The position numbers and the translations under genes are program-made. From Dongshaea marina (GTDB lineage Bacteria > Pseudomonadota > Gammaproteobacteria > Enterobacterales > Aeromonadaceae), in NCBI RefSeq assembly GCF_003072645.1, contig NZ_CP028897.1:560001-624000 (forward strand): 64,000 nucleotides of DNA, read 5' to 3'. The first letter of the stretch is position 1. Every line of letters starts with the position of its first letter. A model generated the notes under the pieces. That model ran no database searches. It worked only from the letters and a program-made list of their open reading frames with translations, and was not told the origin of the DNA. This document shows, in pieces, positions 1 to 64,000 of this stretch.

Positions 1-1
1 C

Positions 2-1020
2 GGTATTCGACCCTTCCTCGGGGATGTGGGGCAGGGGGCTTTGACTCTCTTTACCATACTGTTTTTTGTTATCGCGATGTCGCTGGCGTTTAACCAGGGA
101 AAGCTACTGGATGCTGTGGGCAAGGTGCTCACCCCGCTGCTGATTCTGCTACTTATTGTGCTGGCGGTGGCGGTACTTGTGGCTCCTCAGGGGGGAATAC
201 CAACACCCGAGGGGGCTACGTGGAGCGCCCCTTCAGTACCGGATTTCTGGAGGGGTACAATACCATGGATACCTTCGCTTCCCTGATGTTCGGCATGCTG
301 ATCATCGATCTTCTCAAAGAGCGGGGGATTAGCGATCGCATGCAACTCTTTAAATACCTGGCTCTTTCAGGACTGATCGCCGCCTGTGGCCTGGCATTTG
401 TGTATGTGGCTCTTTTCTACCTTGGCGGGACCAGCGAGGGAGTGATCGCCAATGCCAATAACGGTGGACAGATCATCTCGGCCTATGTGGTGGCCCTGTT
501 TGGTCAGCCCGGCCTATGGATCCTGGCAGCGATTGTGGTGCTTGCCTGCCTGACTACTGCGGTGGGGCTACTTTCTGCCTGCTCAGATTTTTTCCATAGC
601 CTGTTTCCAAAAATTGCCTATCGTCACTGGGTGTTGTTGTTCGGGGTACTGAGTGCTCTGGTGGCGAATATCGGGCTCAGCGAACTGATCAAGCTTTCCT
701 TCCCGGTTCTGGTGCTCTGTTACCCACTGGCTATCTCTTTGGTGATGTTGACCTTCCTCGAGGGCTGGTTTGGCTGTCCGAAGCGAACATTTCGTCTGGT
801 ACTGCTGGTGACCCTGGTATTTGGCGCCATTGATGGAGTTCGAACCATCCCCAAGGTGTTTGAGGGGGCCCCCCAATGGATGCTGATGCAGGGGTTAGAG
901 TACCTGCCACTCTTTGATGCCGGGCTTGCCTGGTTGCTCCCCACAGCTCTTGCCATCATATTGTCGCTACTCTTTATGCGAAGGCCCCATGACGCCCCTC
1001 CTGGTGACCAGGAGGGCTAG
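2..1020 (+). CDS. brnQ: Branched-chain amino acid carrier BrnQ, 5'-truncated by the window and frameshifted
   Basis: Inner-membrane Na+-coupled carrier for Leu, Ile and Val (LIVCS family). The reading frame is open from base 2, so the N-terminus lies outside the window. The first frame carries the PGKLLD-like segment seen here as NQGKLLDAVGKVLTP. The second frame resumes with GYNTMDTFASLMFG, which matches the GYLTMDTLGAMVFG stretch of E. coli BrnQ, and continues through hydrophobic helices to the usual C-terminus. The two frames meet at a run of five G at 211-215; a sixth G would give an uninterrupted E-G-G-Y-V reading. A GC-rich hairpin overlaps the last codons. Family assignment is firm; whether the break is real or a base-calling error is not decided by the sequence alone, but the second is more likely given the other breaks in this window. 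Confidence 0.85.
996..1016 (+). terminator. GC-rich hairpin at the 3' end of brnQ
   Basis: CCCTCCTGG and CCAGGAGGG form a perfect nine-pair stem around a TGA loop, overlapping the last codons of brnQ. No clear T-run follows, so this is only a candidate terminator. Confidence 0.35.
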
Positions 1021-1268
1021 GCTATTGTCATTGATGAATTGAGTGGTTAACCAGGATCCAGGTTTGAGCGGATCTATAGAGGGTATCACTGGTAACCTGC
1101 CGGTTTCGAGCTAGCTTTAAAGCAAAGACCACTCTTTGGGAATCTTGTTGTATCTGGTGTAGATGCTAATATGCGCTGCATTTCGCGGGGGAAGGATTCC
1201 ATGATTCGTATAAGAACCGAGATCATAGCGTTGTCCCCAAAGGCAGGAATTTGTTGTCAGGGGAGAAC

Positions 1269-2336
1269 ATGAGAGCTTTGTTTCGGTTTTTTGAGGGTGA
1301 CTCTTTGGCTCGTTTGGGGATTGCTGCCCTGTTACTTCTGGGAGTGGCTGGCTGTAGCTCTGTTTCTTCTTCTCCGGATAAGCCTGCTTATAAGCCGGAT
1401 CCTATCGCCGAAAAGGCTCTGATTAAGGCCCATAATTATCCGGGACTCATTGAGTATTATACCAGGCGGCTCAGAGCCGGGGAGGATCCGCAGACGCGAA
1501 TCAAAATGGCGACAACCTATATGGATATCGGCTCCTATGATTCGGCACTCTACTACCTTAAGCCATTAGAGCAGCAATATACAGCCATCTACTATCCTGA
1601 GGTCATGCTGCGTCAGGGGGAAGCATTGATGTTAATGGGGGAGTATGATCGTGCCTTTAAGCTTCTCATCAGGGCGGCGATCTATCCTAAGCAGGCACCG
1701 GAGGCCTATAATCTTCTCGGATTGACCCAGGCTAATCTCAAAAACTATCAGCAAGCCCGCCTCATGTTTGAGAAAGCGCGAGAGCTGCACTTTGATGAGT
1801 TTAAGGTGATCAATAATCTGGCATTTCTGGATATCCTGGAGGGTAGAAGCCATGATGCTGTCTCCCGGCTCTATCCCTTATACCGTCATGATTTAGCCAA
1901 TCAGAATACTCTGTCTAATCTGGTGATGGCCCTGATTTTGGATCATCGCTCACAGGAGGCAAAATTACTCCTGGGGAGGAGCTATTCAAGATTACATTTC
2001 CTGGCAATGGAGCAGGCTCTACTGCACTCCAGAGTTGCCTGCTGCGGCCCCGAGGACAAAGTGCGCCCAACTCAAGAGCCAGGAAAGACGTTGGAGCGAG
2101 GTTGGATTATTCAGCTTGGAATATTTCGTAGTGCTGGCCATATCAAGCACTTGGTGGAGCGCTTGAAACAGCAAGGATATGAGGCCCACATCGTCAGCTA
2201 TAAAAGCTCGAAAAGTCTTAAACTGGTGTATGTCGGCCCTGTTTCCGGAAAAAACGAGGCTAGGCAACTACAGGCTCGATTAGAGAAGCTGACCGGACTC
2301 AGGGCTCAGCTCGTATTTCTCAGAGGCGGCTCCTGA
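1269..2336 (+). CDS. Outer-membrane-type lipoprotein with TPR repeats and a C-terminal SPOR domain
   Basis: No specific gene name recognised. The N-terminus is a lipoprotein signal: a hydrophobic stretch ending in a V-A-G-C lipobox followed by SS. Residues about 60-240 contain tetratricopeptide-like helical repeats (for example YNLLGLTQANLKNYQQARLM). The last 80 residues (GWIIQLGIFRS through YVGPVSGKNEARQL) look like a SPOR domain, which in known proteins binds denuded septal peptidoglycan. The ATG at 1269 is chosen because AGGGGAG lies five bases before it; an in-frame TTG 18 bases upstream is less likely. About 355 residues. It converges on fldB with only seven bases between stop codons. 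A structural or scaffolding role at the envelope or division site is inferred from the domains; the TPR plus SPOR pairing also resembles TadD-like pilotins, but no tad genes are near. Confidence 0.75.
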   Translation: MRALFRFFEGDSLARLGIAALLLLGVAGCSSVSSSPDKPAYKPDPIAEKALIKAHNYPGLIEYYTRRLRAGEDPQTRIKMATTYMDIGSYDSALYYLKPLEQQYTAIYYPEVMLRQGEALMLMGEYDRAFKLLIRAAIYPKQAPEAYNLLGLTQANLKNYQQARLMFEKARELHFDEFKVINNLAFLDILEGRSHDAVSRLYPLYRHDLANQNTLSNLVMALILDHRSQEAKLLLGRSYSRLHFLAMEQALLHSRVACCGPEDKVRPTQEPGKTLERGWIIQLGIFRSAGHIKHLVERLKQQGYEAHIVSYKSSKSLKLVYVGPVSGKNEARQLQARLEKLTGLRAQLVFLRGGS

Positions 2337-2343
2337 TCTCAGG

Positions 2344-2862
2344 TTATGCCTCTTTTGCTTGCTGCTGGAGCTGCTTCAGCCACTGCTCCAGGCGCTCATC
2401 GGTGAGATCATACTGGGTTGCCTCATCCAGAGCCAGGCCCACAAATTGACTCTTATCTTCGGTGAGTGCCTTGGAGGCTTCAAACTGATACTGCTCATCA
2501 TTGGGCCAGTAACCGATAAAGCGACAGCCTGTTTTTTGCAGCCGCTGGTGAAGCATGCCCATCGCATCCTGAAACCACTCATCATAGCCCGCCTGATCAC
2601 CCAACCCGAAAAGGGCAACGGTATGACCGGAGAGATCCAGGCTATCCAGAGCTTCCAGCTGATCTTCCCAGTCCGGCTGGTATTCACCAAAGTCCCAGGT
2701 GGAGATCCCGAGGATCAACAGAGGGTAATCCAGCATTCGCTGGACATCAGTGTCCTTGATGTTGTGGATATGAACCTGGTCGGCTCCCAGTTGATCGCGG
2801 ATCTTTTCTGCCACTATCTCGGTATAGCAGGTACTGGAGCCGTAAAACAGACCAATTTGCAT
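2344..2862 (-). CDS. fldB: Flavodoxin FldB
   Basis: Short-chain FMN-binding electron carrier of 172 residues. The N-terminal phosphate-binding loop region reads GLFYGSSTCYTE, nearly identical to E. coli FldB, and the isoalloxazine-flanking segments STWDFGE and GLGDQAGYDEWF are in place; the extra segment of long-chain flavodoxins (YWPNDEQYQFEAS) is also present. FldB is a stationary-phase, SoxRS-linked flavodoxin in E. coli. There it lies beside and divergent from xerD; here roughly 15 kb of accessory genes separates the two. It converges on the SPOR lipoprotein gene. Assignment to FldB rather than FldA rests on the C-Y-T loop and the overall resemblance. Confidence 0.9.
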   Translation of the reverse strand: MQIGLFYGSSTCYTEIVAEKIRDQLGADQVHIHNIKDTDVQRMLDYPLLILGISTWDFGEYQPDWEDQLEALDSLDLSGHTVALFGLGDQAGYDEWFQDAMGMLHQRLQKTGCRFIGYWPNDEQYQFEASKALTEDKSQFVGLALDEATQYDLTDERLEQWLKQLQQQAKEA

Positions 2863-3218
2863 GATAAATCGCTCAGCTTAAGGAGAGGTTAGGGGCGATG
2901 CTATGCCCTGGTCTTACAGAATGCAAGCCGCAGACCTCTTATATCTTGGGGCATAATTAGCTCTTCCCGGCAGCATAGAGTCAGGGAAGCCTGTCTTTGA
3001 GAAGCTAAGGTGCGTACATACGCAAGAGCTGACAGATCTTCTATCTCTGATAAGTGGGTGGTCAAATATACAGTGAGCCAACAGGTGTGAGCCTTTTAAC
3101 CACAGTTCTGGTAGTTCATGTTCTTTCTGAAAGACCATTACCAAATACTTGTCCATAATCCCAACAGCCTCAAGCAGGCCAATCGATCAGGATGATCGTT
3201 AAGTAACAGGAGCAGGAT
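2863..3218. other. Intergenic region upstream of fldB and of the 155-residue membrane protein gene
   Basis: About 350 bases between divergently transcribed genes, so it must hold the promoters of both. I see no convincing open reading frame, repeat or palindrome. AGGAG lies ten bases before the downstream ATG. Confidence 0.5.
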
Positions 3219-3686
3219 ATGGATATCGAACAACATCAGTTAAGTAAGTGGCGCCGCAACTGCGTCAGGATCCCCTTGATGATCCTGATCATCATTGGCT
3301 GTATCTGTTGGGGGCTCTACTTTTCACCCTCTTCAAAGAACCTTGCTCATCAACAAGCGGCAACGGTACTTCACGATGGCCTGGCCTGCCGTGGAAAGGG
3401 GATGCTGGAGAGGCTGGATTCACTGGATTATGTGATTGACCATGGGTATGGCTACTACTTCACCGGTAGTCCGCGAGGCTCTCGCTGGGGTGATTGGCAG
3501 CTGAAGTTACTCCACTATTACCAAGACAAGCAATCTAAGCTTGTTCATTCCGGCTCCTGTATCCCACTGCACCGGGGGCAAATCGTTGAGCTTGATTACC
3601 TATCTGCCGCTCAGCCTTACGCGCAAATTATGCTTAATAACCATCAGTCCCGGCTGTGGGTGGACAAAGAGCTGGTGACCGGATAA
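3219..3686 (+). CDS. Membrane-anchored protein of unknown function
   Basis: I do not recognise a family. The 155-residue product has a basic N-terminus (KWRRN), one transmembrane helix at about residues 18-36 (IPLMILIIIGCICWGLYF) and a soluble domain of about 115 residues that is expected to be periplasmic. Two cysteines in that domain (LACRGKG and SGSCIPL) could form a disulphide. The region between them is rich in Tyr and Gly (HGYGYYFTGSPRG). The ATG is preceded by AGGAG. It stands alone, before the SSS-family transporter gene and on the same strand. Confidence 0.6.
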   Translation: MDIEQHQLSKWRRNCVRIPLMILIIIGCICWGLYFSPSSKNLAHQQAATVLHDGLACRGKGMLERLDSLDYVIDHGYGYYFTGSPRGSRWGDWQLKLLHYYQDKQSKLVHSGSCIPLHRGQIVELDYLSAAQPYAQIMLNNHQSRLWVDKELVTG

Positions 3687-3832
3687 GCACGGTGGAGCCT
3701 CTGGGTTTGAGGCAACTTTGACTCAAATCTGAGTGCCCGGACGAGGTTGCAGCCAATGAGCACCAGGGCTCAGATGGAAAAATACTTTGATTTACCGTAT
3801 GTTAGCCTCTTTGTCTGATTCAGGATGAGATC

Positions 3833-5227
3833 ATGGGAATCGCGGATTGGAGCGCCATGTTGGGGGTGCTTGTTTTAGTCGCCTTGATCAACTGGCGGGG
3901 GCAGCGTAGCAAGCAGGATTCGGTGGGTGACTATCTGTTTGCCGGTCGTAACACCGGAGTGTTTGCCCTGATGGCGACCCTGGTGATGACGGAGCTCAAT
4001 ACCTCGACCATGGTCGGCTTTGCAACTCTGGGTTATCTGGATGGCTACCGGGCGATCAGTCTGGCCTCGGTATTCCTGTTTGGCCTGCTGTTTTACAGCC
4101 TGGTGGTGGCACGGCGCTGGAAGCGTTATGACGGGTTTTCAGTCAGTGGCTATTTCAGCGACCGCTATCATCCCATGCTGGGACAGCTGGCGGCATTGGT
4201 GCTCTTTGTGGCCATGGCTGGATTTTCTGCCAACTACATCAAGTCCCTGGCTCTGCTGATGCAACCGCTGTTTCCATCTGTAAGCCTCCCGCTTGTCAGT
4301 GCCCTGTTTTCGATTCTGGTGCTAGCCCTGGTTCTTCGGGGAGGGCTGCGGGCGATTATCGGCTTTGATCGGTTGAGCTTTCTGCTGGTGCTGCTGTTTG
4401 TGCCTGCTCTTTACTATTTTTCCCGCCAGCTGGGAGGGGGAGCGGAGTTGCCACCGATACAGTTTGGTCATCTGAGCTCACAGTTTGTCTGGTCGCTGGT
4501 GATTATCACCTGTATGACCTATATCCTGGCTCCCTGGTATGGTCAAAAGATCTTTGCTGCACACAGGGAGAGAACCGCATTGTGGGCAATGTTGATTTGC
4601 TCTGTGTTTGTTTTTTTGCTGTATGCAGGGATCATTGCCGCAGCCGCTGAGGTGAGACGACAAGGCGTTGTATTGGCCGATCCCCAGCAGGTGATCCCCT
4701 ATCTTGTTGCCAATGGTTTGCCGCCTTACATACGCGGTGCCAGTTATGCTCTACTATTTTGTATTGCCGCAACGACCCTGGCCGGAGTCTGGAGTGCCAT
4801 GGTCTCTATCATTTTAGGGCCCGGGGTACTCGGGACACACCGGCAGCAGGGTTCATCCAGTACCGGGATGTTGTGGACCCTGGGCTGTGCACTGCTCAGC
4901 TGGCTGGGGGCGACCTTTTTTGTGGATCATATTCTCGACAAGATGATTTTGATGAATATCCCGATTTCGGCCCTGGCTTTCTCCCTGCTAGCCGGCTTTT
5001 ACTGGAAGAGGGTTTCAACGCCATCGGCATTGGTCAGTATCCTGGTCGGTTTAATCGGGGGTTTTTACTGCTACTTTGCTTACAGTGAAGCAACCTACAG
5101 TTGGTATTGGGCCGTGTATGCGATTCCGGCAAGTTTCATTGCCGGGGCTGTGTGGACCTGGCTATCCGGCTATTTTGGGGGATCCTCTGTACAACAAGAG
5201 GTCAGTTGTCGGCTGGAGGGAAAATAG
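3833..5227 (+). CDS. Sodium:solute symporter (SSS) family transporter
   Basis: Polytopic inner-membrane protein of 464 residues, within the usual range for the SSS family (PutP, PanF, SGLT). The N-terminal segment VGDYLFAGRNTGVFALMATLVMTELNTSTMVGFA shows the family layout: a D-Y-x-x-A-G-R-x-x-G loop followed by a helix with polar residues that in related carriers belong to the Na+ and substrate sites. About twelve to thirteen hydrophobic helices follow. The substrate cannot be read from sequence; it is not clearly PutP, ActP or PanF. It lies upstream of the phosphoesterase operon on the same strand, but the PHO-box promoter and a hairpin lie between, so it is probably a separate unit. Confidence 0.8.
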   Translation: MGIADWSAMLGVLVLVALINWRGQRSKQDSVGDYLFAGRNTGVFALMATLVMTELNTSTMVGFATLGYLDGYRAISLASVFLFGLLFYSLVVARRWKRYDGFSVSGYFSDRYHPMLGQLAALVLFVAMAGFSANYIKSLALLMQPLFPSVSLPLVSALFSILVLALVLRGGLRAIIGFDRLSFLLVLLFVPALYYFSRQLGGGAELPPIQFGHLSSQFVWSLVIITCMTYILAPWYGQKIFAAHRERTALWAMLICSVFVFLLYAGIIAAAAEVRRQGVVLADPQQVIPYLVANGLPPYIRGASYALLFCIAATTLAGVWSAMVSIILGPGVLGTHRQQGSSSTGMLWTLGCALLSWLGATFFVDHILDKMILMNIPISALAFSLLAGFYWKRVSTPSALVSILVGLIGGFYCYFAYSEATYSWYWAVYAIPASFIAGAVWTWLSGYFGGSSVQQEVSCRLEGK

Positions 5228-5236
5228 ACTCATACG

Positions 5237-5258
5237 CTGTCATTAAAACGTCATAATC
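5237..5258 (+). promoter_or_regulatory. PHO-box-like PhoB site before the phosphoesterase/P19 operon
   Basis: Two heptamers in direct repeat, CTGTCAT (5237-5243) and ACGTCAT (5248-5254), are separated by TAAA and followed by AATC. This is the 11-base-period layout of PhoB boxes. The first heptamer matches the consensus exactly and the second at five of seven positions. A possible -10 element, TATGCT, begins at 5265, six bases beyond the box, which is the arrangement in PhoB-dependent promoters where the box replaces the -35. Confidence 0.65.
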
Positions 5259-5284
5259 AGGCTCTATGCTAGCTCGGACTGAAC

Positions 5285-5306
5285 GGCGGCTGAACCAGCC
5301 GCCTTT
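5285..5306 (+). terminator. Hairpin in the leader of the phosphoesterase operon
   Basis: GGCGGCTG and CAGCCGCC form a perfect eight-pair stem with an AAC loop, followed by TTT. It can terminate transcripts from the upstream SSS gene. It also lies downstream of the proposed PhoB promoter, so it may sit in that operon's 5' leader. Confidence 0.5.
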
Positions 5307-5332
5307 GGATTTGCCGACAGCTAGGATCTTTT

Positions 5333-6850
5333 ATGACACGGACTTTTAAGCCTGCTCTGCTGAGCGTTTCTCTTGCCTTTTCTCTTTGTGCTGTAGTAAG
5401 CCCTTATGTTGCCGCCCATCCCGTTGCTGAAAAGCAAAGCTGGAGCAAGGCTTCACACACTTCAACCCCAATTAAGCATCTGGTGGTTATTTTTGATGAG
5501 AACATCTCTTTTGATCGCTATTTTGCCACCTATCCCCATGCGACAAATCCCAAAGGGGAGCCTGTATTTATTGCCAGGGCCGGAACGCCTCCGGTCAATG
5601 GCCTGACCCATCAACTGCTAATCAACAACCCCAACCGGGTGAATCCGTTTCTGCTGACACGCAACAAAGAGCCATGCGATCAGAACCATGGCTATGAGGC
5701 TGAGCAGGATGCCTACAACGGCGGGCTGGTCAATCAATTCCTGAGCGCGACCGGAAATACCAGTTCCAAGGCTTGCCAGAGAGAGGTGATGGGCTATTAC
5801 GATGGCAACACGGTGACGGCGCTGTGGAACTATGCGCAGCATTTTGCGATGAATGACAACTCCTACGGTACCATCTTTGGTCCCTCAACCCCCGGAGCGC
5901 TCAACCTGATTGCAGGGCAAACAGGCCCGGCGTTGCCAAAAGATACCCCGGATGTGGAGAGCGGCAACCTGGTGGGGGATATTGATCCGCGCTTTGATGA
6001 TTGTTCCTATAACGATGTCGAGAAAGCCAAGGGGGCAGAGCTTGCAACCTCAGTGACCGATGGCCTGGTGTATATCAAGGGCAAAAATATTGGCAACCTG
6101 CTCAATCAAAAAGGGGTGACCTGGGGCTGGTTTGAGGGTGGTTTTGACCCCAGTAGTTATACGGCGGCGGGAGTTGCGCGCTGTGATACCAGCAGCCATA
6201 ACCGGTTTGGTGGGGCTGCCAAAGATTATATCCCGCACCACGAGCCCTTCCAGTATTACCTGTCTACCTCGAACCCTCACCATCTTCCACCCAGCAGTAT
6301 TGCCATGGTAGGCAAGACCGACAGGGCTAATCATCAGTACAGCCTGAAAACCTTCTGGAAGGCGGCCGACAGTGGCAACCTGCCTGCGGTGAGCTTCCTT
6401 AAGGCTAAGGCGGTGGAGGATGCCCACGCCGGCTACTCGAATCCGCTGGATGAGCAAAGCTTCCTGGTGCGTACCATCAACCGTCTGCAGCAGCTACCCA
6501 GCTGGAAAAATACCGCGGTGATCATCGCTTATGATGACTCCGATGGTGACTATGATCATGTGATGCCACCGAAAAACCACTTCGCTAACCATCAGGGTCG
6601 CAGCGGCTATGGGCCCCGCCTCCCTCTGCTGGTGATCTCTCCCTACGCCAGGCAAAACTATGTGGATCACACCCTGACCGATCAGAGCTCAGTGCTGCGT
6701 TTTATCGAAGATAACTGGCAACTGGGACGTTTGGGGAAAGGTTCCATGGATGCGCATTCAGGCCTGCTCACCCATATGTTTGACTTCAAAACCGATAAGC
6801 CGGCTCCCAAGCTAATGCTGGATCTGAAAACCGGTGAAGTGATCTCCTGA
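5333..6850 (+). CDS. Secreted phosphoesterase (PF04185, acid phosphatase / phospholipase C type)
   Basis: Exported hydrolase of phosphate esters, 505 residues with a signal peptide ending near A-A-H. The catalytic domain starts at KHLVVIFDENISFDRYF, where the D-E-N supplies metal ligands in this superfamily. Residues around GPSTPGALN are where the nucleophilic Ser/Thr is expected, and AYDDSDGDYDHVMPP holds the second D-D metal motif and a conserved His. All key motifs are therefore present and the enzyme looks active. Substrate (phospholipid, phosphomonoester or other) is not predictable. A PHO-box-like site precedes it, consistent with induction on phosphate starvation. It is the first gene of a run that continues with an FtrD-like ferredoxin, two P19-like proteins and a diverged paralogue of itself. 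Confidence 0.85.
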   Translation: MTRTFKPALLSVSLAFSLCAVVSPYVAAHPVAEKQSWSKASHTSTPIKHLVVIFDENISFDRYFATYPHATNPKGEPVFIARAGTPPVNGLTHQLLINNPNRVNPFLLTRNKEPCDQNHGYEAEQDAYNGGLVNQFLSATGNTSSKACQREVMGYYDGNTVTALWNYAQHFAMNDNSYGTIFGPSTPGALNLIAGQTGPALPKDTPDVESGNLVGDIDPRFDDCSYNDVEKAKGAELATSVTDGLVYIKGKNIGNLLNQKGVTWGWFEGGFDPSSYTAAGVARCDTSSHNRFGGAAKDYIPHHEPFQYYLSTSNPHHLPPSSIAMVGKTDRANHQYSLKTFWKAADSGNLPAVSFLKAKAVEDAHAGYSNPLDEQSFLVRTINRLQQLPSWKNTAVIIAYDDSDGDYDHVMPPKNHFANHQGRSGYGPRLPLLVISPYARQNYVDHTLTDQSSVLRFIEDNWQLGRLGKGSMDAHSGLLTHMFDFKTDKPAPKLMLDLKTGEVIS

Positions 6851-6858
6851 CTGAGAGT

Positions 6859-6890
6859 GGGGGCTGCCTGTGAGCAGCCTCCCTCTTCTT
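6859..6890 (+). terminator. Hairpin plus T-rich tail between phosphoesterase 1 and the ferredoxin gene
   Basis: GGGGGCTGC pairs with GCAGCCTCCC (one G-T pair) around CTGTGA, followed by the T-rich TCTTCTTTTG. This may attenuate read-through from the phosphoesterase to the following genes. It covers the in-frame GTG at 6870, so a later start for the ferredoxin is preferred. Confidence 0.5.
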
Positions 6891-6905
6891 TTGTGTATTC
6901 ATTTA

Positions 6906-8330
6906 ATGGACTTTATCTCGATGTGGGTTAACTCTGTTCAACTTCGAGCTCAGCTCGGGCTACAGAACTGCTTGCTGAGGCTCAGGCCAGCGATTCCCTA
7001 CCTGCAGGGGATGATGCTGTTAGCTCTTGTAGGATTACTACTGATCCCGCTATTCGGTCAGGCTCCCATCTACCAGTGGCAGACGCCCTGGAACAATGGT
7101 CAGCTTTTTAGTGAGTGGGTCTTGTGGGGAGTCTGGTATCCGGGAACCCTGCTCTCGGTATTGCTGGTGGGTCGGTTTTGGTGTGGCATTCTGTGTCCCC
7201 TGGGAGCCCTCAGTGAGTGGGTAAGCCGGGTTGGCGCTCAGTTCAGGCTACCGGGCTGGCTCAGGCATCCGATCGCACCGGCACTGAGCTTTATGCTGGT
7301 GACTCTGTGGGCACAGACCCTGGATGTTCGCGATGATCTCAGATCGGCACTGCTGCTGTTTGGGGTGGTGTTTGCCCTGGCGGTTGGCTGTGGCCTGCTG
7401 TTTGGTAGCAGCACAGCGGTGGGGCGGCGGGCCTGGTGCCGTCATCTGTGCCCGATAGGCTCAGTGTTGGGGGTCTTCTCGAGGTTGGGGGTGATGAGCC
7501 TGGAGCTGCTGCGTCCCTCGACAACTGCGGAGGGGTATCGGGAGCAGGGGATTTGTCCTACCAGCATAGAGCTTCGAACTAAGCAGAGCTCCCGGCATTG
7601 CATCAAGTGTGCTCGCTGCATCAAGCCTCAATCCCGGGGAGGGTTAGAGGTGACACTGCGTCGCCCCGGCACTGAGATCAAGGGGATTGAACGGCATGCC
7701 CCCTGTGGTGCAGAGCTGGCTTTTATCTGGTTTGCACCAGGCCTTGCGATCGCGGGTTTTATCTGGAGTGTCACCCCTCTTTATATTCAGCTGCGTCAGG
7801 GGCTTGGCCAGTGGGGAATGAGTCAGCACTGGTATGGACTGTTTGCCCGGGGGCCCTCCTGGTTGATGAACCAGAATGCCAGCATCGACCAACACTATCT
7901 GTGGTTGGATTTTTTCAGCATTACCTTGTTTATGTTAGGGGCGGCTCTGGTGTTGGCTCTGCTTCTCGGTGCCTGCTCCCTGCTGGGAGCCTGGGCCATG
8001 GGGCGAATGGAACAGTTGCCACTTTCAAAGAGGTTGACCCTGGTCGGTTATCAGTTTGCCCCCCTTGCCATGCTGTGTATTTTGCTGGGCCTTGGAAGCA
8101 CTCTGTTTAGCTCCCTGAAATCGGCTTTCGGACCCTGGCTGATCTATCTGGAGCTTGGACTCTTGCTGATGGCTCTGCTGTTTAACCTGTGGATCTCCGC
8201 GCGCTGGCTGCTCCTTAAAAAATTGAATCACTGGCGCCTGGGGCTAAGCTTTACGGCGATCCTGATCGGCTGCCTGGTGATTAGCCTGGTGACGTTGTGG
8301 AGCATCTTCCCCGCTTATCAGCCAGGATAA
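6906..8330 (+). CDS. Membrane-bound 4Fe-4S polyferredoxin (NapH/FtrD-like)
   Basis: Predicted inner-membrane electron-transfer protein of about 474 residues. It has several transmembrane helices and cysteine motifs typical of the NapH/CcoG/FtrD group: WCGILCPLGALSEW and WCRHLCPIGSVLG in loops after helices, then HCIKCARCIKP as a ferredoxin-type cluster site. Proteins of this kind pass electrons through the membrane, and in FtrABCD iron-uptake systems such a ferredoxin accompanies a P19-type protein; two P19-like genes follow directly here. No FtrC/Ftr1 permease is in the window. The C-terminal third adds three or four further helices. An upstream in-frame GTG (6870) lies inside a hairpin, so ATG 6906 (or ATG 6921) is preferred; neither has a strong Shine-Dalgarno sequence. 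Confidence 0.75.
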   Translation: MDFISMWVNSVQLRAQLGLQNCLLRLRPAIPYLQGMMLLALVGLLLIPLFGQAPIYQWQTPWNNGQLFSEWVLWGVWYPGTLLSVLLVGRFWCGILCPLGALSEWVSRVGAQFRLPGWLRHPIAPALSFMLVTLWAQTLDVRDDLRSALLLFGVVFALAVGCGLLFGSSTAVGRRAWCRHLCPIGSVLGVFSRLGVMSLELLRPSTTAEGYREQGICPTSIELRTKQSSRHCIKCARCIKPQSRGGLEVTLRRPGTEIKGIERHAPCGAELAFIWFAPGLAIAGFIWSVTPLYIQLRQGLGQWGMSQHWYGLFARGPSWLMNQNASIDQHYLWLDFFSITLFMLGAALVLALLLGACSLLGAWAMGRMEQLPLSKRLTLVGYQFAPLAMLCILLGLGSTLFSSLKSAFGPWLIYLELGLLLMALLFNLWISARWLLLKKLNHWRLGLSFTAILIGCLVISLVTLWSIFPAYQPG

Positions 8331-8352
8331 GCCGAATCGGAGTAATGAGAAA

Positions 8353-8847
8353 ATGAATAGATTTATCCGGGCAGGCATTCTTTGTAGCCTGCTCTTTTGC
8401 GGAGTCGCCTCATCGGCTTCCCTGGAACTTGGAAGCAAGGATTCATTCGGCATGCACCTTGTGAATGGCGTCGAGAGCGAAGGGGGGACGTTTGTGCTTT
8501 GGAGCCGCCTCAACGCCAACGCGATGAACCCCAATGGATTTATCACCAATGACTTTATTCCCTATTGTGTTATTGGCTATAAGCTGCAAAAGCTTGGCAG
8601 TGACTGGCATACCTCGGGCAGGGCGGTGATGCGCCTGACCCAAACCGGGCCTGAGTATGGGATGCAGGTTGGACTGGATGGCCCCGGAGTATACCGCTGG
8701 AGTATCCATTATCTTCCACCCAGTGCCGGTGGCTTCTATCGACACACGGATCATGCCACCGGCGTTGAGCCCTGGTGGCCTGCCTTTAAGCTTGATTACC
8801 GATTCACTGTGACCCGACAGGGACAGCTGGAGGGCACACACTCATGA
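8353..8847 (+). CDS. P19-like periplasmic metal-binding protein, copy 1 (PF10634)
   Basis: Exported protein of 164 residues with a signal peptide ending near A-S-S-A. The fold is recognised from the P19/Tp34/FetP pattern: NPNGFITNDFIPYCVIGYKLQKLGSD, GLDGPGVYRW and YRHTDHATGVEPWW all align with C. jejuni P19. P19 proteins are dimeric periplasmic proteins that bind copper and support iron uptake. This copy keeps the R-H-T-D histidine but lacks the usual D-V-H-L-E segment (here FVLWSRLNA), and the usual M-V-A-S-D-G-P-H-Y-G reads RLTQTGPEYG, so the Met and His ligands are gone. It starts 22 bases after the ferredoxin gene, and its end overlaps the next start by four bases, so it is in the same operon. 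Confidence 0.75.
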   Translation: MNRFIRAGILCSLLFCGVASSASLELGSKDSFGMHLVNGVESEGGTFVLWSRLNANAMNPNGFITNDFIPYCVIGYKLQKLGSDWHTSGRAVMRLTQTGPEYGMQVGLDGPGVYRWSIHYLPPSAGGFYRHTDHATGVEPWWPAFKLDYRFTVTRQGQLEGTHS

Positions 8848-9364
8848 AACTATGGGGAATATTTTTTGGTTGCATCTGTATGGTTTCTCATGTCTTTGGG
8901 ATGAATGTGGTATTTGGCCCGGATGTGGGGATCCATGGGATGAAGGTGGGGGCAAGTTATATTCAGGGAGTCACCATGTCGCCGATGATGAAGGGCATGC
9001 CTCACAACGCAGATATCCATCTTGAGACCGATGTGCATGCCTTGCCCGGAAATCCACAGGGATTTTCGGCCACTGCCTGGATCCCCGGGCTGAAGATCCA
9101 CTTTGTTCTGAGTAAGCCCGGAACCAACTGGCATAAGGAGGGGATTATCTTCCTATGGTGGCCCAGGGAGGCCCTCATTATGGGCTGAATATCAGGCTCG
9201 ATGGTCCCGGCCATTACCTGCTGACCAATGACTACTATCCGCCCACGGCGAATGGCTTTTTTTCACTAAAGCAATCCGGGCTGGGCGTCTACCCCTGGTG
9301 GAAGCCTTTTAGCCGTCACTATGCATTTGATTTTTTCGGGGCAGGTAAACATGGCGGCTATTAA
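8844..9364 (+). CDS. P19-like periplasmic metal-binding protein, copy 2 (PF10634), frameshifted
   Basis: About 173 residues when the frame is restored. A signal peptide is followed by a Met-rich stretch (VTMSPMMKGMPHNADIHLETD) that matches the metal-binding N-terminal part of P19 and contains its H-x-E. After the break the frame reads PMVAQGGPHYG and GLNIRLDGPGHY, again as in P19, so Met and His ligands are retained. The R-H-T-D motif is replaced by FSLKQSGLG. The frame changes at a run of four G (9140-9143); a fifth G gives W-H-K-E-G-D-Y-L-P-M-V, which fits the family. It overlaps the first P19-like gene by four bases and the second phosphoesterase gene by 14, which implies translational coupling. 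Confidence 0.7.
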
Positions 9365-10819
9365 AAAGTTACTTCCGCTGTTTGCTGCCTTGATGCTGGC
9401 AGGTTCGGCGCACTCACAGCTAAGACCGCAGACGCCGGTCAAACACCTGGTGATCCTGATGCTGCAGGATCAAAGCTTTGATCGCTATTTTGGCCATTAT
9501 CCGCTGGCGAAAAATCTGCCCGGTGAAAACCCATTTCAGGCTCTGCCCGGAACTCCAAAGGTGGATGGTTTCACCTCGGTATTACTCAAGCATAATCCGA
9601 ACTTGTCGAATCCGTACCGGATGGCTCCGGGGAGCCGACCTGTGATCTCGGGTATGGTGTCTATGCACAAAAGCGCTCTTACAACCATGGGCGTAACAAC
9701 ATGTTTATCTGGAAGGATTTTGATACCAGCAGTGGCATCAATGATGATGGCTGTTTTCCCCAGTCGGTGATGGGCTACTACGATGGTAACACGGTGACGG
9801 CGCTGTGGAATTATGCTCAGCACTATGCGATGGCGGATCACCTGTTTGCCACGGATTACTCAAGTTCTGCGGGAGGGTTGATTGATCTCATCGCCGGGAC
9901 GACTCAGGGGGTCAGACCCAGGGTGCTTCCCGGGGTGAGCTTTAAGGATCTATTACTGGAAAATAATCCGCCGCAGTTTGATGATGCCAGCCGGGGGAAA
10001 TTTAAGGTCTGGGTTGATCGCACCAATATCGGTCAGCTTCTCAGCAAGCATGACGTGAGCTGGGGATTTTTTGCCGGAGGTTTTACACCCTCAGGCTATA
10101 GCCAGTCAGGAACGGCGCTTTTTGATAAGCGCAGCCTGAATAGTCAGGGGTCTTTGGTGGGTGACTATGAGCCAACCAGTGATCCCTTCCAATATTTTAA
10201 AGGGACGGCTAACCCCCACCATTTAGCCCCGGATTCGCTGGACAGGATAGGACTGAGCGGCCGGGCGAATCACCAATACGATCTGAGATTACTGTGGAAA
10301 GCATTAGCGGCGGGTAAGCTCCCGGCGGTCAGCTTTGTTTCCCCCGTTGTTGGGCAAAACGGCCATGTGGGGCGCTCATCTCCCCGGGACGAGCAAAAGT
10401 TTATCGTCGCAACAGTCAATCGGCTGATGCGCTCTTCAGTCTGGCCCTCGACAGCAATTATGCTGGTGTGGAGCAACTCTAATGGCTGGTATGATCACGT
10501 GACGCCGCCCAAGGCGCCCAAGGGGATGGACGGGACTGGCTATGGTCCCCGCTTACCCTTTGTGGTGATATCTCCCTGGGCGCGATCAAACTTTGTAGAG
10601 CACAGCATGCTGGATCAGAGCTCAGTGCTACGCTTTATCGAGTATAACTGGGGCTTAAGTTACCTGGGAAAGCAGACTCCCGACCGTTATGCCCATAGCC
10701 TCAGAGGGATGTTTGATTTCCACTCCCAACGAGTACAAAAGCCGTTACTCCTTGATCCTAATACCGGGCTGGTCAGAACAACGACTAAAGGCAGGGATCT
10801 GGCCCAACAGAAAACTTAG
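9351..10819 (+). CDS. Second phosphoesterase-family protein (PF04185), diverged and frameshifted
   Basis: Paralogue of the phosphoesterase at 5333, about 489 residues with a signal peptide (LLPLFAALMLAGSAHSQ). Long segments are shared, for example VMGYYDGNTVTALWNYAQH, DPFQYF and DQSSVLRFIE. Key motifs differ: the expected E-N before SFDRYF is Q-D, and the D-D of YDDSDGDYDHV is S-N (WSNSNGWYDHV). Loss of both metal motifs suggests a non-hydrolytic role, perhaps binding or partnering the active copy; this is inference. The frame breaks at a run of four G (9629-9632); a fifth G restores A-P-G-E-P-T-C-D, matching the E-P-C-D of the paralogue. The ATG at 9351 has AGGT just upstream and lies inside the end of the P19-like gene. 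Confidence 0.75.
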
Positions 10820-10833
10820 TCGTCACCGAATGA

Positions 10834-11720
10834 TTACTCTTTGATGAACGCAGGGGCTGGCGGGATCTCTTTGGCTGTCCCTGTGTTTTTTTTCCTGATA
10901 AGCATCGGGCCTATGATGAGCGCGATTCCCGCCAGGGTCCACCAGTCCGGTATCTCATGGAAACCTATGATGCCGGCGAGGGTGACAAACACCAGCCCGG
11001 AATACTCGGCCAGGGCGATTTGGCTGGCGTGAGCCCGCTTGTAAGCGGCAATGGCGCACCCCTGGTAGCCTAAGTTAAACAGGGTGCTGGCCAGTACCCA
11101 GCCCACTCCGGACCAGCTCAAAGGCTGCCAGTCCCTGATGGCGAGTAGTGCAGCAAAGGGAACCGAGAGCAGCACAGTCCACAGCAGGGTGGTGATGAGT
11201 GGCTCATCAGAGGGGATTAACCTGACCAACAGATTATAAAGGGCCAGCGAGATGGCGCAGCCAAGGGCGGCAAGGGCCACAAAATTGATCGCCACCGGGC
11301 GCAGCACCACCAGCACACCGGCAAAGCCGATGCAGGTGGCGATGATCTTAAGTAGTCCGGGACGCTCTTTGAGAAAGAGAATCGCCAGGGGAGCATCAGC
11401 AACGGGGCCGCGTAAAAGATCGCATTCGCTGTCGCCAGGGGCAGCCCATGGATGGCGATCACCGCACAACCGCTACCGGTGAGAACCAGCAGGGCGCGCA
11501 GCATGGTGACACCGGGGCGGCGGATGGTCCTTTTTTCCCGGGGAAGCTTTAGCCAGAATGGAGCCAGCAGGAGCAGGCTCAGCAGCTGGCGGATCACAAC
11601 ATACTGGTAGGTGCCGACCGAACCCGCCATCAGCTTGATAGCGACATCAGACATGGCAACCGACAGATTTCCCAGGACTAACAGCAGCAGCCCCAGCGTC
11701 AGGGGGTTCAGGCCGGACAT
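10834..11720 (-). CDS. EamA/DMT-family transporter, frameshifted
   Basis: Inner-membrane drug/metabolite transporter of about 295 residues with two EamA repeats and roughly ten helices. The N-terminal half reads through TANAIFYAAPLLM and the C-terminal half resumes with LAILFLKERPGLLKIIATCIGFAGVLVV, the usual end of the first EamA repeat. The join is at a run of four G on the plus strand (11388-11391); one further base gives L-L-M-L-P-L-A-I-L-F-L-K-E. The start overlaps the end of elaA by 13 bases, so the two are probably co-transcribed. Substrate unknown. It converges on the second phosphoesterase gene with 14 bases between. Confidence 0.75.
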
Positions 11721-12175
11721 GGTTCGCTGGCTGGCCGTTTCATCTGAATGTGGGGGATCCCATCCTCCAGGTACCCCTCAGAGCTCACCTCAAATCCATG
11801 CTGGGTATAAAAGCTCTCCAGGTATTGCTGAGCTGAGATGGTGATCCCCTGTTCGGGCCACAGGCGGCGACACTCGGCAAGAGCCTGATTTAGCAGGCGG
11901 TGACCGATACCATTACCCCGGGCCTTGGGATGAGTCACCACCCGGCTGATGCAGGGCTGATCGAAGGTAACCCTTGCGGGGAGGAGACGGATATAAGCGA
12001 TCAGCTTTCCATGCTGATACCCCAGCAGGTGATAGACCCCTGCCACCCTGTCTTTATCATCCAGATCCGGGTAGACACAGTCTTGCTCAACCACAAAAAC
12101 ATCGCTTCTGAGCTTGAGTAGATCGTAGAGCTGAGTGGTGGTCAACTGATCAAAGGAGAGGGTAAACCATTGCAT
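11708..12175 (-). CDS. elaA: ElaA-like GNAT N-acetyltransferase
   Basis: Predicted acyl-CoA-dependent N-acetyltransferase, about 155 residues. LYDLLKLRSDVFVVEQDCVYPDLD resembles the ElaA start, the acetyl-CoA pyrophosphate loop is HPKARGNGIGHRLL, and YTQHGFEVSSEGYLEDGIPHIQM matches the ElaA C-terminus. The substrate of ElaA is not known. The ATG at 12175 is taken as the start because the aligned family begins there; an in-frame GTG lies ten codons upstream. It heads a two-gene unit with the EamA transporter. Confidence 0.8.
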   Translation of the reverse strand: MQWFTLSFDQLTTTQLYDLLKLRSDVFVVEQDCVYPDLDDKDRVAGVYHLLGYQHGKLIAYIRLLPARVTFDQPCISRVVTHPKARGNGIGHRLLNQALAECRRLWPEQGITISAQQYLESFYTQHGFEVSSEGYLEDGIPHIQMKRPASEPCPA

Positions 12176-12368
12176 GAAAGAGTCTCGATTTGATGAAGAG
12201 GTCACCTGACTCTACCCATTCCCCCTTGGGATAGCGTTAACAAAGGTTAATTTATCTAACTTTTGTTAGTTGATTTTCGGCTGGTGAAGCATGGCTGGGT
12301 TACCTGCAGGGATTTGGGGGCACAAGGGGACTCTATCATTTTTGCTTACCTCGAATTGAGGTGTGGGG

Positions 12369-12716
12369 TTAGAGAAGATCCCCCGGGCTATTTTTGAGTT
12401 GTGAGTGGGGTTGCCTATGAGTGTGTACTCTTGCCCTGGACATTGGGTGGTTCCAAAGCGATTGCTCCAGCTGTTCCAGAGCTGCCCGTTTGCGCTTAAC
12501 AAAGTCTGAATACTCCTGCACGCTAACCTCTATATTTCCAAGTAATCCAGTCTTGGGATCCATAGCTCTTTCCTTATAGGATGAAATGGTCACGGTGTTC
12601 TCGGAGCAGACCTCGCAGCGGGTGGTGGAAGTCATAAGCTTGTTGTTATTTAGCAAGCGGTGCCGGAAGTATTGCGCTTTGATACTTTCTGGCATCCACA
12701 TAGTAGCTATAACCAA
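12369..12716 (-). CDS. Small hypothetical protein, doubtful
   Basis: An open frame of up to 115 codons. The middle part looks protein-like, with a C-E-V-C pair followed by a charged helix (EYSDFVKRKRAALEQLEQSLWNH), while the last 25 residues are of low complexity and could be out of frame. No Shine-Dalgarno sequence precedes the ATG at 12716 or the internal ATG at 12635. No family recognised. It may be a gene fragment. Confidence 0.3.
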   Translation of the reverse strand: MVIATMWMPESIKAQYFRHRLLNNNKLMTSTTRCEVCSENTVTISSYKERAMDPKTGLLGNIEVSVQEYSDFVKRKRAALEQLEQSLWNHPMSRARVHTHRQPHSQLKNSPGDLL

Positions 12717-12754
12717 GCATTAATAGCTCAAACCTAGGTATTTAAAAGGAGAAC

Positions 12755-12797
12755 GCCCCTGTTGAACAGGGTAGCTCATACCCTGTTCAACAGGGGC
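12755..12797. repeat. Perfect 18-base inverted repeat before the GNAT gene
   Basis: GCCCCTGTTGAACAGGGT at 12755-12772 and its exact complement at 12780-12797 flank the 7-base spacer AGCTCAT. A TATAAT hexamer follows ten bases later at 12807-12812. There is no T-run. It could be an operator, a terminator for another transcript, or a remnant of a mobile element end. Confidence 0.8.
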
Positions 12798-12806
12798 CTG
12801 ACCTGA

Positions 12807-12812
12807 TATAAT
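12807..12812 (+). promoter_or_regulatory. Candidate -10 element for the GNAT gene
   Basis: A perfect TATAAT lies 37 bases before the ATG at 12850. The -35 position would fall within the right arm of the 18-base inverted repeat, where the match to TTGACA is poor. Confidence 0.5.
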
Positions 12813-12849
12813 GCGCCGCCTATTTTTTGACCGGTCAAAGGGGTGTTCG

Positions 12850-13260
12850 ATGGAGTTTTCAGTAAGTTCAACGGCGAATGAGTCGGAAAAAAAAGAGATT
12901 GTCGACAGTCTGTGGGAGTATAACTCTCAATTTGAACCGGTAGAAATAATCCCCCTTCGAGTCACCCTTCGAGATGAAAAAGGAGTCTTGCTAGGTGGTT
13001 TAGTTGCGGAAACCTGGTGGGGAGGCTTGGATATTCAGTACTTATGGGTTAACCCTGAATATCACAAACAGGGATTGGGTACCAAGTTGATGAGAATGGC
13101 GGAAGAGGAAGCCAGGAAAAGAGGTTGCCACATGGCATACGTTGATACCCTGAGTTTTCAAGCCATTGGTTTCTACCAGAAGCTCGGCTACTCAGAGTTT
13201 GGCACATCTAAAGATTTTGCCCATAAATATAGCCGCCATTATTTGCAGCGGAGCCTTTAA
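12850..13260 (+). CDS. GNAT-family N-acetyltransferase
   Basis: Predicted acyltransferase of 136 residues. The acetyl-CoA-binding motif is VNPEYHKQGLGTKLMRMAEEEA, followed by the C-terminal FYQKLGYSEFG typical of GNAT proteins. The WWGGLDIQYLWV strand before it is also typical. ATG 12850 is preferred over an upstream in-frame start because AAAGGGG precedes it. Transcription probably starts at the TATAAT beside the 18-base inverted repeat. Substrate unknown; the LuxR-type regulator gene follows on the same strand after about 85 bases. Confidence 0.75.
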   Translation: MEFSVSSTANESEKKEIVDSLWEYNSQFEPVEIIPLRVTLRDEKGVLLGGLVAETWWGGLDIQYLWVNPEYHKQGLGTKLMRMAEEEARKRGCHMAYVDTLSFQAIGFYQKLGYSEFGTSKDFAHKYSRHYLQRSL

Positions 13261-13277
13261 TCAAGGCTGGTATGTGT

Positions 13278-13320
13278 AGCTATTTCGACAGAGGTTAACT
13301 TAAGTGGGTTTGAAATAGCT
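13278..13320. repeat. Inverted repeat upstream of the LuxR-type regulator
   Basis: AGCTATTTC (13278-13286) and GAAATAGCT (13312-13320) are exact complements separated by 25 bases that contain GTTAAC. It may be a weak terminator of the GNAT gene or a regulatory site for the next operon. Confidence 0.4.
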
Positions 13321-13345
13321 CATAACCACAAGGGAAAGTGGTTTA

Positions 13346-14029
13346 ATGGATCCAGATAAAACAAAAATTTTTGAAAGTGCAATATCGCTTCTTGAGTATC
13401 TAGATATCCCTTATGGAATCAAGGATAGCGAGTCCAGGCATGTCTTTATGAATGAGGCGGCAAAGTCATACACAAACACGCCCTCTAATTTTTCACTGGA
13501 GGGAAAACTAGACTCTGAGTTCCCGGTGGAGTGGAGCGAGCTTGCCGATGAGCTTATCGAGCATGATAGAGCCACCGAGAAATCTATGGGCTCGGTTTCT
13601 GTGATTGAGACACATTACTGGAACAATTCGCCAACACTCATACCCTATTTGAGTGAAAAAACTCCAATTCTGGATAAGAGCAGAAATTGTATCGGTACAA
13701 TCTGGAGTGCCAAGCGAGTAAAGCTCATCACATCAAATATTGATCTGTGTACCAAGACCCCGTCAGTATTGACGACAACTCCTGCGACATCTTTGTTTAC
13801 CAACAGTGAACTGGATGTTATTTACCATGTGATGCAGAACAGAACGAGCAAGGAAATAGCGAAATTACTGGATAAATCAACACGAACCATTCAAAACAAA
13901 ATTAATGATATGTATCAAAAAGCCGGAATTAATAACTTGATTCAATTTAAAGAGTTTTGCATTAATCTCGGCCTTGATAGTTTTATTCCCGAGTCCAGCC
14001 TAAAGAAAGGTATTAGATTTTTATTATGA
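13346..14029 (+). CDS. LuxR-type transcriptional regulator with PAS-like N-terminus
   Basis: DNA-binding regulator of 227 residues. The first 120 residues resemble a PAS sensor fold (IPYGIKDSESRHVFMNEAAKSY). The C-terminal part is a LuxR-type helix-turn-helix: LFTNSELDVIYHVMQNRTSKEIAKLLDKSTRTIQNKINDMYQKAGINN. It overlaps the following permease gene by four bases (ATGA), so the two form an operon and the regulator probably controls that transporter. The ligand is unknown. The local sequence is richer in A and T than the flanking core genes, which is compatible with acquisition by transfer. Confidence 0.75.
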   Translation: MDPDKTKIFESAISLLEYLDIPYGIKDSESRHVFMNEAAKSYTNTPSNFSLEGKLDSEFPVEWSELADELIEHDRATEKSMGSVSVIETHYWNNSPTLIPYLSEKTPILDKSRNCIGTIWSAKRVKLITSNIDLCTKTPSVLTTTPATSLFTNSELDVIYHVMQNRTSKEIAKLLDKSTRTIQNKINDMYQKAGINNLIQFKEFCINLGLDSFIPESSLKKGIRFLL

Positions 14030-15318
14030 GCAGTTTCAGTGATTACCCCACAGATAAAGTGCCACAAAACAAGCGATTATCATTTCTCAGCGTGGCTCTT
14101 GTCCATGCTGGTATGGTGACTGCGCTTGATCAGTTCATGATTGGTGCCGTCCTCGGCCACTCGATGACGATTGCGGATGCCTGGCTTGCAATCGCGATTG
14201 CAAGCGTTATTTTTGCCATCATCACCATAGCCATGGGATATGCCGGGATGAAAACGGGTCTGAACAGTGGACTTCTGGCACGCCAGTATGGCTTTGGACG
14301 TGCTGGCTCTGTGATCATATCTCTGGTCATCGCTGTCTCACTTATTGGCTGGTTCGGGGTGCAGACATCCGTGTTTGCTAAAGGGCTGGATTATGCTCTC
14401 GGGCATTACCTTGGTTTCAAGTTGTCTGCTGCACTATCGGGCACGCTTTTGACCATTCTTGTTGCTTTTGGTTTTAGAGCACTTCGACTCGCGGCGAGGA
14501 TTGCGGTACCGCTTTTCATCATAGTTGTGGTGACTGTGTCAACTATCATCCTCACCGGACAGGATACTGCGGCTCTGTTTCACTCAGCTCCCAAGGGAGA
14601 AGTGATTAGCATCTCATCTGCGATAACATTGATTACAGGTGGTTATATAGTGGCAACTTTAATTACCCCTGATATCACCCGTTTTTCAAAAAATGGACGG
14701 CACGTTTTTTGGCAGGTCATGGTAACGATTATCGCAGGAGAGTTTATCGTTAATGGGTTGGCTATTACCCTTGCCCGTGCGCTGGGTTCATCTGATGTGG
14801 TAACCATCATGTCTCAAGCGGCTGGTGGAATTGGCTTACTGGTTGTGATCTCTTCGACTTTGAGAGTAAACGATATCAATATTTACTGCTCATCTCTTAA
14901 TATCGCAAATGCGATTGAGGTCTTTACCGGTAAAAAGGCCCGCTATGTCCCGATTGCTTTGTGTGTTGGCTTTGTAGGAACGGCATTGTCTGTTGCAGGA
15001 ATTTTGGATCGCTTTATTGATTTCCTTGAGCTGCTTGGGGTTGTTTTTCCGCCAGCAATTGGAGTGATTCTTGTTAATTACTTCATCATTAATAAGTGCC
15101 AGGAGGATGAGTCTAAAATTACCGGGCATACAGAGAGCACATGGCTGATTGCAGCTGTATGCTGTGTTATTTCAAGTCTGATTGGCTACTACATTCAGTG
15201 GGGTGTTCCGGCCTTAAACGCCCTTATCTCTGCAGGGGTGTTTTATTTCATCGGCTGCAAGTTGTATCGAACCATCATGCCGCAAAGCCCGCAACTTAAA
15301 GAGCAGGCAACTGAGTGA
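14026..15318 (+). CDS. Cytosine permease-like NCS1 transporter (CodB group)
   Basis: Inner-membrane transporter of 430 residues with about twelve helices. The N-terminal AGMVTALDQFMIGAVLGHSM, the helix-loop GYAGMKTGLNSGLLARQYGFG and GYIVATLITPDITRFSKN are the landmarks of CodB-type NCS1 permeases, including the N-S-G and P-D-x-T-R-F motifs. Cytosine or a related nucleobase is the expected substrate, taken up with H+ or Na+. No cytosine deaminase gene is adjacent, so the exact substrate is uncertain. It is translationally coupled to the LuxR-type regulator and ends at a strong terminator. Confidence 0.8.
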   Translation: MSSFSDYPTDKVPQNKRLSFLSVALVHAGMVTALDQFMIGAVLGHSMTIADAWLAIAIASVIFAIITIAMGYAGMKTGLNSGLLARQYGFGRAGSVIISLVIAVSLIGWFGVQTSVFAKGLDYALGHYLGFKLSAALSGTLLTILVAFGFRALRLAARIAVPLFIIVVVTVSTIILTGQDTAALFHSAPKGEVISISSAITLITGGYIVATLITPDITRFSKNGRHVFWQVMVTIIAGEFIVNGLAITLARALGSSDVVTIMSQAAGGIGLLVVISSTLRVNDINIYCSSLNIANAIEVFTGKKARYVPIALCVGFVGTALSVAGILDRFIDFLELLGVVFPPAIGVILVNYFIINKCQEDESKITGHTESTWLIAAVCCVISSLIGYYIQWGVPALNALISAGVFYFIGCKLYRTIMPQSPQLKEQATE

Positions 15319-15381
15319 CAGATGATTAATCTATGATGGGACTCCCAGGCATAGGTTGAGAGCATCCTTTACGGCTTAAGC

Positions 15382-15417
15382 ATCCCCCGAGTCAGCGAAT
15401 GACTCGGGGGATTTTTA
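15382..15417 (+). terminator. Strong intrinsic terminator after the NCS1 permease gene
   Basis: ATCCCCCGAGTCA and TGACTCGGGGGAT form a perfect 13-pair stem with loop GCGAA, followed by TTTTTATT. Confidence 0.9.
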
Positions 15418-15591
15418 TTGGGAGTAAATATTGTTTCTGTTTTCTATTCAGTCGCTTGCGGGCGTTTGAGGTGAGAGTCGCTACAGGGGAGAGCCATACA
15501 GGATGGGGAGTAGTTGTCGTGGATGTGATGAATGAACGTATCGGTGAAGCTACACTTGTAGAGGTGACACTCGGTGAGGATGAGATCTGTT

Positions 15592-15864
15592 ATGGGGTTG
15601 GATGAAGATATTCACAACTTGTACGAGTCGCTGGTGATCCAGCAGATGGATAGAATGGGTCTAAATGAGACTTACAATGAGATGATTATTGCGGATCTTT
15701 GTTGTTTAACCCTGAATAAGCTCCCGACTAAATATATCCGAAGCCGTGTCGATGCGCTCTCACATCTCACCGAGCGCGACTCCTATGAAATTGAAAGTTT
15801 AGTCCGTTCCGCCCTCCTGAGTAGCCTCGATTTCATCAAGAAGGATCCAAGGGTGGCCAGGTAA
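15592..15864 (+). CDS. ComFB-domain protein
   Basis: Small soluble protein of 90 residues from ATG 15592. It matches the late-competence ComFB family (PF10719): a short N-terminal helix (DIHNLYESLVIQQMDRMG) and the LNKLPTKYIRSRVDALSHL core. The cysteines usually found before that core are represented only by a C-C pair (LCCLTLN). Family members have been reported as cyclic-dinucleotide-responsive proteins, so a signalling role is possible but not shown here. It has no close partner; the roxA/crp-like unit converges on it. Confidence 0.7.
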   Translation: MGLDEDIHNLYESLVIQQMDRMGLNETYNEMIIADLCCLTLNKLPTKYIRSRVDALSHLTERDSYEIESLVRSALLSSLDFIKKDPRVAR

Positions 15865-15935
15865 ATGTACTTTTGCCCGGCTTGAGTATGTTTGGATTAA
15901 TCGGGGGCATCACTTCAACCTGAGTCACAGAACTT

Positions 15936-15985
15936 CTGATTTTGCTAAGCTGACCTTCTGCACCAGAGGCGCCGCTGCACCGCAA
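15936..15985 (-). repeat. Degenerate copy of the core of the xerD-adjacent repeat element
   Basis: The reverse complement here contains GCAGAAGGTCAGCTTA followed by a diverged GCAAAATCAG, matching the core of the repeat at 18827-19018. Neither end of that element is recognisable, so this is a fragment at most. Confidence 0.4.
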
Positions 15986-16045
15986 CAGGGCCTAATATAT
16001 ATCAATTTGGTTAAGCAGGTCCCTTCACCCGCGGGATAACAAGGC

Positions 16046-16608
16046 TCAGGATTTCAGGCGCTTTTTGATCCGGCTCAGACTGATGGGAGTGATCCCAAGA
16101 TAAGAGGCGATCTGATAGTTACTCAGCTTGGTAGCCAGCTTAGGAAACTGCTGAATAAACAGGCAGTAACGCTGCTCCGGGTTATTCAGCAGCATGAAGC
16201 GCTCCTTGCGCTCCTTGTAACCAAGTTGGGTCTCCAGCAGTTTCACATAGGCTGGGCTAAGTTCGTGGCGCCACTGCTGCAGGCAGCTCCACGGCAGAGC
16301 CTGTAGCCGAGCCGGGCCGAGAGTTTCCAGCTGATAGGGGAGGGGCGATCATCCAGCAGAGATTCGAAGCCGATGATAAACTCTGGCTCCCAATAGAACT
16401 CCTTACTGAACTGTTTTCCCTCCGCCGTGAGATAACAGGCCTGGCAGGTGCCCTGCTCCAGGAAAAAGAAGTGGCAGGGAGTTGTTCCCTGCGGTTGGAT
16501 AATCTCTGAGCTGCCGATGGTTATTGGCTGAGCCAGCCTGGTTAGCCTGGAGCTTTCTTCGCGGCTGACTCCCAGGGATTGTAGGTAGTCGGATAACACA
16601 CTGGGCAT
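16046..16608 (-). CDS. Crp/Fnr-family regulator, frameshifted
   Basis: Transcription regulator of about 187 residues. The first part is a cyclic-nucleotide-binding-like beta-roll (SSEIIQPQGTTPCHFFFLEQGTCQACYL), without obvious cAMP-binding residues. The second part holds a C-terminal winged helix-turn-helix (LSNYQIASYLGITPISLSRIKKRL). The frames join at a run of four G on the plus strand (16337-16340); a fifth base gives P-S-P-Y-Q-L-E-T-L-G-P-A-R-L. The start codon overlaps the stop of roxA by one base, so it is translated from the roxA message. Confidence 0.7.
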
Positions 16609-17750
16609 CAGGATTTCTCCTGTGCCTCATACCAGTATCCCTGGTTGACCAGGGCAGTGATGATAGTGATGAGCTCACAGAGCATACCGTGTTCACCTAA
16701 CAGATCCATATCAAACTGCTCATGATCACACAGGGCGAACGCAGCCTCTGCACAAAGCTTGGGAAGTTGAAAGCGCTCTCCCTGGATGTAGAGCTGGCAG
16801 GGGTCCTCTGCCAGATAGAAGGCCCTGAGTCCGCCAAGGCGCTCAAAGCGTACCCCCTGATGCAGTGCCAGGGCCAGCTCCTGATCGCTCCAGTTTGGCT
16901 CGGCGGGAGCCAGATCCAGCTCATGGCGGGACTGACTGATAAACTCGCCAAACCATTGCTTGATGAGCTCGGGTTGCTCCGTCAGCTCCCGAAGTTGCTG
17001 CTGGATCTGGGTTACATCATCTGTGGCTATCGCGCCCGTTGCCCGGGTGAGCTGGCGCTGCGGATCCTGATAGCGTGTCCCGCCCAGCTCGTGGCGCAGG
17101 GCAAAATCGGCAAAGCCGCTCAGGAGTTCACGCTGGTTGGGGGCGCGAAAGCCGATGGAGTAGTTCAGAGATGGCTCCAGTGCATAGCCCTCATGAGGAA
17201 ATCCCGGGGGAATGTACAGGATATCGCCGGGCTCAAGCTCCACATCCAGGATCGCATCAAAGGCTTCAACCTGCAGCAGATCCGGGTGGGGGCAGTGCTC
17301 CCTGAGTGCTTTTCTTTCACCGACACGCCAGTGGCGCTTGCCGCTACCCTGGACAATAAATACATCGTACTGGTCTGTATGGGGACCAACACCGCCGAAG
17401 GGGGCGGAGAAGCTGACCATCAGATCGTCGAGTCGCCAGCTTGGCAGGGCCCGGAAAGGTTGCATCAGCCTGGCGGCCTGGGGATGCCAGTGATCGACGG
17501 CCTGAACCAGCAAAGACCAATGCTGCTCTCCCAGCTCATCGTAATCTTCGAAGGGGCCATGCTGTACCTGCCATTGCTCATTGGCATTACTCACCAGGCG
17601 TGACTCTATTTCAGGTTCCATGGCCAGCCCGGCCAGCTCGTCAGCGCTGAGTGGATCCTGAAAGTCAGCAAATCCCTGGCGGATCACCGCAGGCTTCTTT
17701 TGCCAGTGCTCGTGGATGAATGTTTCAAAGCAAAAATTAAATTGGTACAT
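16608..17750 (-). CDS. roxA: Ribosomal protein uL16 arginine hydroxylase RoxA (YcfD)
   Basis: 2-oxoglutarate/Fe(II)-dependent JmjC-type oxygenase that hydroxylates a conserved arginine of ribosomal protein uL16. The iron triad is visible as H124-T-D126 (GPHTDQYDVF) and H186 (PPGFPHEGYALE), corresponding to H125, D127 and H187 of E. coli YcfD. FEDYDELGEQHWSLLVQAVDHW and the C-terminal winged-helix-like region are also conserved. 380 residues, against 373 in E. coli. Its stop overlaps the start of the Crp-like gene by one base. Confidence 0.92.
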   Translation of the reverse strand: MYQFNFCFETFIHEHWQKKPAVIRQGFADFQDPLSADELAGLAMEPEIESRLVSNANEQWQVQHGPFEDYDELGEQHWSLLVQAVDHWHPQAARLMQPFRALPSWRLDDLMVSFSAPFGGVGPHTDQYDVFIVQGSGKRHWRVGERKALREHCPHPDLLQVEAFDAILDVELEPGDILYIPPGFPHEGYALEPSLNYSIGFRAPNQRELLSGFADFALRHELGGTRYQDPQRQLTRATGAIATDDVTQIQQQLRELTEQPELIKQWFGEFISQSRHELDLAPAEPNWSDQELALALHQGVRFERLGGLRAFYLAEDPCQLYIQGERFQLPKLCAEAAFALCDHEQFDMDLLGEHGMLCELITIITALVNQGYWYEAQEKS

Positions 17751-17921
17751 GTGATGACGTATCGCTAAAGAGAGTGGGCAGAGAGTATCATGAGTGAGCC
17801 TTAGATTCAGAATGGTGAGTGGATATTCATCATAATGAATTGAAAAACGTCAGCCGGCTTTGCATCACTGGCCAGCACCGGATGGCTGGTTTAGCATAAG
17901 AGCCAAGATACAGAATCGGTT

Positions 17922-18830
17922 GTGGCCGACCAAGGAAAAGGTGTGGGATCAGAGTTAGTTGAGCAGTTTCTTGAGGCCGGTTGGCTGGAGAAGGGGTTAG
18001 CCCCCAACACCATTAGTTCATATCGTCAGGATCTGGAGCAGTTTATCCAGTGGCTTGAAGAGCAGGGGGAGTCGGTGTTAAGTGTTGAGCCCCTCACTCT
18101 GCAGGGATTTCTGGCCCTGCGGGTTGACCAGGGATATAAGGCAAGCTCCAGCGCCCGGCTTTTGAGTGCCTTGAGGCGTTTTTACCAATACCTGCTGCGT
18201 GAGCAGCTGCGCGGAGATGATCCGACCTGCCTGTTGGCAAGTCCGAAGCAGGCCCGCCTGCTCCCCTCAACCCTCAGTGAGCGGCAGGTGGAAGATTTGT
18301 TGAATGCACCGGACTGTGAGGATGCGGTGCAGCTCAGGGACAAGGCGATGCTTGAGCTCCTGTATGCCACTGGGCTCAGGGTCAGCGAACTGGTGTCACT
18401 GAACATGGATAACGTCAACCTGCGTCAGGGAATGGTTCGGGTTATTGGTAAGGGGGGCAAGGAGCGGTTGGTGCCCATGGGAGAGGAGGCCTTGTATTGG
18501 CTGGAGCAGTTTGTGGGCTCCGGGCGAACTCTGCTGCTGGGGGCGAATAGCTCAGATGTACTGTTTCCCTCCAAGCGGGGCAAGGAGATGACGCGCCAGA
18601 CCTTCTGGTACAGGGTTAAGCATTATGCTAGCGTGGCTGGAATTGACAGCGAACTCTCACCTCATACTCTGCGCCATGCGTTTGCCACTCACCTGATTAA
18701 CCATGGGGCGGATCTTCGGGTGGTACAGCTGCTGCTGGGACACAGCGATCTCTCGACAACCCAGATCTATACCCATGTCGCGACAGAGCGCCTTAAGGAG
18801 CTGCATCAGCAGCATCATCCAAGAGGCTAG
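17922..18830 (+). CDS. xerD: Site-specific tyrosine recombinase XerD
   Basis: Cytoplasmic recombinase that with XerC resolves chromosome dimers at dif under FtsK control. 302 residues. Catalytic residues are in place: R153 (ATGLRVSEL), K177 (VIGKGGKERLVP), H248 and R251 (LSPHTLRHAFATH), H274 (LLGHSDLSTT) and nucleophile Y283 (QIYTHVATERL). The start is a GTG at 17922. The stop TAG coincides with the CTAG end of a short repeat element. In E. coli dsbC and recJ follow; here a repeat and a HAD gene lie before recJ and no dsbC is seen. Confidence 0.95.
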   Translation: MADQGKGVGSELVEQFLEAGWLEKGLAPNTISSYRQDLEQFIQWLEEQGESVLSVEPLTLQGFLALRVDQGYKASSSARLLSALRRFYQYLLREQLRGDDPTCLLASPKQARLLPSTLSERQVEDLLNAPDCEDAVQLRDKAMLELLYATGLRVSELVSLNMDNVNLRQGMVRVIGKGGKERLVPMGEEALYWLEQFVGSGRTLLLGANSSDVLFPSKRGKEMTRQTFWYRVKHYASVAGIDSELSPHTLRHAFATHLINHGADLRVVQLLLGHSDLSTTQIYTHVATERLKELHQQHHPRG

Positions 18831-19018
18831 AGCGTTTTCCGGATAAACCGGTTCATCTCATGAAAGCAGCTTTGACTTTGAGCGCTGACTCGCAAGTCAC
18901 ATCCATGTTGCTCTACTGCAGCATCCTTGCTGCAGAAGGTCAGCTTAACAAAGATCAAAGCAGCACTTGAACTTGAGGGGCTCGAATAACTACCCGGATT
19001 AAACCCAAAATGCTCTAG
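18827..19018. repeat. MITE-like element directly after xerD (empty copy)
   Basis: A 192-base element bounded by CTAG on both sides, with inverted ends CTAGAGCGTTTT and, on the other strand, CTAGAGCATTTT. It contains no gene. Its sequence reappears at 50083-51323, where it is interrupted by an insertion sequence. The left CTAG supplies the xerD stop codon. The single TTAACAAA here is the undisturbed version of the target duplicated by that insertion sequence. Confidence 0.75.
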
Positions 19019-19062
19019 CTTTTGTGTGGCAGGACCCCCTGGGTTTTAGCCTGTCTTGTTCT

Positions 19063-19680
19063 TCAGGGGGGCAGGAAGAGCAGCTCACTGGGATGATTGA
19101 TCATGAAGTCTGGCTGCCGGGTAGCCAGGGTCTTTGGACAGTTATATCCCCAGCTGACGCTGATGATCGCAATGCCACTGCGCCTGGCTGCATCAATATC
19201 CCGCAGCTCATCTCCGATATAGTAGGTGTGTCGCGGGTCCATATTGCGCTGTTTCATCAGCTTGCGGATCGAGCGTGCCTTACCAAAGATCCTCGGCTCA
19301 GAGATGATTTTTTCAAAATGATTGGCATCATGATTCTCCATCAAGCGGGAGATGCTGGCTCCTGAATTGGAGCTTACGATATACAGGCGGCACTCCCGGG
19401 CTTTGAGGGAGATAAGAACCTCCGGCCAGCCGGAGAACATCTGTTGGGTATTCAGCTCCTTTTTAAACTCTTTGCGGACTCTTCTGACCACTCTTGGCAG
19501 GTGCAGCATAGAGATCCCGAGATCCCGGAAGATCTCCCGGCCACTCATCTGCTGATAGCGGGCGATGTGCTCATCAGAGATATATTTAAAGCCATACTCC
19601 CGGTGGATCGAACGCATCACCTTGAGGTAAAGGGAGAAGGTGTCCGCCAGGGTTCCATCAAAATCAAAAATAAGGTTCAT
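19063..19680 (-). CDS. HAD-superfamily hydrolase
   Basis: Cytoplasmic phosphatase-like protein of 205 residues. Motif I is FDFDGTLADTF, motif II VSSNSGASI, the motif III lysine lies in GKARSIRKLM, and motif IV is YIGDELRDIDAARRSG. The cap domain is helical, as in phosphoglycolate phosphatase-like enzymes, to which it is closest in layout; the substrate is not predictable. ATG 19680 is taken because motif I must lie at the N-terminus; longer upstream frames are not needed. It lies between xerD and recJ, on the opposite strand, where E. coli has dsbC. Confidence 0.8.
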   Translation of the reverse strand: MNLIFDFDGTLADTFSLYLKVMRSIHREYGFKYISDEHIARYQQMSGREIFRDLGISMLHLPRVVRRVRKEFKKELNTQQMFSGWPEVLISLKARECRLYIVSSNSGASISRLMENHDANHFEKIISEPRIFGKARSIRKLMKQRNMDPRHTYYIGDELRDIDAARRSGIAIISVSWGYNCPKTLATRQPDFMINHPSELLFLPP

Positions 19681-20139
19681 GCAACGCCTTGTCCTGCCAT
19701 GGGGAACTTTAGGCTCTGTTAACGTTTCAATTTTGAGCCTGTTGCCCCTGAAAATGCTCTGTTCGCGACGCGAATCATGAGGTTTAGTTGTTCTTGTTCT
19801 AAATAAGTGATGAGCAACAATGAACAGGTTTTTTTCAGGCGCAACCCGAAGTGCAGTGGTCATTTTTCCATCCAACTACGTTATCAGATGTTCATGTAGA
19901 ACAACTACACCACACATCTTCTGCCTTGCTGGATGAAAAAATTACTAACTGCAGAACCAAATCTGAAACGCCAACAGAACCTATGGGCTCTTCATCAATT
20001 ATGTCACCCTTTACCGCGAAAAGCAGAATCATGGGGGATCACCTCACCTCTTTGATTGCATTTCGTGATGGTCGGGGGTAATTTGTGCTTTTTGACTCGC
20101 CGGCCCCTGTGCTCCCCGGCATCGAATGTGAGACTGTGC
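19681..20139. other. Intergenic region between the HAD gene and recJ
   Basis: About 460 bases between divergent genes. I find no convincing open frame, repeat copy or dsbC remnant. Promoters for both neighbours must lie here, but none is clear enough to mark. Confidence 0.45.
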
Positions 20140-21866
20140 ATGATCCCGACCATTAAACGTCGTCCCCTTGCGGATGATAGTGCCCTTCCCCCGCTGCTTC
20201 ATCCCAGAATTCGCCAGATCTATGCCAGTCGCGGGGCCGTGGAGGCAAAGGATCTGGAGCAGCGGCTCCAGGGACTGGATGCACCTTCCGGGCTCAAGGG
20301 GCTGGAGCAGGCTCTGACCCTGCTGGTGGATGCCCTTGCACAGCAGAAATCGATTTTAGTGGTGGGAGACTTTGACTGTGATGGAGCGACCAGCTCGGCG
20401 CTGATGGTGTCGGCACTGCGGGCGATGGGGGCACAGAAGGTCGATTTTCTGATCCCCAACCGCTTTGATTATGGCTATGGATTGAGTCCGGCGATCGCAG
20501 AGCTGGCGGGACAGCGAGGCGCCGAGCTTTTGATTACGGTCGATAACGGGATCTCCAGCATCGAGGGGGTTGCCACGGCTCAGCGCCTCGGGATGCAGGT
20601 TTTGATTACAGATCACCACCTGCCGGGGGAGCAACTGCCGGCGGCGGAGGCGATCGTCAATCCAAACCAGCCGGGATGCCCCTTTCCAAGTAAGTCGCTG
20701 GCGGGAGTCGGGGTCGCTTTTTACCTGATGATGGCCCTGCGGGCACGCCTGGTAGAAATTGACTGGTTCAGTTCCCAGGGACTGTTTGTGCCGAACCTGG
20801 CCAGCTACCTGGATCTGGTGGCTCTGGGTACCGTAGCGGATCTGGTGGCCCTGGATCGAACCAACCGGATCCTGGTTTATCAGGGGCTACAGCGGATGCG
20901 AGCCGGTGCCTGCCGACCCGGGTTGCAGGCCCTGCTTAAGGTTGCCGGACGTGAGGGGCGCGATCTCAAGGCGAGCGATCTCGGGTTTGTGCTGGCTCCA
21001 AGACTCAATGCGGTCGGAAGGCTCCAGGATATGACCCTGGGGGTGAGCTGCCTGCTGAGTGAGGATGCTGGGCTGGCGCTGCAGATGGCCGAAACCATGG
21101 ATGGCCTCAATCGGGAGCGTAAAAAAATTGAGGAGGAGATGAAGCAGGATGCCCTGGCGATGCTCGACGAGCTGCAGTTCAATGAGAATGCTTTGCCCAT
21201 GGGGCTGGTCCTGCATCAGGAGGATTGGCACCAGGGGGTCGTCGGCCTGGTAGCCTCCCGGGTGAAGGAGCGTTATCACCGCCCGGTGATCGCCTTTGCC
21301 AGGGTTTCTGATTCTGAGCTCAAGGGCTCAGCCCGCTCGATCAACGGGGTGCATATCCGGGATCTGCTGGAGCGACTGGACAGGGATCACCCCGAGCTGA
21401 TTCAGAAATTTGGCGGACATGCGATGGCGGCTGGCTTATCTCTGGATCCCGGGAAGCTGGAGCTGTTTCGTGAGCTATTTACCCGGGAGATCGCCAGCTC
21501 GATCAGTGAAGATCAGCTACAGGGGGAGCTTCTGACCGACGGCGAGCTGAGCTCTCATGAGCTCAGCATGGAGATGGCTGATGAGCTGCACAAGGCGGGC
21601 CCCTGGGGACAGGCATTCCCTGAGCCCTGTTTCGATGGGGTGTTTCGGATCCTCAACCAGCGCCTGGTGGGGGAGAAGCACCTTAAACTTACCCTGGAGC
21701 CTGAGCAGGGGGAGCCGCCATCGATGGGATCGCCTTTAATGTGGATCTTGAAACCTGGCCCGCCCCCGAAGTGAGCTGGGCCCGGCTGGTGTATCAGCTG
21801 GATATCAATGAGTGGCGAGGCCGCAAGTCTTTGCAGTTACTGGTTTCTCATCTTGAGGCCTGCTAA
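20140..21866 (+). CDS. recJ: Single-stranded-DNA-specific exonuclease RecJ, frameshifted near the 3' end
   Basis: 5'-3' ssDNA exonuclease acting in RecF-pathway recombination and mismatch repair. The DHH phosphoesterase motifs are visible: VVGDFDCDGATSS, VTVDNGISS, ITDHHLPGE with the D-H-H, and GGHAMAAGLSL of the DHHA1 domain. The main frame covers all but the last 50 residues. After a run of five G (21708-21712) the conserved tail D-G-I-A-F-N-V-D through LDINEWRGRKSLQ continues in another frame to a TAA at 21864; a sixth G restores it, giving about 575 residues against 577 in E. coli. ATG 20140 matches the family's start. Confidence 0.9.
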
Positions 21867-21898
21867 TTCCACATTCTCCTCGCCGGCTTAGTCGAGGC

Positions 21899-23092
21899 TC
21901 ACTGCTGAGCCGGTGATATGGATTTCCCTGATAAGATCCCCTGTTGTGCGCTGAGCCGCTCATACTGAAGATGAGCGTGCCACCATCTTGAGTGATAGGC
22001 CGTAAGCTCCGCGCCCTGCTCGGATAGCGAGAAGGACTCCCCCATCTTTGGCGTTGCCAGCGGGGCATGATCCTGTCTGGCCAGGGCCGTGATCTGCTCG
22101 AGAGGATCGCTCCACTGATGAAACGCCAGGTCAAAGGTCCCGTTGTGAATTGGGAACAGGATCTTAGCCTGCAGATCTTTAAAGGCCTGATAGCTCTGTT
22201 GTGGGCTCATATGGACGCCTGGCCAATCCTTGTCATAGGCTCCGGTCTCAACCAGGGCCAGATCAAAGGGCCCGAGTCTTTGGCCTATGATTTTAAACGT
22301 CTCGAAGTAGCCGGTATCTCCGGTGTAATAGATATTGTTCTGACCAGAGCGGATCGCCCAGCCCGCCCATAGTGTTTTGTTACGATCCCTCAGACCTCTT
22401 CCTGAGAAGTGCTGACCGGGAGCTGCGGTCAGTGTCAGGCTACCCAGAGTTTGTTGCTGCCACCAGCTCATCTCGTGAATCTTACTTGGGGCCACGCCCC
22501 AGGCCCTGAGCCTGGCTCCCACCCCTAGGGGGACGGCAAAAAATTTCACCCTGGAGTGTAAGGACAATATGCTTCCCTTATCCAGGTGATCGTAATGGTC
22601 GTGGGAGATGATGATCCCCTCAATCTTGTCCAGGTTCTGGTAGTCCAGGGGTACGGGGTGAAAGCGCTTGGGACCAAGCCACTGCAAGGGAGAGGCTCGT
22701 TGACTAAATACCGGGTCGATTAACCAGGTGGAGGACTCATTGCGCAGCAAGATACTGGAGTGTCCCAGTCGGGTTAATTCCAGATCGCCGGGCTGGACGG
22801 GGGGCAGATTTTCGACCCTTGTCTGTACCAGGGGAAGAGGGCTCTCTGGAACTGTGTTTACCTTTTTTTCAAGGATAAAGCGGCGGATCAATCCCAGGGT
22901 TCGCCATAACCCAAGGTCCTGCATTTTTTGCAGATTTTGATATTTTCCTTGGTGCTGGCGGGGTGGAGTGAGTTCTGCCGGTTGTTCCTGAGGGGGGAAG
23001 ATCGTTGTTACAGGCTCGCTCACCGCAGCTGCATCGGCGTTACCGATATCCTGGAAAAATAGTTTTTCGTACCACTTTTTGGTCATCGACAT
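21899..23092 (-). CDS. Metallo-beta-lactamase-fold hydrolase (NAPE-PLD/UlaG-like)
   Basis: Predicted zinc-dependent hydrolase of 397 residues. The metal-binding motif is IISHDHYDHLDKGS (H-x-H-x-D-H), with later ligands in GQHFSGRG, YYTGDTGYFE and FPIHNGTF. The order LTRLGHSSILLR, LIDPVFSQRASPLQWLGPKRFHP is typical of the branch that includes N-acyl-phosphatidylethanolamine phospholipase D. The first 90 residues are a poorly conserved extension. No signal peptide. It is divergent from a TetR-family gene, with an AAAGTAAAC palindrome between, so repression by that regulator is likely. Substrate unknown. Confidence 0.8.
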   Translation of the reverse strand: MSMTKKWYEKLFFQDIGNADAAAVSEPVTTIFPPQEQPAELTPPRQHQGKYQNLQKMQDLGLWRTLGLIRRFILEKKVNTVPESPLPLVQTRVENLPPVQPGDLELTRLGHSSILLRNESSTWLIDPVFSQRASPLQWLGPKRFHPVPLDYQNLDKIEGIIISHDHYDHLDKGSILSLHSRVKFFAVPLGVGARLRAWGVAPSKIHEMSWWQQQTLGSLTLTAAPGQHFSGRGLRDRNKTLWAGWAIRSGQNNIYYTGDTGYFETFKIIGQRLGPFDLALVETGAYDKDWPGVHMSPQQSYQAFKDLQAKILFPIHNGTFDLAFHQWSDPLEQITALARQDHAPLATPKMGESFSLSEQGAELTAYHSRWWHAHLQYERLSAQQGILSGKSISPAQQ

Positions 23093-23103
23093 AAGTTCCC
23101 CCG

Positions 23104-23114
23104 AAAAGTAAACT
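23104..23114. promoter_or_regulatory. Additional half-site for the TetR-type regulator
   Basis: AAAAGTAAACT repeats one arm of the palindrome at 23149-23176 and lies close to the start codon of the metallo-beta-lactamase-fold gene. Confidence 0.4.
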
Positions 23115-23148
23115 AATGAGTGTAGATTATATATTAATCAGAAAACTC

Positions 23149-23176
23149 AAAAAGTAAACCTATAAGTTTACTTTTT
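23149..23176. promoter_or_regulatory. Palindromic operator between the metallo-hydrolase and TetR genes
   Basis: AAAAAGTAAAC and GTTTACTTTTT are exact inverted copies separated by CTATAA. The site lies in the divergent promoter region, 33 bases before the TetR ATG, where TetR-family repressors usually bind. Confidence 0.6.
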
Positions 23177-23208
23177 TGGTTTCTAATATCGAAGGGCACA
23201 GGAATCTT

Positions 23209-23817
23209 ATGAAACTCTCTGAGCGCAAGAGGCTGGATATACTCAATGCAGCGCGGACCGAATTTATCCGGCATGGCTTTGCAGCCACTAGTATGGATGC
23301 GATCGCCAAGGCAGCAGCAACCTCTAAGCGGACCGTTTATAACCATTTCTCCTGTAAAGATGTTCTATTTGAAGCGATTGTGGCGCAGATGCTGGAACAG
23401 GTATTTTCTGCCTCGGCGCTTCCCTTCTCTTCGACTGAGCCGTTGCGCGAGCAGCTGGTGAGCATTGCCAGGCAGGAGATTGAACTATTTGAGCAGGAGG
23501 AGGTGATCGCCCTTTCCCGGGTGGTGCTCGCCCACGCGATGCATGATGGCAGCTTTACCCAAAAGGTCTTCGGCAGTCTCGGTGAGTATGAAACCGGGAT
23601 CCAAGCCTGGCTCAGGGCCGCCCACCATGCCGGGGTACTCAGGGTGGAGGATCCTGCCATGGTGTCAGAGCAGTTTATCGGGATGCTCAAGAGCTTCTAT
23701 TTCTGGCCTGTCATCATGGGGATCCCTAAAGGTGGTAAAGCCCCGGTGAAGGATAAGATCATAGATTCGGTTGTCGATATGATTCTATTTAGCTGTGGTT
23801 ACCAAGCTAAAAATTAG
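23209..23817 (+). CDS. TetR/AcrR-family transcriptional regulator
   Basis: Repressor of 202 residues. The N-terminal helix-turn-helix is typical: ILNAARTEFIRHGFAATSMDAIAKAAATSKRTVYNHFSCKDVLFEAIV. The C-terminal ligand domain is helical and of the AefR-like kind (PF14246 type), though the ligand is unknown. ATG 23209 is chosen because AGGA precedes it and the domain starts just after. The AAAGTAAAC palindrome upstream suggests autoregulation and control of the divergent metallo-hydrolase. Confidence 0.85.
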   Translation: MKLSERKRLDILNAARTEFIRHGFAATSMDAIAKAAATSKRTVYNHFSCKDVLFEAIVAQMLEQVFSASALPFSSTEPLREQLVSIARQEIELFEQEEVIALSRVVLAHAMHDGSFTQKVFGSLGEYETGIQAWLRAAHHAGVLRVEDPAMVSEQFIGMLKSFYFWPVIMGIPKGGKAPVKDKIIDSVVDMILFSCGYQAKN

Positions 23818-23865
23818 GGGAGAGAGCTGCATCGCAGAGCATCCTCAGCTATATGGACAGGCAGT

Positions 23866-25947
23866 TTATGCCGTTTCTTCAGAGTAATCTGGTATCGGCA
23901 GGGTGATGGTGAATTCACAGCCCTGTCCCGGGGTGCTGTTGGCGTAGATCTCCCCTTTGAGCTGCTGAGTTACCAGGTTATACACCAGGTGCATTCCAAG
24001 GCCCGTTTCCTGGCCCCCCCGCTTGGTGGTGAAAAATGGCTCAAAGATCTGTTGCAGATGCTCATCATCCATCCCCACACCGTTGTCCCGGTAATGGATG
24101 ATGAGCTGTTGATCGCCATGGCGAACCTCAATCTCGATCTGCCCCTGATCACGGCCTTCGAACCCATGGACAATCGAGTTATTCACCAGGTTATCAAAAA
24201 TGGCGATAAAGCTATCCTGGTAGCTGGTTATTTCCAGCTGCAGTGGGCAGTGGATGAAGAACTCCACTTTGGGGTGGAGTTGGCGAGTGTTGATGACGAT
24301 CCGATCCAGTAGTTCATAGAGATTAAAGTTCACCACGGCTTGTTGATCGGATCGTACCGAGATCGATTTAAAGCGTTTCACCAGATCTGAGGCGCGGTTT
24401 AAGTTTCGCATCATCATCTCGATCAGCTCTTCGGTGGTCACAAAATATTGATTGATGATGGTCTGGGTGAGCTGATTTTTTTTGATATGGGATTTCAGTT
24501 CATTGGACTCATCCGCGAGATAACTGGCGGCGGTGATTGAGGTCCCGAGTGGGGTGTTTATCTCGTGAGCGACTCCGGCGACCACATTGGCCAGTGAGGC
24601 CATCTTTTCCGCTTCAACCAGCTTCTTCTGAGTGAGCTTGAGGGAATCAAAGGATTCCTGTAGTTGCCGGGTACGTTCGGCAACCCGCTCTTCGAGTTCA
24701 TGGTTAAGCTTTTCAAGTTTGAGGTTCAGGGAGGCCAGCTTGTCCTGGGCCTGTTTGCGTTCACTGATTTCACTGCGCAGGGTATTGCTGTATCTCTCCA
24801 GATCGTCCATGAAGTGGTTGAAATACTTTGATACCTGACTAAGCTCGTCGTGGGCCGTCTTGTGCTCATGAATTCGCACCGAGAAGTCTCCCGATGCCGC
24901 CAGGGAGAGGCGATTGACCAGCTTTTTCAGGGGGCTGATGATCGATGAGCTCAGTAGCAAAGACAGGGGGATGGTCAACAGCAGCATCAGCAGGATAAAG
25001 GCGATATTAATCCACAGCAGGGCCTTGAGAGGTTGATAGAACTCCTCGGAATAGGTGGATGAGACCACAATCCAGTCAAACTCGGGCAGGTAGTTGTAGA
25101 CCACGAACTTATCCCGGTAGCTTTCTTCTCCGGGGTTTTTCCAGCTGTAAAACAGGGAGCCGTTCTTGCCATCGACTATGGTTTTGAAAAATGGTTGTCC
25201 CCGGTGATCTTTGACATGGTAGAAGTTCCCCTGGATAAAGGGGTGGATGATCATGTCCCCCTTGCCATTGAGCACATAAGGGTAGCCGGTTTCACCGAAT
25301 CGAAGGGAGAGGATTGAGTCCTTGATTGAGTCGATATCGATCAGGGAGTAGAACTCGTTGCGATACGAAGAGGCCGAGATGATCCAGTCCCAGGGCTCAA
25401 AATAGACCATATACAGGGCCTTATTGCGCAGCTTGGGCTCTCCCGGGTTTTTCCACTGATACTCCAGATAACCACTCTTTAGTTTCATCTGTTGCTGAAT
25501 GAAGGGGTAGCGGGAGAGATCGGTGATTCCCTCCCTCAGTACCGGGTGCACCTGAATGATCCCCTTGCTGTCGACCACATAGGGGTAGCCGGTTTTACCT
25601 ATCTTTTGCTCTTTCATAAAGCGAGCCGCCAGCTTCTTGGCCTGGGTTTCGCTGAGCTCTCCGCGCTGATATTTCTGGTAATGGCTGAGTACCATCTGCA
25701 GGTTAGTTTCGGCAATTGCCCGAAGGTGATTCTTAATCGAGGCGTTGGCAGTCAGCCGCACCTGATCCAGGATCGCATCGGTGGTGATCTTGAGCTTACT
25801 CTCGATCTCGCGGGTCACTATATCCCGGACCTTGTAGTAAAGAACGGCGTCGGCGATGATCAGGACGGAGATGAAGATAAACAGGTAGCCAAACGTCAGG
25901 CGAACCGGAATTTTTAGTCGTCTGAGGAACTGTTCGCTACGGGTCAT
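23866..25947 (-). CDS. Sensor histidine kinase with two Cache domains
   Basis: Inner-membrane kinase of 693 residues. A first helix (about residues 17-39) is followed by a periplasmic region with two repeated Cache units, recognisable by [19 protein letters not shown] and [20 protein letters not shown] second helix ([23 protein letters not shown]) leads into HAMP, a coiled coil, then the phosphoacceptor [14 protein letters not shown]. The ATPase domain shows [12 protein letters not shown] (N box), YRDNGVGMD (G1) and [13 protein letters not shown] (G2). No receiver gene is adjacent, so its partner is elsewhere. The ligand of such Cache pairs is usually a small organic acid or amine, but cannot be named here. 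Confidence 0.88.
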
Positions 25948-26131
25948 CTGCTCCTTCCTTGTGAGCTAGAGTTGTTGAGGGTGAAGGCTATTGATTCAGG
26001 AGGCTCCCTCTTACAGATAAGCATAGATAACCTGTGCCATGAGCATGGGGGATTTTGCAGGGATTGGACTGTTTATTCTTTCTTCATTTCGTTAAAATGC
26101 CCTGTTTTCTTTTTAACTGATTGAGACGATG

Positions 26132-27230
26132 ATGTTTGAAGTAAATCCTGTACTGAATAAGCTTAAGGAGATGTCTGAGCGGACAGCTCTCCTTAGGGGG
26201 TACCTTTGACTATGACCACAAGAAAGAACGCTTAGAAGAGGTCAGTGCCGAGCTGGAACAGCCCGATGTCTGGAACGATCCGGGCAAGGCTCAGGCTCTG
26301 GGTAAGGAGCGGGTCGCCCTTGAAACCGTGGTTAAGACCATAGATACCCTGGAGCAGGGGGTCGAAGATATTCAGGAGCTGGTCGATCTGGCCCTCGAAG
26401 AGGAGGATGAAGAAACCTTCCTTGAGGCACAAAATGAGCAGCATGAGCTGGAGAAGCAGTTAGAAGGTCTGGAGTTTCGCCGGATGTTTAGCGGCGGCCA
26501 GGACAGTGCGGACTGCTATCTGGATATTCAGGCAGGTTCAGGCGGAACCGAAGCTCAGGACTGGGCCAGCATGCTGATGCGGATGTATCTGCGTTGGGGT
26601 GAAGCCCATGGCTTTAAGACAGAGATCATCGAATTGTCGGACGGCGATGTGGCCGGGATCAAATCGGTCACCATTAAGTTTTCCGGAGAGTATGCCTATG
26701 GCTGGCTGCGCACCGAGACCGGTGTTCACCGCCTGGTTCGCAAGTCTCCGTTTGATTCCGGCGGGCGTCGTCATACTTCATTCTCATCGGCTTTTGCCTA
26801 TCCGGAGATTGATGATGATATCGAGATCGAGATCAATCCTGCAGATCTGCGTATCGATGTCTATCGTGCCTCTGGTGCCGGTGGCCAGCACGTAAACCGG
26901 ACCGAGTCCGCGGTGCGGATCACTCACCTGCCAACCAATACAGTGGTGCAGTGTCAGAACGATCGCTCTCAACATAAGAATAAAGATCAGGCGATGAAGC
27001 AGCTCAAGGCAAAGCTCTATGAGCTTGAGTTGCAAAAGCAGAATGCTGAGAAGCAGGCCAAAGAAGATGGCAAGTCGGATATTGGCTGGGGAAGCCAGAT
27101 CCGCTCCTATGTTCTGGATGATTCCCGGATCAAGGACCTGCGCACCGGGGTTGAAAACCGTAATACCCAGGCGGTGCTCGATGGTGATCTCGACCCCTTC
27201 ATCGAGGCAAGCCTGAAATCAGGCCTGTAA
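26132..27230 (+). CDS. prfB: Peptide chain release factor 2 with programmed +1 frameshift
   Basis: Release factor recognising UGA and UAA. The first 25 codons ([25 protein letters not shown]) end at an in-frame TGA (26207-26209); translation continues one base forward with D-Y-D-H-K-K-E-R-L. This is the known autoregulatory frameshift of prfB. The rest is standard: [25 protein letters not shown], the catalytic [16 protein letters not shown] with its G-G-Q, and [18 protein letters not shown]. Length about 365 residues. An ATG directly before 26132 is an alternative start. The usual downstream lysS is absent; a terminator follows. Confidence 0.95.
26195..26210 (+). promoter_or_regulatory. prfB: prfB recoding site
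   Basis: The internal Shine-Dalgarno-like AGGGGG (26195-26200) is followed by TAC, the slippery CTT and the stop TGA-C, the arrangement that drives +1 frameshifting in prfB genes. Low RF2 activity favours the shift and so restores RF2. Confidence 0.93.
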
Positions 27231-27260
27231 CGGCTCGATTGTAGTTTCGATGACTCGGAC

Positions 27261-27290
27261 AAACCCGCTCTCTGTAGCGGGTTTTTTTAT
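27261..27290 (+). terminator. Intrinsic terminator after prfB
   Basis: AAACCCGCT and AGCGGGTTT form a nine-pair stem around CTCTGT, followed by a run of T. Confidence 0.9.
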
Positions 27291-27310
27291 CAGGGTTTAG
27301 TGTGCTGTGC

Positions 27311-27439
27311 TTAATGCCGGGAGAGTAGGGAGAGGGTTTGCGAAAATGTATCGGTGAAATAGAGTGCTGCTGCCAGCATCAGCAGGACAAACAGGGATGA
27401 GATCATCACGAGTTTGAGTGTTTTTGCAAGGCTGTGCAT
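27311..27439 (-). CDS. Small single-helix membrane protein (42 residues)
   Basis: A short frame not recognised as a known family. The sequence starts MHSLAKTLKLVMISSLFVL and runs through a 20-residue hydrophobic helix into a short polar tail ending LLSRH. GGAGG lies nine bases before the ATG, which supports translation. It lies upstream of nothing on its strand except the prfB terminator, and is preceded by the solute-binding-protein gene only on the far side. Small membrane proteins of this size often modulate transporters or kinases, but no partner can be named. Confidence 0.5.
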   Translation of the reverse strand: MHSLAKTLKLVMISSLFVLLMLAAALYFTDTFSQTLSLLSRH

Positions 27440-27522
27440 GGTGAAGTTCCTCCGTCAATTTGCTGGCACTAAAACCTTTTGGAGCAAAGGGTGGGCCACA
27501 ATTGAGGCCCTTGGTGGCTTTC

Positions 27523-28293
27523 TTAAAAGCCGTGTTGCATCATGATGTTGCTCAGCGTGCCATCCTTTTTCATCTCTTCCAGCGCCCGGTTGAAGTCTTT
27601 GAGTTTTTGCTGGGAGTTCTCTGCTTTTTTAGAAAAGGCGATGTAGAGATCCTTTTTTTCCAGCTCAGGCTCCATAAACACCACGCCGTTAAGCAGGTAG
27701 GGTAGGTTGTTTTTCAGGAGATGCAGCGCCACAAATTTATCGATAAAGATCAGATCGATGCGCCCGTGGGAGAGCTTTTTAAGATTCTGTTCATCGCTGA
27801 TCGCCTCAGATTTTTTCAGATACTCCGCTTCATCGAAGGTCTTGGTGTTGATGTAGCCACGGACCACCCCAAATCGATATTGGCTTAATTCTTTGAGTGC
27901 TTGAGCCTGGTCGACCCTGGGATCGGTTTTAAACTGGATGGGGGAGTTTTGCCGCTTATAAAAACCAACTGGTCCACCGGGGAAGGGGGCGGAGAACACA
28001 AAATCTTTCTTTCGCTCTTCACCATAGTATTCGGGAAAAATCCCATCGGCGACACCGGCCCTGGCATACTTCAGGGCCCTCGCCCAGGGAAGAAAATCTA
28101 TGTTGACCTGGTAACCCGCCCGGGTAAAGGCTTGGTGGACCAGCTCAAAAACATAACCATTGCCCGGCATGCTCTTACCAATATAGGGCTCCCAGGTGAG
28201 GGTTGTCAGAGAAACACTCTTGGTTTTTGCCAGAAGCTCACAGCTTGCCACGAGCAATATGGCACAGCTAAATATCCGGATAAGCTTGAACAT
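27523..28293 (-). CDS. Periplasmic solute-binding protein, family 3
   Basis: Exported binding protein of 256 residues related to amino-acid ABC binding proteins (SBP_bac_3). The signal sequence could be cleaved as a normal or a lipoprotein signal (V-A-S-C). The mature part begins LTTLTWEPYIGKSMPGNGYVFELVHQAF and contains FLPWARALKYARAGVADGIFPEYY, the layout of the polar-amino-acid branch often found as stand-alone genes. No permease or ATPase gene is next to it, so it may serve a distant transporter or a signalling role. Ligand unknown. Confidence 0.75.
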   Translation of the reverse strand: MFKLIRIFSCAILLVASCELLAKTKSVSLTTLTWEPYIGKSMPGNGYVFELVHQAFTRAGYQVNIDFLPWARALKYARAGVADGIFPEYYGEERKKDFVFSAPFPGGPVGFYKRQNSPIQFKTDPRVDQAQALKELSQYRFGVVRGYINTKTFDEAEYLKKSEAISDEQNLKKLSHGRIDLIFIDKFVALHLLKNNLPYLLNGVVFMEPELEKKDLYIAFSKKAENSQQKLKDFNRALEEMKKDGTLSNIMMQHGF

Positions 28294-28544
28294 ATCGGCT
28301 CTTCCCCCCGCACTTTTACTTATTTGAGTATAGAAGAATCCGGATCCTCAGGACTTTCTCCCTTAGGGGATCCCTGTGCGGATGAATGATTATTTATGAA
28401 ACACTATTTTACATTCAACTGTCTTTTAGGATTTGGCCGGGACTTTCACATCTGTGCGGCTATGGTAGAATCGCGCCTCGCGAAGGTTTTATCTGTCTGA
28501 ACCCGCGAATCCCCCCCAATAAGACAGAATGGGAATGATGTACT

Positions 28545-29927
28545 ATGTCTAGCAATGATATGTCACACACCTCTACGAACCAGCCTCAGTCTGCCCCCAG
28601 TAAGCGATCCATCGATCGCTTTTTTTATATCTCACAGCGAGGAAGTTCGGTTAAGCAGGAGTTAATTGCCGGGGTTACGACCTTTCTGGCCATGGTTTAT
28701 TCGGTGATCGTTGTCCCCAATATGCTGGGTGATGCAGGCTTTGATAAGGGAACGACTTTCGTGGCGACCTGCCTGGTTGCCGCTTTTGGTTCTCTGGTGA
28801 TGGGGCTGTGGGCCAAGCTGCCGATGGCGATCGGCTGTGCCATCTCACTGACGGCTTTTACCGCCTTTAGCCTGGTGCTTAACCAGGGCGTTTCTATTCC
28901 GGTGGCACTCGGAGCTGTGTTCCTGATGGGGGTGATCTTTACCTTTATCACTGTGACTGGGATCCGTCAGTGGATTCTCAAAAACCTGCCGATGGGAGTT
29001 GCCCATGGTACCGGAATCGGAATCGGCCTGTTCCTGCTGCTGATCGCCGCCAATGGCGTGGGCCTGATTACCAAAAATCCCGGACCTGGATTGCCGGTGG
29101 AGCTGGGACATATCACCGCCCTGCCGGTGGTGATGTCTCTGTTTGGACTGGCTGCTATCTTTGGCTTGGAAAGCCGCCGGGTGCCTGGTGGGATCCTGCT
29201 GGTGATCGTGGTGCTGTCGATTCTTGGGCTGATTTTTGACCCCAAGGTCACCTTCCACGGGGTATTTGCAATGCCTTCGCTGACCGATGCCAAGGGGGAA
29301 TCCCTGATTGGCCAGATGGATATCATGGGAGCCTTGACTCCGGCGGTCATTCCGAGTGTCCTAGCCCTGGTGATGACGGCTATCTTTGATGCGACGGGAA
29401 CGATTCGCGCGGTTGCCGGTCAGGCAAACCTCCTGGATAAGAATGGGCAGATCATCAATGGTGGTAAGGCCCTGACCTCTGACTCAGTCTCCAGTATCTT
29501 TGCGGGCCTGGTTGGCGGAGCTCCTGCTGCGGTCTACATCGAGTCGGCGGCAGGGACGGCGGCCGGTGGAAAAACCGGTCTGACCGCGGCCCTGGTGGGA
29601 CTGCTGTTCCTGCTGATGATCTTCCTGGCTCCGCTGAGCTTTCTGGTGCCGAGTTATGCAACAGCGCCGGCCCTGATGTATGTGGGTCTGCTGATGATGG
29701 GCAATGTCACCAAGATCAATTTTGATGACAAGGTCGATGCCCTGTCCGGTCTGATGTGCGCGGTCTTTATTGTTCTGAGCTGTAATATTGTGACCGGGAT
29801 TATGCTGGGATTTGCCACCCTGGTGGTGGGACGACTCTTTGCCGGGCAGTGGCGTAAGCTCAACCCGGGAAGCGTGATTATTGCTGTGATTCTGGTGGCG
29901 TTTTATGCCGGAGGCTGGGCAATCTAA
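28545..29927 (+). CDS. Adenine/hypoxanthine/guanine permease, AzgA-like (NCS2)
   Basis: Inner-membrane purine:H+ symporter of 460 residues. The N-terminus [39 protein letters not shown] is characteristic of the AzgA/PurP (COG2252) branch, as are [17 protein letters not shown] and [23 protein letters not shown]. About thirteen helices. An adenine deaminase gene lies about 2 kb downstream on the same strand, which suggests uptake and deamination of adenine as a shared function even though other genes intervene. A terminator follows. No guanine riboswitch is visible upstream. Confidence 0.85.
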
Positions 29928-29935
29928 GTCAGTAT

Positions 29936-29968
29936 GATTAAGAGGGGATCTGGCACCCCTTCTTAATC
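29936..29968. terminator. Hairpin between the convergent azgA-like and yacL genes
   Basis: GATTAAGAGGGG pairs with CCCCTTCTTAATC, with one unpaired base, around ATCTGGCA. A bidirectional terminator is likely; it overlaps the last yacL codons. Confidence 0.6.
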
Positions 29969-30328
29969 ATTCAGCACAAACTGGCTCCAGCTCTGGAGCA
30001 TCTTTTCAAAGTCTTCCAATCCGCAAACCGAGACCTGCTCATCGTCATAAAAATCAAGATCCTGCTCCAACTCCTCTGAGTCGGCCGCGATGGCGTTGGC
30101 CTGAACCAGGGCTTCATCGCCACTGAGTAGCAGGTTCAGCTGCTTGCCGGAGTAGAGCCATTCACGATTGCTGTCACGGATCTCAGTTATTTTTTTTAGC
30201 AGGGCTTCAAGCTGTGAGATGTTGTCGCCGAGCTCCTCGATGAGCCAGCGGCCCAGTGCTTCGTGACCCATAGAAAAGAAAGCACGATAGCTTCCATCCA
30301 GGCTAAAGCGCCGAAACTCATAGTCCAC
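29963..30328 (-). CDS. yacL: YacL family protein (UPF0231)
   Basis: Small acidic protein of 121 residues and unknown function. FSMGHEALGRWLIEELGDN, SGDEALVQANAI and FYDDEQVSVCGLEDF match E. coli YacL along the whole length. GTG 30328 gives M-D-Y-E-F, the family's N-terminus, with GAGTGAGA upstream; an alternative GTG lies four codons earlier. Convergent with the permease gene. Confidence 0.85.
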   Translation of the reverse strand: MDYEFRRFSLDGSYRAFFSMGHEALGRWLIEELGDNISQLEALLKKITEIRDSNREWLYSGKQLNLLLSGDEALVQANAIAADSEELEQDLDFYDDEQVSVCGLEDFEKMLQSWSQFVLND

Positions 30329-30416
30329 TTTGATTCTCACTCTTGATTAGGGGAGGGCTATTTTGCGTCATTTATTTACAAATGCAACAGTTGGGCCTTG
30401 GAGATGGCTTTTCAGA

Positions 30417-30443
30417 CACAAGGTGCCTTGCTGGCACCTTGTG
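30417..30443. terminator. Hairpin after the chorismate mutase gene
   Basis: CACAAGGTGCC and GGCACCTTGTG form a perfect 11-pair stem with loop TTGCT. It lies just downstream of the minus-strand chorismate mutase gene, without a long T-run. Confidence 0.55.
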
Positions 30444-30462
30444 GGCTGAGCTTTAAATGAGC

Positions 30463-31020
30463 TCAATGTGTACTGAGACGGACCTCTTTCAGAGCATTGA
30501 AAAGCTGTTTCTGATCTTTAAGGGTCAGCATAGGGACCTTGGTCGCCTTCTCAAAGCTGGGCCACAGCCCATCATCAACAGGTCCCCGAACCTCCAGCAG
30601 CTGATGGAGGGCCTCAAGGATACTCTCATTGAGGCGCATCAGATCCGGACGCAATTTTATGTAGAGATCGGGTGGAGTGAAGTCGATATTGCCGGTTTGC
30701 CAATAGGCGCGCCAGCGATACTGGATCGCCTTGGCTGCTGCAACCTGAGCAAGCAGAAAGTCCTGGGCACTAGCCGGGTCAACCTTATAGCGTGCTGAAA
30801 GCTCAGCCGTTGCTGCCAGCTCCAGCTTTTCACGCTGCAGATCTTCAACGGGCATGTGGTGCAATGCCTTGAACGCGGCGAAATTTTTCATGACCTGCAG
30901 GCGCTTTGATACCAGAGAGAACAGGCGGTCACTCTGGGGAGAGCTTTGCTGAGCGTTGGCGATGGCAGGAAGCATCAGCAGGCTCAGCAATAGGAATAGT
31001 ACGACAGATACTCTTTGCAT
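30463..31020 (-). CDS. Secreted chorismate mutase (AroQ gamma type)
   Basis: Periplasmic or secreted enzyme converting chorismate to prephenate, 185 residues with a signal peptide (LLLSLLMLPAIANAQQ). The active-site helix pattern is visible: LVSKRLQVMKNFAAFKALHHMPVEDLQRE and AQVAAAKAIQYRWRAYW, as in the exported *AroQ enzymes of enteric pathogens and Mycobacterium. The purpose of an exported chorismate mutase is not settled. It stands alone, with yacL downstream on the same strand beyond a hairpin. Confidence 0.82.
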   Translation of the reverse strand: MQRVSVVLFLLLSLLMLPAIANAQQSSPQSDRLFSLVSKRLQVMKNFAAFKALHHMPVEDLQREKLELAATAELSARYKVDPASAQDFLLAQVAAAKAIQYRWRAYWQTGNIDFTPPDLYIKLRPDLMRLNESILEALHQLLEVRGPVDDGLWPSFEKATKVPMLTLKDQKQLFNALKEVRLSTH

Positions 31021-31305
31021 TGGGGGCTACATACAACTGGTTGCTTTTTGTACCAGCAATTTTAAACGTTGGCGGACTAATGTGAAATTTTTTTACTGAA
31101 TAATGGAAAAAATAGCCATCAAATGGGTGGTTTGTTTTTCGAATGAATCTCTTTTTCGGCTTGTTACACCTGAATGGGGAACTTTCTATCGTTCCTTGTG
31201 TTCTGCTGTAGCCTCCATGCTGCAGAAAATCAGAAACTCTCGCTCGAGCTGAACCTGTGCCCCCCAGAATGAGTCCGATGGTGCTCTATAAGCTGTATGA
31301 CCCTA
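31021..31305. other. Intergenic region upstream of the chorismate mutase gene
   Basis: Nearly 300 bases with no convincing open frame. The first half is AT-rich and should hold the promoter of the chorismate mutase gene. Around 31208-31233 a CTGCTGTAGCCTCCATGCTGC stretch could form a small hairpin and loosely recalls the core of the xerD-adjacent repeat. Confidence 0.4.
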
Positions 31306-31346
31306 TAAAAACCGGTGATAGCAGGCCGGTTGTGCCTGCTATCACC
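31306..31346 (-). terminator. Strong terminator after the 111-residue hypothetical gene
   Basis: GGTGATAGCAGGC and GCCTGCTATCACC form a perfect 13-pair stem. On the minus strand it is followed by GGTTTTTATAG. On the plus strand AAATTTTT follows, so it can act in both directions. Confidence 0.85.
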
Positions 31347-31360
31347 AAATTTTTCGCAGC

Positions 31361-31696
31361 TTACCTGTCGTAGAAAGAGTCGTAATCGATACCGATCGAT
31401 TTGGCCAGTTGCTGGTAATCCTCTTCGTAGATCCCGACCAGTTCGTCATGGGAGTTGGCGGCGTACAGCATGATGATCTCCCAATAGCTGACTTGGTACT
31501 CTTCTGCCAGAGAGCGAATAAACATGGTGATATTGTAATCTCGGTATTCATCCATGCTGATCCCCAGCATTCGCGCATGTTGCTGCTCTAAGTTATCAAG
31601 CAGCGCCTGCAGCTCAGGGTGAGCGGCTATGATGCGGCGAATTGCCTTGTGTTTGAGGATCTGGTGTTTTTCGTAAGGCATGCGGGAGCGCTCCAT
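31361..31696 (-). CDS. Conserved-looking hypothetical protein
   Basis: Soluble, mainly helical and acidic protein of 111 residues; no family recognised. It contains HKAIRRIIAAHPEL, then an aromatic, acidic second half (YQVSYWEIIMLYAANSHDELVGIYEEDYQQLA). GGGGGA lies five bases before ATG 31696, which favours this start over the ATG five codons later. Monocistronic, with its own strong terminator. It is divergent from the adenine deaminase gene, without a visible functional link. Confidence 0.6.
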   Translation of the reverse strand: MERSRMPYEKHQILKHKAIRRIIAAHPELQALLDNLEQQHARMLGISMDEYRDYNITMFIRSLAEEYQVSYWEIIMLYAANSHDELVGIYEEDYQQLAKSIGIDYDSFYDR

Positions 31697-31852
31697 ATTG
31701 TCCCCGGGGGATCCAATTTAGCACCGAATTGTTTCTTTTGCAGGCGACTTGTTTGATTTTTGTTGGAAATGCAGGGGGGATCAAAAAAATGCGATCCCGT
31801 TTCCCGGGCGAGCATTCGCCATGATCAAGGCAACACTCTCCCCTTATAATGA

Positions 31853-32890
<1,038 letters not shown>

Positions 32891-32896
32891 GGGGTC

Positions 32897-32922
32897 AGGG
32901 GGGCGGTTATCTCCCCCTTTTT
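32897..32922 (+). terminator. Intrinsic terminator after the adenine deaminase gene
   Basis: AGGGGG pairs with CCCCCT around a short loop and is followed by TTTTT. It lies between the deaminase gene and the convergent CheW-like gene. Confidence 0.75.
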
Positions 32923-32932
32923 GCATTATTGC

Positions 32933-33421
32933 TTAGGGCTCATCATCGGTGATCCGCTCTAGGTTGAGCAGGATCAGTAGCTCGTTATTATCTCCCTGCT
33001 GGCTGACCCCCTGGATGAACTCAGCGGTGGCTTCGGTTCCGATTCCCGGGGCCGAACCAATATCGGAGTCACTCATCCAGATCACCTCGGCGACCGTGTC
33101 GACCAGCAGGCCGATCGGATGATTGTCATTTTCTAAAACGATGATCCTTGATGAATCGTTCGGCTCAGCGAACGGCAGGCCAAAGCGGGTGCGTAGATCA
33201 ATGATGGTGATGATGATGCCGCGAGAGTTGATGATCCCCAAAATGTAATCGGGGGCGCCGGGAACAGGAACAATGTCGACAATCCTGAAAACTTCCTGAA
33301 TGGTGACAGCTTTCAGAGCGTACTTTTCTTCGAAGAGTTTGAAAACAACCCAGGGGTTGAGATGGCTATTGTTAGTGTTGCTGTTTGATTCAGACTGGGT
33401 GACGGTTTCTTGTTCACTCAT
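32933..33421 (-). CDS. CheW-like chemotaxis coupling protein
   Basis: Single CheW domain of 162 residues after a Ser/Asn-rich N-terminal tail of about 20. Landmarks are VFKLFEEKYALKAVTIQEVFRI, VPGAPDYILGIINSRGIIITIIDLRTRFGL and IGLLVDTVAEVIWM. CheW links chemoreceptors to CheA. No other chemotaxis genes are nearby, so this may be an orphan coupling protein or a member of a scattered system. Confidence 0.88.
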   Translation of the reverse strand: MSEQETVTQSESNSNTNNSHLNPWVVFKLFEEKYALKAVTIQEVFRIVDIVPVPGAPDYILGIINSRGIIITIIDLRTRFGLPFAEPNDSSRIIVLENDNHPIGLLVDTVAEVIWMSDSDIGSAPGIGTEATAEFIQGVSQQGDNNELLILLNLERITDDEP

Positions 33422-33690
33422 GAATATTCCTTACTCAAGCCTGGCTCGCAGTGAAAGTTTGTATGTTGCTGATTTCAGGTGTCCTTATCTACATACTTTA
33501 GCGAAAAACTCGCCAGCTCTCGAACTCAAGGCTTCAGTTTTGCGAGATAAACTCCAGGAATTTCTTCGAACAGTTCCAATAATTCAAATTTATTTCCTCC
33601 GGATGCCTGACTGAGAGCAGGCTCTCTTCATTGTTGCGACGGTTTTTGAGACTATGAATTTTTGAGCATATTCAACGACTAAAACCTGCG

Positions 33691-34602
33691 ATGCCTCTTC
33701 TTGCCATTATTCTCATTATCATTTCGGCCGCCATGCATGTGGGGTGGAATCTTATCAGCAAGAGGCAGCAGCCCAGTGCGGCATTTTTTATGATTGCCAA
33801 CGCCATGGGAGTGGCGATGCTCCTTCCCGCTCTGCTATTACCGGGTCGCTTGCCGCTGTCGGATGTTCCGGCGCAGATATGGTGGTTGCTTGGGCTGACC
33901 AGTTTTTGTATGGCGGTCTATAGTGCAGCGCTTGCCGGGGCCTATCGCTGTGGTCAGATGTCGGTGGCTTACCCGGTTGCACGGGCAATGCCCGTCATTC
34001 TGGTTGCCCTGGTGGCATCGAGTATCGGCCATAGCGTGGCGCTGTCGTGGCAGAGTATCACCGGAAGTGTCCTGGTTGCGGGCGGTTGCCTGCTGCTTCC
34101 CCTGCTGCGTTTTAGTGAGTTGCGCCTGTCCAACTACCGGAACTTAAGTTGTGCCCTGGCTTTGCTGGCCGCTCTTGGGACCGTGGGCTACTCGCTTATT
34201 GACTATGATGCCCTGCAACTTTTGAATCGCTTGCGTGCTCCCGGTGTCAGTACCCTGTTGCAAACCCTGCTATACGCAGGTCTTGAAACAGGCTTATGTG
34301 CTTTGTGGCTCGGCCTGTTTGTTGCAGTGCGCCGCCGAGAGAGGCATCAGTTGAGGGAGCTTTGGCATGGCGGACTCAGACAGGCGGTCCTTGCCGGGCA
34401 TATCATGTACCTTGGCTATCTTTTGGTATTGATCGCCCTGACCCTGGTGACGAATGTCAGTTATGTGGTGAGCTTTCGCCAGTTGAGTATTCCGCTGGGG
34501 GCGGCTTGCGCCATTATTTTTCTTAAAGAGCCCGCCAGTCACCCTAAAACGGCCGGGGTGGCCATCGTATTTATTGGCCTGTTGCTGGTGGTAACCGGCT
34601 AA
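33691..34602 (+). CDS. EamA/DMT-family transporter
   Basis: Inner-membrane transporter of 303 residues with about ten helices in two EamA repeats. The N-terminus LAIILIIISAAMHVGWNLISKRQQPSAAFF and the end of each repeat (SVLVAGGCLLLPLL; AIIFLKEPASHPKTAGVAIVFIGLLL) are typical. Substrate unknown. It is unrelated in detail to the frameshifted EamA gene near 11 kb. A long non-coding repeat block follows it. Confidence 0.8.
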   Translation: MPLLAIILIIISAAMHVGWNLISKRQQPSAAFFMIANAMGVAMLLPALLLPGRLPLSDVPAQIWWLLGLTSFCMAVYSAALAGAYRCGQMSVAYPVARAMPVILVALVASSIGHSVALSWQSITGSVLVAGGCLLLPLLRFSELRLSNYRNLSCALALLAALGTVGYSLIDYDALQLLNRLRAPGVSTLLQTLLYAGLETGLCALWLGLFVAVRRRERHQLRELWHGGLRQAVLAGHIMYLGYLLVLIALTLVTNVSYVVSFRQLSIPLGAACAIIFLKEPASHPKTAGVAIVFIGLLLVVTG

Positions 34603-36350
34603 TGCTAATGTCGGGGTCGCCCGACTGCGAGCAAAGGGGCAAACGCTTTTTCCCTTTGCTATCCCCTCGCGCTCCGGATCTCGCTTTATCCTCGGCTCAC
34701 CTGAGGCTTAAAGTTCCGAACAGACAGTATGTCCCTATACTGACTGTTCTCTTGAAACCTCCTGTTTCTCGACTTCCATCCTCTACGGTTCACCTCTGTG
34801 CTCGCTCACGGGGGGATCATGTTCTTTTCTCCGATTCGGCTATAGAGGAAATTTAGGTTTTTATGTGTTAGAGGCAGGATGCCGAGCCACGCAGGTCGAT
34901 GTCGGGAACATCGTTCCGGAGTGAGCCTTTGGTTACTTTGAGCGATATCAAAGTAACTCGACCACCGGGCGAATACGGTTATATGGCAAAGCCATAAATA
35001 TCAGTCCGAAGGACAAAGCAGAAGTTTGCTTTGTACCAATAGCGAACTTTTCATTGTGCTGCGCACGACTGATTTGCAGCGGTGCTGCATATGCCGGTGC
35101 TGATCGGCGGCAGGCAAGAAGGTGCGCTCGCCCGCACCCTCTTGCATCTCCCGGGGCGCCCCAGATCTCGCTTTATCCTCGGTTCAGCTGATGATTGAAG
35201 CACCGCATAGACAGACCTTCCATGGTCTGGCTACGCTTTCGCAACGTCCTGTTGCTCAACTCCAATCCTCTATGCTTCACCTCGGCGCTTGCTCACGGGG
35301 GGTAATTCCCCTTTGATTCGTGCCTGAAAATCATAATGCGAGTGAAGCCGAATGGCAGGACGCCATGAGTGCATAGCCACGCCAGGGGTGGAGTCTCTCC
35401 CAGAGAGACGGAACGAGAGATAGGGATATCGAACTGGGGAGGCATATCATGGATGGTATGCGGCGTGTCTATGCTTGAGCTTCAAGGAGTAAGTGATTTT
35501 CAGGATTTCCACGAATCGAGGGGCACCCTCGGGGTTGTTAGGGGGACTGGGTGAGCAGTCCCCCTGACCCGTAGTCCGCGGCCGGACAATTGTGCCACAG
35601 GCACAAATAATTAGTCCGAAGGACAAAAAGCTAAGGTTCGCTTTGTACCAATAGCGAGTCTTCAGTTGTGCTGCGCGCGGCGAATCTGCAGCTTCGCTGC
35701 AAGTGCCGATGCTGACCGGCGGCAGGCAAGAAGGTGCGCTCGCCCGCACCCTCTTGCATCTCCTGGGGCGCCCCGGATCTCGCTGAACCTTCGGCTCACC
35801 TAAGGATTAAGGTACCACTTAGACGCAACATCCCTGTCGCGACTAAGCTCTCATCACATCCATGTGATTCGACCTGAATCCTCAACGGCTCACCTCAGCG
35901 CTTGCTCAAGGGGAAGTTGGGCCCCGTTTATTTGCGCCGAAAGCTTCATTGTTGATGAGCGTATCAATCACAAGGATGTGATTGAAGGGCAGCCAGAACA
36001 GGGATGTTCTGTCTGTCCGTTAGTGAATCTGGTGAAGCATGAGGATGAAGCAAATACCGGGGTGTCCTTGGGAGTGAAGAGGGCATTGGACAAGCAATAC
36101 CCTTTTCCCGCCGCCGCTCGGCAGCGGCAATGTGCCACAGGCACAAATATTCTGCCTGAAGGGCAAAGGAGAAGGTTCGCTTTGTACCAACAGAGAACTT
36201 GATAGCATTGCATGCAGCTAATATTGTGGCTTAGCCATAGATATATCGGGGCGCCGACAGCGCCTGACTTTTGTATCGGCAAAAGTCAGCAAACCCCTTC
36301 GGACTGCATGAGCTGCATAACAGTACAGCTAGCTGTTGAGTGATACGGGA
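34603..36350. repeat. Non-coding block of about three diverged tandem repeat units
   Basis: Roughly 1.75 kb without a credible gene. Two landmarks recur in order: a segment with GAAGGACAAA...GCTTTGTACCAATAG (near 35011, 35611 and 36151) and a segment with GGATCTCGCT...CTCACCT...GCTTGCTCA (near 34676, 35163 and 35775). The spacing of about 500-600 bases suggests three tandem units. Segments such as GCAGGCAAGAAGGTGCGCTC are nearly identical between units 1 and 2. The block ends with a CTGACTTTTGTATCGGCAAA palindrome-like motif. Related sequence recurs at 51324-51747. Origin and function are unknown. Confidence 0.7.
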
Positions 36351-37279
36351 TTAGCCCATCAGAGCGGTTAGACAGAATGCGATCCCGATACTGATGGCGG
36401 CTTCAAGGCTGGCAACTCCGGTATTTTGCTGGCGGTCCACCTCACGGCAGCGATCGATGCCATGCAGGATCACCCGCTTGGCGATTTCGACCAGCAGATT
36501 GAGCAGAATCATGGCGAACAAGCTAAACAGTAGCCAGCCTAAAAAGTTGACCACCAGACTTTCGGGACGGTAGGGGACAAATCGGCTGGCACTTGAGATC
36601 ACCAGAGCCGTACTGATCATTTCGCCACCATGGCGGATCGCCAGGGGGATCTGAAAAAGCTGTAGTGCCTGCTGCAGTGAGGCTCCCTGATTATCCCGGC
36701 GGTAATAATACTCACGCAGCCGGGTGATAAACAGCAACAGGGCCTGGGCGACGACAAACCCGGTGATGATCCCAAGCAGAGCGTAACCATCGAAGCCATG
36801 TACCCATTTCAGAACCGCGCGGATCACTATGGCGGTTGAGACAGAGGCCGCGGCATCGACCAGGGCAACACTCACATTGCGCTGGCGGATCTCTTCGGTT
36901 TTATCCAGCTCGGCGAGGATCAGCTTATCGTGGATCCAGCGGCCGATCTGAATCAGCAATAACCCTATCAGCCCATAGATGGTGATTCCGACCAGTTCAC
37001 GAGATAGGGTAAAGGCGGTTTGGTTTTCTATGGCTCCGGTCAGTACCAGGGCGATCGCCATGATGCTACCTGCGAGGCTAATACCAAATGCAAAGTTATC
37101 CCGGTCGGCGAGCTCTTTACCCGTGTTCACATGGCTTATCAGGCCACTTAGATAACGGGTGACCCCATGATCAGGATCACCAACAGAATATTCAGGGATA
37201 AGTAGAGCAAAAATTGGGGATCATGCTGACTTAAAATGAGATCCAGTAGTTCTATACCTCGGGTCTGTTCACTGGTCAT
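36351..37279 (-). CDS. DUF350 (YjfL-like) membrane protein, frameshifted
   Basis: Inner-membrane protein of unknown function, about 309 residues. It has repeated DUF350 units, each with helix pairs such as DNFAFGISLAGSIMAIALVL and ASLEAAISIGIAFCLTALMG. The long frame lacks the start. Upstream an ATG at 37279 opens a frame (MTSEQTRGIELLDLILSQH, then a hydrophobic helix ending VILIM) that joins it at a run of four C (37163-37166); a fifth base gives I-M-G-V-T-R-Y-L-S-G-L. Such proteins are often found in operons with membrane-stress genes, but none is present here. Confidence 0.7.
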
Positions 37280-37421
37280 CGATTCATGCCTGGTTCATCT
37301 GAGTTCCTTGCCTTTATCAAACGTGTTTTATCCCGAGTTGGCAAGTTTTGTGATTGTTTCGGGGGTGTCAAGGCGATTAAAAAGGGGTATGTTTTGGCTA
37401 TCACAGTCAGGATGAATCTTT

Positions 37422-40279
37422 ATGGATCGATTACCCAAGGAACTTGTTTGTCACGCAGATCCCTATTGGCAGCGCCTCAAGAGTGAACTTGAGACACAAG
37501 AGCTGAGTCAGGAGCAGTTATCTCAATTGCATCAAGCCTGTGCTTACAGTGATTTTATTGCCAGTGCCTGCATTCGTGAACCCGAACTCGCAGTAGTATT
37601 GCTGGATTCAGAGTCATGTCAGAGGAATTACCAGGGGCAGTTACAAACCCTGCTGCAATCGGTCGGGACGGAGGCGGAGCTTCATCGGCAACTGAGGCGT
37701 TTTCGACAGCAGGAGCTGGCGCGGCTTGCCTGGTTTCAACTGTTCGGATGTTTAGAGATTGAAGATCTGCTGATTCGCCAGTCGGATCTGGCGGATGCCC
37801 TGATCCAGGGCGCCAGGGACTGGCTCTATGCCAAGCTGACAGAGCGCTGGGGGACTCCAGTTAATGACAACTCAGAGCAGCAGAGTCTCCTGGTGATAGC
37901 TATGGGTAAGCTTGGGGGACGGGAGCTTAATTTTTCATCCGATATCGATCTCATTCTGGCGTTCATGGAGCATGGGCAGACCCGGGGAGGCGAGCGTAGT
38001 TGCAGCAATCAGGAGTTCTTTACCAAGCTTGGGAGACAGCTGGTGCGGGCTCTGGATGAGATGACCGCCGATGGTCAGGTGTATCGGGTCGATCTCAGAT
38101 TACGCCCCTTTGGGGACTCTGGCCCATTGGTTGCGAGTTTCGCAGCCCTTGAGGATTACTATCTCTGTCATGGCCGGGATTGGGAGCGCTACGCCCTGAT
38201 CAAGGCACGACTGATTGGTAGCTCAGCGCTGGAGCATCAGGAGCTGCATCAGCTCCTCAGGCCCTTTGTGTATCGCCGCTATATCGATTTTAGTGTGATT
38301 CAGGCGTTGCGCAGCATGAAAGGAATGATCAATGCTGAGATCCGGCGCCGGGATCTCAGGGATAATATCAAGCTGGGCGCAGGCGGGATCCGCGAGGTTG
38401 AGTTTATCGCGCAGTCATTTCAGCTGATGCGTGGTGGTCGGGAGCCGGCATTGCAGACCCAGAGTTTGTTGAGCGCCCTCGAGCAGCTTAGTGCCGATAA
38501 GATGCTACCCGATGAGCAGGTCTGTGAGCTGAGAAAACACTACCTCTATCTGAGGCAGGTAGAGAACTATCTGCAGCTTTTCAATGATAAGCAGACCCAG
38601 ACTTTACCCTCGGAGTCTCATGAGCGGTTGCGTCTTTGTAGTTTGTTGGGATTTGCAACTTGGCAGGATTGTCAGCAGCAGATCGCCGGGGTCATGGCAT
38701 CGGTTCATGGGGTATTTTTGCAGATCGCAGGGGAGGGGGATGCTCAGAGTGAGAGTGCAGCTCCCTTCTGGTTCGAGCTATGGAACTCCCCATTTACCCC
38801 AGAAAACTGTGTGGAGCAGTTATCGCAACGCATCAGTGGCCCCAGGCTGAGCAGCTGGCCCGTGCTCTGGATGGGATCTTAGAGCATTACCAGAGTAAAA
38901 CCCCACCCAAGCGCGCCCGTGAGAGCCTTAAAGCCCTGATGCCGCAGATCTTGCAGCAAACGGCGCAGTCACAACAACCGGGCCTGTTACTGGAGCGGGT
39001 GTGGCGACTTTTGACCGCAGTGATGACTCGGCCGACCTATCTGGAACTGTTGGTCGAAAATGGGGGAGCTCTCAAGCAGCTACTGGCGCTGTGTGAGAGT
39101 AGTGCCATGGTTGCCGAGCAGCTGGCTCGCTATCCGATCCTGCTCGATGAACTGCTGGACCCCTGCCTGCTGGCCAAGCCCACCCCTCTGGATCAATATC
39201 GTCAGGAGCTGCAGCAATTCATGCTGCGGATCCTTCCCGAGGATGAGGAAGGGCAGCTGGAGGGGCTTCGTCAATTTAAGCAGATCCAACAGCTGAGAGT
39301 TGCGGCCGCAGATGTTTCCGGCAAGCTACCCCTGATGAAGGTCAGCGATCATCTGACACGCCTGGCGGAGGTGTTGATTGAGGCTGTGGCGAACCTTGCC
39401 TGGCAACAGCTGGTGGGTCGCCATGGTCTCCCTCGGGTTGGCGAGTACGGGATTGAGCGTGGCTTTGCCATTATCGGCTATGGCAAGCTTGGAGGATTGG
39501 AGCTGGGATATGGCTCAGACCTGGATCTGGTGTTTGTGCATGATTGTCAGGCGCAGCAACCGACTCAGGGTCCCAAGGCGATTGATAGTGGCCGCTTTTA
39601 TCTGAAACTGGCGCAGCGGATACTGCATATTTTTACCACCCGTACCAGCAGTGGCATCCTTTATGATGTTGATATGCGACTGCGTCCATCCGGTAAGTCG
39701 GGGTTGCTGGTCTCTTCCTGCCATGCCTATCAGAGCTATCAGCTCAATGAAGCCTGGGTCTGGGAGCACCAGGCTCTGGTTCGCGCTCGCCTGGTCTATG
39801 GGGCCGAGCCATTTCGCCAATGGTTTTCAGATGTGAGGGTCCAGGTGTTACAGCAGGAGCGAGATGAATCAAAGCTCCGTGATGAGGTCAGGCTGATGCG
39901 CCAGAAAATGATGGAGCAATCAGCGCCCCGGGGTGGCTTTGACCTTAAGCGCTCCCATGGGGGGATCATCGATATAGAGTTCATCGCCCAATATCTGGTG
40001 CTTCGCTATACCTCCCCGGCCTGTGAGGCGATGAGTCGCTGGAGCGATACCATCCGAATTTTGGATGAGGCCGTGCTGGCCGGCTTGCTGGAGCAGGAGC
40101 AGGCAAAACGACTTCAGGGGGCTTACCGCAAGTTGCGAGAGCTGATCCACCGTCACACCCTGGATCGCCTGGAGCCTCATCTTGATGATGTGTCGCCCGA
40201 GCGGCAATGGGTGATCGATGCCTGGCAGCAACTGTTAGGCAGCGGCGGCGTGGAGACTAAGGAGCCTCAACAAGGTTGA
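37422..40279 (+). CDS. glnE: Bifunctional glutamine synthetase adenylyltransferase/adenylyl-removing enzyme, frameshifted
   Basis: Adenylylates and deadenylylates glutamine synthetase in response to PII, controlling nitrogen assimilation. Two nucleotidyltransferase domains are visible: the N-terminal adenylyl-removing one with KLGGRELNFSSDIDLILAF and the C-terminal adenylyltransferase with KLGGLELGYGSDLDLVFV; each has its G-G-x-E-L and D-x-D signature. The frame breaks between them at a run of four C (38840-38843). A fifth base gives R-I-S-G-P-Q-A-E-Q-L and a protein of about 952 residues, against 946 in E. coli. In E. coli hldE follows directly; here it is 6 kb away. Confidence 0.92.
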
Positions 40280-40289
40280 GGGAGCTTGC

Positions 40290-41366
40290 ATGACCCAAAA
40301 TAAAAAGCTGATGGTCGGGGTACTGTTTCTGCTGACTCTCTCCTGTTCGGTGAGAGCTGAGCCCTCTTCGAAGCTTCTGTGGGCCGGAGTGCTGTTTCGC
40401 CACGGGGACAGAACTCCCACCGCAGCACTCCCCAAACACCCTTATCCCTGGCATCAGGGGCTGGGCCAGTTAACGGCAAGGGGGATGCACCAGGAGTATC
40501 TGCTTGGACAAAGCCTCAGGGAGCGGTATGTGCAGCGCTACTCCCTTGTGGAGCCGCAATTTTCTGTCAGTGAGCTCTATGTTCGCTCTACGGATAAAGA
40601 CAGAACCCTGATGAGCGCCAGCTCATTACTCTATGGGCTCTACCCTCCTGGGAGCGGCCCTAAGCTTGATACAGGGCAGGATGCCCTGCCCGGGGGCTTT
40701 CAGCCGATCCCGATCCACACGGTCCTACGCAGCCGGGATCCACTGCTCAGACCTCAGGAGCTCCACCATAAAGAGATATACAAGCTACAGCAGCACTATG
40801 TGTACGCCTCACCAACCTGGCAGCGTACAGAGCAGAGCCTGGGCAAATACTTCGCCAACTGGAGCCGGGTTTCAGGGTTTGAGATCGACAGCCTGCAAAG
40901 TGCCAAAAAGTTTGCCAGTAATCTCTATATCAGAAGTTTGCACCAGATCCCTCTGCCCGCGGGGCTATCACCGATAGAGCTTAAGGCACTGATTCCACTG
41001 GCTGGCTGGATCCATGCCGAGCAGTTTAAGCCCTACCCGGTTGGGGTGGTGGTCGGAGGGCCATGGCTCAGGGAGGTTAGTATGCAGATGCAAGCTTATC
41101 TTAAGGGGAGCTCTTCGGTGCGGTTGCGACTCTATAGCGCGCACGATACCAACATCCTGGGAGTGATGAGCGCCTTGAGAGAGCCTCTGTCGACTAATCC
41201 CCCATATGCCTCACGGATCCAGGCTGAGCTGTTTCGTCGGCAAGGTCATGACAGGGTGGAGTTCCGTTATAACGGCCAGCCGATTGCCCTGCCTTGTAGC
41301 CTCAATGGCAGGAGCTGCTCCTTAGAGCGCTTTATTCAGTATGTTGCGGGTTTAAAGCCTGGTTGA
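40290..41366 (+). CDS. Histidine-type acid phosphatase
   Basis: Periplasmic phosphatase of 358 residues with a signal peptide (LLTLSCSVRA). The phosphate-binding motif is LFRHGDRTP with the nucleophilic His, and the proton-donor motif is YSAHDTN. RSTDKDRTLMSA is also typical of the branch-2 histidine phosphatases such as AppA, Agp and eukaryotic-like acid phosphatases. Substrate could be phosphomonoesters, glucose-1-phosphate or inositol phosphates. It starts ten bases after glnE but has no PHO box directly upstream. A small GNAT gene converges and overlaps its end by 35 bases. Confidence 0.85.
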   Translation: MTQNKKLMVGVLFLLTLSCSVRAEPSSKLLWAGVLFRHGDRTPTAALPKHPYPWHQGLGQLTARGMHQEYLLGQSLRERYVQRYSLVEPQFSVSELYVRSTDKDRTLMSASSLLYGLYPPGSGPKLDTGQDALPGGFQPIPIHTVLRSRDPLLRPQELHHKEIYKLQQHYVYASPTWQRTEQSLGKYFANWSRVSGFEIDSLQSAKKFASNLYIRSLHQIPLPAGLSPIELKALIPLAGWIHAEQFKPYPVGVVVGGPWLREVSMQMQAYLKGSSSVRLRLYSAHDTNILGVMSALREPLSTNPPYASRIQAELFRRQGHDRVEFRYNGQPIALPCSLNGRSCSLERFIQYVAGLKPG

Positions 41367-41829
41367 TCTCAACCTGCATCAGGTAATGGGTGATGCCCAC
41401 CTCCACAAAAGGATCGCCGATAACTTCAAAGCCAAGCTTTTTGTAAAAATTCACGGCATTATCGCGGGCGTGGCAGGTAACCCGCTCAAGACCCTGCTCC
41501 GTCGCATAGTTTAATAGCAGATGAACCAGCTTCTGGCCGATCCCTTCTCCCTGCAGGGGAGTATCGACCGCCATCTGGCTCAGCCGTGCCTGTTTTGAAT
41601 CCGCTTGTTCCTGAATTAACAGGACGCAGCCCACGGCCTGCTGATTCTTTATAGCAACAAAATGGGCAGAGCAGTGATCGTTCATCTCCCAGCCAAAATC
41701 GGCGATGCCAATCGGTCTGAGCAGGATGCGATTACGTAGCTCCCGCTCCTGTTGATAGAGGGGATCATTGAGCTGGATCTGCTGACAGAGGACCTCCTCA
41801 TGTCTGAACTTTTTGGCGGTGGCTGGCAT
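41332..41829 (-). CDS. GNAT-family N-acetyltransferase
   Basis: Predicted acyltransferase of 165 residues. The CoA-binding motif is DTPLQGEGIGQKLVHLLLNYA and the C-terminal end has FYKKLGFEVIGDPFVEVGITHYLMQ, the layout of the ElaA/YitI-like GNAT branch. Substrate unknown. Its 3' end overlaps that of the histidine phosphatase gene on the other strand. Confidence 0.78.
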   Translation of the reverse strand: MPATAKKFRHEEVLCQQIQLNDPLYQQERELRNRILLRPIGIADFGWEMNDHCSAHFVAIKNQQAVGCVLLIQEQADSKQARLSQMAVDTPLQGEGIGQKLVHLLLNYATEQGLERVTCHARDNAVNFYKKLGFEVIGDPFVEVGITHYLMQVEINQALNPQHTE

Positions 41830-41976
41830 AGCGTTCCTTTGGATAGGCGTGAGTTGCTCGGAGTCTATCTTATCAGTGTTGACCTCATTACCGCAGCAGT
41901 TGCGATGGTAGAAAGAGAGGGGGATCAGGATACTTCTATACTCATGAGTAGTGTCGGTCGTCAGGAGTCATAGGAT

Positions 41977-42771
41977 GTGAAGCTTTACGGGAAGCTGCTA
42001 AAGGGGTATTGGCTGCTATTGCTGATGTTTATGGCGGTTGCCTTTCCTCTGGGCGCAATAGGCCAGGATAAACCCTGTGTGATGAAAATGGTTTGGGAGC
42101 CATGGCCCCCCTATCAATATCGCAGTGAGCAGGGAGAGATGACGGGCCTTGATATTGAGCTTGTCAGTGCTGTGGTAGAGGAGATGGGATGCAAGCTTGA
42201 ACTGTATCGCAGGCCCTGGGTGAGAGGGTTACGTGAGCTTGAGTCAGGGTTACTCGATATACAGGCCGGAGCTTCTGTGACGGCGGAACGTCAGGCCTGG
42301 GCTTATTTCAGTGATCCCTATCGGCAGGAGGTTATGTCTCTTTTCGTGTTGAAGGGTAAGAGTGGCCAATACCCCTTAGGGTCTCTTGGCGATATTGTCG
42401 AGATGGATTTCTCTTTGGGGATAAATCGGGGCACCTTTTATGGTGATGAGTTTGAGGGGCTGATGGAAAGCTACCCGTTTATTCGCAGCACCCATACTTT
42501 CAATACTGAGAAACAGAAGGTGAAAGCCTTGTTGATTGGCCGTGTCGATGGGCTGATTGGTAACCCGGTTTCAACGTTTCATATCCTGCGAGGGCTCGAT
42601 GCGGTTGATGATGTTGAGATCCACCCGCTTAAAATTCATTCGGCAAATCAGCATGTGATCTTTAGTAAAGAATCGACTTCTGCTGAGTTAGTTAAACGCT
42701 TTAATGATGCGCTTCGCAGGCTTAAACAAACCGGTGAACATCAGCAGATCACATTGAAGTATTTGAAATGA
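41977..42771 (+). CDS. Periplasmic solute-binding protein, family 3
   Basis: Exported binding protein of about 264 residues. The signal peptide is followed by MVWEPWPPYQYRSEQGEMTGLDIELVSAVVEEMG and LYRRPWVRGLRELESGLLDIQAGASVTAERQ, matching SBP_bac_3 proteins. The start is a GTG at 41977 with GGAG upstream. As with the protein at 27523 no permease gene adjoins, so the transporter, if any, is elsewhere. Ligand unknown. Confidence 0.75.
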   Translation: MKLYGKLLKGYWLLLLMFMAVAFPLGAIGQDKPCVMKMVWEPWPPYQYRSEQGEMTGLDIELVSAVVEEMGCKLELYRRPWVRGLRELESGLLDIQAGASVTAERQAWAYFSDPYRQEVMSLFVLKGKSGQYPLGSLGDIVEMDFSLGINRGTFYGDEFEGLMESYPFIRSTHTFNTEKQKVKALLIGRVDGLIGNPVSTFHILRGLDAVDDVEIHPLKIHSANQHVIFSKESTSAELVKRFNDALRRLKQTGEHQQITLKYLK

Positions 42772-42780
42772 CGGTAAAGG

Positions 42781-42804
42781 GCCCCCTTAGCGTTGTCAGG
42801 GGGC
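42781..42804. terminator. Hairpin after the solute-binding-protein gene
   Basis: GCCCCCT and AGGGGGC form a perfect seven-pair stem with a 10-base loop. No T-run follows. Confidence 0.45.
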
Positions 42805-42832
42805 GCATCCGTAGCATACAAGGAGGGTATCA

Positions 42833-42931
42833 ATGCCTGTGGTTGGCCCGACACCACCTGGCAGCCCTTCTCAGGCACAAATCACTGAGCATCAGCCAGG
42901 CTATGTGTCTCGGTCTGTATCAGGTCGATAG
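42833..42931 (+). CDS. Possible 32-residue protein with a strong ribosome-binding site
   Basis: AAGGAGG lies seven bases before an ATG that opens a 32-codon frame (MPVVGPTPPGSPSQAQ at the start, VSRSVSGR at the end). The Shine-Dalgarno match is the best in this part of the window. The product is rich in Pro, Ser and Gln, has no hydrophobic helix and resembles nothing I know. It ends a few bases before the convergent GNAT gene ends. Confidence 0.35.
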   Translation: MPVVGPTPPGSPSQAQITEHQPGYVSRSVSGR

Positions 42932-42938
42932 TTGTTGA

Positions 42939-43462
42939 CTACTGGCTCAGGGGATATTCAAACAGATGGAACCCCTCCTCATAGTACTCCTTGAGGATCC
43001 CGTCACGGTAGCGGGTGATCGCATCGCTTTGTTCGAGGATCTTACGAAATCCAAACTTAGCATAAGCCTTCAGTGCCCAGTCGGCTTTGGGATGGCAGAG
43101 CAGGATCATCGATTGCTGACCTAGTTCGAGGGCCTTGCTCCGGGCAAATTTCAGAAGCTCGTGGCCAAATCCTCTGCCCACGTATTTAACATCCAGATAG
43201 ACATAACCCAGATAGCTGAGCTTGCCAAAATGCTGGATTGAGAAAAAGCCAACCTCATTGTCATCTGTATCTGTTGCGAGATAAAAATCACGGCGCTCAA
43301 AGTTCTTTGTGATCCAGTCTGCTCCAACATCATGCTCCTGCATATCCAGATCACTGACAAAGGGGCGATACCAGGGGCTGAGGAGCGGATAATATCGGCA
43401 ATCAACGGCATCTGCTCAAGGGTGGCCCGATGGATTGTTAAAGAGACTGAGGTTTGCTTCAT
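42939..43462 (-). CDS. GNAT-family N-acetyltransferase, frameshifted
   Basis: Predicted acyltransferase of about 174 residues. The N-terminal frame begins MKQTSVSLTIHRATLEQMPLI; the C-terminal frame holds FGKLSYLGYVYLDVKYVGRGFGHELLKFA with the CoA-binding G-x-G and AYAKFGFRKI. They join at a run of four G on the plus strand (43374-43377); a fifth base gives S-A-P-W-Y-R-P-F-V-S-D. Substrate unknown. It is followed on the other strand by the possible small protein. Confidence 0.7.
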
Positions 43463-43545
43463 GAAATATCCTTTTCAGTCATTGAAGGGCGGCAGGGGGT
43501 TACCGGGAGTGTCTTCACAAATCGAGACACTCCTCGAAAGCAGGT

Positions 43546-44853
43546 TTAAACCTTGGCGGTCATTGGAAGGGCCGAGCCCTGAGGCTGGCGGAGGGTACGT
43601 AAAGGGTGGGGCAGACTGCGCCCAACCAGGGGAACTGCCAGGGCGGCGGCCAGCCCAATCAGCAATGAGGCAAGCAACAGGTAGTTGAGATAACCGGGAT
43701 CTATACTGGTGAGCTTGGTTGCTATCATGGGGGCAAAGCCACAGATAGCCATCCCTATGCCATAACTGGCACAGCAGCCACTGGCACGCACCTCCCGTGG
43801 GAAGAGCTCAGAGCAAAGAGGCATGGCAACTCCGGCTAGCCAGCAAACCATCAGGGCATAGAGCATCACCCCGGCTCCTATGCTAAACAGACTATGGCTG
43901 GTCAGCAGGGTAAATGCCGGGTAGAGCAGTACAAGGTGAATCAGGATCCCGCTAATAAAGAGGTTACGGCGACCAAAGTAGTCGGAAAGATAGCCAAAGG
44001 CGGGGATCAGGAAGCAGGCGACGACCAGTGCAATGGTATTTATGAGAAGCGCATCGCTCATGCTGATCTGGCTGTATTCGACACTGAAGGTCACCAGGTA
44101 GGTAAAGGCCATGTAGAAGATGGTTCCGAGAAATGCACTGATCATTACCACCAGGCTGAAGGCGAGTTTATGCTCTGTCCAAAGCTGGCGATAGCTGTTT
44201 GCCTGATTTGCTGATCCGGCGGGGGCTTGGGCTTCCTCTTCGGCTGCGTGCTCTCTGGATAACCACAGGTGCAGCACCAGCGGGATGGCGCCAATCACAA
44301 AGGGAATTCGCCAGGCGTAGTCACTGTGTGCCGGGGCAAAGTGCAAGATCAGGTAGCTGACTCCGGCGGCCAGCAGAAATCCAACCAGGGAGACTGAATA
44401 GGCGATCCCTGTGTAGTAGCCGGTATTCTTTAGTTTTTTATCTTCAGTGGTGATCACCAACAGGTTACCGAATTGTCCGCCGGCAGAGAGCCCCTGAATG
44501 ATGCGGACCAGGATCAGCAAAATGGGAGCCGCGACCCCGATGCTGGCATAGCCGGGCAGGAATGCCATTGAGATGCTGGCAAGGCCCATCAGGATAATCG
44601 AAAGATTCATCGCGAAATAGCGACCGGTACGATCGCCGAGATAACCAAAGATAAAACCGCCGACGGGACGGGCAACGAAGCCAATAGCGAAGGTGGCAAA
44701 TGCCAGTAGTAGATTGCTCAGTGGACTTTGGCTGTGAAAAAACACATTGCCTATGCTGACAGCGAAATAGCCGAACAGACAGAAGTCATACCATTCAAGG
44801 GCATTCCCTAGAGATATTTTTAGTAAGCGAACTACTTTTGAAGAGGGTTCCAT
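43546..44853 (-). CDS. MFS transporter, metabolite:H+ symporter (MHS) type
   Basis: Inner-membrane transporter of 435 residues with twelve helices. The N-terminal GNALEWYDFCLFGYFA, the cytoplasmic loop VARPVGGFIFGYLGDRTGRYFAMN and IRIIQGLSAGGQFGN are the signatures of the MHS family (ProP, KgtP, CitA). A dicarboxylate, tricarboxylate or osmolyte is expected, but sequence alone does not separate these. It stands alone; upstream is a long gene-free stretch. Confidence 0.82.
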   Translation of the reverse strand: MEPSSKVVRLLKISLGNALEWYDFCLFGYFAVSIGNVFFHSQSPLSNLLLAFATFAIGFVARPVGGFIFGYLGDRTGRYFAMNLSIILMGLASISMAFLPGYASIGVAAPILLILVRIIQGLSAGGQFGNLLVITTEDKKLKNTGYYTGIAYSVSLVGFLLAAGVSYLILHFAPAHSDYAWRIPFVIGAIPLVLHLWLSREHAAEEEAQAPAGSANQANSYRQLWTEHKLAFSLVVMISAFLGTIFYMAFTYLVTFSVEYSQISMSDALLINTIALVVACFLIPAFGYLSDYFGRRNLFISGILIHLVLLYPAFTLLTSHSLFSIGAGVMLYALMVCWLAGVAMPLCSELFPREVRASGCCASYGIGMAICGFAPMIATKLTSIDPGYLNYLLLASLLIGLAAALAVPLVGRSLPHPLRTLRQPQGSALPMTAKV

Positions 44854-45287
44854 AATTTAAATTAACTCAATTATTCCCTGAAAGCTTAGTATGCTAATAA
44901 CTAATGTCCCTCCAAGTCAACCTGACGAGCTCAGCCACAATCCATTATTGTGTCGTGAATCGTGTGCTTTCTTCTGTTTTTTATGGCTTTTTTATGGCTG
45001 AGGTTTTTTTGGTTAGCATGGTTAGATCTTTTGTGTGCCCATGCTTTGGGCTGTGGTTTTGTGGAGTGCCAGCTAGATTTTAATGTTTGTGTGCAAATAA
45101 ATAGTAAAATTTTATTGTTGCTGAGTCGGAACCAGGTCGGGCCGATTACAGCTGGTTTTATGGCGCTGTTAAGCTGGGACGGCGTGGAGTCGCATGGGCC
45201 AGCCAAATGGCTGGAGGAGCAGGGAGAAAACAGCTTCAGAGATGTGAGGGGGGAGACAGCCCGTGGGGTTCGGGCTGGTGGGAGGGC
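44854..45287. other. Gene-free region upstream of the MFS gene
   Basis: About 430 bases, AT-rich near the MFS start with several T-runs, then GC-richer toward the lpxL end. Overlapping short open frames exist but none has a plausible ribosome-binding site or recognisable product. It presumably holds the MFS promoter and the lpxL 3' end. Confidence 0.45.
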
Positions 45288-46202
45288 TCAGTAGCGGTAG
45301 GGTTCGCCCTCAGGAACCGTCTTAAAGCGCCGATGCATCCACATATACTGCTCGGGGGCTTTGCGGACCGCCCCCTCAATGATCTGGTTACAGCGGCTGG
45401 CATCCGCTATCTCATCCCCCTCGGGGAAGTTCTCTAAGGGGGCTCCGATTACCAGCCTGTAGTGGCCATTGGACTCCCGGTAGGTAAAGCAGGGCAGGGT
45501 CTGAGTTTTTTTGACCCGGGCCAGAGTCGCGGTCCCGGTAATGGTGGCTGCCTTATCGACGGCAAAGAAGGGAACAAACACACTGGCATGGATTCCATAA
45601 TCATGATCCGGGGCGTACCAGATCACCTCACCTTTGCGCAGTGCCTTGATCATGCCGCGCACATCCAGGCGATCCAGCAGGTATTTATTGGAGCGGCAGC
45701 GCCCATGATATTGCAGGTATTCGTAAGCCGGATTGGTATTAGGGCGGTAGACTCCGATCCCGGGCTTGAGCATCCCGAACATCCGGGCATTGAGCTCCAG
45801 CGTCAGAAAATGGGCACTCAATAGCAGCATCCCGGATTGCATCTGTTCGGCGGCACGGACATGTTCAGCTCCCTCAATAGTGGTGATCTTCTCGAGGCGC
45901 TTATCCGGCCAAAACCAGGCCATTCCCAGCTCAAACAGGGCGCAGCCCACATTCTCAAAGTTCTTTACTATGAGTTGCTCCCGGGCCTCATCCGTGAGCT
46001 CGGGCATCGCCAGTTCGAGATTGCGACGGGTAATTTTGACCCGGGACTTGAGTAGCTTCATGGTCAGGCGTCCCAGCAGGCGACCTATCGCCATAAACCA
46101 GGGGCGAGGCAGTTGCACCATCAGCCAAAGCAGGCCGAACCCCAGCCAGGTGAGCCAGTAGCGGGGATGGAGCAATTTTGCTGTGAATTTGGGTGTGTTC
46201 AT
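45288..46202 (-). CDS. lpxL: Lipid A lauroyl acyltransferase LpxL-like
   Basis: Inner-membrane acyltransferase that adds a secondary acyl chain to Kdo2-lipid IVA. Of 304 residues, the N-terminus [28 protein letters not shown] is close to E. coli LpxL. The catalytic H-x4-E is in [55 protein letters not shown] and [14 protein letters not shown] are also conserved. ATG 46202 matches the family start; the frame extends upstream without need. It is divergent from hldE, so inner-core heptose synthesis and lipid A acylation genes are neighbours. LpxL is preferred over LpxM or LpxP by the N-terminus and Y-W-L-T-W pattern. Confidence 0.88.
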
Positions 46203-46358
46203 CCGGTATCTTGCAGGCGACAAAGTGTTTCTGCCGCTCATTCTAATGAACTCCGGCCAGTTTCGCCACACACAGCCTCAGGCTGTCGAAGAATTAGCCG
46301 TGTCCTCATCCTTGGTTATGATACAATGGCGCGGTTTTCAACAATAGCCATAGAAATT

Positions 46359-47789
46359 ATGAAGATCGAGTTACCTGATTTTGCAAAAGCGAGTGTGCTG
46401 GTGGTCGGCGATGTGATGCTGGATCGATACTGGCACGGTCCTACCAGTCGTATCTCACCAGAGGCACCGGTTCCTGTGGTGAAGGTTGAGCAGATTGAGG
46501 AACGTCCGGGAGGCGCTGCCAACGTAGCCCTGAACGTCTCGGCATTAGGCTCTTCGGTAAACCTGCTCGGATTAGCAGGAGAGGATGAGGCTGCGGACTC
46601 CCTGGCCGGACGGCTGGAGAATGTGAAGGTTAAATGTGATTTTGTTCGCCTGCCTGACTACCCAACGATTACTAAGCTCAGGATCCTGAGCCGCAACCAG
46701 CAGCTGATCCGACTCGATTTTGAAGAGGGCTTTAGCGGTGTGGATGCCAAGCCGTTGCTTGAAAAGATCTCCGGGCAACTTGCTGGGGCTGGTGTGGTGA
46801 TCCTCTCCGATTATGCCAAGGGAGCACTCGCCGAGGTACAGCAGATGATCCAGCTGGCAAAGGCGGCCGATGTGCCTGTACTGGTTGACCCTAAGGGAAC
46901 TAACTTCGAGAAGTATCGCGGCGCGACCCTTTTGACTCCAAACATGACAGAGTTCGAGGCTGTGGTCGGCAAGGTCTCCGATGAAGAGGATCTGGTCGCC
47001 AAGGGGCTGGAGCTCATCAATCGCTTTGAGCTGGAGGCCCTTCTGGTCACCCGCTCTGAACACGGAATGACATTGATCCGCGCCGATCAGGATGAACTGC
47101 ACCTGCCGGCTCAGGCTCAGGAAGTTTATGATGTGACCGGTGCCGGAGATACTGTGATTGCGACGCTGGGAACCAGCCTGGCGGCGGGGTGCTCCCTGGA
47201 TGATGCCTGTGCGCTGGCCAACGCGGCAGCCGGGGTCGTGGTCGGTAAGCTGGGTACCTCTTCTATCAGTACCATTGAGCTGGCCAACGCGATGGAAGGT
47301 CCCCAAGAGAGTGGCTTTGGCGCGGTAACCGAGGAGCAGCTTAAGTATGCGGTGAGCGCGGCGCGCCGTCGTGGCGAGCGAATCGTGATGACCAATGGCT
47401 GCTTCGATATTCTGCATGCCGGGCATGTCTCCTATCTGAACAATGCCCGCAAGCTGGGGGATCGCCTGATCGTTGCGGTAAATGCGGATGAATCGGTGAC
47501 TCGCCTCAAGGGTGAGGGGCGTCCGGTGAACCCGGTTGAACGCCGGATGGCGGTGCTGGCTGGTTTGGGCGCCGTGGACTGGGTGGTTCCTTTTGCTGAG
47601 GATACGCCGCAGCGGATCATCTCTGAAATCCTGCCAGACTGCCTGGTCAAGGGCGGTGATTATGTGGCTGAGGAGATCGTGGGCTACCGTGAGGTGACCC
47701 ACAACGGTGGTGAGGTCAAGATCCTCAACTTTGAACAGGGCGTTTCAACCACAGAGATTATCCGAACCATCAAGACCCGCAGCGAATAG
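46359..47789 (+). CDS. hldE: Bifunctional heptose-7-phosphate kinase / heptose-1-phosphate adenylyltransferase HldE
   Basis: Makes ADP-heptose for the LPS inner core. Residues 1 to about 318 form a PfkB/ribokinase-type kinase, with [16 protein letters not shown] and the catalytic [14 protein letters not shown]. Residues about 340-476 are a nucleotidyltransferase, with [25 protein letters not shown] holding its H-x-G-H motif and EIIRTIKTR at the end. 476 residues, equal to the E. coli protein's length. ATG 46359 gives the family's N-terminus. A terminator follows. Confidence 0.95.
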
Positions 47790-47806
47790 CGAGCGGCTCC
47801 TGACTC

Positions 47807-47833
47807 AAAAAAGGCTCCGAAGGAGCCTTTTTT
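47807..47833 (+). terminator. Intrinsic terminator after hldE
   Basis: AAAAAAGGCTCC and GGAGCCTTTTTT form a 12-pair stem with a 3-base loop. The A and T runs on both sides make it bidirectional, also serving the convergent HAD gene. Confidence 0.92.
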
Positions 47834-47840
47834 GTTTTAG

Positions 47841-48455
47841 TTAGTGCTTCGGATGGAGGCGGATCCTGGCGCCTTTGACCGCAAATCCCTTTTTCGCCAT
47901 CGATAGCAGCTCCCGATCGGCGGGCAGGTTGCCATAGGCTTCGACGATCTCTGGGGTTAGCCCCTCTTCCTTAAACAGGCTATTGAGCCTTAGTTCCTTG
48001 TGATGATGGGAGCACTCATTTTCATAGCGTCCCGAGTAGAGCCCGGGTTCACTCTCCAACAGTTCGGTGCCCACCACCCTGGCAACCGGCCATCCCAGTC
48101 CCTGGATCACTCCTTCGATGAAGGGGCGTGGACTGGCGGTGACTACCCAGACCTGAATTCCGGATGCGGCTAACTCGCTTAGTTGATGGAATACCGGCTG
48201 ATTGATAGTAAAGCGATCGGCACACTGTTGACCTATCTCCCTGAGTCGCTGCTCGTCACTTTGGTGCAGGCAGCGGTGGTAGAGCTTATGCTTGATGGTG
48301 GTTCGAACCCCACGACGCAGCATCTTTCCCTTGAGAAATTCAGGGATCAGCAGTGGCCACAAACGCTTGCGGCGACTCACCTCCTTAAAAAGGGTGCCAA
48401 GTGAATTTTCCAGGATCAGGGTCTGGTCAAAGTCAAACAGAGCCAGTTTATTCAA
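47841..48455 (-). CDS. HAD-IB family phosphatase
   Basis: SerB-like phosphatase of 204 residues. Motif I is LFDFDQTLILENSLGT, motif II VVTASPRPFIEG, and the motif III/IV region is KELRLNSLFKEEG with YGNLPADRELLSMA. The latter has N-L-P-A-D where G-D-S-x-x-D is usual. The family includes phosphoserine phosphatases and 1-acyl-glycerol-phosphate-related enzymes; the substrate here is unclear. Convergent with hldE. Confidence 0.78.
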   Translation of the reverse strand: MNKLALFDFDQTLILENSLGTLFKEVSRRKRLWPLLIPEFLKGKMLRRGVRTTIKHKLYHRCLHQSDEQRLREIGQQCADRFTINQPVFHQLSELAASGIQVWVVTASPRPFIEGVIQGLGWPVARVVGTELLESEPGLYSGRYENECSHHHKELRLNSLFKEEGLTPEIVEAYGNLPADRELLSMAKKGFAVKGARIRLHPKH

Positions 48456-48663
48456 GGGAGCAACTCCATATCAGCAGTGCATAAAATTTTAGCTCGCTAT
48501 GATGGCATGCTTTGATGGCTACGAGAAGGGGGCAATGGCTGCGAGAATGACCAGTTCACAAAATAACAACAAACTTGCTCTGTGAGGTCGCTGGATGGGG
48601 CTGCTTCATTGATAATGAGAGAAGGGCAAACACTCTGAGCTTAGGCATGAGATAGGAGAGGGT

Positions 48664-49557
48664 ATGAGTTATCAACGAATATTGCTTGCGCTGGATCTGG
48701 TTCAGGATAACCCGGTACTGGTTCGTCGTGCCGGTAAGTTTGCCAGTCGCTGTGGGGCTAAGCTGCACCTGTTGAATGTGATATCTCCAGTCAGCCTGAA
48801 TTTTTGGCAGGTGATGACCCCTCACGCAAGTCAGGAAGGGATGCAGGAGATCCTGGACGCAACCTTTGCCAAGCTGCAGATCCTCAAAGATCAGTTGCCC
48901 TGTGAGGTCGAAAATATCTCAGTAGTCACCGGACGGGTTGCCACCGAGATTGAGCGATATGCTGCTGAGCACAGTTGCGATCTGTTGATCATCGGTCATC
49001 ACCAGACAGTGCGCTTTTACCAGATGTTGCAGCTGTCGATGGGGGAGGAGCTTCTCACTCACAGTAATTATGATCTGCTGGTGCTGGATGATGAGGCTCC
49101 CTTCTGGTCTGAGCCGATCAAGATGCTGGTGGCGACCGATTTTGATGAGAGGGCAAACCCCCTGCTTTCCCGCGCAGCAGCTCTGAGTAAGGTGATTGGT
49201 GCCTCGATGAGCCTTTTGTATGTGATGGACCTGGTGCAGCACGCCAAGATAGGGCTGGATCTTGAAGATGAGGCGGATCGGGTACTCAATGAGCTGGAGC
49301 AAAAATCGGAGCAGCAGATCCGTGAACTGGTATGGCAGCAGGATTATCAGTTGGATCAGCTTAAGGTATTACGCGGCAGTGTATCTCGGGAGATCGTGAG
49401 CCAGGCCAAAAGCCAGCAGGTGGATCTGGTGGTGATGGGCGGGCAAAGTGATGAGCAGGAGCGTCTCAAGCTCGGAGCCCATGCTCAGGCGGTATTGCAT
49501 CAGGGAGGAGGGGATGTTCTCGTCCTCAGGATTCCGCGGCATGGGCAGGAGCTCTAG
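48664..49557 (+). CDS. Tandem universal stress protein (UspE-like)
   Basis: Cytoplasmic protein of 297 residues formed by two Usp domains. The first starts YQRILLALDLVQDNPVLVRRAG and ends with CDLLIIGHHQ; the second starts IKMLVATDFDERANPLLSRAA and ends with VDLVVMGGQSDEQERLKLGAHAQAVLHQGGGDVLVL, where G-x2-G-x9-G-S type nucleotide-binding residues are only partly kept. Two-domain Usp proteins such as UspE act in stress survival and motility. A hemerythrin gene follows on the same strand. Confidence 0.82.
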   Translation: MSYQRILLALDLVQDNPVLVRRAGKFASRCGAKLHLLNVISPVSLNFWQVMTPHASQEGMQEILDATFAKLQILKDQLPCEVENISVVTGRVATEIERYAAEHSCDLLIIGHHQTVRFYQMLQLSMGEELLTHSNYDLLVLDDEAPFWSEPIKMLVATDFDERANPLLSRAAALSKVIGASMSLLYVMDLVQHAKIGLDLEDEADRVLNELEQKSEQQIRELVWQQDYQLDQLKVLRGSVSREIVSQAKSQQVDLVVMGGQSDEQERLKLGAHAQAVLHQGGGDVLVLRIPRHGQEL

Positions 49558-49660
49558 GCTCTGTTGAGTTTCTGCGCCTCGTGGTGGTGTGGGTGGCTCG
49601 CCGGACTCGCGGCGATCCATTATTCTTATAGATAGAGGCTTCTAATCTTAAGGTGAGCCC

Positions 49661-50086
49661 TTGCCTGAGCAGATCCTCAAAAAACTGGTCTGGAGTGAAG
49701 AGCTCGCGACCGGGATTGAAAGTATCGACTACCAGCATCGCAAGATTCTTGGCCTGCTGGAAACCCTCTATGACTCAGCCTCCGGGGTGGATGGTGACTT
49801 CGTCAGGCGTTTGAAGCGGTTTTCTATTCAGGTGATGCAGCACCATGAGTCGGAGGAGAAGCTGTTTGAGGCCAAGGGTAATGAGCACTATCTTCAGCAA
49901 AAGCAGGCCCACCAGTATTTCATCCGCAGCATTTTAAAGTTTATCAATCAGTCCAGGGCTGGAGAGCTCTCCCCTGAGGAGTGTGTTCGCTTCTATCTCA
50001 AATTATGCGAGAACACTCTCTTGCATATTCGTGAGGACCAACAGGCGCTTGGGGACAACAGCCCTACCGGTGAAGGTGAAGACTAG
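49661..50086 (+). CDS. Bacteriohemerythrin
   Basis: Di-iron oxygen-binding four-helix protein of 141 residues. Ligands appear in order: IESIDYQHRKIL (H), MQHHESEEKLFEA (H and E), HYLQQKQAHQYF (H, H) and LLHIREDQQAL (H and D). Such proteins bind O2 or sense redox state. The start is a TTG at 49661 preceded by AAGGTGA. Its TAG stop coincides with the CTAG end of the repeat element that carries the insertion sequence. Confidence 0.85.
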   Translation: MPEQILKKLVWSEELATGIESIDYQHRKILGLLETLYDSASGVDGDFVRRLKRFSIQVMQHHESEEKLFEAKGNEHYLQQKQAHQYFIRSILKFINQSRAGELSPEECVRFYLKLCENTLLHIREDQQALGDNSPTGEGED

Positions 50087-50276
50087 CGCGTTTTCCGGAT
50101 AAACCGGTTCATCTCATGAAAGCTGCTTTGACTTTGATCGCTGACTCGCAAGTCACATCCATGTTGCTCTACTACATCGATTATCTTCCCTGATAATCTT
50201 TTCCAGTTCAGCCTCCCTGCTTCTCGCTACGTTGCATTGCAACTCCACCCTTGCTGCAGAAGGTCAGCTTAACAAA

Positions 50277-51250
50277 CCTGAGCTGCGCATAAGAGGGGAA
50301 CTAAAAGCCCAAGCTGCGATCTGATCGTTTGTCCAGAACCATCAATCGCCAAGGAGCTTGGGCATGATCAATTTAGAAGCTATTTTCGTTGATGTCGATG
50401 ATTTCTGTCAGGTCTTTCTACCCGCTTGGCAAAAACAGCAGATCTCCTTAGGTGTGAAGCAGCGGAACAGACCCTCTCGCCTGGCTGTCAGTGAAGTGAT
50501 GACCATCGTCATCGCATTCCATCGCTTGGGATTCCGAGACTTTAAATCCTATTATCTTCAGTTCGTATGTAAGTACTGGAAAAGCGAGTTCCCCGGCCTG
50601 GTGAGTTACACCCGGATGTTGAAATTGATGCAAACGACCCTTGTCCCTTTGTGCTCCTATTTCACCCACAGACAAGCAAAACCTACTGGGATTGCATTCG
50701 TCGACTCAACAAAACTTCAGGTTTGCCATAACCTTCGCATCCCTCGACATCAAGTATTTCAAGGTGCTGCCAAGCGTGGCAAAGGAACCATGGGGTGGTT
50801 TTATGGATTTAAATTGCACCTTATCATCAATGATCAAGGTGGTGTTATCTCGGTCAAATTAACCCCAGCCAATGTTGATGACAGAACTCCTCTTCCTGAA
50901 ATGTGCGAGCAGCTCTGGGGTTCACTCTATGGAGATAAAGGCTATATTTCAGGACCACTTGCAGAAGAGCTGGCAGACCAAGGGGTCACATTAATTACCA
51001 GCATCAGGAAGAATATGAAACCAAAGTTGATGCGGCTATGGGATAAGCTGATGCTTCGCAAACGCTTCATCATTGAAACCGTCTTTGATCAGCTGAAGAA
51101 CATCTCTCAGATAGAACACTCACGGCATCGTAGCTGCGTCAGCTTTATGGTGAATCTCCTTGCTGGCCTCATTGCATATACCTTCCAGGAAAAGAAGCCG
51201 AGCATCCGAATGTCTCGGCTTGAAAAGGAAGCGCTTATGCAGATCTGAGG
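50277..51250 (+). mobile_element. IS982-family insertion sequence, apparently intact
   Basis: 974 bases with imperfect inverted ends: CCTGAGCTGCGCATAAG on the left and CCTCAGATCTGCATAAG on the complement of the right. It is flanked by an eight-base direct repeat, TTAACAAA (50269-50276 and 51251-51258), present once in the uninterrupted element near xerD. It contains one complete transposase gene. Confidence 0.85.
50364..51248 (+). CDS. IS982-family transposase
   Basis: DDE transposase of 294 residues. The acidic residues are seen in GIAFVDSTKLQVC (D), LYGDKGYISGPLAEELADQGV (D) and KRFIIETVFDQLKNI (E), and the family's short N-terminal segment (IFVDVDDFCQVFLPAWQ) is present. AAGGAG precedes ATG 50364. 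The frame is unbroken and reaches the right end of the insertion sequence, so it may be active. Confidence 0.9.
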   Translation: MINLEAIFVDVDDFCQVFLPAWQKQQISLGVKQRNRPSRLAVSEVMTIVIAFHRLGFRDFKSYYLQFVCKYWKSEFPGLVSYTRMLKLMQTTLVPLCSYFTHRQAKPTGIAFVDSTKLQVCHNLRIPRHQVFQGAAKRGKGTMGWFYGFKLHLIINDQGGVISVKLTPANVDDRTPLPEMCEQLWGSLYGDKGYISGPLAEELADQGVTLITSIRKNMKPKLMRLWDKLMLRKRFIIETVFDQLKNISQIEHSRHRSCVSFMVNLLAGLIAYTFQEKKPSIRMSRLEKEALMQI

Positions 51251-51323
51251 TTAACAAAGCTCAAAGCTGCACTTGAACTTGAGGGCGCGAGTAACTACCC
51301 GGATTAAACCAAAAATTCTCTAG

Positions 51324-51747
51324 AATCATTTAGTTAGCCATACAGGTAGTGATTTTGTGCCTGTGGCACAGGTGTCGGGGACGTCCAACAGCGCCCTACT
51401 TTTGTATCGTCAAAAGTAGGCAAAATCTCGCTCCGCGCTGTGAGTCCCTCCACAGAGCTACGCAGCTCGGCATCCTGCCTCTAATATTTAAAAATCAGGT
51501 GAGTTCAAAAAACGGGACTTTACTCCCCAGCTAGCGCCAAGGCGAGCCGTAGAGGATTTAGGTTATGTGATGAGAGCTTAGTCGTGACAGGGAACTGCCG
51601 CCATCTATGGATCATGTTCCACTGGTACACTCCTTGTTCGGCAGGAGTGGCGCTAAGGAGAGCTTTAATCATCAGGTAAGCTGAGGATATTAGCGAATGT
51701 CGGGGCGGGGCCTATGAAGGAGGAGAGTCACTCTCCCCCTTGCGTTA
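51324..51747. repeat. Non-coding region with diverged copies of the 34.6-36.3 kb repeat
   Basis: Contains GTGATGAGAGCTTAGTCG (near 51569), the reverse complement of a segment near 35845 in the other block. Also present is CTACTTTTGTATCGTCAAAA (near 51398), related to the motif near 36267 in the same orientation. No credible gene. A small GGAGAGT/ACTCTCC hairpin lies at 51722-51736, close to the end of the PACE gene. Confidence 0.6.
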
Positions 51748-52182
51748 TTAGTGCTGAGGGGCGGCTTCAGATTCCGGAATCGGAAACACCAGATCGTAGC
51801 ACCAGTTAAAGATGTAGGCGTACACTACATAAAATAGTGCCAGCGCGATATCCATGATCAGTGCCTGCAGCAAGCTGACATTGAGCCACCAGGCGGTGAT
51901 CGGCAGGGCGATAATCAGCATCCCGAGTTCAAAACAGATGGCATGCACCCCACGGATCCACATGGTTTTCCTGGTACTCCCACGGGTGAGGAGCATCAGT
52001 TTATCGAACCAGAGGTTGTAGAAAAAATTCCAGATCGGAGCAAACAGGGCAAAGCCGATCGCCAGGATACCCATGTGGGTACTTTGGACCTTAAATACTG
52101 TGGTGCTCAGAGGGATCACCAGGATGAGCCCGATGACTTCAAATAGCAGGACATGGCGCATGCGATCCCAATAACTTCTCAT
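51748..52182 (-). CDS. PACE-family efflux transporter, copy 1
   Basis: Small inner-membrane protein of 144 residues with four helices, made of two bacterial transmembrane pair domains. WDRMRHVLLFEVIGLILVIPLSTTVF and FAPIWNFFYNLWFDKLML, with the W-N-x-x-Y-N, are the family's signatures, repeated later as YIFNWCYDLVFP. PACE proteins such as AceI export biguanides and polyamines. A CTATCTG palindrome lies upstream. A paralogue lies at 53497. Confidence 0.85.
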   Translation of the reverse strand: MRSYWDRMRHVLLFEVIGLILVIPLSTTVFKVQSTHMGILAIGFALFAPIWNFFYNLWFDKLMLLTRGSTRKTMWIRGVHAICFELGMLIIALPITAWWLNVSLLQALIMDIALALFYVVYAYIFNWCYDLVFPIPESEAAPQH

Positions 52183-52262
52183 ACTTTTTCCTCCTGCTTT
52201 GCAAACATATCTATCTGAAACCGACAGGGTAATAGAATAATCTGATAGGAGTTAGTTAGTTA

Positions 52263-52281
52263 CTATCTGAAAAACAGATAG
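52263..52281. promoter_or_regulatory. CTATCTG palindrome upstream of PACE copy 1
   Basis: CTATCTG and CAGATAG form a perfect palindrome around AAAAA. Another CTATCTG lies near 52211. Similar ATCTATC-type sequence occurs upstream of PACE copy 2, so this may be a shared operator. Confidence 0.45.
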
Positions 52282-52477
52282 GTATCAGGCTGAACTCGAT
52301 CTTTTTCTGAATCTGGCGACTTTTGCGATAGTTTCATGAGACAGAAACTGTCGGATTGGCTTTTCCATAAATCGACCAAAGGATGGGTCTCTTTGTTGAG
52401 AAAAAAACTGGGAAGCCTTTATCCATAAGGGATGAGGAGTCAGGTTGCAGTTTGTCAGTTGGATTTTTTTCGGCCAG

Positions 52478-52499
52478 CTGTCATCGCACTGTCATATAG
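52478..52499 (+). promoter_or_regulatory. PHO box before the Ser-rich repeat protein gene
   Basis: Two perfect CTGTCAT heptamers (52478-52484 and 52489-52495) are separated by CGCA and followed by ATAG, the exact PhoB tandem-repeat layout. A TTAAAT-like -10 lies about seven bases downstream. The start codon is about 125 bases further on. Confidence 0.75.
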
Positions 52500-52623
52500 A
52501 TAGCTTAAATTCTCCCTGTTTTTCGTTTGTTGGCGGAATCAATCAGCTGAGGCTCATCTGCTGCTGTAGCTATGCTGATCATTTTTATCATTGAAGATAA
52601 TCTTAAACAGGTAGGTTTAACTC

Positions 52624-53445
52624 ATGGCTCAACAGGCAACGGCGTTACAGCAAGACAGCGACTCATCAACGACTCCTCACCTGAGCGTGGTTTCGAGTCA
52701 GGAGAGTGATAATTCAAGCGATAACTCCTCTTCGGCAAACTCTGACTCCCAGGCAAACCAACAGCAGGGTGATTCCTCACAGACAAAACAAGACTCGGAT
52801 AACAAAGGGTGGGAGCTTAAAAAAACCACCCAGAAGTCTGCCAATTTGACGATCAATGTCGAGGGGGTCTTTTCGATGCAGGCGCTGGCGGAGATGAAAA
52901 GCTTTGCCGGGATCAGCCATACCAATTACCTGGGGGATTACTCCAAGATAGGGATTGGCCTCAAATGGGAGCTTTATCTGGCCCGGGTGTATAAGCTTTG
53001 CGCCATCTCCACGGAAACCAAGGGTTATGAAGTTAAGTTCAGCGCCAAGACTCAAGAAAATATGCTCAATCTGGGTAAGTTCCTGATGCGCCACAATAAG
53101 ACGGTTGCCACAGAGCAGGCCATTGTTGGAGCTCAACAAAACGTGGTGGCAGATCAAACCGATGTTATCGCCTTGCGGACCCAGAGCAATGCCTCTGAAG
53201 TATCTGCTACTGGAAGCCTGGTTGTCCAGAGAGCTTCGATGGTTTCTGATGCTGGTAGCGAAGTAAGCTCCCGAGGCTCCCTGGTTTCTAATCGAACCAG
53301 CTCGGTGGAATCATTTCAATCCTGTGTCAGCCATATTGACAGTGATGTTAGCCAAAGGGGAACAGTGGTGATCAGCGAGGGGACAAAGGTCGGTAGTTCT
53401 GGCACCATAGTGCAATCTTTGGGGGGGGCCTGGCTCATTGATTGA
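52624..53445 (+). CDS. Ser-rich protein with C-terminal short repeats, unknown function, probably PhoB-controlled
   Basis: No family recognised. The 273-residue product has three parts. Residues 1 to about 55 are a low-complexity Ser/Gln/Asp/Asn tail without signal peptide. Residues about 60-170 form a compact domain (LTINVEGVFSMQALAEMKSFAG, GIGLKWELYLARVYKLCA). From about 185 on short repeats of ten or so residues recur (SEVSATGSLVV, SEVSSRGSLVS, SDVSQRGTVVI, GTIVQ), as in beta-helix or trimeric stalk proteins. The PHO box upstream suggests expression under phosphate limitation. It lies between the two minus-strand PACE genes. A phage-tail or VgrG-like stalk is one possible reading of the repeats. 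Confidence 0.65.
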   Translation: MAQQATALQQDSDSSTTPHLSVVSSQESDNSSDNSSSANSDSQANQQQGDSSQTKQDSDNKGWELKKTTQKSANLTINVEGVFSMQALAEMKSFAGISHTNYLGDYSKIGIGLKWELYLARVYKLCAISTETKGYEVKFSAKTQENMLNLGKFLMRHNKTVATEQAIVGAQQNVVADQTDVIALRTQSNASEVSATGSLVVQRASMVSDAGSEVSSRGSLVSNRTSSVESFQSCVSHIDSDVSQRGTVVISEGTKVGSSGTIVQSLGGAWLID

Positions 53446-53456
53446 TGGATAGGAAG

Positions 53457-53503
53457 GGCTCTTATCACACCCTGCTATAGGATAAGAGCCTGGATATTAT
53501 TTT
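53457..53503. terminator. Terminator between the Ser-rich protein gene and PACE copy 2
   Basis: GGCTCTTATC and GATAAGAGCC form a perfect ten-pair stem, followed by TGGATATTATTTT in the plus direction. Confidence 0.75.
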
Positions 53504-53934
53504 GAGGCCAGTGGCTGCTTCTGAGCCGGGAGCGGAAATCCCCAGTCATAGGCCCAGTTAAAGAGATAGGCATACACCAGGTAAAACAGGGCCATCGCCA
53601 GATCCATGGTCAAAGCCTGCCACAGGCCGATGCTAAACCACCAGGCAGTCAGCGGAACTGCGACAACCAGCATCACGCCTTCGAAGCCAATGGCATGTAG
53701 CACCCGCAAACCGAGAGTTTTTTCCACCGTGCCGCGAGTTTTTAGCATCAGCTTGTCGAACCGCAGGTTATAGAAAAAATTCCACAGGGGCACGACCAGC
53801 ATACAAGCCAGTGCCAGGGCACCCATCTTGCTCCCGGAAACATGAAAAAGAGTGCTGCTCAGAGGGACTATGGCCAGAATGCCACAGATCTCAAACAGCA
53901 GTGTATGGCGGATCCGATCCCAGGTTGTTCTCAT
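53497..53934 (-). CDS. PACE-family efflux transporter, copy 2
   Basis: Paralogue of the protein at 51748, 145 residues, four helices. WDRIRHTLLFEICGILAIVPLSSTLF, VPLWNFFYNLRFDKLML and YLFNWAYDWGFP align with copy 1 along their length. The conserved N-terminal Glu of AceI-type transporters (E in LLFEI) is present in both. An ATAGATAGATACT palindrome lies upstream. Drug or polyamine substrate unknown. Confidence 0.85.
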   Translation of the reverse strand: MRTTWDRIRHTLLFEICGILAIVPLSSTLFHVSGSKMGALALACMLVVPLWNFFYNLRFDKLMLKTRGTVEKTLGLRVLHAIGFEGVMLVVAVPLTAWWFSIGLWQALTMDLAMALFYLVYAYLFNWAYDWGFPLPAQKQPLASK

Positions 53935-53979
53935 GGCGATTGCCTCATTGTTTGGAAAATCTGAGGCCAGAATAAACGC

Positions 53980-54013
53980 ATAGATAGATACTTTGTAGTC
54001 AGTATCTATCTAT
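53980..54013. promoter_or_regulatory. Large palindrome upstream of PACE copy 2
   Basis: ATAGATAGATACT and AGTATCTATCTAT are exact inverted copies around an eight-base spacer. It lies 46 bases before the PACE start codon and downstream of ygfZ, so it may be an operator, a terminator for ygfZ, or both. Confidence 0.55.
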
Positions 54014-54051
54014 TATTTAGATAGGATCAGGGGTGCCTGCAGCCGCAGAGA

Positions 54052-55008
54052 TTACTGCTGCTCTTCCACCGAGTAGGGGAGTTCACTTACTCTGAATTCG
54101 GAGTTCTCATCATCTTTGATACGGAAGTGGTCTTCATCCGAGATATCCAGGGGCAGGATCGCCAGCATCAGGGCTTCCCCTTGATGTTGCCAGTGATTGA
54201 GAATCGTCCCTGTGCTACGCCAGCCCGACTCCAGCTTTCTTTCCAGGGTACTCTCCGGGGTGAGAAGTGAGCCGACGGTGCCAGTTAACAGATAAACCCG
54301 GCGCTTATTGGCTCCCCGGTAGCGGGCGCGAGCCACCATCTCCTGACCTGTGTAGCAGCCTTTTTTAAAGGAGACGCCACCCAGCAGTTGCAGATTGAGT
54401 GATTGTGGCAAAAATTGCAGCTGCTGCTCGGCGCCTAAGTGAGCCAACCCGGCCGCAATCTCCAGTCCATTCCACAGGCTTTCGTCGAAGGCGTCCGCCT
54501 CCAGAGATTTGATCATATCCTGTGCCTGGGCCTTGGGAAGCACAAACAGCTTGCGCTCAACGGGCTGACTGAAGCTCAGCTCCATTCCCTGTTGATGGAG
54601 CTGGCTGCCTTCGGTGGGGAGCTCGGAGTGAAAGCGCCCGGCCAGGTGCGGCCCGGCAAGTGCCAGCACACTCCACTGGTCACTGGCATCTTCCAGGGTA
54701 ACCTTAGAAAATACCGCGTACTTTTTCAGTTCGGCCAATAGCTTGTCGAGCAGGCTTTTTTGGGTGAGCAGCAGTAGCTCCTCACCCAGGTTGAGAACTC
54801 TCAGCTCGGCCAGCATCTTGCCTTTGGGATCACAACAGGCTCCCAGCAGTTGCATGCCGGGCTCGATATTGTTCAGATCACAGGTTAGTTGCCCTTGCAG
54901 ATAAGTTTGACGATCCGGGCCAGTGGCGCGGATCACCGCATACTGCTGCAGCTCGCAATATCCGAAATCCGGCAGCTGCTTCAGCAGTGAGATGTAAGGA
55001 GAGGACAT
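54052..55008 (-). CDS. ygfZ: tRNA-modifying / Fe-S maintenance protein YgfZ
   Basis: Folate-binding GcvT-like protein that supports Fe-S enzymes such as MiaB. The signature KKGCYTGQEMVARARYRG with the conserved Cys is present, as are YLQGQLTCDLNNI near the N-terminus and LLTGTVGS toward the end. From ATG 55008 the protein has 318 residues, close to the E. coli length (326); longer in-frame starts exist upstream (55032, 55080). Divergent from sdhE-ygfX, the same neighbourhood as in E. coli. Confidence 0.88.
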   Translation of the reverse strand: MSSPYISLLKQLPDFGYCELQQYAVIRATGPDRQTYLQGQLTCDLNNIEPGMQLLGACCDPKGKMLAELRVLNLGEELLLLTQKSLLDKLLAELKKYAVFSKVTLEDASDQWSVLALAGPHLAGRFHSELPTEGSQLHQQGMELSFSQPVERKLFVLPKAQAQDMIKSLEADAFDESLWNGLEIAAGLAHLGAEQQLQFLPQSLNLQLLGGVSFKKGCYTGQEMVARARYRGANKRRVYLLTGTVGSLLTPESTLERKLESGWRSTGTILNHWQHQGEALMLAILPLDISDEDHFRIKDDENSEFRVSELPYSVEEQQ

Positions 55009-55116
55009 CAATTTATCCGATTTGTTTAACATAAGGGTCATAGTAAAGATGACGTGGGGCTTTGTCAGCCGTAAAATCACTGGGGATTGGATTTGTCCTC
55101 AACCAAGGGAGGTAAA

Positions 55117-55380
55117 GTGGCAGAGATAATTGAGCATTCTCGTCTGCGTTGGGCGTGTCGTCGTGGCATGTTGGAGTTGGATGTGATCCTGATGCCTTTT
55201 TTTGAGCATGAGTTTGAGTCGCTTTCAGAGCTTCAGCAGCAGCAATTTTCTGAGCTGTTAACCCATGATGATCCGGATCTGTTTCAGTGGTTTATGAAGC
55301 ACCAAACACCACAGGAGGCACATTTGGCAGCTATGGTGGAGCTTATTCTTGAACGAAACCGGGCTCGCCGTCAGGGTTAA
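55117..55380 (+). CDS. sdhE: FAD assembly factor SdhE
   Basis: Promotes covalent flavinylation of succinate dehydrogenase and fumarate reductase. The family motif RRGMLELD with the essential R-G-x-x-E is visible, followed by MPFFEHEFESL, DDPDLFQWFMKH and the basic end [11 protein letters not shown] 55117 has GGGAGG four bases upstream and gives 87 residues, the usual size. It overlaps ygfX by 32 bases. Confidence 0.88.
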   Translation: MAEIIEHSRLRWACRRGMLELDVILMPFFEHEFESLSELQQQQFSELLTHDDPDLFQWFMKHQTPQEAHLAAMVELILERNRARRQG

Positions 55381-55744
55381 TCCTGCAGCCAAGCAGCTCA
55401 TGTCCTATATTGCGCTCTATCTGGGAGGCGGGCTGCTGGGCGGGTATTGGCTCTCTGGCTGGACACTCATTCCCTGGGCTGTGCTGCTTCTATTGGCATT
55501 TGCCTGGAGCTGCTATCGCAGAAATAGCTGGCTACTGGAGCTCTATGATGAGGGGGAGTGCCGGCTCGATGGCCAGCCTCGCCGGCTAACACCTCGCTCC
55601 CGGGTCGGCTCCGGTTTTTGTCTGCTGCATTTTGCAGGGCCGGATTCACACTGGCGAATCGTCTGGGATGATGCGCTGGCTGAGCCAGCGCAGTTTCGGC
55701 AACTGGCCCGCTATGTGCGCGAGCTCAGCCGCCAAAGCCGTTAA
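55349..55744 (+). CDS. ygfX: YgfX/CptA-like membrane protein
   Basis: Inner-membrane protein of 131 residues with two close helices ([18 protein letters not shown] and [14 protein letters not shown]) and a soluble C-terminal domain with [24 protein letters not shown]. It matches E. coli YgfX in size, topology and place directly after sdhE. YgfX has been described as the toxin of a toxin-antitoxin pair with SdhE, acting on cytoskeletal proteins, though this is debated. The TTG start at 55349 lies inside sdhE. Confidence 0.78.
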
Positions 55745-57353
55745 GGCTCAGGAGTCAGGATGGTGGGCCCGGAATTCTCAATTTTTTCAGGGTAATCCAG
55801 GTTGTAGTGAAGGCCGCGGGATTCCTTACGCTCGATGGCGCAGCGAACCATCAGATCGGCGACCTGTAGCAGGTTACGCAGCTCCAGCAGGTTATTGGAG
55901 ACCCTGAAGTGTGAGTAGTACTCCTGAACCTCCTGCTTGAGCAGCTCGATGCGCCGCTTGGCCCGTTCCAGGCGTTTGTTGGTGCGCACGATTCCCACAT
56001 AGTCCCACATAAAGAGGCGCAGCTCGTGCCAGTTGTGATGGATCACCACCTCCTCATCGGAGTTTTCAACCTGGCTTTCATCCCAGCGCGGTAGCTTGGG
56101 AGGCTCACTGGCTGCGGGGAGCTTGGTCAGAATATCCTTGGCCGCCGAATGGGCAAATACCACGCACTCCAGCAGCGAGTTTGAAGCCATCCGGTTGGCG
56201 CCATGCAGGCCGGTGTAGGTGACCTCTCCGATGGCATACAGGCCGGAGATATCGGTCTGACCGTGGAGATCGACCATGATCCCGCCACAGGTGTAGTGGG
56301 CCGCCGGAACCACGGGGATCGATTGCGTTGTGATATCGATCCCTATCTTGAGACAACGCTCATAGATGGTCGGGAAGTGATGCCTGATGAATTCAGGCTC
56401 TTTATGACTGATGTCCAGGTACATGCACTCGACACCCAGTCGCTTCATCTCGTAGTCGATGGCGCGGGCCACTACATCCCGGGGGCCAGCTCGGCACGCT
56501 CATCAAAATCTGGCATGAAACGGCTGCCGTCGGGACGCTTAAGGTAAGCCCCTTCACCGCGCAGGGCCTCGGTGAGCAGGAAATTTTGATCGGCCTGATG
56601 GAACAGGCTGGTGGGGTGAAACTGGTTGAACTCCATATTGGCGACCCGGCACCCGGCGCGCCATGCCATGGCGATCCCATCCCCCGAGGAGACATCCGGG
56701 TTGGATGTGTATTGGTACACCTTGGAGGCTCCCCCGGTGGCCAGGGCAACAAAGCGGGCGCGAATGGTTTCAACCTGCTCCTTATTGCGGTTCCAGGCAT
56801 AGGCCCCGAGCACCCGGTTTCCGGGAAGGTTCAATTTGCGGGTGGTGATGAGATCAACGGCGTTAAAGCGTTCGAGAAGGGTGATGTTGGGGTGTTCGCG
56901 AACCCGCTGCACCAGGGTGTTCTCCACTGCCCTTCCGGTTGCATCGGCGGCGTGGAAGATTCGGCGGTGGCTGTGGCCTCCCTCCCGGGTCAGGTGATAG
57001 GAGCGTTCGCCGTTGGCTTTCTCCTCCTGGTCGAAGGGAACTCCCTGCTCAATCAGCCACTGGATGCTCTGTTTGGCGCTGGATGCGGTGAACTGGACTA
57101 CATCCTCCTCACAGATCCCGGCTCCGGCGATGAGTGTATCCTCTACGTGAGACTCTACGCTGTCGGTTTCATCGCAGACGGCTGCGATGCCTCCCTGAGC
57201 ATAGTAGGTTGAGCCTTCGCTGAGAGGTCCTTTACTTAGCACGCAGACACTTGCATCATTTGCCAACGAGAGGGCAAGTGATAGTCCCGCGGCTCCACTT
57301 CCTATGATGAGTACATCACAAAGGTGTTCAACTTCTTGTTTCATAAGTATCAT
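55741..57353 (-). CDS. nadB: L-aspartate oxidase NadB, frameshifted
   Basis: FAD enzyme oxidising L-aspartate to iminoaspartate, the first step of NAD synthesis. The dinucleotide-binding motif is [48 protein letters not shown] and [12 protein letters not shown] are the succinate-dehydrogenase-like active-site segments. The C-terminal frame holds [41 protein letters not shown]. The frames join at a run of five G on the plus strand (56481-56485); a sixth base gives [12 protein letters not shown]. About 537 residues against 540 in E. coli. ATG 57344 is an alternative start. Divergent from rpoE, as in E. coli. Confidence 0.92.
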
Positions 57354-57465
57354 GGCCTTGGACTTTAAACTGCACTCAATCTTACCGGAACACTCAGATG
57401 ATGGGCAGTCAGTCGATTAACTTTTATATAATTTGAGCAGATTCAAAAAAATCGAGTCTATGAGC

Positions 57466-57493
57466 GAACTTTTACAGATAGCAATAGTCATAA
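57466..57493 (+). promoter_or_regulatory. Candidate sigma-E promoter of the rpoE operon
   Basis: GAACTT (57466-57471) and TCATAA (57488-57493) are separated by 16 bases, near the sigma-E consensus GAACTT-N16-TCTAA/TCTGA. rpoE is autoregulated in relatives, so a site here is expected. Confidence 0.5.
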
Positions 57494-57557
57494 TTAGTGC
57501 GTTCATCATGGGCCATCGTGGCTGATCATTTGATATTGCAGGAGATGAGTGGCTCGA

Positions 57558-58136
57558 ATGAGCGAGCAGATAACAGACCAGAAACTTGTCGAGCGGGCCC
57601 AGAATGGGGACAAGAAAGCGTTCGGACTGCTGGTCAAAAAATACCAGTTTAAGGTGTTGAACCTGATCGGGAGGTATGTAAACAACCAGGGTGACGTTGC
57701 CGATGTTGCACAGGAGACCTTTATCAAGGCTTACCGTGCTCTGGCTTCGTTTCGTGGCGAGAGTGCTTTCTATACCTGGTTGTATCGTATTGCGGTCAAT
57801 ACCGCCAAGAACTATATCGTGGCTCAGGGGCGGCGTCCGCCAGTCACAGATGTAGAGCTTGACGATACTGGCTACATGGAGAGCCCGGATGCGCTACGTG
57901 AGCGGGCAACCCCGGAGAACCTGCTACTCTCAGATGAGATCAAGCAGGTCGTGTTTGACACCATAGAATCGCTCCCCGAGGAGTTGCGCATGGCGATCAC
58001 CCTGCGTGAACTAGAGGGGATGAGTTATGAAGAGATTGCGACTGTCATGGACAGTCCGGTCGGTACAGTTCGTTCGCGGATCTTCAGAGCCAGAGACGCG
58101 ATAGATAAAAAGATCCAGCCGCTGTTACAGCGCTGA
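57558..58136 (+). CDS. rpoE: RNA polymerase sigma factor RpoE
   Basis: Extracytoplasmic-function sigma factor for envelope stress, 192 residues. Region 2 contains DVAQETFIKAYRALASFRGESAFYTWLYRIAVNTAKNYI, nearly identical to E. coli, and region 4 LPEELRMAITLRELEGMSYEEIATVMDSPVGTVRSRIFRAR. ATG 57558 gives M-S-E-Q-I-T-D-Q-K-L-V-E-R. It is followed after 11 bases by its anti-sigma factor gene. A sigma-E-like promoter lies upstream. Confidence 0.97.
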   Translation: MSEQITDQKLVERAQNGDKKAFGLLVKKYQFKVLNLIGRYVNNQGDVADVAQETFIKAYRALASFRGESAFYTWLYRIAVNTAKNYIVAQGRRPPVTDVELDDTGYMESPDALRERATPENLLLSDEIKQVVFDTIESLPEELRMAITLRELEGMSYEEIATVMDSPVGTVRSRIFRARDAIDKKIQPLLQR

Positions 58137-58147
58137 GGGAGATATTC

Positions 58148-58699
58148 ATGTCGGACAGAGAACAATTATCAGCATTCATCGATGGTGAACTGGATGATGA
58201 TCGCCTGTTGGATCTGCTAGTCGAGGAGCATGAGAGCTCTGTGACCTGGACTCGCTACCAGCTCATCGGTGATACGATGCGAGGTGAGCTTCCCGAGATG
58301 GTCTCTTTTGATCTGGCTGATCGGGTCACCGCGGCCCTGGAAGATGAGCCTACTGTGCTAGCTCCCAAACGCCAGAGTTCTGAAAGATCTGGCAGGGGCA
58401 AAGGCTGGGTTGTGCAGTTTAGTAAGCGAGTCGGTCAGTATGCAATTGCAGCGGCCGTGGCCGGGGTGGTGATTGTTGGAGTGCAGAAATATGGCGACCA
58501 GCAGACGCCCAGCTCTCCTGGCTCAGTTCTGAACACTGTTCCCCTGGGGGGAGGTGCAACACCGGTTAGTGCAAACTTCAATATGGCACCCGCACAGAAT
58601 GAAGCCCAGATGACGCCGGAGCAGATCCAGCAACAAAGGCAGATGCTCAGCGCTTATTTTCAGGACCACTTCCTGCAGGGACGAGTGCTGCACCAGTAG
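58148..58699 (+). CDS. rseA: Anti-sigma-E factor RseA
   Basis: Inner-membrane anti-sigma factor of 183 residues. The N-terminal cytoplasmic domain begins REQLSAFIDGELDDDRLLDLL and contains WTRYQLIGDTMRGELP, which bind sigma-E. One helix follows at about residues 98-116 (YAIAAAVAGVVIVGV). The periplasmic tail of about 65 residues is Gln-rich and ends LQGRVLHQ; it is the site for DegS cleavage and RseB binding in relatives. Confidence 0.93.
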   Translation: MSDREQLSAFIDGELDDDRLLDLLVEEHESSVTWTRYQLIGDTMRGELPEMVSFDLADRVTAALEDEPTVLAPKRQSSERSGRGKGWVVQFSKRVGQYAIAAAVAGVVIVGVQKYGDQQTPSSPGSVLNTVPLGGGATPVSANFNMAPAQNEAQMTPEQIQQQRQMLSAYFQDHFLQGRVLHQ

Positions 58700-58713
58700 C
58701 AAAGAGACTTATA

Positions 58714-59727
58714 GTGACCAAGTATTTGATTCCTCTCGTCGGCTGCCTGATTGCGTTTAGCTTTCAGGCAGCCGCACAAACGCTCAGCCCTCAGCAGTGG
58801 CTGACGCGGATGCAGCAAAGCAGCCATGATCTTAACTACCAATTTTCCTACGTTGCTCTGCATCAGGGACGCAGCGAGCCAATTCGCCTGAGCCATGTTT
58901 CATCCAAGGGCAAAGATATGTTTGCCATGGAGTATCTCAATGGTCCGGTGCGTCAATATATTCGACGGGATAACAAGGTCAGCTTTTTTGAGCCGGACCA
59001 TCAACCCTATACCCTGAATCACACCAAGATGCCGGGCTTGCTGCCAGCCCTGTTTAATATGCCTCTGCCTGAGGTATTTGATAGCTACCATGCGCTACTT
59101 GCCGGCCAGAGCCGGGTGGTGGGGCGTCAGGCGCAGATCGTGCGGTTGGCTCCCGAGTCGGCAGATAAATACAGCTATGTGTTGTGGCTTGATCAGGACA
59201 ATGGTTTGCTGCTGCGGGTCGATGTGCTGACCCCTCAGGGGCAGCTGGTTGGTCAGTATCTTGGGGTGACCCTGGATGTGATGCAAAAGCCCACCAAGGC
59301 GTTACTGGCGCTGTTTAACCTCAAGCTGCCAAAGACCCTGGAGGCCAGCGATGTCTATCAGGCACCCCAACGTAAGCTGGATTGGAGTATCGGCTGGTTG
59401 CCTCAGGGGTTCAAGGTTATCTCGCGGGATCGCCACCTGCTGGTGGGAGTCAATCAGCCGGTGGATTACATGATGGCCTATGATGGTTTGGTGCTGGTCT
59501 CTATCTATGTGGCCCCGGTGACAGCCACCACGGCGGAGCAGAAGCAGCTGGTGCGTCTTGGAAGTACCAACCTCTTTACCTTTGTGAATTCGGAGCGGAT
59601 GAAAGTGACAGTGGTGGGGCAGATCCCGGCCCAGAGTGCGCTGCATATTGCAGAATCTGTCCGTTTGAAGCTTCCCTCCAAGACTCAAACCGAGCAACCG
59701 GCTCTTTCCGGAGCCGCCAGCTCTTAA
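58714..59727 (+). CDS. rseB: Sigma-E regulatory protein RseB
   Basis: Periplasmic protein of 337 residues that binds RseA and senses lipopolysaccharide. It has a signal peptide (LVGCLIAFSFQAAAQ) and the family's WLTRMQQSSHDLNYQFSYVALHQG, HVSSKGKDMFAMEYLNGPVRQYIRRDN and the C-terminal LVSIYVAPV domain. The start is a GTG at 58714. The usual rseC gene does not follow; lepA is next, after a hairpin. Confidence 0.92.
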   Translation: MTKYLIPLVGCLIAFSFQAAAQTLSPQQWLTRMQQSSHDLNYQFSYVALHQGRSEPIRLSHVSSKGKDMFAMEYLNGPVRQYIRRDNKVSFFEPDHQPYTLNHTKMPGLLPALFNMPLPEVFDSYHALLAGQSRVVGRQAQIVRLAPESADKYSYVLWLDQDNGLLLRVDVLTPQGQLVGQYLGVTLDVMQKPTKALLALFNLKLPKTLEASDVYQAPQRKLDWSIGWLPQGFKVISRDRHLLVGVNQPVDYMMAYDGLVLVSIYVAPVTATTAEQKQLVRLGSTNLFTFVNSERMKVTVVGQIPAQSALHIAESVRLKLPSKTQTEQPALSGAASS

Positions 59728-59733
59728 AACCAA

Positions 59734-59764
59734 CGCCTGGTTATTAACTGGTTATTAATCAGGC
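59734..59764 (+). terminator. Imperfect hairpin between rseB and lepA
   Basis: CGCCTGGTTATTAAC pairs imperfectly with GTTATTAATCAGGCG around TG. There is no T-run. It may attenuate or end the rpoE operon transcript before lepA. Confidence 0.45.
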
Positions 59765-59838
59765 GTAGCAGATCCACGATAAATTCAGTAGAATCACCCC
59801 CTCAGACAAGACCAGGCTAGCAACAGTTCAAAACATAC

Positions 59839-61632
59839 ATGAAGCATATTCGTAATTTTTCAATCATTGCCCATATCGACCACGGTAAATCAACCCTGTC
59901 GGATCGACTGATCCAGCACTGTGGAGGCCTCTCCGATCGTGAGATGCAGCAGCAGGTTCTCGACTCCATGGATCTGGAGCGTGAGCGCGGTATTACCATC
60001 AAGGCCCAGAGCGTAACCCTTAACTATAAGGCAAAAGATGGCAATGATTACCAGTTGAACTTTATCGATACCCCGGGACATGTGGATTTCTCCTATGAGG
60101 TTTCCCGCTCGCTGGCGGCCTGTGAAGGGGCCCTGCTGGTGGTCGATGCAGGACAAGGGGTCGAGGCGCAGACACTGGCGAACTGTTATACGGCGATCGA
60201 CATGGATCTGGAAGTGGTTCCGGTTCTTAATAAGATCGATCTGCCGCAGGCCGACCCGGACAAGGTTGCCCAGGAGATCGAAGATATCGTTGGTCTGGAT
60301 GCTATGGATGCGGTGCGCTGTAGTGCCAAGACCGGGATCGGGATCGAAGATGTGCTGGAGACCATTGTTCAGGATATCCCGGCTCCGGTTGGTGAGCCTG
60401 AGGAGCCGTTGCAGGCACTGATCATCGACTCCTGGTTTGACAGCTACCTGGGTGTCGTCTCCCTGGTGCGGATCAAAAATGGATCTCTGAAGAAAAACGA
60501 CAAGATCAAGGTGATGAGCACGGGTCAGGTCTGGGGTGTGGATCGCCTGGGGATCTTCTCACCGAAGCAGACCGATACCACAGAGCTCAATTGCGGTGAA
60601 GTGGGCTGGGTCGTGTGTGGAATGAAGGATATCCATGGTGCACCGGTCGGGGATACCCTGACGATGGCCAAGCATGGCGCCGAGACTGCTCTGCCCGGCT
60701 TTAAGAAGGTGAAGCCTCAGGTTTATGCGGGCCTGTTCCCGATCTCCTCTGAAGATTATGAGGCGTTCCGCGATGCGCTGGATAAACTCAGCCTCAACGA
60801 TGCATCTCTGTTCTATGAGCCGGAAAATTCGGCGGCTCTCGGTTTTGGTTTCCGCTGTGGTTTCCTGGGGATGCTGCACATGGAGATCATTCAGGAGCGT
60901 TTGGAGCGTGAGTATGATATCGAGCTCATCACCACTGCGCCGACCGTGGTCTATGAGATCGAGATGACGGATGGCAAGACCATCTATATCGATAGCCCAG
61001 CGGCCCTGCCTCCGGTGACCAGTATTCAGGAGGTCCGTGAGCCGATCGCTGAGTGCCATATTCTGTTGCCACAGGAATATATGGGCAATGTGATCACCCT
61101 GTGTATTGAGAAGCGTGGTGTGCAGACCAATATGGTGTATCACGGCAATCAGGTGGCGCTGACCTATGAGATCCCGATGGCCGAGGTGGTATTGGATTTC
61201 TTTGACCGCCTCAAGTCAACCAGCCGTGGCTATGCCTCTTTGGATTATGGTTTTAAGCATTTCCAGGCATCTGATATGGTCAGACTGGATGTGATGATCA
61301 ATGGCGACCGGGTTGATGCCCTGGCGATGATCACTCATAAAGATAATGCACAGTTTCGTGGCCGTCAGCTGGTGGATAAGATGCGCGAGCTGATCCCGCG
61401 CCAGATGTTTGATATTGCGATTCAGGCTGCAATTGGTAACCAGATCGTGGCTCGTAGTACAGTAAAAGCCCTGCGTAAGGATGTAACAGCTAAGTGTTAC
61501 GGTGGTGATGTGAGCCGTAAGAAGAAGCTGTTGCAAAAGCAGAAAGATGGTAAGAAACGTATGAAGCAGGTAGGGCGTGTGGAAGTCCCTCAGGAAGCGT
61601 TTCTTGCAGTTCTCCATATTGGAAAGGACTAA
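59839..61632 (+). CDS. lepA: Elongation factor 4 LepA
   Basis: Ribosome-associated GTPase of 597 residues. G motifs: [15 protein letters not shown] (G1), RGITIKAQ (G2), [10 protein letters not shown] (G3), [11 protein letters not shown] (G4). The LepA-specific C-terminal domain is visible in [28 protein letters not shown] 59839 matches the family start. It precedes lepB by six bases, as is usual. Confidence 0.97.
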
Positions 61633-61638
61633 TTGATT

Positions 61639-62556
61639 ATGGCTAACCTGTTTTCCCTGATATTGACGCTGGTCACTGTGCTGACCGGTATTATCTGGAT
61701 AGTCGATAAGCTGGTGTTTAAGCGTCGTCGTCAGGTGCTGATCGATGAGGCGCAGCAGCAGAGTGAAGAGCCACTGAGCAAGGAGCAGCTGGCCCAGGTG
61801 GCACCGGTTCCGGGCTGGCTGGAGAACGGGCGTTCCATCTTTCCGGTGATCCTGGTGGTTCTGATCCTGCGCTCCTTTATCTTTGAACCCTTCCAGATCC
61901 CAAGTGGTTCCATGATGCCAACTCTGCTGCCGGGTGATTTTATCCTGGTTCAGAAGTTTGCCTATGGGCTGCGCGATCCTGTGTTCCATCACAAGTTCCT
62001 GGAAACCGGTGAGCCCAAGCGCGGTGATGTGGCTGTGTTCCGTTACCCGCCCAATCCGAAAATTGATTACATCAAGCGGATTGTCGGTCTGCCGGGCGAT
62101 ACCATCATCTATCAGAACAAGACTCTGTATGTGAAGCCGGCCTGCCATGGAGCTAAGACCTGCCCCGGCCTGCAGCAGGTGACCAAGAACTATATCGGAC
62201 CCAGCCAGTTCTCCCAGATGGGAATGCCACTTGAGCGTTACCAGGAGCAGCTTGGCAAGGTGACTCACGATATCTTGCGTAACCCTATGCTGCCCGAGCA
62301 GTATCCGAGTTATTACCGCCAGCCTGGCCAGGAAGTCGGGGAGTGGGTGGTACCACCGGGGCACTACTTCGCGATGGGTGACAATCGGGATAACAGTGCC
62401 GATAGCCGCTATTGGGGCTTTGTGGCCGAGAAGAACCTGGTGGGTAAGGCGGTTGCGATCTGGATCAGCTTTACCTTTGATCATTCGGCCGATTCCTGGC
62501 TGCCAAGCTGGGTACCAACCGGCGTCCGCTTTAGCCGGATCGGAGGTATCACATGA
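61639..62556 (+). CDS. lepB: Signal peptidase I LepB
   Basis: Inner-membrane serine protease cleaving export signals, 305 residues. Two N-terminal helices (residues about 3-26 and 66-83) precede the catalytic domain. Catalytic S91 lies in [14 protein letters not shown] and K146 in [34 protein letters not shown] is the last conserved box. The numbering equals that of E. coli. ATG 61639 has AAGGA upstream. Confidence 0.97.
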
Positions 62557-63230
62557 CCCTGAATATTGAACGGGTCCAGCGTAAGATTGGCTACCAGTTT
62601 AAAGATGTCAGCCTGCTCAAGCAGGCCCTGACTCACCGTAGCGCCAGTGGCCAGCACAACGAGCGCCTGGAGTTCCTGGGAGACTCGGTGTTGAGCCTGG
62701 TCATCGCCAATGCTCTTTACCTGCAGTTTCCCAAGGTGGATGAGGGCGACATGAGCCGGATGCGTGCCACCCTGGTACGGGGCAAGACCCTGGCCGAGTT
62801 TGGCCGTGAGTTTCAGCTCAGTGATGACCTGATCCTGGGGCCGGGTGAGCTCAAGAGCGGTGGATTTCGCCGCGAGTCGATTCTGGCCGATGCCATCGAG
62901 GCGATCATCGGGGCCATCTACCTGGATGCGGGGATCGAGCAGGCACACCAGACGATCCTCGACTGGTATCAGGAGCGTTTGAAATCGATTCGCCCGGGGA
63001 TTGAGCAAAAAGATCCCAAAACAAGATTGCAGGAGTTGCTTCAGGGACAGCGCCAGCCACTGCCGGAATATCACGTGGTGCAGATCCGTGGAGAAGCTCA
63101 TAACCAGGAGTTCACCGTTGAATGCCTGGTCAAGACGCTCGATGGTGCTGCGACCGGAGTGGGAACCAGCCGCCGCAAGGCGGAGCAGGACGCCGCTCTA
63201 AAAGCACTGGAGCAGTTACAAAATGACTGA
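62553..63230 (+). CDS. rnc: Ribonuclease III
   Basis: Double-strand-specific RNase for rRNA and mRNA processing, 225 residues. The catalytic box is [22 protein letters not shown] with its acidic residues, and a second acidic set is in [18 protein letters not shown]. The C-terminal dsRNA-binding domain runs from [20 protein letters not shown] to [13 protein letters not shown]. It overlaps lepB by four bases and era by eight. Confidence 0.97.
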
Positions 63231-64000
63231 TGAAACAACTTATTGCGGCTTTGTGGCGATCGTCGGTCGCCCCAATGTCGGTAAATCGACCCTGCTGAAC
63301 CAACTGCTGGGGCAGAAGGTTTCGATCACTTCCAAGAAGGCTCAGACCACCCGTCACCGGATCCTGGGCATCGACACCGATGGTGCCTATCAGACCATCT
63401 ATGTGGATACTCCCGGACTGCATAAAGAGGAGAAGCGGGCGATCAACCGGTTGATGAACCGGGCGGCGACCAGCTCCCTGGGTGATGTGGATATGGTGAT
63501 CTTTATCGTCGAGGGGACCAAATGGACCAGCGATGATGAGATGGTGCTCAATAAGCTGCGTCACAGCCGTTGCCCTGTGGTGTTGGCGATCAATAAGATC
63601 GATAACGTCCAGGAGAAGGAGGAGCTGCTGCCGCACATCGAGTGGCTCTCTAAGCAGATGGACTTTGCCCACATCCTGCCGATCTCGGCAACCCGGGGTG
63701 ACAATGTGCCGCAACTGCGTGACTGGGCCCGTGAACTGCTGGTCGAGGGGGAGCACTACTTCCCTGAGGACTACATCACGGATCGCTCTTCGCGCTTCAT
63801 GGCCTCTGAGATCATCCGTGAGAAGCTGATGCGTTTCATGGGAGATGAGCTTCCCTATTCGGTGACCGTTGAGATTGAGCGCTTTCAGGCCCAGGAGAAT
63901 GGGGTGTTTCATATCAACGCCCTGATCCTGGTGGAACGTGCGGGTCAGAAACGGATGGTGATCGGTAATAAGGGCAGCAAGCTCAAGCAGATCGGTGAAG
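63223..64000 (+). CDS. era: GTPase Era, 3'-truncated by the window
   Basis: GTPase that binds 16S rRNA during small-subunit assembly. The first 259 residues are present. The frame starts [10 protein letters not shown], then G1 [14 protein letters not shown]3 [21 protein letters not shown]4 INKIDNV. The KH domain has begun ([15 protein letters not shown]) where the window ends. The start overlaps rnc by eight bases. In E. coli recO follows. Confidence 0.97.

What the first reader, a model, noticed from the sequence alone, without database searches (positions are those of the whole stretch)
5237..10819. PHO-box-headed operon that couples phosphoesterases to an FtrD/P19-type metal module
A PHO-box-like site lies upstream of a compact gene run: phosphoesterase, membrane 4Fe-4S polyferredoxin, P19-like, P19-like, second phosphoesterase, with overlaps of 4 and 14 bases at the last junctions. 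P19 proteins and FtrD-type ferredoxins are known from iron (Ftr/P19) uptake, normally with an Ftr1/FtrC permease, which is missing here. I know of no described system that joins these to PF04185 phosphoesterases under PhoB. One hypothesis is release of phosphate, and handling of the metal freed, from metal-phosphate or phospholipid sources. The combination is seen; the function is inference.
Basis: partly seen in the sequence, partly recalled or inferred. Interest (0 to 1): 0.75.

Follow-up and report, generated by a model that had tools for sequence, protein, structure and literature searches.

The report
Phosphate-starvation operon joining phosphatases and iron-handling proteins
A five-gene operon with a phosphate-starvation control site couples a working phosphatase and an apparently dead twin of it to a rewired electron- and metal-handling module, and the same operon recurs in unrelated marine bacteria, which points to an undescribed way of tying metal chemistry to phosphate scavenging.

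Summary
The gene run is real and conserved. The order phosphatase (PLC1), FtrD-like ferredoxin (FER), P19a, P19b, phosphatase-like (PLC2) recurs intact in six other genomes (Vibrio sinus, a second genome of its genus, Marinomonas flavescens, two M. spartinae records, Celerinatantimonas diazotrophica). No Ftr1 permease was found at any copy. A PHO box precedes PLC1 in six of seven copies, a weaker one in the seventh. (1) In this window P19b and PLC2 are each broken by a frameshift. (2) In every copy PLC2 has lost Glu43, Asp386, Asp387 (metal) and His287, His288 (substrate) of AcpA: a predicted pseudophosphatase, yet under selection (dN/dS 0.07 in one pair). (3) The two P19s look split: P19a lost His44, Glu46, Asp48 and His97 but keeps His127; P19b keeps the former and lost the His127 motif (the His itself in five of seven). 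PLC1 keeps all nine active-site residues. Best reading: a PhoB-controlled organophosphate-scavenging operon in which an FtrD/P19 module serves the phosphatase rather than iron import. Architecture and control site are well supported; metal, substrate and the role of the degenerate copies are inference.

The parts
5237..5254 (+). PHO box (two 7-nt half sites, 4-nt spacer)
   Evidence: Halves match CTGTCAY 7/7 and 5/7; best site in the 250 nt before PLC1, background expectation 0.001 per region; counterparts before PLC1 in the six other copies, weaker in one
5265..5270 (+). -10-like hexamer TATGCT, 10 nt after the PHO box
   Evidence: Read; 4 of 6 match to TATAAT; the five relatives have a TA-hexamer (3 of 6) at the same spacing
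5333..6850 (+). PLC1: AcpA-type phosphatase (PF04185), active site complete
   Evidence: Pfam E 9e-82; PDB 2d1g E 3e-180; nine of nine AcpA active-site residues kept
6853..6893 (+). Terminator-like hairpin with T-rich tail between PLC1 and FER
   Evidence: MFE -24.2, z -4.0 against mononucleotide shuffles
6906..8330 (+). FER: FtrD-like membrane 4Fe-4S protein (start uncertain; GTG 6870 possible)
   Evidence: Fer4_5 and NapH/MauN hits; eight cysteine columns shared with 41 other FER proteins
8353..8847 (+). P19a: P19-fold protein that lost His44/Glu46/Asp48/His97 and kept His127 (FetP numbers)
   Evidence: PF10634 E 9e-23; ligand columns; AlphaFold model pLDDT 81.5 matches FtrA/P19 structures
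8844..9364 (+). P19b: P19-fold protein that keeps His44/Glu46/Asp48/Met90/His97; frame changes near 9140-9155 in this copy
   Evidence: PF10634 in two pieces
9351..10819 (+). PLC2: predicted pseudophosphatase of the AcpA family; frame changes near 9629-9653 in this copy
   Evidence: PF04185; Glu43, His287, His288, Asp386, Asp387 replaced; 14-nt overlap with P19b

Best explanation
This is a PhoB-controlled, horizontally spread operon for scavenging phosphate from organophosphates. PLC1 is the working phosphatase outside the cytoplasm, an AcpA-type serine enzyme with a metal site. FER, P19a, P19b and PLC2 form a helper machine derived from the FtrABCD/P19 ferrous-iron system but freed from its permease: FER carries electrons across the inner membrane, P19a and P19b act as a heterodimer that together supplies the metal ligands which one canonical P19 subunit carries alone, and PLC2, a degenerate copy of the phosphatase, is the docking or scaffold subunit that links the P19 pair to PLC1 or to the metal-bound substrate. 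The likeliest job is loading, or keeping in the right redox state, the metal of PLC1 during phosphate starvation. Shown here: conserved gene order, no Ftr1 at the locus, PHO box, intact PLC1 site, loss pattern of PLC2 and P19a, purifying selection on all five genes in one genome pair, short gene overlaps, and a hairpin after PLC1. Inferred: PhoB binding, the heterodimer, electron transfer, the docking role of PLC2, weaker expression of the helper genes, and metallation as the task. I give about 0.85 to 'PhoB-controlled organophosphate-acquisition operon', about 0.6 to 'the metal module serves the phosphatase pair rather than iron import', and about 0.35 to metal loading or redox care of PLC1 in particular.
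For: Same five-gene order in five named records and one more genome of the V. sinus genus. Among 68 FER-relative loci the 5 with PLC genes are the 5 closest (FER 57-65% identical); none of the 5 shows FTR1 within 10 kb, and none of the 42 loci with FTR1 shows PLC; a repeat with seven FTR1 queries, four of them from the relatives' own genomes, found none in the window, the five loci or the 16 kb of the seventh copy. PHO boxes (control 87); PhoB over its NCBIfam cut-off, and a box of the same 7-4-7 spacing before a pstS-like gene (PF12849) in the same genome. PLC1 keeps 9 of 9 AcpA residues in 6 of 6 aligned copies; PLC2 lost Glu43, Asp386, Asp387, His287 and His288 in 6 of 6 (the seventh copy, read by eye, agrees). 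P19 ligand columns against 50 other P19s. dN/dS 0.018-0.084 for the five genes between the two M. spartinae records. Eight Fe-S cysteines kept and five operon-typical Cys/His columns in FER. Hairpin after PLC1 in all seven.
Against: No expression, binding or enzyme data. The AcpA metal is unidentified in what I read; EDTA is reported to cost AcpA only about 25% of its activity and plant NPC4 none (PMC9837106, passages), so a metal-loading helper may be unnecessary. Eight loci with stand-alone PLC1 relatives show no FER or P19 within the 14-20 kb fetched. PLC2 keeps Ser in the nucleophile column in the window and Thr in the three Marinomonas copies, and Thr is the nucleophile of NPC4, so loss of activity is predicted, not shown. 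In the two Vibrio copies P19b keeps a His in the His127 column, so the split is strict in five of seven. The seventh PHO site is weak (14.0), a score that one of seven stand-alone relatives (G051) also reaches. The PLC2 structure model was too poor to use. P19b and PLC2 are frame-shifted in the window itself.
Confidence: 0.5

Rival explanations
1. Release of phosphate from metal-phosphate or metal-phytate complexes: FER and the P19 pair reduce and take away the metal (Fe3+ to Fe2+), PLC2 binds the complex without cutting it, and PLC1 removes the phosphate. This is.
For: Explains a reductive Fe-S protein, a P19 pair and a non-catalytic phosphoester-binding fold in one scheme. In both M. spartinae records a phytase-like gene (PF13449) lies just upstream of the operon on the same strand.
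Against: The phytase-like neighbour is seen in 2 of 7 copies only; no substrate data; P19 proteins are periplasmic (general knowledge) and many such complexes are extracellular or insoluble.
Confidence: 0.25
2. An iron uptake system like FtrABCD that now uses a permease encoded elsewhere, with the phosphatases stripping phosphate from iron.
For: FER and P19 are relatives of the FtrD/FtrA kit; FTR1-family genes exist elsewhere in the genomes of all five named relatives, weakly in V. sinus (40 bits).
Against: No FTR1 in the window genome and none near any copy; the P19 ligand set is disrupted in both paralogues; the control site is a PHO box. A Fur site was not looked for.
Confidence: 0.12
3. 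A decaying operon: PLC2 and P19a are on the way out, and the frameshifts in the window show the same decay.
For: Two frameshifts in P19b and PLC2 of the window; the EamA gene next door is also split over two frames.
Against: PLC2 and P19a read through in the six other copies and evolve under constraint in the one pair measurable (dN/dS 0.070 and 0.045); after the shifts the window frames stay open and conserved. Decay or sequencing error remains possible for the window copy.
Confidence: 0.08

Closest known systems
FtrABCD / P19-Ftr1 (FetMP) ferrous iron uptake (Bordetella, Brucella, Campylobacter, E. coli F11)
   Same: FtrD-like 4Fe-4S membrane protein with all eight cysteines; P19/FtrA-fold proteins next to it in one operon
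   Different: No FtrC/Ftr1 permease and no FtrB-type gene in the operon; two P19 paralogues with split ligand sets; joined to an AcpA-type phosphatase and its degenerate twin; PHO box
AcpA acid phosphatase (PDB 2d1g; NCBIfam TIGR03397; PF04185)
   Same: PLC1 matches over nearly its whole length with all nine active-site residues
   Different: The AcpA-type relatives looked at here have no FER or P19 nearby; here the enzyme has a degenerate twin and an FtrD/P19 module. TIGR03397 curated cut-off not reached (165.1 of 362.75 bits)
Pho regulon phosphatase genes such as E. coli phoA (recalled)
   Same: PHO box 7-4-7 with a -10-like hexamer 10 nt downstream; PhoB in the genome
   Different: No paper in my listings describes FtrD/P19 genes in a Pho regulon unit

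Membership tests
FtrABCD / P19-Ftr1 iron uptake | Ftr1/FtrC permease (PF03239) | tested here: not met
   0 matches in own genome; none at any of the seven copies by blastp; FTR1-family genes lie elsewhere in the five named relatives
FtrABCD / P19-Ftr1 iron uptake | FtrD-type 4Fe-4S membrane protein | tested here: met
   Eight cysteine columns invariant in 6 of 6 operon and 41 of 41 other FER proteins
FtrABCD / P19-Ftr1 iron uptake | P19/FtrA with the full ligand set (FetP His44, Glu46, Met90, His97, His127; numbers recalled) | tested here: not met
   P19a lacks His44, Glu46 and His97 in 6 of 6; P19b lacks His127 in 4 of 5 aligned copies and in the window piece by eye. In 50 other P19s: His44 49, Glu46, Met90, His97 and His127 50 each
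FtrABCD / P19-Ftr1 iron uptake | FtrB cupredoxin in the operon | tested here: not met
   All five window genes fall in other families; not searched elsewhere in the genome
AcpA-type phosphatase (PF04185) | PLC1: Glu43, Asn44, Asp386, Asp387 (metal), Ser175, His106, His287, His288, His350 | tested here: met
   9 of 9 in 6 of 6 copies; residue roles from PMC6635428 passages
AcpA-type phosphatase (PF04185) | PLC2: the same residues | tested here: not met
   Glu43, His287, His288, Asp386 and Asp387 replaced in 6 of 6. Kept: Asn44 in 1 of 6, His106 in 1 of 5 readable, His350 in 5 of 6; Ser175 column: Ser 1, Thr 3, Glu 1, Val 1
Pho regulon | PHO box in the promoter | tested here: met
   control 87
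Pho regulon | PhoB in the genome | tested here: met
   TIGR02154 338.5 bits, cut-off 296.2; own genome only
Pho regulon | Induction by low phosphate through PhoB | not testable with these tools
   Needs RNA or protein measurements

The most novel reading that the evidence does not exclude
A new class of phosphate-starvation system: a dedicated metal-loading or redox machine for an AcpA-type phosphatase, built from a heterodimeric P19 whose copper/iron site is split between two subunits, an Ftr1-free FtrD electron carrier, and a pseudophosphatase that docks them to the enzyme or its metal-bound substrate.
Probability: 0.3. Interest if true: 0.85.

Novelty: new variant of a known kind. Interest (0 to 1): 0.68.

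Why it matters
It would show that the FtrD/P19 module, known to me only from iron import, can be detached from its permease and tied to phosphate acquisition. It offers a way to ask which metal AcpA-type phosphatases use in the cell and who delivers it. It gives a natural case of a degenerate phosphatase and a degenerate metal-binding protein kept under selection beside their intact twins, with simple tests of function (gene removal in marine bacteria). It also links iron or copper redox chemistry to phosphorus limitation.

Tried and rejected
Rejected: two working phosphoesterases (residue pattern of PLC2). Rejected: chance neighbours (same order in seven genomes). Not found: carriage of the operon on viruses or plasmids (no viral contig matched the FER patterns; 21 plasmid records matched FER, all below 60% identity and none over 80% of its length; PLC1 relatives alone are common there, 142 records, 26 over 80% of the query, all below 60% identity). 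A PHO box before FER was looked for and not found (best scores 11.0-12.0). The PLC2 structure prediction was unusable (pLDDT 44.2). Whether His127 comes from the same or the other subunit in solved P19 dimers could not be checked: three papers asked for by id (the Ftr, P19 and AcpA-inhibitor papers) are not held. Literature: searches returned 0 papers, one search returned 3 of no bearing; listings 33, 35, 41, 42, 64 and 86 showed nothing on this combination. Most subscription papers are not in the library.

Limits of counts. One search used three FTR1 queries by blastp; 8 loci scored as FER+P19 without FTR1 may hold an undetected or cut-off FTR1. The scan is by short exact peptide patterns of one protein and can miss copies (it did not give the seventh copy, found). 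In one search the printed control of 112 upstream regions wrongly included the six PLC1 regions; one search repeats it without them (106 regions: 95% quantile 13.0, three at 14.5 or more, maximum 16.5, which is window ORF 52624). The PHO consensus, the FetP ligand numbers, and the phoA promoter layout are recalled; PDB titles (FetP M90I and E46Q, P19 E44Q, M88I and D92H, FtrA H151A variants) fit the ligand numbers. Of the two other hits of the PHO pattern in the genome, one lies inside a reading frame and one before an ORF with no Pfam match. One search puts Arg in the Met90 column of P19a; a Met stands one residue before it. dN/dS rests on one pair with a simple counting method; the second pair was mostly saturated. 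Trees used the quick method.
Full report
What is in the window. Upstream is CTGTCAT-TAAA-ACGTCAT (5237-5254), then 10 nt and TATGCT. The frames after both shifts stay open and conserved, so the shifts are recent or are sequencing errors. The EamA gene next door (PF00892) is also split over two frames.

Rarity in its own group. The genome has no PF04185 or PF10634 match outside this operon and no FTR1. Among 61 genomes (own, 36 of the same family, 24 of the same order; none of the same genus was offered) a PLC1 relative occurs in the own genome, in 2 of the 24 and in 0 of the 36. In 369 genomes of the class, 22 have PF10634 and 20 a PLC1 relative; the own genome and two others have both, and in those two they lie on different contigs. 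The operon is an accessory unit here.

The operon elsewhere. A pattern-based scan of one genome per species with FER gave 68 loci. The five closest, FER 57-65% identical, are Vibrio sinus, Marinomonas flavescens, two records of M. spartinae and Celerinatantimonas diazotrophica, and all five have PLC1-FER-P19a-P19b-PLC2 in that order with every gene open. Celerinatantimonas has a third phosphatase-like gene after PLC2. Of the 68 loci, 42 have FER, FTR1 and P19, 8 FER and P19, 13 FER only, 5 FER, P19 and PLC; none has both FTR1 and PLC. Flanking genes differ: MFS and GDSL lipase in V. sinus, DnaJ and FKBP in Celerinatantimonas, a vitamin-uptake transporter and a DJ-1 protein in M. flavescens, a phytase-like gene and an EamA gene in M. 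spartinae; that EamA gene gives no blastp match to the one beside the window copy. Patchy presence and changing flanks fit horizontal spread of the whole unit. The PLC1 and P19a trees both pair the window with V. sinus (support 98 and 84).

Control by phosphate. The best site in the 250 nt before PLC1 is a 7-4-7 PHO box, with a TA-hexamer (3-4 of 6 to TATAAT) 10 nt on, in all six sets: scores 14.5-16.0, box start 79-111 nt before the start codon, expected 0.001-0.008 per region. Of 106 other upstream regions in the same stretches, 3 reach 14.5 and the 95% quantile is 13.0 (the control printed had wrongly included the six). In the seventh copy the site is weaker (14.0; two GTCAT repeats 11 nt apart and TATGCT further on). 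In seven stand-alone PLC1 relatives, with 550 nt searched each, the best scores were 10.5-14.0; one (G051) reaches the 14.0 of the seventh copy. In the own genome PhoB scores above its cut-off and a box ATGTCAT-AAAA-GTGTCAT lies before the divergent pstS-like gene. A strict pattern chosen to fit the window site occurs three times in the genome and not once read backwards; the other two places are not clear promoters.

Expression layout. P19b and PLC2 overlap by 14 nt in five of seven copies; in the two M. spartinae copies the ATG is replaced and a GTG start 3 nt on would give 11 nt. P19a and P19b overlap by 4 nt in six and 1 nt in V. sinus. This suggests coupled translation. Between PLC1 and FER all seven have a hairpin (z -2.1 to -5.6 against mononucleotide shuffles), followed by a T-rich stretch in five by eye. 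It could act as a partial terminator, so that PLC1 is made in excess over FER-P19-PLC2. That is inference.

One intact and one degenerate phosphatase. Residue roles come from passages of PMC6635428 and columns from the match to PDB 2d1g. PLC1 keeps Glu43, Asn44, His106, Ser175, His287, His288, His350, Asp386 and Asp387 in 6 of 6 copies; nine other relatives keep them too, with Glu for Asp387 in two. PLC2 in 6 of 6 has Gln for Glu43 and has lost Asp386, Asp387, His287 and His288. Asn44 is kept in 1 of 6, His106 in 1 of 5 readable, His350 in 5 of 6. The Ser175 column holds Ser in the window, Thr in three Marinomonas copies, Glu in V. sinus and Val in Celerinatantimonas; since Thr is the nucleophile in plant NPC4 (PMC9837106, passages), the case for inactivity rests on the metal and histidine losses. 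The seventh copy, read by eye, follows V. sinus. PLC2 still matches the AcpA chain over nearly its whole length (E 6e-117). PLC1, PLC2 and the third Celerinatantimonas gene form one clade (SH-aLRT 99, quick tree) apart from the stand-alone relatives; the third gene groups with Celerinatantimonas PLC1 (80) and lost a different set of residues. dN/dS between the two M. spartinae records is 0.028 (PLC1), 0.084 (FER), 0.045 (P19a), 0.018 (P19b) and 0.070 (PLC2): the degenerate copies are under selection.

Two P19s with split ligands. In 50 P19s from the other FER loci His44 is kept in 49 (one gap), Glu46, Met90, His97 and His127 in 50, Asp48 in 47, Asp94 in 49. P19a lost His44, Glu46, Asp48 and His97 in 6 of 6 and keeps His127 in the motif RH[TI]D.ATGV in 6 of 6. 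P19b keeps His44, Glu46, Asp48, Met90 and His97 in 5 of 5, has Gly for Asp94 in 5 of 5, and lacks the His127 motif in 5 of 5; a His stands in that column in V. sinus only. By eye the seventh copy resembles V. sinus and the window pieces lack the His. The AlphaFold model of window P19a (pLDDT 81.5) matches FtrA/P19 structures (best E 1.6e-10, TM about 0.7): the fold stays while ligands go. The two paralogues together hold what one canonical subunit holds; a heterodimer is the simplest reading but is not shown.

FER. Eight cysteine columns are shared by 6 of 6 operon and 41 of 41 other FER proteins. Cys161, Cys266, His120 and His329 are in 6 of 6 operon copies and 0 of 41 others, Cys455 in 6 of 6 and 2 of 41. 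No solved structure matched FER.

Mechanism. The control site, the complete active site of PLC1 and its signal-peptide-like or lipobox-like N-termini (by eye) make PLC1 a phosphate-scavenging enzyme outside the cytoplasm. The helper genes come from the FtrD/FtrA kit. Copper-bound FtrA of Rubrivivax gelatinosus is reported to oxidise Fe2+ (PMC11966278, passages), so P19-type proteins can do metal redox themselves. With the permease gone and a degenerate phosphatase overlapping P19b, the likeliest target of the module is the phosphatase or its metal-bound substrate. I favour loading or redox care of the PLC1 metal over release of phosphate from metal complexes, but the data do not separate these well.

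Novelty. The parts are known families; the unit is not described in anything that my searches reached (listings; passages read in PMC9837106, PMC6635428, PMC9174327, PMC11966278 and PMC6083913). I file it as a new variant of a known kind, with a real chance that it is a new kind. Checking changed facts (the PHO control, the overlaps, the nucleophile column); it called for no change in the odds.

Noticed in passing
window 10834-11720 (-): EamA transporter gene (PF00892) downstream of the operon is split over two frames (211 and 167 aa), a third probable frameshift within 2.6 kb.
   Followed up: partly
window 26-1020 (+): Branched-chain amino acid transporter (PF05525) at the window start: the matched frame 220-1020 starts at profile position 180, and a coding-like frame 26-286 precedes it, so another frameshift is possible.
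   Followed up: partly
L091:13962-15476: Celerinatantimonas carries a third AcpA-family gene after PLC2, close to PLC1 in the tree and with its own losses (Asn44, His106, Ser175, His288, His350, Asp386).
   Followed up: partly
L090:6946-8112 and L092:6938-8119: Phytase-like gene (PF13449) directly upstream of the operon on the same strand in both M. spartinae records.
   Followed up: partly
window 52478-52495: Second strict PHO-pattern match in the window, before a 273-aa ORF without Pfam match; this upstream region has the highest PHO score of the 106 controls (16.5). Two similar chlorhexidine-efflux-type genes (PF05232) lie on either side on the other strand.
   Followed up: partly
window 2344-2862 (-): Flavodoxin (PF00258) about 2.4 kb upstream of the operon; link to the operon not examined.
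   Followed up: no
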